A stretch of 20,870 nt of DNA. Source: a virus. The notes beneath the pieces were generated by a model that was not told the origin of the DNA, did no database searches, and saw only the letters and a program-made list of their open reading frames with translations. The stretch lies in IMG/VR virus record IMGVR_UViG_3300047546_000906, positions 1 to 20,870 of that record; one strand, written 5' to 3'. This document shows positions 1-20,870 of the stretch, piece after piece. Every line of letters starts with the position of its first letter. Positions within the stretch are counted from its first letter, which is position 1. The translations under genes and the position numbers were made by a program.

Positions 1-51
1 ATCGTTTACGGATCATTCGCAGCCGCTTTGGCTAACGGTTCCGCAGTATAA
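1..51 (+). CDS. C-terminal end of an upstream phage protein (possibly major capsid protein)
   Basis: The first 51 bases read in frame as sixteen residues ending GSAV followed by TAA, and a strong terminator comes 24 bases later. Only the C-terminus is present, so the family cannot be recognised. Its position just before the head-tail connector genes is where HK97-type phages usually have the major capsid or a decoration protein, so that is an inference from gene order only. Confidence 0.5.
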   Translation: MVYGSFAAALANGSAV

Positions 52-74
52 GTAAATAGGTGTTTAGTTTGATT

Positions 75-107
75 AAGGCCCCGACAAATCGTCGGGGCTT
101 TTTTTTA
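75..107 (+). terminator. Rho-independent terminator after the upstream (capsid-region) gene
   Basis: GCCCCGAC (78-85) pairs perfectly with GTCGGGGC (91-98) around the loop AAATC. Further A-T and G-T pairs lie at the base, and a run of T follows. This is a textbook intrinsic terminator and separates the upstream gene from the glycosyltransferase. Confidence 0.93.
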
Positions 108-152
108 TTTATTTAAAAATCAATACCTTTCAACGAATCAAAAATAAAAAAC

Positions 153-1139
153 ATGAATATCGTTTTTTTTGTACACGCTTGGGCTGGAACGCATAACTCG
201 GGCGCCGAGTGGACCGTTCAGCATTACGCCAAATATTTCCACCAAAAAGGATGCAATATTGAGGTCATTTTACCCGAAAGCCAAATTTATCCCGACGGCG
301 AAAAGTTTAGTTTTATAAAATTTATTACTGGCTATTATTCAAACGACTTTTTTCTAGCCTTACAAAATGCAAGCGTAATATTTACCCATTTGGACAATAC
401 AGGCGTTGCGATTAATTGGGCAAAACAATTTAAAAAGCAATTGATTTTTTTAAGTCACAACGATTCCGATTATAGAAACGTCAGATTTAAAGCGCAAAAC
501 ATTCACGTTGTTTATAACAACAAGGCCAACGAAAAGAATGTACAAAACGGACCTTACCCAAATGCGTCGATTGTTTGCAAGCCTCCAATTTTTCCCGAGG
601 ACGTTAAATATAACCGCAAGCATGGGCAATATATTACCCTAATTAATTGCAACGAAAACAAGGGCGGCCAAATATTAATCGAACTTGCAAAGCGCTTGCC
701 AAAGCGTAAATTTCTTGGCGTGCTTGGTAGTTATGGAGAGCAAATTATTGACGACACGCTAAAAAATCTTAAGTACGTTGCGCAAACGCCTGACGTGCAT
801 TTGATTTATGGCAAAACCAACATTGTGCTTGTACCATCGTTTTATGAGTCCTATGGCCGTGTAGGTTTAGAGGCGGCTATTAATCGACTGCCAGTAATTT
901 GCACGCCAACAGATGGATTAAAGGAATGCCTTGGCGCCGCTGGCCTTTACTTTGACCGCAACGACTTGGACGGAATGGCTGCAAAAATTGAAGAGTTGAT
1001 GAGTGACGAAATCCTTTACGATTTCCACCAAAACATAATGCGCAACCTTGCAGAGGAACGCCTTAAATACCAAGACCAAGAACTAGAAAGATTCTTTAAT
1101 TTTATCGTTGACAAAGCAAAGAAACAATACAATGAGTGA
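153..1139 (+). CDS. Glycosyltransferase, GT4-like (GT-B fold)
   Basis: The 328-residue protein looks like a retaining glycosyltransferase that would move a sugar from a nucleotide-sugar donor to an unknown acceptor. The C-terminal half has the GT4 signature: VPSFYESYGRVGLEA with the EX7E pair at about E232 and E240, followed by a PVICTPTDGLKE stretch and a GLYFD segment typical of the donor-binding domain. The N-terminus (IVFFVHAWAG, then a GAEW segment) fits the acceptor-side Rossmann domain. No membrane segment is seen. It starts at ATG 153, 46 bases past the terminator, in an A-rich leader without a Shine-Dalgarno; TACCTTTC at 124-131 is only a weak -7-like box. Its end overlaps the connector gene by 8 bases, so it is transcribed with the structural genes. 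The acceptor could be a virion protein, host surface glycan or DNA; the sequence does not say which. Confidence 0.85.
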   Translation: MNIVFFVHAWAGTHNSGAEWTVQHYAKYFHQKGCNIEVILPESQIYPDGEKFSFIKFITGYYSNDFFLALQNASVIFTHLDNTGVAINWAKQFKKQLIFLSHNDSDYRNVRFKAQNIHVVYNNKANEKNVQNGPYPNASIVCKPPIFPEDVKYNRKHGQYITLINCNENKGGQILIELAKRLPKRKFLGVLGSYGEQIIDDTLKNLKYVAQTPDVHLIYGKTNIVLVPSFYESYGRVGLEAAINRLPVICTPTDGLKECLGAAGLYFDRNDLDGMAAKIEELMSDEILYDFHQNIMRNLAEERLKYQDQELERFFNFIVDKAKKQYNE

Positions 1140-1719
1140 TTTACTATATAGGCCAAGCAATGGCAGTTTTACAGGCTACGCGGTACAACTAAGCACGGGA
1201 ACCGTAACCGAGCCAATTACTTTGGCAGAGGCTAAAGAATACGCAAGAATCGACGGATTTTCTGAGGATGCGCTAATTACTAGCCTTATTAAAATGGCTC
1301 GCGTTCATTGCGAGTCATACATGGGCAAAAGCATTGTTTTAAAGACCGTAACGATTGACTCGTTTACGTTCCCTTATCAGTTCCAAATGCCATACGGACC
1401 GCTAACAAACGAGGCAAATATTAGCAAATGCGTGACAATAGACGAAAACAATGTTGAAACGCCTTTGCAGTATCGTGTTAATGCTGGCTTGTTTCCTAAG
1501 TTGTTTATTCTTGGCGGCGCTCAGTCCTATAAATTTAAATTGGTTTATACGGCTGGATTTACAACCGTTCCTGAGGACATTAAATTGGCGGTTAAAATGA
1601 TGGTAAACACGCTTTACGAACGACGCGAGGATTTCAGCGATTTACAGGCTATTGAATCACCTTTAGGCGTTAAAGCGTTATTAATGCCGTATAAAACTTA
1701 TAACTGGTTTGGCGCGTGA
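1132..1719 (+). CDS. Head-tail connector protein (gp6 / phiE125 gp8-like)
   Basis: This 195-residue protein resembles the gp6-like connector family that docks under the portal ring in siphophages. Evidence is the N-terminal PITLAEAKEYARID segment with a run of helix that follows (SEDALITSLIKMARVHCESYMG), a middle beta region, the YTAGFTTVPEDIKLAVKMMV segment and a final helix with YERRED. These features and their order are characteristic of the family. A TTG at 1108 is also possible, but ATG 1132 is preferred because it gives the family's usual N-terminus and overlaps the glycosyltransferase stop in a short coupling overlap. The next gene starts inside its stop codon. Confidence 0.85.
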   Translation: MSDLLYRPSNGSFTGYAVQLSTGTVTEPITLAEAKEYARIDGFSEDALITSLIKMARVHCESYMGKSIVLKTVTIDSFTFPYQFQMPYGPLTNEANISKCVTIDENNVETPLQYRVNAGLFPKLFILGGAQSYKFKLVYTAGFTTVPEDIKLAVKMMVNTLYERREDFSDLQAIESPLGVKALLMPYKTYNWFGA

Positions 1720-2057
1720 GAACAAATAAGGAACTTAAAGCGGGCGACCTACGCGAACGAATTTCGTTTTTTAATCCAAGCCTTTTTGGCGATGGTTACG
1801 GCGGCTTTTATTCGCAACAAACGCTTACTTATACTTGCTGGGCAAAGGTCACAAACCTAAGCGGCCAGCGTCAAAATAGCGAGGATCAAATGGTAATTAA
1901 AAACCAATGGGAGGTTATTATTCGCGACAATCCGCTGGTTACAATTACAAAGTCAATGCATATTAATTACGCTGGCAGAACGCTAGTAATTAGCGAAATA
2001 ATTGACGTTTTAGAATACGACCGAATGATTAAATTTATTGCAATAGAACGCGACTAA
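1716..2057 (+). CDS. Phage head-tail joining / head closure protein
   Basis: The 113-residue protein has the hallmarks of the head-tail adaptor family (PF05521-like): an early AGDLRERISFF strand, a DGYGG turn, TCWAKV, and a C-terminal INYAGRTLVISEI then a final beta strand ending with an acidic tail. Such proteins close the head after packaging and receive the tail. Translation starts at GTG 1716 in the overlap GTGA with the connector stop, since no ATG lies near. The gene order connector, joining protein, gp10-like protein, tail terminator is the standard siphophage order. Confidence 0.8.
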   Translation: MRTNKELKAGDLRERISFFNPSLFGDGYGGFYSQQTLTYTCWAKVTNLSGQRQNSEDQMVIKNQWEVIIRDNPLVTITKSMHINYAGRTLVISEIIDVLEYDRMIKFIAIERD

Positions 2058-2507
2058 ATGTTAAGCATTGAATTCAACAAGCAAAGCCTAAATGCCTTTT
2101 ATAAGTATCTTAAAGACTTAGAGGGCAAAGTTTCCGACTATGTGCGCGCGGAAATAGAGGACTCAATGCTTAAAATTGAAAGCGAAGCGGCAAGCAATGT
2201 GGCGGTTGATACTGGCGCCCTAAAAAATAGCATTCAATCAACGCCAATAAAAGTAAGCAAAAACCAGGTAACTGGCGGCGTTGAGGTTGGTGCGTCTTAT
2301 GCGCCTTACGTTGAATTTGGAACTGGAACAAAAGTAAAGGTCCCTAGCGAATTGAGCAATTTTGCCCAGCAATACAAAGGCGCTGGAATTAAAGAAGTAA
2401 ACTTGCCAGCAAGACCGTTTTTTTATCCTGAGGTTTATAAGCAACGAACTGAATTGCCAAAGAAAATTGAGCGCACGTTAACGACATTAATGAATAAAAA
2501 GCAATGA
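2058..2507 (+). CDS. HK97 gp10-like head-tail / tail-completion protein
   Basis: The protein has 149 residues. The stretch VDTGALKNSI, followed by YAPYVEFGTGTK and the C-terminal LPARPFFYPE, is the characteristic core of the HK97 gp10 / minor tail component family, which takes part in joining the tail to the head. The N-terminal half is helical and charged. It begins directly at ATG 2058 after the previous stop, and ends in ATGA shared with the next gene. Exact structural role within the connector is inferred from family and order. Confidence 0.85.
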   Translation: MLSIEFNKQSLNAFYKYLKDLEGKVSDYVRAEIEDSMLKIESEAASNVAVDTGALKNSIQSTPIKVSKNQVTGGVEVGASYAPYVEFGTGTKVKVPSELSNFAQQYKGAGIKEVNLPARPFFYPEVYKQRTELPKKIERTLTTLMNKKQ

Positions 2508-2929
2508 GAAATATAAAACTATTTGTGCGCAAGGCTTACTGGACGGCTTTAAACAATACAATAACCTATAAAGGCGGACAAATTCCATGTTACGACACGT
2601 TTGCTCCTGACGAGGCGGCATTTCCATACATTTTAATAGGAAATCAAACGCAAGAAGACGATAAAGACAACCAGGAGTTTAACTATATAACTACAATAAC
2701 TTTGGACGTTGTAACTGGCGGAATTGCACCTTTTGGACGCATTGATGCCGACACAATAGCCGACGGAATTTTACAAATCGTTTGCCGTTATCCTGAAAAC
2801 TACTTACCGCTAGACCTTGGCAAAATTGTAACTGCAAAACTTGTTCAACAAACTAGCCTTTCAAGTATTACCGACACAAACATTGTGCATCGGGAAATTT
2901 TAACGATTGAAAATTGGATTGATGGGTAA
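2504..2929 (+). CDS. Tail terminator-like protein (DUF3168-type)
   Basis: This 141-residue protein has a helical N-terminus, a strand carrying FPYILIGNQTQEDD, a long strand (YITTITLDVVTG) and the final HREILTIENWI strand. These are typical of the small alpha-beta proteins that cap the tail tube at the head-proximal end (lambda gpU / DUF3168-like fold). Sequence similarity is only loosely recognisable, so the call leans on length (about 140) and on its place between the gp10-like and tube genes. It starts at ATG 2504 in an ATGA overlap. Confidence 0.65.
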   Translation: MRNIKLFVRKAYWTALNNTITYKGGQIPCYDTFAPDEAAFPYILIGNQTQEDDKDNQEFNYITTITLDVVTGGIAPFGRIDADTIADGILQIVCRYPENYLPLDLGKIVTAKLVQQTSLSSITDTNIVHREILTIENWIDG

Positions 2930-3386
2930 GGTTAACGGCTCCGCTTTATTTGTTACCGTTGGACTTGACCGCGTGGCCAAGTCTACGGCTTACAATTTAT
3001 CAGCGGAAATGAGCCAGTTGGATAAAACCAGCAACGAATCGGGTTTTTTTACAGATCACGTTTCGCGTCTTGGGTCTTGGTCATTGTCTAGCGATTCGCT
3101 TTACATCCAGGACGGCTATTCCTTTGGCGATTTATACAACGCTTACATTAACCGCGAGCGCATTTATTTATCGGCTGGACAGGACGACAATTTAACATTT
3201 ATTGGCTTGGCAACGATTGAATCGTTGAGCCAATCGGCGCCAATGGAACAATCCGCAAGCATTACGGCTACCTTTAAAGGCGTTGGCGGACTTTATCCAA
3301 CCATTTTGCCAGCCGAACGATTTATTATCGACGAACTATTCGAAATTATTATTGACCAAGACGGAAACTTTTTGGTTTATACTTAA
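2922..3386 (+). CDS. Tail tube-like protein, first of two tandem paralogues
   Basis: The protein (154 residues from ATG 2922; a TTG at 2907 is less likely because GKVNG at the start aligns with GKFNG of the next gene) is recognisably related to the protein at 3457-3879. Shared positions include G-K-x-N-G at the start, LS then a D, then G and DH about residue 43-50, WSLSSD, GDLY, F-I-G-L-A and ASITATFKGVGGL. Both look like TP901-1-type major tail proteins. This copy has an extra C-terminal extension of about 25 acidic and hydrophobic residues. It overlaps the previous stop by 8 bases. It could be a minor tube or tail-tip-proximal variant rather than the main tube subunit. Confidence 0.72.
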   Translation: MGKVNGSALFVTVGLDRVAKSTAYNLSAEMSQLDKTSNESGFFTDHVSRLGSWSLSSDSLYIQDGYSFGDLYNAYINRERIYLSAGQDDNLTFIGLATIESLSQSAPMEQSASITATFKGVGGLYPTILPAERFIIDELFEIIIDQDGNFLVYT

Positions 3387-3456
3387 ATTTTATTGTATTG
3401 CATTTTTTGCAAGTCCTTTTATTTTTAAAAAAAAATAGAATTAACTCTCTAAAAAT
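3387..3456 (+). promoter_or_regulatory. AT-rich leader of the major tail protein gene
   Basis: This 70-base gap is one of the longest in the densely packed tail block. It is AT-rich, contains the short inverted repeat TTGCA-TTTTT-TGCAA at about 3398-3412 and an A9 tract, and no convincing -33/-7 promoter pair or Shine-Dalgarno. A dedicated promoter or mRNA-processing site for the abundant downstream tube protein would make sense but is inference. Confidence 0.3.
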
Positions 3457-3879
3457 ATGGCTACACTTGGCAAATTTAACGGCACGCTACTAAACGTTTA
3501 CCTCAATAACGTTATGATTGGCTGCGCCACCTCATCTGAACTATCTGTAAACGTTGACCTTGCAGATGCAACTTGCAAAGACGACGGCGGATGGGCCGAC
3601 CACATTGCTGGTCTTCGCGATTGGTCTATTTCAACCGACGGATTGGTTGCGTTTGACGATACCAACAACGTTGGCGACATTTACACGCTTTTGAGCGGTC
3701 GAAGTGTTGTGGCTTTGAAATTCACTACCAACGTGACTGGCGACTTAGTATTCTACGGCAATGCATCTGTTGCTTCAATCAGCGTTTCCGCTGAAATGGA
3801 AGCAGCGGTTACTTATTCCGTTGAATTTACTGGAAAAGGTCCTTTACTAAAAGCCACCGTAGTACCAGCATCTACTTAA
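3457..3879 (+). CDS. Major tail protein (tail tube subunit), TP901-1-like
   Basis: The 140-residue protein is likely the main tube subunit. It is beta-rich, with a conserved WADHIAGLRDWSISTDG segment at about residues 45-61, a GDIYTLL helix start, FYGNASVASISVSAEMEA, and a final YSVEFTGKGPL strand. The same pattern occurs in the upstream tandem gene, which supports a shared fold. It has a separate leader of 70 bases and its codons look ordinary for the region, consistent with high and independently set expression. The tail chaperone and tape-measure genes follow in standard order. Confidence 0.78.
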   Translation: MATLGKFNGTLLNVYLNNVMIGCATSSELSVNVDLADATCKDDGGWADHIAGLRDWSISTDGLVAFDDTNNVGDIYTLLSGRSVVALKFTTNVTGDLVFYGNASVASISVSAEMEAAVTYSVEFTGKGPLLKATVVPAST

Positions 3880-3898
3880 TTTCTATTATATTAGGCCC

Positions 3899-4267
3899 AT
3901 GAATCATACAGGCCGAACAATAATAACAATCAATGGCAGCACCTATTCCATTAAGTTCGGGATGGGTGCTTTATTGCATTTTAGCGAAACGCAAGGAAAC
4001 GACGTGCAGCAAACCATTGAGCAACTGACAACGCCAGGCGTTGGTCAAATTAAAGCAATTGCAAAGTTTATTTACTCTGCTTTGTACGTCGATGCGCTTT
4101 ACCACGACAAAGAATTTAATTTGGATTTTTTAGATGTTATTGATTGGGTGGATTCAAATCCAACCGACCAGGTTAGCAATGTAATGCTTGTAATTATGCA
4201 AGGTATTACCTCAATTACAAAGTTGGATTACCCAAGCGAAGACGCTGGTAAGTCAAAAAAAAAATAA
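3899..4267 (+). CDS. Tail assembly chaperone, short form (gpG-like)
   Basis: The 122-residue protein lies between the tail tube and the tape measure, the fixed place of tail assembly chaperones (lambda gpG). It starts with a beta segment (IITINGSTYSIKFGMGALLHF), then is mainly helical (IEQLTTPG, IKAIAKFIYSALYVDA, FLDVIDWVDS) and ends in SKKK followed by TAA. The last codons lie in a run of ten A. Reading one base back in that run joins it to the next open frame without interruption, giving a 242-residue product. Family knowledge: the short form is abundant and coats the unassembled tape measure while the minor long form recruits tube protein. Confidence 0.8.
   Translation: MNHTGRTIITINGSTYSIKFGMGALLHFSETQGNDVQQTIEQLTTPGVGQIKAIAKFIYSALYVDALYHDKEFNLDFLDVIDWVDSNPTDQVSNVMLVIMQGITSITKLDYPSEDAGKSKKK
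4255..4264 (+). promoter_or_regulatory. Candidate programmed -1 ribosomal frameshift site (A10)
   Basis: Ten consecutive A lie directly before the TAA of the chaperone gene and read as A AAA AAA AAA in the zero frame, which satisfies the X XXY YYZ slippery rule several times over. The -1 frame is open through the run and stays open to 4626. No stimulatory hairpin was identified with confidence. Confidence 0.75.
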
Positions 4268-4626
4268 CATTTAGAGACGTTTGCCATTATGCTATTGGGG
4301 AGTTGGGTATTGCGCCTGACTCCTTTTATTTTATGTCTTTTGCCGAGTATCAGTCGGTCGCTTACGGTTACCAAATAAGACAAAGCAAAGAGGAGAATTT
4401 ATTTAGGACGCTTTGGGTGCAGTTAAATAATGTAAACGTTACCAAAAAATCCGACCTAATTAAAAAGCCTGATAAATATTGGCGCATTCCTTTATTAGAT
4501 GCAAAACCTATTGTTATTCCAACCGCTGAAGAGAAAGCCAAGGCTTACGAAATTGGCAAACAATGGCAAAACCTTAAATTTGAAGAAGAAGCAAATTTTG
4601 ACACAGTAACAAAAACCATAAAATGA
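4264..4626 (+). CDS. Frameshift extension of tail assembly chaperone (gpT-like domain)
   Basis: Read in the -1 frame from the A run, 120 residues follow: they begin ITFRDVCHYAIGELG, continue into a SFYFMSFAEYQSVAYGY segment and a helical region with FRTLWVQLNN, and end DTVTKTIK. The segment with FMSFAEY and an aromatic Y-G-Y resembles the T-domain of siphophage chaperones, where a similar helix begins (for example FMTPAE). No good ATG exists at its start (first ATG is inside the domain; a TTG at 4303 would lose the first helix), so translation as an independent gene is unlikely. It overlaps the tape-measure start by ATGA. Confidence 0.75.
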   Translation: MTFRDVCHYAIGELGIAPDSFYFMSFAEYQSVAYGYQIRQSKEENLFRTLWVQLNNVNVTKKSDLIKKPDKYWRIPLLDAKPIVIPTAEEKAKAYEIGKQWQNLKFEEEANFDTVTKTIK

Positions 4627-6578
4627 GCGCAAAATTAAACGTTGATATAGTCGCCCAATTAAAAGACTTTAATAAAGCCATGTCCGACCTCAAATCTGAG
4701 GTTAACGAGATGGGTTCGACCATTGAAAAAAGCAATAAAAATTCTATTGAGTCGACTAAAAAAATGTCGGGCGCTTTTTCTGAGGTTGGTAAAACTTTGG
4801 CTGGCATTTTTGCTGCGGATCAACTCATTAATTTAGGTAAAAAAATACTCGACACGACCGTTGAATTCCAAAAAATGGAGGCGGTTTTAACAACCGCGCT
4901 TGGTAGTAATTCAGCGGCGCAGTCGGCAATGAATCAAATTGTAAACTTTGCATCGTCTACACCTTTTCAAGTAAACGAATTAACAGACGCTTTTGTAAAA
5001 CTAGCCAACCGCGGATTTATTCCGACAATGGAACAAATGAGACAATTGGGAGACCTTGCCTCATCTGTTGGCAAGTCATTTGACCAGTTGACAGAGGCCA
5101 TTTTGGACGCGCAAAGCGGTGAATTTGAACGATTAAAAGAGTTTGGTATAAAGGCCAGCCAGCAAGGTGACGTCGTCCAGTTTACTTTTAAAGGAATAAC
5201 AACTGAGGTTGAGAAATCTGATAAGGCAATACAAGCCTACTTGTTGGGCCTTGGTGATTTAGAGGGCGTTGCTGGTTCAATGGAGGCTATTTCCAAGACT
5301 ACAGGCGGCGTAATATCTAACTTGGAAGACAACATCACCCAACTATTTAAAAACATTGGCGACTCGTCTAGCGGCTTTATAAACTGGTTTGTCAAAGACT
5401 TAAACAACGTTGTTTCGTCCCTTAGAAATATGGGCGAAATTATGGAGTTAATGAATCCATTTAAAACTTTGGCAGAATCTAGCGATGAGGCGAGGACGTA
5501 TTTGTTAAAAGTAAACGATTCTACTGACGATTTAACGCGAACAATTAAGGACGCAGCGTCTGAATTTGATAATTTAAGCCTTTCGTTTTTGATAAGTGGT
5601 GAGGGCCAAACTAAATTCTTAAACGAAATGATTCGTTTAGGAAATACTGTTGAAGATTCGAAAGCGCTTTATACGACCTACGTTAAATTAAGAAAAGAGC
5701 AAGCCGCCTCAGAAAAGGAATTGGCTGGCGCAACTGCCACAACAACGGCTGCAACTAAAGCAAACACGGCCGAAGTCGAAAAGCAAGCGGCTGCAAGACA
5801 AAAAGCGCACGAACAAAGAATTAAACAACTAAGACAAGAGGCGGCGGAATTCTTAAAAACACAAAACTCAACGCTTAAAAAGGTAGGTCCAAGAGATGCA
5901 TTTGGGGGACAACCTACGGACGTAAGTAAACAAGTAACGCCCGAACGTTTAAACATGATTCAAAACGCATCTGCAAGCATTTTGAACATGAATAAGCAAA
6001 TAGCCGCAACAATGCCAGGTATTATTATACCTGAGGACGCGGTTTTACGTTTAAACGCAGCAACTGAGGCACAAAAGCAAATGGCCTACGAAACGCAATT
6101 AGTGGCTCAAAACATGGGCGCCGCTTTGATGGTTGGCGATATGTTTGGCCAAGCGCTTGGTCAACTTGCTGAGACTGGTAAAATATCATTCCAAGGCATT
6201 TTTGATGCGCTTAAGCAAATGGTTTTAAAGTTTGCCGCAGCAATTGCCGCAGCGATAACGCTAAACATTTTAACTGGCGGCGCGGTAATGTCCGCTGGTA
6301 AAGCGGCTGGCGCAAAAACTGGTTTTGGTGCTTTATTAAAAGGCGGAGCCGCAAAAGGAATTGGCGGACTTATGCCATTTGCTAATGGAGGTATAGTGTC
6401 GGGACCAACGCCAGCGCTTGTTGGTGAATATACAGGCGCGCGCACGAATCCTGAAGTAATTGCACCTTTGTCTAAATTGCAAAATATGATGGGTGGAAAT
6501 GTTACCTTTACAATCAGCGGCGACAACCTAGTTGGAACGCTAAACCGAGCAAATAAAACACGGGCAAGAAAATTCTAA
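4623..6578 (+). CDS. Tape measure protein
   Basis: The 651-residue protein should set tail length and occupy the tube lumen. The N-terminus is a charged coiled-coil-like helix, followed by the family-typical region from about residue 75 (FQKMEAVLTTALGS, SSTPFQVNELTDAFVKLANRG, QLGDLASSVGKS, LTEAILDAQSGEFERLKEFGIKAS). A hydrophobic helix at about 536-550 (FAAAIAAAITLNIL) and the Gly/Ala-rich tail precede the FANGGIVSGPTPALVGE motif at about 586, common in tape-measure C-termini. At about 1.5 angstrom per residue it would correspond to a tail near 100 nm (a rule of thumb, not measured here). It starts at ATG 4623, overlapping the chaperone extension. Confidence 0.92.
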   Translation: MSAKLNVDIVAQLKDFNKAMSDLKSEVNEMGSTIEKSNKNSIESTKKMSGAFSEVGKTLAGIFAADQLINLGKKILDTTVEFQKMEAVLTTALGSNSAAQSAMNQIVNFASSTPFQVNELTDAFVKLANRGFIPTMEQMRQLGDLASSVGKSFDQLTEAILDAQSGEFERLKEFGIKASQQGDVVQFTFKGITTEVEKSDKAIQAYLLGLGDLEGVAGSMEAISKTTGGVISNLEDNITQLFKNIGDSSSGFINWFVKDLNNVVSSLRNMGEIMELMNPFKTLAESSDEARTYLLKVNDSTDDLTRTIKDAASEFDNLSLSFLISGEGQTKFLNEMIRLGNTVEDSKALYTTYVKLRKEQAASEKELAGATATTTAATKANTAEVEKQAAARQKAHEQRIKQLRQEAAEFLKTQNSTLKKVGPRDAFGGQPTDVSKQVTPERLNMIQNASASILNMNKQIAATMPGIIIPEDAVLRLNAATEAQKQMAYETQLVAQNMGAALMVGDMFGQALGQLAETGKISFQGIFDALKQMVLKFAAAIAAAITLNILTGGAVMSAGKAAGAKTGFGALLKGGAAKGIGGLMPFANGGIVSGPTPALVGEYTGARTNPEVIAPLSKLQNMMGGNVTFTISGDNLVGTLNRANKTRARKF

Positions 6579-6581
6579 CCA

Positions 6582-9500
6582 ATGGCATACGGTCTAAAGT
6601 ATACAATACCATTTAAAGACGTTGACAATTATTCGAACGTCGTTGAGATTTACCAGGACGGATTTGTTGGAACGTCAACAGAATTAATTGCAACAGACGT
6701 GCCAGCGGTTCATAAATACGAACGCGAGGACAACGAGGACCTTACGACGCCAATAATGTCGACCACGTTTACAATTAGTTTTTACTCAACAGAAACGACC
6801 GATTTTCGAAATTTCTTTAGTTATTCAGATCGTGAGTTTTTAGTTGTGCATAAATTTGAGGGCGACGTTGTATTTAAAGGCTACTTGCTAAACGACATTA
6901 CTGGCGAGCCATTCCAAGACCCTCCTTACCCTGTTGTAGTTACCGCAACCGACGGACTTGCGCAACTTAAAGAGGTTGCTTTGGTTGGCCCAAGTGTAGA
7001 CACCGAACTTGGCAGCCTTATATTTGAGCAATTAAACCGCTTGGAATTAGATTTGGACATTGAGGTTTGTAATGACCTTTACGAGGGCCTAGTAATGGAC
7101 AACACAAAGTCAATTTTCGACCAGGCGGTTGGCGAACAATTGCTAATCCAAGAGTTCACTTTTGACGAATTAGGGCTAAATGCTTACGATTTCTTGCTGG
7201 AAATTTGCCGAACTTTTGGCTGGATTTTGCTACAAAAAAACGGCCGCTGGTTAATTCAGCGACCAATTGCAAGAAACATTGAGGGGACAACTATTTACGT
7301 CCATAGCCATGCCGACGGCTCGGTAATTTCTAGTTTTGTAAATAACGCTTTCGACTCTGCCAAACAATGGTATACAAACGGGGCTGGGTCTTTTCCATTC
7401 AGCGGCATAGCATACGGAAATGGTCGATTTGTAGCCGTTTCTAACGCCTCAACAACTTTAAGGCATTCAACTGACGGCATTAATTGGACAAGCGTTACAA
7501 TTGGCTCAACAGGCTTGTCTAGTATCATTTATGCAAACGGCAAATTTGTAGCGGTTGGCGGTGAATTGTCAGGAAGTACCTTTGTAACCAATGTCGAAGT
7601 TTCAACCGACGGAATAAGTTGGACACGTTACAACCCAGCATTCCAAATACAAGCCAAGTCAATTACTTACGGAAACGGCCTTTTTGTTGCGGTTGCTTTT
7701 GGTGGGCCAGGTAATCGCGTAATGACCTCACCCGACGGCATTAACTGGACACAACGGACACCAAGCGCAAACAACGACTGGCAATCTGTTGCTTATGGTA
7801 ATGGTAAATTTGTGGCTATTTCTAGCAACGGCACTAATCGCGTGATGTATTCTACCAATGGAACGAGTTGGACTGGAGTAAATGTTAATTTAGGCTCTAA
7901 TGCCATAACTTTTGCAGAGGGCAAGTTTACAAGTGGCACAAATTACTCGACCGACGGGATTACATGGACGGCAACAAGTATGTCGCCAATTATTCCGTTT
8001 GGCATTACCTACGGAAACGGCATTTTTGTAGCGGTTGGCCAGGCTGGCACAAATAGAATTGCAATTAGCGAAGACGCATTGAGTTGGACGTTGGTAACGG
8101 CGCCCGAATTAAACCAATGGACTTGCGTTACCTACGGCGATTCCAAGTTTATTGCTTTGGCTAACTCAGGAACCAACCGCTCGATGCTTAGTTATTCTAA
8201 CGAATCGGAACAAATCCAAACAATTGCAGACCAAACAAACGCGGCAACAAATTGGATTCCAGTTGGCGGCGACCAGTTGCTACAATATCAGCGACCGATT
8301 AAAAAATTAACGCTAACGCAAGGCGATTTAGGTCAGTCAATTATTACCAACGGCGAATCGTTTAACGAATCCAGTTGGTTTTTGGAGGGGCCTTACAAGC
8401 CTCACGATTGGACAATAACGCCTGATCCTGACACGCCAGTAATTCAAATTTTTCCAAATAATATTCCAGCGCAAACGGGTTACGACAATGAGCAAGGCGT
8501 TTCATGGGACATTAGATTCATGCCAAACGGCGAAGAGACGGACGAGCCAATTATTTCAAAGCCTATTTTCTTAGATTTTGCTGGATTAAGTTTGGACTTA
8601 GAAGTTGATGTTAACTACTTGACCTCTGCCAGCGGAATGGCTATTGCAGTAAAGCACGTCGATTCCAGCGGAACGATTAGGTATTTAGGGACGACAATTG
8701 TTGGCAGTTTAAACCTATTGGCTTGGGACGAGACCTATTATACGTTCGTTTTTTACTCAACAAAAGACGACGACACGCGTAAGTTTAAACTTTCAAGTTT
8801 TGTATTGCCAACGGCTGGGTTTTTGTCAATTGAATTAAAGTATTTTGGGGCAACTGGCAGCGCAACAGTAACGGCTGCAAAGATAATTCCAACCTTTGAG
8901 GGCAAGAAAAACCCAAGCGAGGTAAAAAAGATTTACGAAACGGCTAGGGATTACACAAGTTTGCGCGAGGACACTTTAAAGTTTAGCGACCTTTGCATTA
9001 CTGCGTCAAAAAACTGGCTTAGAATAGGCGAACTGCCAGCAATTGTTTTTGTTGAAAAGTCTTTGGCCGATACGCCAGGAATTATTCAGGTCCCAAGCGG
9101 TGCAGTTACTCAGGTTAACCGATTGACTGACACGTTAGGCGCCAATACGCTTAATTTCTCAGGCGGAACCGTAACGGGTCAATACCAGCGCCAATTTGTA
9201 GCGGCCAGCACGTTTACAATTGATTCTGTTTTTATTTTAGTAAGCAGTTTGTCGGGAAATCCACCGCCGCCAAGCGCACAATTAAACGTGTCGGTTACAA
9301 CAATTAGCAGCACGCAAAGAAATGTAACGATAACCTTTAATGGTTACGATTATACAGGCGAGGCAAACATACAAATTCAAGTCTTTTTAAAAGATTCGAA
9401 CGGAAACGATTACCAAACCTCGACGTTTTTGTTGCAAGTCAATGCAAACGGGACCATTACCTACACGCAAACAAACATTTCGTTTGAAAACCAAGCGCTT

Positions 9501-9764
9501 TTGGGCGGTTATTCGCCACGTTTGCGCGATTGTTACGCGCGCAATGTGTTGAGTATATACAACGCTTTAAGTTACCGCTTAGAGGGATCATTTAGACGCA
9601 AAGGCGAGACTTTTGGGACTGGATATATTACCAATCAATTGCTTTATACTGGCTATTCCACGGTGCGTTTGCAAGTCATTGGCTGGGAATACGACTTGGC
9701 AAGTCGCGTGGCAAGAATTACCTTTGGACAATTACCGACGGCGTACGTTTACCCAATAAATTAA
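6582..9764 (+). CDS. Baseplate hub-like tail protein with inserted seven-repeat beta-propeller
   Basis: The 1060-residue protein follows the tape measure, where the distal tail/hub proteins lie. Residues 1 to about 265 contain a typical tail-hub N-terminal region (FKGYLLNDI, then VTATDGLAQLKEV, then LLEICRTFGWILLQKNGRWLIQR). Residues 273-541 are seven degenerate repeats with the pattern YGNG-x-FVAV followed by STDG-x-WT, as in sialidase/BNR-type propellers. From about 545 the hub-type beta domains resume: LLQYQRPIKKL, then a carbohydrate-binding-like region, and the C-terminal part contains beta-sandwich segments around PPPPSAQLNVSVTT and ends at YPIN. The arrangement implies that a sugar- or surface-binding propeller was inserted into a hub. 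Binding of host glycan is inferred, not shown. Confidence 0.82.
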   Translation: MAYGLKYTIPFKDVDNYSNVVEIYQDGFVGTSTELIATDVPAVHKYEREDNEDLTTPIMSTTFTISFYSTETTDFRNFFSYSDREFLVVHKFEGDVVFKGYLLNDITGEPFQDPPYPVVVTATDGLAQLKEVALVGPSVDTELGSLIFEQLNRLELDLDIEVCNDLYEGLVMDNTKSIFDQAVGEQLLIQEFTFDELGLNAYDFLLEICRTFGWILLQKNGRWLIQRPIARNIEGTTIYVHSHADGSVISSFVNNAFDSAKQWYTNGAGSFPFSGIAYGNGRFVAVSNASTTLRHSTDGINWTSVTIGSTGLSSIIYANGKFVAVGGELSGSTFVTNVEVSTDGISWTRYNPAFQIQAKSITYGNGLFVAVAFGGPGNRVMTSPDGINWTQRTPSANNDWQSVAYGNGKFVAISSNGTNRVMYSTNGTSWTGVNVNLGSNAITFAEGKFTSGTNYSTDGITWTATSMSPIIPFGITYGNGIFVAVGQAGTNRIAISEDALSWTLVTAPELNQWTCVTYGDSKFIALANSGTNRSMLSYSNESEQIQTIADQTNAATNWIPVGGDQLLQYQRPIKKLTLTQGDLGQSIITNGESFNESSWFLEGPYKPHDWTITPDPDTPVIQIFPNNIPAQTGYDNEQGVSWDIRFMPNGEETDEPIISKPIFLDFAGLSLDLEVDVNYLTSASGMAIAVKHVDSSGTIRYLGTTIVGSLNLLAWDETYYTFVFYSTKDDDTRKFKLSSFVLPTAGFLSIELKYFGATGSATVTAAKIIPTFEGKKNPSEVKKIYETARDYTSLREDTLKFSDLCITASKNWLRIGELPAIVFVEKSLADTPGIIQVPSGAVTQVNRLTDTLGANTLNFSGGTVTGQYQRQFVAASTFTIDSVFILVSSLSGNPPPPSAQLNVSVTTISSTQRNVTITFNGYDYTGEANIQIQVFLKDSNGNDYQTSTFLLQVNANGTITYTQTNISFENQALLGGYSPRLRDCYARNVLSIYNALSYRLEGSFRRKGETFGTGYITNQLLYTGYSTVRLQVIGWEYDLASRVARITFGQLPTAYVYPIN
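7398..8204 (+). repeat. Seven-fold repeat encoding a beta-propeller
   Basis: Seven units of about 35-45 codons, located at residues 273-541 of the hub protein, share I/V-x-Y-G-N-G-x-F-V-A-V then (G)TNR and STDG-x-x-WT. Units are FSGIAYGNGRF, SSIIYANGKF, KSITYGNGLF, QSVAYGNGKF, NAITFAEGKF (shortened), FGITYGNGIF and TCVTYGDSKF. The fifth lacks the GTNR part. The seven-fold number fits a closed seven-blade propeller. Confidence 0.85.
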
Positions 9765-9765
9765 C

Positions 9766-12700
9766 ATGGCAAATAGAAGGTTTATAGATTTTCCGATTGC
9801 GTCAACTGTTGGCGACAATGACATTGTTTTAATTTGGCAAGACGGAATGAACAAACAGACGACCAAGGGGACGCTAATACAAGGCGCCCCTACGTCTTTG
9901 GAGGGTTTAACTGACGTCGACATTGCTGGCTTAATTAATGGTCAGATATTGCAATACAATAGCACAACGGGCAAATGGGAAAACGTAGATAGGACCGACA
10001 TTAATTTAAGCGAGTTGGGTGACGTGTCTATTGTGTCGCCAACTAATGGCCAGGTTTTAGTTTATAACTCGTCCACGTCTAAATGGGAAAATTCTAGCGG
10101 CGGATATGTCCCTTATACTGGCGCCGTTACTACGGTTAACCTTGGCGCTCAATCCATTTTGGCTGGAACTTTTGTAAAGGCTGGCGGAACGTCTAGCCAA
10201 TTTTTAAAGGCTGACGGCTCGGTTGATTCAACGGCCTACGGGACTGGTTCAGTTACCTCAGTTGGTCTAACTATGCCAAGCGCTTTTAACGTTGCAAATA
10301 GTCCAGTTACAACGGCTGGAACTTTGGCCGTTACTGGCGCTGGAACTGTTTCGCAATACATTAGAGGCGATGGCTCTTTGGCAGACTTTCCGTCAAGTAC
10401 TGGCGGAGGCGCATCTGTTAATTACTATTTAAACGGCTCGGTTAGCCAAGGTACAATTGGCGGAGTTGCTTATAAAGAATTAAATAAAACTCCAGTTTTA
10501 GGAACTGGGACAGATTTTACAATTAATGCTAATGGCTACATTGCTTCATTTATTACCGATGCTGGCGACCCAAATAAGCTAGAAATTCCAGCTGGAAACT
10601 GGAACTTTGAAACCTATTTTAGTGCGTCAAGTGCTGGAGGCTCTCCATCATTTTATATTGAACTTTACAAGTATGACGGCTCAACATTTACTTTAATTGC
10701 GTCTAGCAGTACTAATCCTGAGTTAATCGCTTTTGGTACAACCGTAAACGCTTATTTCTCAACTTTGACCGTACCGCCAACAACTTTGGCTTTGACTGAT
10801 AGATTGGCGATTAGAATTTACGTTACGCATTCAGGCCGTACAATTACTTTGCATACTGAGGACAATAACTTATGCCAAGTTATTACCACGTTTACAACTG
10901 GTTTAACGGCTTTAAATGGATTGACAAGCCAAGTTCAATTCTTTGCGGTTGGGACAAGTGGAAGCGACTTTAATATTGCGAGTTCTGTCGATACACATAC
11001 GTTTAATTTACCGACTGCTTCAGCTTCTAATCGTGGTGCTTTGAGTTCGGCTGATTGGTCAACATTTAACGGAAAGCAAAACGCTTTAACGCTTACCACA
11101 ACTGGAACAAGTGGCGCGGCTACTTTGGTAGGTAGCACCTTAAATATTCCGCAATACCAAGCGGCTGGAACTTATGTAACCGCAGTTACTGCGTCAAGTC
11201 CTTTAGCATCCAGCGGAGGCACAACGCCTAATATTACTATTCAGCAAGCAAGCGGTTCGCAAAGTGGATTCCTATCTAGCACCGATTGGACTACATTTAA
11301 CAACAAGCAGAACGCTTTAGGTTATACGCCAGTTCCCGAAACTAGAACACTAACCATAAACGGAACAACTCAAGATTTAAGCGCTAATAGGACTTACAAC
11401 GTTGGTGATATGTTGTTAGATACCGTTCAAACAGTAACGGCTAGAAAGGATTTTAATACAAATACTTTGCATTTGGTAGTTAATGGAACTAGCCAAAAGA
11501 CTGTATTAGCGAATTCGCCAATTGATTCTGGTTCCTATTCAGCATCTATTAACTTTCTAGGATTTAACGCAAGTAATAACCTTTACTTTTCTAAAGGAGG
11601 AAATAATAACGGAATCTTTGCATTTAATAACGCATCGACCAGAACATACACTTTAAAAGATGCGAGCGGAACTTTAGCGTTTACAAGCGACATTCCAGCC
11701 AATCCAGTTGGTGGAACAGGAACAACTAACTACTTGCCTAAGTTTACTGGAAGTACAACGATTGGTAATAGCCAGATATTTGACAATGGGACAAATGTTG
11801 GAATTGGTACTGGTTCAACTGGAGGAGGCCGTTTAAACATCTTAAACATAGCCTCAAATCCAGTTTTGTCTATTCGTTCCCAGAACAATGTTTATGAAAT
11901 ATTGACAATGACTTTTGACGAGTCAACGGATTTATTTTCAATTACAAATAAACAAGCCTACTCACTTAGTGGAATCGCATTTGGGACAAACAACACAGAG
12001 CGTGTAAGAATTGCTCAAAGTGGCAACCTACTTGTCGGCACAACAACAGACGCTGGCTATAAGCTGGATGTTAACGGAACTGGGCGGTTTTTAAGTGGGT
12101 CATCCTCAACAATCGGATTAATTGTTGGAGGTGCTGGAGGTGCTGGCGCAACAAGACAAGGGCAACTAAGATTTGGAGACGCTGGTTCGGTTTATAAAAT
12201 CCAAGGTGGTGAAGATTATTCTGCTTTTAATTTTATGATTGGTAGTGGAACGCCTTTATCCTTAGCCTCCAATGGCGCGGCTACCTTCTCAAGCAGCCTG
12301 ACGGCTGGGGGGTTGCTTACAACTGCCTATGCAAGCGCAGGCTCTTCAATGGGTCAATTTATTTTGAATACTGCTGGGTCAACATTAAATAATAGTTCTG
12401 ATATTTGGTTTGGAACTTGGGGAGGTTCAACTATTGCAGGTATTACAAATGCTAGAATTTCAGCACTAAATGTAAATGCAGGCAATGCAGCTACTGATTT
12501 ATTATTCTATACTTTTAACGGCTCATCTTCAGGTGAACGAATGCGCATCACCTCAGGCGGCAACGTTGGGATTGGGACGGCTAGTCCTTATGCTAATTTA
12601 GATTTAGGGGCAACTGGAGCAAATAATATAATTTTAAGAAATACGACTAGTGCTTATAATTTAGGGTATATTGGAAATGCTGGAGGAAGAATTAGTATAG

Positions 12701-13176
12701 GATTTAGCGACTCTAATAGTTCTTTAGTAGTATTACCTTATTTATCTGTTTTATCAAGCGGCAACGTTGGGATTGGGACAAGTTCGCCAAATGCTAATTT
12801 GCATCTAAAATCAAGTTCAGGCTCAACAATATTTAGAATTGAAGACTCGGCTGGTGTTGCGGTTGGTAGATTACAAGCCAATGCTGGAGATGGAAATATT
12901 AATTTATTTGAGCAGAGCGGTTATGCGTTAACATTCGGAACATCTAACTCCGAACGAATTCGCATCACCTCAGGCGGCAACGTTCTAATCGGAACGACAA
13001 CAGACGTCGGCGCAAGGCTACACGTTAACGGCGCAGTCAGAACAGGCGCGCCAAGCGGTGGCAGCGCAGTTGATTGGAGACTAGGAACGGCTAGAGGCGG
13101 AACAATTACGCCAAACGCAATTGTTCGCGTTGAAATAGGCGGCGTTTTAGTAGATTTGGACGCGAGATATGTATAA
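9766..13176 (+). CDS. Tail fibre / receptor-binding protein, repeat-rich
   Basis: The 1136-residue protein has a short N-terminal attachment-like region (FIDFPIASTVGDNDIVLIWQDG), then Gly/Ser/Thr/Asn-rich beta-repeats characteristic of long tail fibres: GQILQYNSTTGKWEN and GQVLVYNSSTSKWEN (residues about 57-110), SNRGALSSADWSTFNGKQNA and GFLSSTDWTTFNNKQ (about 425-530), then four or more units of SGGN(V)-GIGT-x-SP-NANL and LDVNGTGRF type (from about residue 678 to 1090). The end has GAVRTGAPSGG then a WRLGTARGG and VEIGGVLVDLDARYV. No peptidase S74 self-cleaving chaperone signature is seen at the C-terminus. It likely trimerises. It starts 1 base after the hub stop. Confidence 0.85.
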   Translation: MANRRFIDFPIASTVGDNDIVLIWQDGMNKQTTKGTLIQGAPTSLEGLTDVDIAGLINGQILQYNSTTGKWENVDRTDINLSELGDVSIVSPTNGQVLVYNSSTSKWENSSGGYVPYTGAVTTVNLGAQSILAGTFVKAGGTSSQFLKADGSVDSTAYGTGSVTSVGLTMPSAFNVANSPVTTAGTLAVTGAGTVSQYIRGDGSLADFPSSTGGGASVNYYLNGSVSQGTIGGVAYKELNKTPVLGTGTDFTINANGYIASFITDAGDPNKLEIPAGNWNFETYFSASSAGGSPSFYIELYKYDGSTFTLIASSSTNPELIAFGTTVNAYFSTLTVPPTTLALTDRLAIRIYVTHSGRTITLHTEDNNLCQVITTFTTGLTALNGLTSQVQFFAVGTSGSDFNIASSVDTHTFNLPTASASNRGALSSADWSTFNGKQNALTLTTTGTSGAATLVGSTLNIPQYQAAGTYVTAVTASSPLASSGGTTPNITIQQASGSQSGFLSSTDWTTFNNKQNALGYTPVPETRTLTINGTTQDLSANRTYNVGDMLLDTVQTVTARKDFNTNTLHLVVNGTSQKTVLANSPIDSGSYSASINFLGFNASNNLYFSKGGNNNGIFAFNNASTRTYTLKDASGTLAFTSDIPANPVGGTGTTNYLPKFTGSTTIGNSQIFDNGTNVGIGTGSTGGGRLNILNIASNPVLSIRSQNNVYEILTMTFDESTDLFSITNKQAYSLSGIAFGTNNTERVRIAQSGNLLVGTTTDAGYKLDVNGTGRFLSGSSSTIGLIVGGAGGAGATRQGQLRFGDAGSVYKIQGGEDYSAFNFMIGSGTPLSLASNGAATFSSSLTAGGLLTTAYASAGSSMGQFILNTAGSTLNNSSDIWFGTWGGSTIAGITNARISALNVNAGNAATDLLFYTFNGSSSGERMRITSGGNVGIGTASPYANLDLGATGANNIILRNTTSAYNLGYIGNAGGRISIGFSDSNSSLVVLPYLSVLSSGNVGIGTSSPNANLHLKSSSGSTIFRIEDSAGVAVGRLQANAGDGNINLFEQSGYALTFGTSNSERIRITSGGNVLIGTTTDVGARLHVNGAVRTGAPSGGSAVDWRLGTARGGTITPNAIVRVEIGGVLVDLDARYV
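12544..12567 (+). repeat. 24-bp perfect DNA repeat within the fibre gene (copy at 12961-12984)
   Basis: Identical 24-base stretches coding RITSGGNV occur at 12544-12567 and 12961-12984, and a partial copy (GGCAACGTTGGGATTGGGAC) at 12555 recurs at about 12763. Conservation at the nucleotide level, not only of protein, suggests recent duplication or recombination within the fibre. Confidence 0.7.
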
Positions 13177-13195
13177 AAATTAAACTATAAAAAAA

Positions 13196-13477
13196 ATGAG
13201 ACAAATTGAACCAATTCAAATTTGGAAAGATGGCCAGCAATTCGAGGCCATTTACCTAAACGCAACAATTGTAAACGACAACTTGCAAAGCGCTTGCTCG
13301 TTTTATTATTCGCTAAACGCTGGCGGACAAGGAACAGAGGCAATGCCAATTGTTATGGGGCAAGTATTAACCGAGGGAAATATTCCGCTGGACGGCGAGA
13401 ATTATTTGGCTTGGGATGGATCAAACGATTACGCGTTTTCCTATATTGCCGAAAAATTAAACCTAACCCTAGTTTAA
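13196..13477 (+). CDS. Hypothetical small phage protein after the fibre gene
   Basis: A 93-residue protein (start MRQIEPIQIWKDG, ending NLTLV) with a beta-rich composition and no membrane segment. No family is recognised. It starts at ATG 13196 preceded by A-rich leader, 20 bases after the fibre, and may be a fibre assembly or tail-tip accessory protein; position is the only reason for that suggestion. The next gene starts 4 bases after its stop, so they form one unit. Confidence 0.65.
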   Translation: MRQIEPIQIWKDGQQFEAIYLNATIVNDNLQSACSFYYSLNAGGQGTEAMPIVMGQVLTEGNIPLDGENYLAWDGSNDYAFSYIAEKLNLTLV

Positions 13478-13481
13478 ACTT

Positions 13482-13769
13482 ATGATTGTAAACCTAGCAA
13501 TCGCCTTGCAAGACATTGAGGGCAACAAAATTACAAACGAGAATGGCGACCAAATGTTTTTGAGCAAAATGGTCGGAAACGCTTTGTTTTCTGCTGAAGA
13601 AAAAGAGGACCCGATTCGACTTTACGAATTGGCAAAGAAAATTTACTATTCTGAGGGCGACATTGAACTAAGCAAAAGCGACGCCGATTTAATCAAAGAA
13701 AAGGTCAAGGCCAAAGGCTTCACCGTGCTTGTTTTGGGGCCGCTTTACGAGGCTTTAAAAGAAAAGTAA
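13482..13769 (+). CDS. Hypothetical small phage protein, alpha/beta
   Basis: A 95-residue protein; N-terminal beta strand (MIVNLAIALQDIEG) and a mid helix rich in E and K (DPIRLYELAKKIYYSEG), then ADLIKEKVKAKGFTVLVLGPLYEALKEK. It contains no membrane segment. No family recognised. It is the last gene before the terminator at 13793, so probably the distal gene of the tail transcription unit. Confidence 0.65.
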   Translation: MIVNLAIALQDIEGNKITNENGDQMFLSKMVGNALFSAEEKEDPIRLYELAKKIYYSEGDIELSKSDADLIKEKVKAKGFTVLVLGPLYEALKEK

Positions 13770-13792
13770 TGCTAAACTATTACTAACAATTT

Positions 13793-13817
13793 AGAGGGCT
13801 AGAAATAGCCCTTTTTT
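13793..13817 (+). terminator. Rho-independent terminator ending the tail operon
   Basis: AGGGCTA (13795-13801) pairs with TAGCCCT (13806-13812) around a GAAA tetraloop, with extra pairs at the base and then six T. It closes the structural operon. Confidence 0.93.
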
Positions 13818-13835
13818 ATTTGCTTTAAAATGCCT

Positions 13836-13843
13836 TATTTTTG
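13836..13843 (+). promoter_or_regulatory. Possible Bacteroidota -7 box (TATTTTTG) upstream of the lysis region
   Basis: TATTTTTG fits TAnnTTTG exactly and sits 23 bases before the ATG at 13866. A TTTG at 13819-13822 is only 13 bases upstream, shorter than the usual 17 or more, so the promoter is uncertain. Its position straight after the terminator is what one would expect. Confidence 0.35.
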
Positions 13844-13865
13844 ATAAACGAATGAATATAAACCA

Positions 13866-14075
13866 ATGCACCACGTCCCTCCATTTGAACAAGTATTAGG
13901 CCTCGGCATAATTGGAACGCTTGCCTCTGTTATTGATATGAACGAAAGCCTAAAATTTCTTATTCTGCTTTTAACTTTTGTCGGTTTGGTTGTGAAGTTG
14001 TGGGAGCAAATTAAAAAAAGCGAATTTTTTCTAAAGGACATCCAAGGCATTTGGAAAAAAATATTTAAGAAGTAA
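13866..14075 (+). CDS. Small membrane protein, holin-like candidate
   Basis: The 69-residue protein has two hydrophobic stretches, about residues 9-23 (weak) and 29-46 (strong; FLILLLTFVGLVV), followed by a lysine-rich C-terminus (KDIQGIWKKIFKK). Size, topology and a basic tail are what holins look like, and an endolysin lies 1.6 kb downstream, but no holin family is recognised. It starts at ATG 13866 after a terminator; its stop overlaps the next start by one base (TAATG). Confidence 0.6.
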   Translation: MHHVPPFEQVLGLGIIGTLASVIDMNESLKFLILLLTFVGLVVKLWEQIKKSEFFLKDIQGIWKKIFKK

Positions 14076-14197
14076 TGGCAAAAGCAGTACAAGCAACTAA
14101 ACCAACCTCCTTTGGGAAAAGAAGACACGGCAAAGCAAAAAAAGCCTATTCCAAAAGTGAGCAAAAGCCAAAGAAATATCGTGGACAAGGACGTTAA
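14075..14197 (+). CDS. 40-residue highly basic peptide, small gene hidden by length
   Basis: ATG 14075 shares one base with the stop TAA of the preceding gene (TAATG), and an open frame of 40 codons follows, ending TAA at 14195-14197. The product is about one-third lysine and arginine, contains KPTSFGKRR and ends KYRGQGR, with no hydrophobic segment. The coupled start and clean frame argue for a real gene. Its basic nature suggests nucleic acid or acidic-protein binding. I do not recognise a named family. Confidence 0.65.
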   Translation: MAKAVQATKPTSFGKRRHGKAKKAYSKSEQKPKKYRGQGR

Positions 14198-14339
14198 TAA
14201 ATCAAAGATTATCCGCCTAAGCATTTGGGCGGTTTTTTTAATTGTGGTTGGTGGTATTGCCGCTTTCTTTCTACCTGAGCATTCTGTAGCGTCGTTTTTT
14301 GACCTACTCAAAACAATCATAACCAGCCTAATCCTATAA
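14181..14339 (+). CDS. Small single-span membrane protein (start uncertain)
   Basis: A frame open to TAA 14337-14339 encodes one hydrophobic helix (IWAVFLIVVGGIAAFFL) and a C-terminal segment FFDLLKTIITSLIL. No ATG exists upstream in frame; candidate starts are GTG 14181 (52 residues), GTG 14157 and TTG 14112. I give GTG 14181, because the portion before it duplicates the other frame of the basic peptide gene and looks like shadow. The next gene starts one base past its stop. It could be a holin partner or pinholin-like protein. If translation started at 14112, the protein would be 75 residues. Confidence 0.4.
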   Translation: MDKDVNKSKIIRLSIWAVFLIVVGGIAAFFLPEHSVASFFDLLKTIITSLIL

Positions 14340-15062
14340 ATGGAAGAATTCAGACCGAGATTAAACCGCGAAGAGTGGGAAGTTATTAAGGGCATTCGAA
14401 ATTCAAAGAGGGGGGGTGGGGTCTTAGAAATCGGAGACTTGCACGAGCCTTTTTGTTTGGACGATTATTTGGAGTTCTGTATTGAGCAAAAGAATCGTTA
14501 CAAATGCGAAAAGATAATTTTCTTAGGTGATGTAATTGACAATCATTACGCAAGTTACCACGAAACTGATCCTGACGGATTAAGTGCGGTTGATGAGTTA
14601 AATATTGCAATTGAACGCATACACAAATGGCGCGATGCATTTCCAGAGGCAATTGTAATAATTGGAAATCACGACCGATTAGTAATGCGAAAGGCTTTTA
14701 CTGCTGGCATTTCTAAAAAGTGGATAAAAAGTTATAAAGAAGTCTTAGAAACTCCAGGTTGGGAGTTTACAGAGGAACACATTTTAAACGATGTTTTGTA
14801 TGTACACGGCGAAGGTGGAGGAGCGATTGCAAGGGCCAAGGCTGATTTAATTAGTACAGTTCAGGGTCACCGACATACTGAGGCTTATACCAATTTTGTT
14901 GTTGGTAAAAATTTTAAAATATTTGGCAAGCAAGTAGGTTGCGGAATAGATAGAGAAAGTTATGCAATGGCCTACGCAAAGTCTGGAAAAAAGCCAGCAA
15001 TTGGAGTTGGAATAACCTTGGATTATGGACGATTGCCTTTTAATGTGATGATGGAACTTTAA
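14340..15062 (+). CDS. Calcineurin-like metallophosphoesterase
   Basis: The 240-residue protein has the full two-metal motif set: D33-L-H35 in GDLHEP, G63-D64-V-I-D68 (GD-x-x-D), G109-N110-H111-D112, H156 in VHGEGG and G176-H177-R178-H179. These metal-binding residues define calcineurin-like phosphoesterases, which cleave phosphomonoesters or phosphodiesters; substrate is unknown, and phage members include RNA ligase-associated and DNA-processing types. ATG 14340 directly follows the preceding TAA. A G-rich stretch (G7, T, G4) at 14410-14421 codes for a glycine-rich stretch near the N-terminus. Its stop overlaps the stop of the convergent HNH gene by 3 bases. Confidence 0.88.
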   Translation: MEEFRPRLNREEWEVIKGIRNSKRGGGVLEIGDLHEPFCLDDYLEFCIEQKNRYKCEKIIFLGDVIDNHYASYHETDPDGLSAVDELNIAIERIHKWRDAFPEAIVIIGNHDRLVMRKAFTAGISKKWIKSYKEVLETPGWEFTEEHILNDVLYVHGEGGGAIARAKADLISTVQGHRHTEAYTNFVVGKNFKIFGKQVGCGIDRESYAMAYAKSGKKPAIGVGITLDYGRLPFNVMMEL

Positions 15063-15559
15063 AAGATATGACTCCAACTTTTCCCGTTTAAAATCTTAGA
15101 AACTGTTTGGCGGGCAATATTAAACTCTTTAGCGATTTCTGTTTGATATAATCCAATTCGGTTAAATTTTATTTCTCTTACTTGATATTCTGTCAATTTA
15201 GCCATTGAATTTTTGTGTCCTTTTGGCATTTTTCGCAAACCAATTTTATCGGCGTGAATCATATTTTCAGAATTTGTACACCATTCTAAATTTGATAGAT
15301 TGTTATTGGATTTATTGCCGTCAATATGGTTTACAAATTTTTTATTTAATGGATTTTCTAAAAAATACGTTGCTACAAGTCTATGAATTGAAAAACGTTT
15401 TTTTTGCTCAAAATAAACCAGTTTAATAGTAACGTATCCGTATCTATTTGGAACCTCTTTCATTATTTTGCCATAACCTAATTTAAAAGATTTTACGCGC
15501 CCGTAATTACTGATTTGGTACTTATCTCCAAATCCTTTAATATCTTTCCAAACTTCCAT
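15059..15559 (-). CDS. HNH homing endonuclease with NUMOD4-like and helix-turn-helix domains
   Basis: The 166-residue protein (from ATG 15559; a GTG at 15577 adds six residues) starts with a NUMOD4-like EVWKDIKGFGDKYQISNYGRVKS stretch (residues 2-24). The HNH core has H59-R60-L, then VNHIDGNKSNNN with N77, H78 and D80, and N90-LEWCT. The C-terminal helix-turn-helix (about 120-160, EIAKEFNIARQTVSKIL) would guide DNA binding. Such proteins cleave intron-less or homing sites and spread their own gene. It is convergent to the phosphoesterase and unlike its neighbours visibly AT-rich, so it looks transferred. No intron or interrupted gene is apparent around it; it seems free-standing. Confidence 0.88.
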   Translation of the reverse strand: MEVWKDIKGFGDKYQISNYGRVKSFKLGYGKIMKEVPNRYGYVTIKLVYFEQKKRFSIHRLVATYFLENPLNKKFVNHIDGNKSNNNLSNLEWCTNSENMIHADKIGLRKMPKGHKNSMAKLTEYQVREIKFNRIGLYQTEIAKEFNIARQTVSKILNGKSWSHIF

Positions 15560-15564
15560 AAAAT

Positions 15565-15642
15565 AAAACCGCCTCACATCAAGGGGTAGCAGTCCCTATC
15601 AATGAGGCTTTTGGTTTTTAGTGTCTTATATCGCTGCTACCC
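15565..15642. other. Hairpin with loop-complementary downstream strand (pseudoknot-like element)
   Basis: GCCTCA (15571-15576) pairs with TGAGGC (15603-15608); inside, AGGG/CCCT pairs around the loop GTAGCAGT. Outside, AAAACC (15565-15570) pairs with GGTTTT (15613-15618) across a TTTT bulge. The loop (within GGGTAGCAG 15584-15592) is perfectly complementary to CTGCTACCC 15634-15642, an H-type pseudoknot topology. On the plus strand T-rich sequence follows the hairpin, so it may also act as a terminator of read-through from the phosphoesterase gene. It lies between divergent genes. Confidence 0.55.
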
Positions 15643-15682
15643 GATACACAAATATACTAAATTGCCGTATATTTACAACGCT

Positions 15683-16060
15683 ATGAAACTCTCGACCAAC
15701 TTTAGCCTCGACGAATTTGCCAGCGCTGACGGGACGGCGCCAAGCGGTGAAGTGCTTAAAAACTTGACCGAATTGGCCAAGAATTTGGAGGTATTGCGCA
15801 AGCATTTAGGCCAACCGATTCGCATAACGTCAGGCTTTAGGTCTAAGGAACATAACGCAAAAATCGGAGGCGCTTTAAATTCGTTCCACGTTTTAGGAAT
15901 GGCGGCCGACATACAAGTTGCAAAGATGAAACCTGAGGACGTGGCAAAGGCGATTGAGTTATTGATAAAAGACGGAAAAATAAAAGAGGGCGGTTTGGGT
16001 ATATACCGAACTTGGGTGCATTACGATATTAGAGGTACAAAAGCACGCTGGAAAATATGA
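15683..16060 (+). CDS. M15 family peptidase endolysin (D-Ala-D-Ala carboxypeptidase-like)
   Basis: The 125-residue protein has the compact M15_3 layout: N-terminal domain start (NFSLDEFASADG), an RITSGFRSKEHN segment, then SFHVLGMAADI with zinc ligands H69 and D76, and WVHYDI with H113 and D115. These peptidases cut peptide cross-links of peptidoglycan, so it is the likely endolysin. The upstream frame could extend to 15602, but ATG 15683 gives the standard start KLSTNFSLDEF. No signal peptide is seen. It is coupled to the next gene by ATGA. The long leader holds the pseudoknot-like element. Confidence 0.88.
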   Translation: MKLSTNFSLDEFASADGTAPSGEVLKNLTELAKNLEVLRKHLGQPIRITSGFRSKEHNAKIGGALNSFHVLGMAADIQVAKMKPEDVAKAIELLIKDGKIKEGGLGIYRTWVHYDIRGTKARWKI

Positions 16061-16278
16061 ACGGAATATTAGAATTTAACTTGCCCGAAGAAAACGAGGA
16101 TTTTGAAGCCGCATTAAATGGGCATAAATACAAAAGCGCAATTTGGGATTTTGACCAGCTTTTAAGGTCAGAAATGAAATATAAGGATTTGCCAAATGAC
16201 ACTTATACGGCTTATAAGTTTTGCCGAGAAGAGTTAAGAAAAATATTACTCGAGGACAATTTATTTATCGAACAATGA
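16057..16278 (+). CDS. Hypothetical 73-residue protein downstream of the endolysin
   Basis: A 73-residue, acidic, helical protein; it begins MNGILEFNLPEENEDFEAALNG, contains SAIWDFDQLLRSEMKY and ends with KFCREELRKILLEDN. No membrane segment and no recognised domain. It starts in an ATGA overlap with the endolysin and ends in one with the next gene, so the three are translationally linked. It may be a lysis or replication-associated accessory. Confidence 0.7.
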   Translation: MNGILEFNLPEENEDFEAALNGHKYKSAIWDFDQLLRSEMKYKDLPNDTYTAYKFCREELRKILLEDNLFIEQ

Positions 16279-16823
16279 GACAGTTATTAGACGACGAACG
16301 CATTCGCATTGCAACGATTGCCTTTTTAATAGGCGCCGTTTTAACTTTTGTCGTTTACCCAAAGCCTGAGTTTGAAACCATCTATAAAACCAAAACTGAG
16401 CGATTTACCGACACGCTTTACATCACGGCAACCGATACGATTTACATCCCGAAAACAAGAATAAAAAAGGAAATTTTACGCGATACAGTCCTAATCGATT
16501 TTAAGCCTAAAATTAGCCGTTTTGAGACGTCTTTTCCTTTTGAATATGGAAGTACTAAGGTAAGCGGAGAAGTCCTCGGAGAAGTGCTTAAAATGACCGC
16601 AACAAACGATTATAAATTGCCAGTAGTAACGAATACGATTACCGAGACAAAAACAGAGACAATTATTGTAAAACCTAAGGGAATTTATTTGGGTGCTGGG
16701 GTCAACTCTCTGCTAAAACCGAGCGCATCGGTTAGCTATTTGGACAATAAGTATTTGTTTACCTATCAATTCCATCCAATGGAAAAAGTCCATCAAATTG
16801 GAGTGGCAAAAAAGTTGTTTTAA
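16275..16823 (+). CDS. Membrane-anchored, beta-rich protein of the lysis region (spanin-like candidate)
   Basis: The 182-residue protein (from ATG 16275; an upstream start would fuse it to the previous gene) has one N-terminal membrane helix (about residues 12-27; TIAFLIGAVLTFVVYP), then a basic and Thr-rich linker with repeated TDT(L/I)YI motifs (TDTLYI, TDTIYI) and a beta-rich C-terminus with GIYLGAGVNSLLKPSASVSYLD, which looks like outer-membrane beta-strand material. It sits right behind the endolysin. Inner-membrane anchor plus periplasmic part is the layout of an inner-membrane spanin, but the heptad pattern expected for spanins is not evident. Confidence 0.6.
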   Translation: MRQLLDDERIRIATIAFLIGAVLTFVVYPKPEFETIYKTKTERFTDTLYITATDTIYIPKTRIKKEILRDTVLIDFKPKISRFETSFPFEYGSTKVSGEVLGEVLKMTATNDYKLPVVTNTITETKTETIIVKPKGIYLGAGVNSLLKPSASVSYLDNKYLFTYQFHPMEKVHQIGVAKKLF

Positions 16824-16851
16824 TTCGGGTAATTTTCGATTTATGTAACAA

Positions 16852-16917
16852 AATTTGACAAGATTTTCTACAAAATTATATGCCAAAACATATGTTTTTA
16901 ATAAGATTTGTCAAATT
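16852..16917. terminator. Inverted repeat between convergent genes, probable bidirectional terminator
   Basis: AATTTGACAA (16852-16861) and TTGTCAAATT (16908-16917) are perfect inverted repeats. Between them lies the 14-base palindrome AAAACATATGTTTT (16885-16898). The region separates the plus-strand gene ending at 16823 from the minus-strand gene ending at 16916, where transcripts meet. AT-rich stems make this weaker than a classic terminator. Confidence 0.5.
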
Positions 16918-17251
16918 ATATGCCATTGCGTATAGCCTCAACCTTACTCCATTTATGCGAGCCATCTAACTCGTCATATTTTGACTCTTGGTCTGTTTGA
17001 ATCTTTAGCAATACCAAGTAACCAATCAAGTCGTTTATTACATCCTCATCATCTCGCTCCAATGATCCGTTTTTAATCCGCTTTAGCTTGTCGTCTATTC
17101 TGACCAACAAACCCTCCTTTGAATCAAGCTTGGAAAAAACGCCAAGTGGCTCAAGAGCTGAGTTGCCGTACTTTTGATTTTTAGCAATAAGCAAGTCCCG
17201 TATTTCATCAAGTGCTTGCGTTACTTGTACGGCAAATAAATTATTGTGCAT
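16916..17251 (-). CDS. Nmad1/DUF1599-like nucleotide-modification-associated protein
   Basis: The 111-residue protein has the signature of the DUF1599 (Nmad1) family: LIAKNQKYGNSALEPLGVFSK near residues 21-41, then LVRIDDKLKRIKNG and DVINDLIGYLVLLKI, which together resemble all-alpha MazG-like folds with acidic helices binding metal. The family occurs often in phages and has been proposed to link to modified nucleotide metabolism; the substrate is unknown. It is transcribed from the minus strand, probably from the same promoter region as the gene at 17770 through the tRNA-like element. ATG 17251. Confidence 0.72.
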   Translation of the reverse strand: MHNNLFAVQVTQALDEIRDLLIAKNQKYGNSALEPLGVFSKLDSKEGLLVRIDDKLKRIKNGSLERDDEDVINDLIGYLVLLKIQTDQESKYDELDGSHKWSKVEAIRNGI

Positions 17252-17266
17252 AATTTTTATTTTTTG

Positions 17267-17441
17267 TAGTCAGGACAGGATTCGAACCTGTATGGTAGGC
17301 TTATCTAGAAAGCCGTTTCAAGTACCTATTACAAAGGTATTACGGAACTTTACACCGAATGATTACGGACACCAACCTTTGATTTTAGCGTTTTCCTATG
17401 TACTTCCCGTAAAAACAGGGCACACTTTCCGCCACCTGACT
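17267..17441 (-). tRNA. tRNA(Tyr, GUA)-like element with greatly enlarged D-loop
   Basis: On the minus strand a perfect 7-base acceptor stem is formed by AGTCAGG (17441-17435) with CCTGACT (17274-17268), then discriminator A and CA. The T-arm is ACAGG-TTCGAAT-CCTGT (17291-17275). A five-base anticodon stem TACCT/AGGTA closes loop TTGTAAT (17334-17328) with U33, A37 and anticodon GTA (17332-17330). A variable arm GGCTT-TCTAGAT-AAGCC fits class II tRNA, though longer than usual for Tyr. The D-stem GCGGAA (17432-17427) pairs with TTCCGT (17347-17342), but the D-loop is about 80 bases instead of about 10. An alternative reading as class I with anticodon loop TCTAGAT lacks U33. It may be an insertion-containing or pseudo-tRNA. 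Confidence 0.6.
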
Positions 17442-17464
17442 AATTATTTCAATATTTTAAAATT

Positions 17465-17770
17465 TTAACAAGTGAAATCGTCAGAAGTACAAACCCGATA
17501 ATCGTCGGAATCATATTCAAGTTTCTCCTTGTGCTTATACGCCTCAAAATTGATGTACTTTTCGCCTTTAACATATTGGCTCGATTTAAATTTTGATTTT
17601 CCCTTTTTTACTAGCAATCCATCGCCAAACAAAACGTAAAACTCGTTTTCTGCAACGACCTCGTTAAACTCCAAGTATTGAATCCACCAATCTACTGGCT
17701 TACGATTCTCGTCTATGACCTTAGTTGCTACAAAGTATCCGAATGGATTTAAAATTTCCGCTTGTTCCAT
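17465..17770 (-). CDS. Hypothetical minus-strand protein, 101 residues
   Basis: From ATG 17770 (a TTG at 17776 would add two residues) the 101-residue product is hydrophilic with a cluster of aromatic and charged residues (EQAEILNPFGYFVAT, VDWWIQYLEFNEVV, YVLFGDGLLVKKG) and a C-terminal YDSDDYRVCTSDDFTC tail. There is no membrane segment. No family is recognised. It is divergent from the early operon and heads the minus-strand unit containing the tRNA-like element and the Nmad1-like gene. Confidence 0.65.
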   Translation of the reverse strand: MEQAEILNPFGYFVATKVIDENRKPVDWWIQYLEFNEVVAENEFYVLFGDGLLVKKGKSKFKSSQYVKGEKYINFEAYKHKEKLEYDSDDYRVCTSDDFTC

Positions 17771-17817
17771 ACGCAAGGTAAAAGCATAAAAAACGACACG
17801 AAAAAAAAATGTTTGAT

Positions 17818-17847
17818 TTTGTTAAAAAAAAACTTACTTATTTTTTG
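17818..17847 (+). promoter_or_regulatory. Promoter of the ERF/early operon, Bacteroidota type
   Basis: TTTG (17818-17821) is followed 17 bases later by TATTTTTTG (17839-17847), which matches -33 TTTG and -7 TAnnTTTG of Bacteroidota except for one extra T. It lies between divergent genes, and a leader of about 40 bases separates it from the ATG at 17896. Confidence 0.65.
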
Positions 17848-17895
17848 GAATATTATTTATAAATGAGAAATTCGCATAAACAAAACAACACACCT

Positions 17896-18165
17896 ATGGA
17901 TAATTACGATTGCGAAACACATTACGACAAAGAGGTAATTTTTGACTATGAGGGCAAAACTTACTATTGGCAAGGCGATTACACAGTTACCAACTGGGGC
18001 GAAGACGAAAGCGATTACGCGCCAGCCTACGGCGAAACTGAGGTGACAATTGATTACACGGCGAGTTTATCCTATAATGATGAAGAGACCGACGAGGTAA
18101 TTGAGGTCAAACCGACACGCAGTTTATTAATGCAAATTGAAATTGAAATTGAACGCAACCTTTAA
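17896..18165 (+). CDS. Hypothetical acidic protein, first gene of the early operon
   Basis: The 89-residue protein is strongly acidic, with YDCETHYDKEVIFDYEG, YYWQGDYTVTNWGEDESDY, and a C-terminal helix MQIEIEIERNL. No domain is recognised; the composition recalls small early phage proteins such as DNA-mimic or antirestriction proteins, but nothing more than composition supports that. ATG 17896 is chosen over ATG 17863 because it sits in the repeated leader ACACCTATGG found ahead of four neighbours. Promoter at 17818-17847. Confidence 0.7.
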   Translation: MDNYDCETHYDKEVIFDYEGKTYYWQGDYTVTNWGEDESDYAPAYGETEVTIDYTASLSYNDEETDEVIEVKPTRSLLMQIEIEIERNL

Positions 18166-18183
18166 ACAACTAAACACCTATGG
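18157..18183 (+). repeat. Repeated start-site leader (copy ahead of ERF gene)
   Basis: AACCTTTAAAC, a few A/C/T bases, then ACACCTATGG. Closely matching copies are at 19831-19853 and 19952-19975; shorter ones end at 17898 and 19462. See finding. Confidence 0.65.
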
Positions 18184-18731
18184 AAAAATCACAAAGTATT
18201 CAAAATCTAACCCAAGGCTTGGCTAAGTTCCACGCAATGGTTGGACGGATTAGCAAAGATGCTAAGAATCCATTTTTTAAGTCCAATTACGCCAGTTTAC
18301 CTCACATTATTACAGAAATCAGCGAACCGCTAGAAAAGGCTGGTTTAATCCTTAGTCAATTTCCAAATGGCGACGGACTTACAACGATGCTTATACACGC
18401 CGAGAGTGGCGAGTATATTTCAGCAACTTACACGCTTCAGGTAGTTAGGCAAAACGACCCACAAGCGCAAGGCTCGGCTATTAGTTACGCGAGACGTTAC
18501 GCAATTACAAGCATTTTAAACCTAGCAATTAGCGACGACGACGGCGAGGCTGCAACCCGACCAGTAAGGCAAGCGCCAGCGGTTACAAAGACTAAACCAA
18601 CAGACGAGCAATTTGCTTACTTGGTTAGATATCTAAACGGAACGGACGCGCAACGCAAGCAAGCCAAAGAGGCTTTGGTAAAATACGAATTAACACAGGA
18701 ACAATTGGACACTTTAGACGGACTACTTTAA
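18180..18731 (+). CDS. ERF-family single-strand annealing recombinase
   Basis: The 183-residue protein belongs to the ERF superfamily of phage single-strand annealing proteins (PF04404). Visible signature: FHAMVGRISKDAKNPFFKSNYASLPHI near residues 17-43, where KDAKNPFFKSNYA is typical, and GSAISYARRYAITSILNL with DDDGEA (98-124). The C-terminal third is charged and variable, with a helical end (EALVKYELTQEQLDTLDGLL). It anneals complementary single strands during replication and repair of phage DNA. It starts in the repeated leader. The next gene starts at its stop (TAATG). Confidence 0.9.
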   Translation: MEKSQSIQNLTQGLAKFHAMVGRISKDAKNPFFKSNYASLPHIITEISEPLEKAGLILSQFPNGDGLTTMLIHAESGEYISATYTLQVVRQNDPQAQGSAISYARRYAITSILNLAISDDDGEAATRPVRQAPAVTKTKPTDEQFAYLVRYLNGTDAQRKQAKEALVKYELTQEQLDTLDGLL

Positions 18732-19216
18732 TGGCAAGTTTATACGAAATAACAAGGGACGCGCTCGAATTAGCGTCCCTATTGGAAACCGAAGAATTGA
18801 CACCTGAGTTGGAGCAAATGCTAATTATTAACCAGGATCAATTACAAGCCAAGGCTGGAAATTATGCTAAGGTAATTGCAAACATTCAAAGCGATCTTGA
18901 CGCAATCGACAACGAAATAAAGCGTTTAAAGGCAATGAAAGAAAGTAAGGACCGAGCCATTACAAGGCTAAAGGACGCGGTTAAAAACGCAATGCTGGTA
19001 AGTGGTATTGAAAAAATAGAAAGTCCTTTGTTTAAACTCTCAACACGTCGCAGCGAAGCGGTCGAGGTTGACATTGTCGAGGCTTTACCAAACCAGTTTT
19101 TAAACGTAAAAAACGTAGTAACTGCGGACAAGGTAGCAATTAAGGACGCGATCAAACGCGGCGAAAATGTATTTGGCGCTCGTCTAATCGAAAACTTTAA
19201 CCTGCAAATAAAATGA
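18731..19216 (+). CDS. Gp157-like protein of siphophage early region
   Basis: The 161-residue protein resembles the Siphovirus Gp157 family (PF05565): N-terminal SLYEIT, helical ALELASLLET, a coiled-coil-like stretch (residues about 36-85; DLDAIDNEIKRLKAMKESKDRAITRLKDAVKNAM) then SGIEKIESPLFKLSTRRS, VDIVEALPNQFL and the C-terminal DKVAIKDAIKRGENVFGARLI. Family knowledge: gp157 was proposed to give phage resistance when expressed in host, and it often lies next to recombination genes such as ERF. It is coupled to ERF by the shared TAATG. Confidence 0.85.
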   Translation: MASLYEITRDALELASLLETEELTPELEQMLIINQDQLQAKAGNYAKVIANIQSDLDAIDNEIKRLKAMKESKDRAITRLKDAVKNAMLVSGIEKIESPLFKLSTRRSEAVEVDIVEALPNQFLNVKNVVTADKVAIKDAIKRGENVFGARLIENFNLQIK

Positions 19217-19329
19217 AATTGATTGTAAAAAATGGCAGTTATGAGGCGGATACGCTTTGGCAGTTAATTATTGAGGTGTTAAAACATAGATTTTGGCACC
19301 TTAGAAAGCACGGCAAATGGATGGATTAA
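19213..19329 (+). CDS. 38-residue micro-protein, coupled to Gp157-like gene
   Basis: ATG 19213 overlaps the previous TGA (ATGA), and an uninterrupted frame ends with TAA at 19327-19329. The product begins MKLIVKNGSYEADTLW and ends LRKHGKWMD, with a short hydrophobic stretch (LWQLIIEVL) and a basic, tryptophan- and histidine-rich end. The coupling supports it. No family recognised. Confidence 0.5.
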   Translation: MKLIVKNGSYEADTLWQLIIEVLKHRFWHLRKHGKWMD

Positions 19330-19340
19330 ATAAAACGATA

Positions 19341-19478
19341 ATGAAAAAACATACCTATTTAAACAAAATAATCGAACGGCCAGCGGACTTGGCGCCAAAA
19401 GGCATTCGTTCAACTTACCAAACGGAAAAATTACCATTTAACGAAACATTTGAACACCTATGGAAACTCAAGAAATAA
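19341..19478 (+). CDS. 45-residue micro-protein upstream of the HTH gene
   Basis: ATG 19341 opens a 45-residue frame (MKKHTYLNKIIERPADLAP, ending HLWKLKK) to TAA at 19476-19478. Its last codons overlap the start of the HTH gene by 19 bases and include the repeated leader sequence GAACACCTATGG, so reading through it couples the two. Composition is basic. No family recognised; evidence is only the start context and length. Confidence 0.45.
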   Translation: MKKHTYLNKIIERPADLAPKGIRSTYQTEKLPFNETFEHLWKLKK

Positions 19479-19792
19479 TCGACGAAGTGAAGCGCTTGTA
19501 TATTGAGGGATTTACACGCAAAAAGATTGCGGCAAAGGTTGGACTGGATGCAGAAAAAGTTGGCTATCTACTCTACACAAAACTAAAGTTGCATGAAATT
19601 TACCCGCGAAAGTTAATGGACGAAAACATTTTTAACATTTTGACCGACCACCAAATTAGCAGAATTCTAACGCTGGCGACCTACGGTTACAATTGCAGCG
19701 AAATTGCTGAGGATCAACAACTGGAATTTCGAAAGGTAAAAAAGTTGCTGGATGTGGCCCAGTCAAAAAATATGATTGAAAAAAAAGTATAA
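19460..19792 (+). CDS. Helix-turn-helix DNA-binding protein
   Basis: The 110-residue protein has two tandem helix-turn-helix-like segments. The first (about residues 6-40) reads IDEVKRLYIEGFTRKKIAAKVGLDAEKVGYLL, with R-K-x-I-A-x-x-x-G-x-x spacing as in resolvase- or sigma-like HTH. The second (about 60-97) reads LTDHQISRILTLATYGYNCSEIAEDQQLEFRKVKKLL. Both are DNA-recognition type. It may regulate this operon. The start is ATG 19460 in the repeated leader, inside the end of the previous micro-gene. Confidence 0.72.
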   Translation: METQEIIDEVKRLYIEGFTRKKIAAKVGLDAEKVGYLLYTKLKLHEIYPRKLMDENIFNILTDHQISRILTLATYGYNCSEIAEDQQLEFRKVKKLLDVAQSKNMIEKKV

Positions 19793-19850
19793 AATCTTTT
19801 TTATTTCTTAGATTAGTTTTAATATTGTTAAACTTTAAACCAAAACACCA
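19793..19850 (+). promoter_or_regulatory. AT-rich gap with possible promoter-like sequence
   Basis: The gap of 58 bases contains a T-rich run after the HTH stop and TAATATTG (one mismatch to TAnnTTTG) at 19820-19827 but no matching -33 box. No clear terminator hairpin is seen. It may be only a leader. Confidence 0.25.
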
Positions 19851-19853
19851 ATG
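19831..19853 (+). repeat. Repeated start-site leader (copy ahead of the 33-residue gene)
   Basis: AACTTTAAAC, CAAA, ACACC, then AATG: the same block as at 18157 and 19952, except that A replaces the T before ATG. It decides the start at 19851. Confidence 0.6.
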
Positions 19854-19952
19854 AACAAAGCACTTAAAGTAATCGGAAAAATCATTTACGCAATCGTTGC
19901 ATTTTTGCCAATCTTTGCGCTGGGCTACTTACTTGGCCTTAAATTATTGTAA
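19851..19952 (+). CDS. 33-residue membrane micro-protein
   Basis: A 34-codon frame from ATG 19851 to TAA 19950-19952 encodes a lysine-containing N-terminus and then a single hydrophobic helix (IIYAIVAFLPIFALGYLLGL). The gene is preceded by the repeated leader (ending ACACCAATG), the best support that it is translated. It looks like a tiny inner-membrane protein; function unknown. Membrane micro-proteins in phage early regions sometimes influence superinfection or host membrane, but nothing here proves that. Confidence 0.6.
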   Translation: MNKALKVIGKIIYAIVAFLPIFALGYLLGLKLL

Positions 19953-19975
19953 ACCTTTAAACCAAACACCTATGG
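19952..19975 (+). repeat. Repeated start-site leader (copy ahead of gene 19972)
   Basis: AACCTTTAAACC, AA, ACACCTATGG. It begins at the last base of the preceding gene's stop codon and is the closest match to the copy at 18157-18183, so both may come from duplication or common selection. Confidence 0.65.
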
Positions 19976-20265
19976 AAACGATTAAAATTAAAGCACGAAC
20001 CTACACGGAAAATGAGTTTGAAATTCCAAAGTATTTTAAAATCGCTCATCATTTCTACATGATTTTAGACGACAACAATTACTTGTTTGTAAAATCTAAC
20101 TTGGACGAGTTTTTTTATCCTGAGATATCAATTGGCAAAATTGAGGCATTTTCAAGCCGTTGGCTGCAATACTTACAAAGCCAGGATTTAATTGCAATTA
20201 GCGAGCAAGAATTTCGCGACGAATACACAAAAGCAAATGTTTTACTTTTAAACTTTCTTAATTAA
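19972..20265 (+). CDS. Hypothetical 97-residue acidic protein
   Basis: From ATG 19972 (in the repeated leader; upstream extension to 19897 would run through the membrane micro-gene) the product is METIKIKARTYTENEFEI followed by a strand-rich and acidic body (KYFKIAHHFYMILDD, YLFVKSNLDEFFYP) and a C-terminal helix (FRDEYTKANVLLLNFL). No domain recognised. It shares its last base with the next gene's start (TAATG). Confidence 0.65.
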   Translation: METIKIKARTYTENEFEIPKYFKIAHHFYMILDDNNYLFVKSNLDEFFYPEISIGKIEAFSSRWLQYLQSQDLIAISEQEFRDEYTKANVLLLNFLN

Positions 20266-20474
20266 TGGAATCGACCGACTCACAAAACGCACTAATTAAG
20301 GGATGGCTATTAAATGGCTATTCCTTAACTCAACTGGAGGCACTTACCCAGTTTGGATGTTTTAGGCTGGCGGCTCGAATCGCTGATCTTAGAGACAAAG
20401 GTTTAAACATTGTAACCGACATGGTTACCTTGGAAAATGGTAAACGAGTTGCACGCTATATTTTAAAGAAATGA
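20265..20474 (+). CDS. Small helix-turn-helix protein (HTH_39-like)
   Basis: The 69-residue protein has the sequence pattern QNALIKGWLLNGYSLTQLEAL followed by FGCFRLAARIADLRDKGLNI, then a strand-turn-strand end (TLENGKRVARYIL). This is typical of the short HTH_39 family, winged helix-turn-helix domains common in phages, probably DNA-binding. It starts at ATG 20265 overlapping the previous stop and ends in an ATGA overlap with the next gene. Confidence 0.8.
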   Translation: MESTDSQNALIKGWLLNGYSLTQLEALTQFGCFRLAARIADLRDKGLNIVTDMVTLENGKRVARYILKK

Positions 20475-20839
20475 CACGAGAAGAGGCAATTTTGGAACTT
20501 AACCATAGGGCAACGCAAAAGTATTTAGTTTACTTGGCCCTCCAGGAAATCATGCTGGATTATTACGAGGACGTGACAATGTTAAAGGCTTTTGACGGTG
20601 ATCTAAAGACCAAACATAAGAACATGATTAACGCGCTAAAACGTAAATCGACTGAGGCATTTAGATTTTTGGAAAATTACGACGGCGGCGAGGCAACAAT
20701 AAAACAATTTCACGAATTCGTCAGTTTATTTGAACGCTTGCACAATTCAATCGACCAGGGCGGCTTGGTTTTTCACGATTGCTTGGCAGCAATAGACCAA
20801 ATTTTAAAGGACTATGAAGAGGCGCAAAGTAACGGATAA
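20471..20839 (+). CDS. Hypothetical helical 122-residue protein
   Basis: The protein is mostly helical: ILELNHRATQKYLVYLALQEIMLDYYEDVT, then a stretch LKTKHKNMINALKRKSTEAFRFLENYDGG, then IKQFHEFVSLFERLHNSIDQGG, and a final helix (AIDQILKDYEEAQ). No membrane segment or known domain is recognised. It starts in ATGA overlap with the HTH gene. A further frame starts inside its end at 20814. Confidence 0.7.
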   Translation: MTREEAILELNHRATQKYLVYLALQEIMLDYYEDVTMLKAFDGDLKTKHKNMINALKRKSTEAFRFLENYDGGEATIKQFHEFVSLFERLHNSIDQGGLVFHDCLAAIDQILKDYEEAQSNG

Positions 20840-20870
20840 AGAAAAAGATTTAATCTTTGAATGCTGGCAA
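20814..20870 (+). CDS. N-terminus of the next gene, truncated by the window edge
   Basis: ATG 20814 lies inside the 3' end of the previous gene and opens a frame that continues unbroken for 19 codons to the window end (MKRRKVTDKEKDLIFECWQ). A basic, charged start. Too short to assign; the 26-base overlap resembles the coupling used elsewhere in the operon. Confidence 0.55.
   Translation, partial: MKRRKVTDKEKDLIFECWQ

What the first reader, a model, noticed from the sequence alone, without database searches (positions are those of the whole stretch)
17267..17441. tRNA(Tyr)-like element with a D-loop enlarged by about 75 bases
Acceptor, T-arm, anticodon arm (GUA) and variable arm can be paired on the minus strand, yet the D-loop is about 80 bases. 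The extra sequence is odd for a tRNA: it contains a duplicated block (ATTACGGA at 17339-17346 and 17362-17369 on the plus strand), a bulged hairpin and no group I intron length. Known bacterial tRNA introns lie in the anticodon loop, not the D-loop. It may be an inserted fragment, a decayed tRNA, or a tRNA-like RNA with another role.
Basis: partly seen in the sequence, partly recalled or inferred. Interest (0 to 1): 0.7.

Follow-up and report, generated by a model that had tools for sequence, protein, structure and literature searches.

The report
Phage tRNA-shaped RNAs lacking anticodons
The odd tRNA in this phage fragment belongs to a large family of phage RNAs that keep the body and processing signals of a transfer RNA but replace the part that reads the genetic code with different structured pieces, so phages appear to use the tRNA shape as a carrier for other RNAs.

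Summary
The element is real but mis-parsed. At least 280 distinct relatives in metagenomic phage contigs share its acceptor stem (AGUCAGG/CCUGACU), Leu-type D-arm and T-arm. What lies between the D- and T-arms is hypervariable: 199 sequence groups among 276 elements, 155 of them singletons. In 158 members with a canonical D-arm, an ordinary anticodon arm occurs only at chance level.

Twelve close relatives fix the fold of the window element by compensatory changes. The D-stem is the ordinary GCG/CGC. The D-loop carries an optional 28-nt hairpin, not about 75 extra bases. The anticodon position holds a remodelled arm (CAAAGG/CCUUUG) without an anticodon loop, followed by a long variable-type arm. 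The proposed tRNA(Tyr) GUA arm and GCGGAA/UUCCGU D-stem break in relatives.

Members carry the U-1 and encoded C74 seen at most ordinary tRNAs of the same phages. They lie in one orientation per locus, no two alike, and are nearly absent from bacterial genomes.

Best reading: a mature, non-decoding tRNA-scaffold RNA whose swapped domains act in trans. Expression, processing and targets are untested. No description was found in Rfam or in the open-licence papers searched.

The parts
17267..17441 (-). whole tRNA-scaffold RNA element (175 nt, A1 at 17441, A73 at 17267)
   Evidence: 12 distinct full-length relatives with the same ends; empty site in close relatives
17435..17441 (-). acceptor stem, 5' strand AGUCAGG
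   Evidence: pair 4-69 is C-G, G-C or U-A among relatives
17268..17274 (-). acceptor stem, 3' strand CCUGACU (A73 at 17267)
17442..17442 (-). U at -1, as in most tRNAs of these phages
   Evidence: U-1 in 257 of 313 family members and 311 of 451 ordinary tRNAs
17266..17266 (-). encoded C74 (no CCA encoded), as in most tRNAs of these phages
   Evidence: C74 in 307 of 313 members; encoded C in 411 of 451 ordinary tRNAs
17388..17432 (-). D-arm: D-stem GCG/CGC (17430-17432 with 17388-17390), D-loop expanded to 38 nt
17398..17425 (-). optional 28-nt hairpin inside the D-loop (GUGUGCCC..GG..GUACAU), before the conserved GG
   Evidence: present in 4 and absent in 8 of the 12 aligned relatives; also with other middles in L086, L248, L373
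17375..17381 (-). remodelled anticodon-position arm S1, 5' strand CAAAGGU
   Evidence: compensatory changes G-C to A-U (4 sequences) and C-G to U-A
17332..17338 (-). S1, 3' strand ACCUUUG
17339..17374 (-). S1 apical domain holding the duplicated UCCGUAAU; replaced by a shorter apex in L403, L405, L414, L416
17292..17331 (-). 40-nt near-invariant block: long variable-type arm (GGUA/UACC outer, GGCUU/AAGCC inner) and U48
   Evidence: all but two columns invariant in 12 relatives while helices around it covary
17275..17291 (-). T-arm ACAGG UUCGAAU CCUGU
   Evidence: C-G to U-A change in L405
16916..17251 (-). downstream gene A, 111 aa (PHROG 1485, unknown function), starts 15 nt after the element
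17465..17776 (-). upstream gene B, 103 aa, unknown, ends 23 nt before the element

Best explanation
The element encodes a non-decoding, tRNA-shaped RNA. Proposed course: (1) it is transcribed within the phage operon (inferred from its place between two co-directional genes); (2) the host's tRNA-processing enzymes cut it out at U-1/A1 and near C74 and complete the CCA end (inferred from end signals shared with ordinary tRNAs of the same phages); (3) it folds into a tRNA core with acceptor, D- and T-arms, in which the anticodon arm is replaced by the CAAAGG/CCUUUG arm with a large apex and followed by a long variable-type arm (shown by covariation); (4) the tRNA core protects and presents these swapped modules, which act in trans on a host or phage target, most plausibly as a decoy or regulator of a protein that handles tRNA, including tRNA-targeting phage defence (step 4 is inference only). 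A phage carries several such RNAs, each with a different module. Rough odds: steps 1-3 about 0.7; trans-acting cargo given these about 0.7; the decoy role in particular about 0.25.
For: Family: at least 280 distinct elements with the same ends. Fold: compensatory changes in acceptor, T-stem and S1, 4 pairs, 0 of 500 shuffles as high; the same fold from RNAalifold and from energy in 9 of 12, within 1.4 kcal/mol in the rest. Other subfamilies are structured too: a pseudoknot with covariation in both stems, a covarying stem next to the T-arm, and more crossing-stem signal than in shuffles (p<=0.05 in 22% of 102 middles). No anticodon arm: 3 of 158 members against 2.95 in shuffles. tRNA core kept: last base before the T-arm is U in 121 of 127, consistent with an A15-U48 pair; D-arm identical to that of Bacteroidota tRNA-Leu genes. 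End signals: U-1 82% and C74 98% in members, 69% and 91% in 451 ordinary tRNAs of the same loci. Repertoire: up to 14 per record, one strand in 56 of 56 loci, 0 of 156 same-locus pairs in one sequence group. Never within a same-strand ORF; 132 of 205 classifiable placements lie between co-directional genes. A -7-like promoter motif upstream occurs 26 times against about 7 expected. The variable-type arm block stays nearly invariant while the helices around it covary, and the D-loop hairpin and the long or short S1 apex occur in all four combinations.
Against: No expression or processing data. No target found: no excess complementarity to the surrounding phage DNA and no protein family consistently next to the elements. 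Some AGTCAGG-type hits look like normal tRNAs (for example tRNA-Lys UUU in L175), so the line between tRNA and tRNA-like is not sharp. Within single subfamilies sequences are few (4-12 distinct), so covariation is limited in depth. U-1 and C74 would also be kept if the elements only served as processing sites.
Confidence: 0.5

Rival explanations
1. tRNA punctuation: the elements are only cutting sites for RNase P and RNase Z between genes of an operon, as tRNAs are in mitochondrial transcripts; the middle is free to drift.
For: Intergenic, on one strand, mostly between co-directional genes; tRNA-type end signals; hypervariable middles; presence or absence at one conserved gene junction.
Against: Middles covary and, in the window subfamily, a 40-nt block is nearly invariant in about 20 contigs while other parts change; a punctuation mark would not need that. 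Close relatives do without the element at this junction.
Confidence: 0.15
2. Aminoacylated non-decoding tRNA: charged by LeuRS, which does not read the anticodon, and used as an amino-acid donor or to tie up LeuRS or EF-Tu.
For: D-arm identical to host tRNA-Leu, A73 in 292 of 313, U48 kept; constant acceptor stem.
Against: A73 was part of one search pattern; G73, expected to block leucylation (own knowledge), occurs in 17 of 313. Does not explain several different middles per phage.
Confidence: 0.12
3. Decayed tRNA or pseudogene with insertions.
For: Derived from tRNA-Leu-like sequence; some middles contain pieces resembling other T-arms.
Against: Compensatory changes in acceptor, T-stem and S1, near-identical arms in hundreds of elements of different phages, retained end signals.
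Confidence: 0.05
4. A tRNA(Tyr) or other tRNA interrupted by a D-loop intron or insert that is removed.
For: Single-sequence fold; archaeal tRNA introns outside the anticodon loop are known (own knowledge).
Against: The GUA arm and the D-stem it needs fail in relatives; family members of 70-90 nt have no room for both insert and anticodon arm.
Confidence: 0.03
5. DNA-level element: a small mobile unit or decoy attachment site whose inverted ends happen to be an acceptor stem.
For: Gain or loss at a gene junction; identical elements with different flanks, L150/L153 and L288/L311; many integrases use tRNA 3' halves (own knowledge).
Against: Covariation shows selection on RNA pairing; same-locus copies are never alike, unlike amplification of a mobile unit; swapped flanks are also explained by recombination in the shared arms.
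Confidence: 0.08

Closest known systems
tmRNA (SsrA)
   Same: tRNA-like acceptor and T-arm, anticodon arm replaced by another domain, matured by tRNA enzymes (own knowledge)
   Different: tmRNA has a degenerate D-arm, about 350 nt, four pseudoknots and a tag-coding frame, one copy per genome (own knowledge); here a full Leu-type D-arm, 70-190 nt, several unlike copies per phage and no match to Rfam tmRNA models
Bacterial tRNA-Leu
   Same: D-arm TGGCGGAATTGGTAGACGC identical to host tRNA-Leu, long variable-type arm in the window subfamily, A73, U48
   Different: acceptor AGUCAGG not found on the host tRNA-Leu genes, no anticodon arm, D-loop hairpin in some
Murine gammaherpesvirus 68 vtRNAs (TMER RNAs) and plant-virus tRNA-like structures
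   Same: viral use of a tRNA shape as a carrier or processing signal for non-tRNA RNA (own knowledge)
   Different: there the cargo follows the tRNA-like part or the structure sits at a genome end (own knowledge); here it replaces the anticodon arm, in DNA phages
Phage T4 stable RNAs 1 and 2 (C and D)
   Same: phage-encoded stable RNAs of unknown function beside tRNA genes (own knowledge)
   Different: no tRNA scaffold shared with this family is known to me; not compared here
Engineered tRNA-scaffold vectors for recombinant RNA
   Same: foreign RNA carried on a tRNA core for stability (method line of PMC3753655, listed; insertion at the anticodon from own knowledge)
   Different: man-made; this looks like a natural counterpart with a varied set of cargoes

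Membership tests
Functional elongator tRNA (Tyr) | anticodon arm of 5 bp with 7-nt loop and GUA | tested here: not met
   arm breaks in relatives, no compensatory change; family-wide anticodon arms at chance level
Functional elongator tRNA (any) | acceptor, D- and T-arms with conserved core bases | tested here: met
Functional elongator tRNA (any) | aminoacylation and decoding on the ribosome | not testable with these tools
   needs biochemistry
tRNA-maturation substrate | U-1 and C74 signals as at ordinary tRNAs of the same genomes | tested here: met
   actual cleavage not testable
tmRNA | match to tmRNA covariance models or ARAGORN tmRNA, tag frame | tested here: not met
Intron-containing tRNA | removing an insert leaves a full cloverleaf with anticodon arm | tested here: not met
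   short members have no room for both
Group I or II intron | match to intron models | tested here: not met
   no Rfam match other than tRNA
Rfam tRNA RF00005 | score over gathering cut-off | tested here: not met
   window 18.3 bits against 29; some shorter relatives pass at about 31-48 bits
This AGUCAGG tRNA-scaffold family | AGUCAGG-type acceptor, Leu-type D-stem, T-arm ACAGG UUCGAAU CCUGU, U-1, C74 | tested here: met

The most novel reading that the evidence does not exclude
Bacteroidota phages run a repertoire system: one conserved tRNA chassis, matured by host enzymes, on which many unrelated structured RNA modules are displayed in place of the anticodon arm and exchanged between phages by recombination in the shared arms, each module acting on a different host or phage target, for example to counter tRNA-sensing defences.
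Probability: 0.3. Interest if true: 0.93.

Novelty: categorically new. Interest (0 to 1): 0.82.

Why it matters
If the RNAs are made, phages have turned the tRNA body into a general carrier for other RNAs, with several different cargoes in one genome. That would add a large class of phage RNAs that gene finders and Rfam miss, point to unknown targets in Bacteroidota infection, and offer natural examples of what tRNA-scaffold biotechnology does by design. Such contigs may now be annotated with spurious tRNAs of random anticodon: ARAGORN labels 53 of 280.

Tried and rejected
(1) tRNA(Tyr) with an 80-base D-loop: rejected by relatives. (2) H-type pseudoknot UGGUG/UACCA in the window element: first favoured, dropped because the short-apex relatives lack the 5' strand; pseudoknots stay supported in other subfamilies. 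(3) U-1 and C74 as ends of a mobile DNA unit: dropped when ordinary tRNAs of the same loci showed them too. (4) Antisense guide: longest complement to the surrounding locus 10.0 against 9.97 for shuffled middles. (5) A partner protein next to the elements: none found. (6) Host or prophage origin: six contigs in about 85,000 genomes, all MAG contigs of at most 33 kb; 1 of 395 Bacteroidota genomes, itself one of those six. (7) Isolate phages: only short tRNA-like partial matches. (8) A published description: nine searches of open-licence papers found none; preprints and most subscription journals are not covered. (9) A fuzzy-pattern count of neighbouring non-coding blocks timed out and was replaced by BLAST; a first constrained-fold script did not apply its constraints and was redone.

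Full report
Observation. On the minus strand 17441-17267 the acceptor stem, T-arm, a variable-type hairpin and the ATTACGGA duplication are present as described. ARAGORN and Rfam at gathering thresholds find no tRNA.

A family. Nearly all have AGTCAGG plus a Leu-type D-arm 70-180 nt upstream. With a second scan by the 5' end I collected 280 distinct elements. Ends are almost constant; the middles fall into 199 groups among 276 elements, 155 of them singletons. Because the scans used exact ends, conservation inside those patterns is partly conditioned. Features outside the patterns are not conditioned: U-1, C74, U48 and second elements in the same locus.

The window subfamily. Patterns from the middle gave 20 contigs with the same 3' module; 12 distinct full-length elements were aligned. 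They show an ordinary D-arm in most and a D-loop hairpin of 28 nt in some; a long or a short apex of the central arm; all four combinations of the two; and a 40-nt block invariant but for two columns. Pair counts favour acceptor, D-stem GCG/CGC, S1 CAAAGG/CCUUUG, variable-type arm and T-arm: four pairs with compensatory changes against 1.2 in shuffles, 0 of 500 shuffles as high. RNAalifold chooses the same fold unaided.

No anticodon. In 158 elements with a recognisable D-arm, a 5-bp, 7-nt-loop arm at the anticodon position occurs 3 times; shuffled middles give 2.95. Ten of the 158 have hairpin-expanded D-loops, with about seven different inserts (and the list). Other subfamilies are structured in other ways: L147/L301/L327/L399 form a pseudoknot with changes on both sides in both helices; L181 and relatives have a covarying stem ending two bases before the T-arm. 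Across 102 non-redundant middles, crossing stems anchored at the D- and T-arms beat dinucleotide shuffles at p<=0.05 in 22%, so the pseudoknot is common but not shown for all.

Processing signals. Family members have U at -1 in 257 of 313 and C74 in 307 of 313, without an encoded CCA as a rule. In 451 ordinary tRNAs of the same loci U-1 is found in 311, an encoded C at the same place in 411, and CCA is encoded in 37. The elements therefore carry the same end signals as real tRNAs of these phages. This supports, but does not show, maturation by RNase P, RNase Z and the CCA enzyme.

Genomic setting. The window is a siphovirus-like fragment whose tape-measure protein is nearest to Flavobacterium phages. 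The element sits between gene B (103 aa) and gene A (111 aa). In a close relative without it (L060, 88% identity in both proteins) the stretch from the stop of B through the start of A is 17 bases; other phages have unrelated family members at the same junction. Elements share one strand in 56 of 56 multi-element loci, and none of 156 same-locus pairs fall in the same sequence group. By my estimate from the group sizes about one would be expected by chance, so the point is only that copies are not amplified. Records of 60-281 kb hold up to 14. None lies within a same-strand ORF. No neighbouring protein family stands out.

Distribution. Six contigs in about 85,000 bacterial and archaeal genomes hold the exact 3' end, all MAG contigs of at most 33 kb. 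None of 395 Bacteroidota genomes has it within two mismatches except one of those six. Isolate phages give only short tRNA matches.

Interpretation. The data support an RNA selected for a tRNA core without decoding ability, carrying exchangeable structured modules. That it is transcribed, matured and acts in trans is inference. I favour a trans-acting role because the module sequence is strongly kept within a subfamily, which a mere processing site would not need. A decoy or regulator of tRNA-handling proteins, including defence nucleases, is the most natural guess for a tRNA-shaped RNA, but nothing here tests it.

Novelty. Viral tRNA-like RNAs and tmRNA are known, and the idea of a tRNA-like body with a non-decoding domain is not new. 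A fixed chassis with a set of unrelated modules within one phage has no counterpart that I know of or could find (Rfam; paper searches). The paper library lacks preprints and most subscription journals, so an existing description cannot be excluded.

Noticed in passing
L082, L248, L376, L406, L416 and others; directly downstream of family elements in several: A 58-nt block AAGGCTAAG..CCCACCTGCC..GGGATGTGAG..GGTAGCCTT recurs in 9 loci with what look like compensatory changes (GATCCC/GGGAT, GACCCC/GGGGT, GACCCT/AGGGT); possibly a separate structured RNA or terminator.
   Followed up: partly
L374, L377, L411, directly upstream of family elements: A 35-nt block ending GGTCGCTAGTGCCTACCAACAGTAGCAAACTT abuts the acceptor of family elements; also seen before an unlike element in L202.
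   Followed up: no
L082, L375/L071: A conserved non-coding block of about 69 nt (GGGTGTGTACAGCCCGACCGAAAAGAG...) between family elements and gene A.
   Followed up: no
ordinary tRNA genes in the fetched loci: 411 of 451 ordinary tRNAs encode a base that reads as C74 but only 37 encode CCA; the first C of CCA alone seems to be kept in these phages.
   Followed up: partly
L116:6434-6507; L175; L322: Apparently normal tRNAs (Ile GAU, Lys UUU) share the family's AGTCAGG acceptor.
   Followed up: partly
L159, L166, L214, L219, L353: Some middles contain a second T-arm-like hairpin (for example TTCTCGTTCGATTCGAGAA), as if pieces of other tRNAs had been taken up.
   Followed up: no
L200, L210, L228, L174 and others: The Bacteroidota -7 motif TANNTTTG lies about 12 nt upstream of the acceptor in a subset (9 at -12; 26 in all against about 7 expected), so some elements may have their own promoter.
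   Followed up: partly
window:15059-15577: NUMOD4/HNH homing-type endonuclease gene.
   Followed up: no
window:6582-9764: 1060-aa virion protein with many repeats of the type YGNGKFVAV..STDGINWT in its middle.
   Followed up: no
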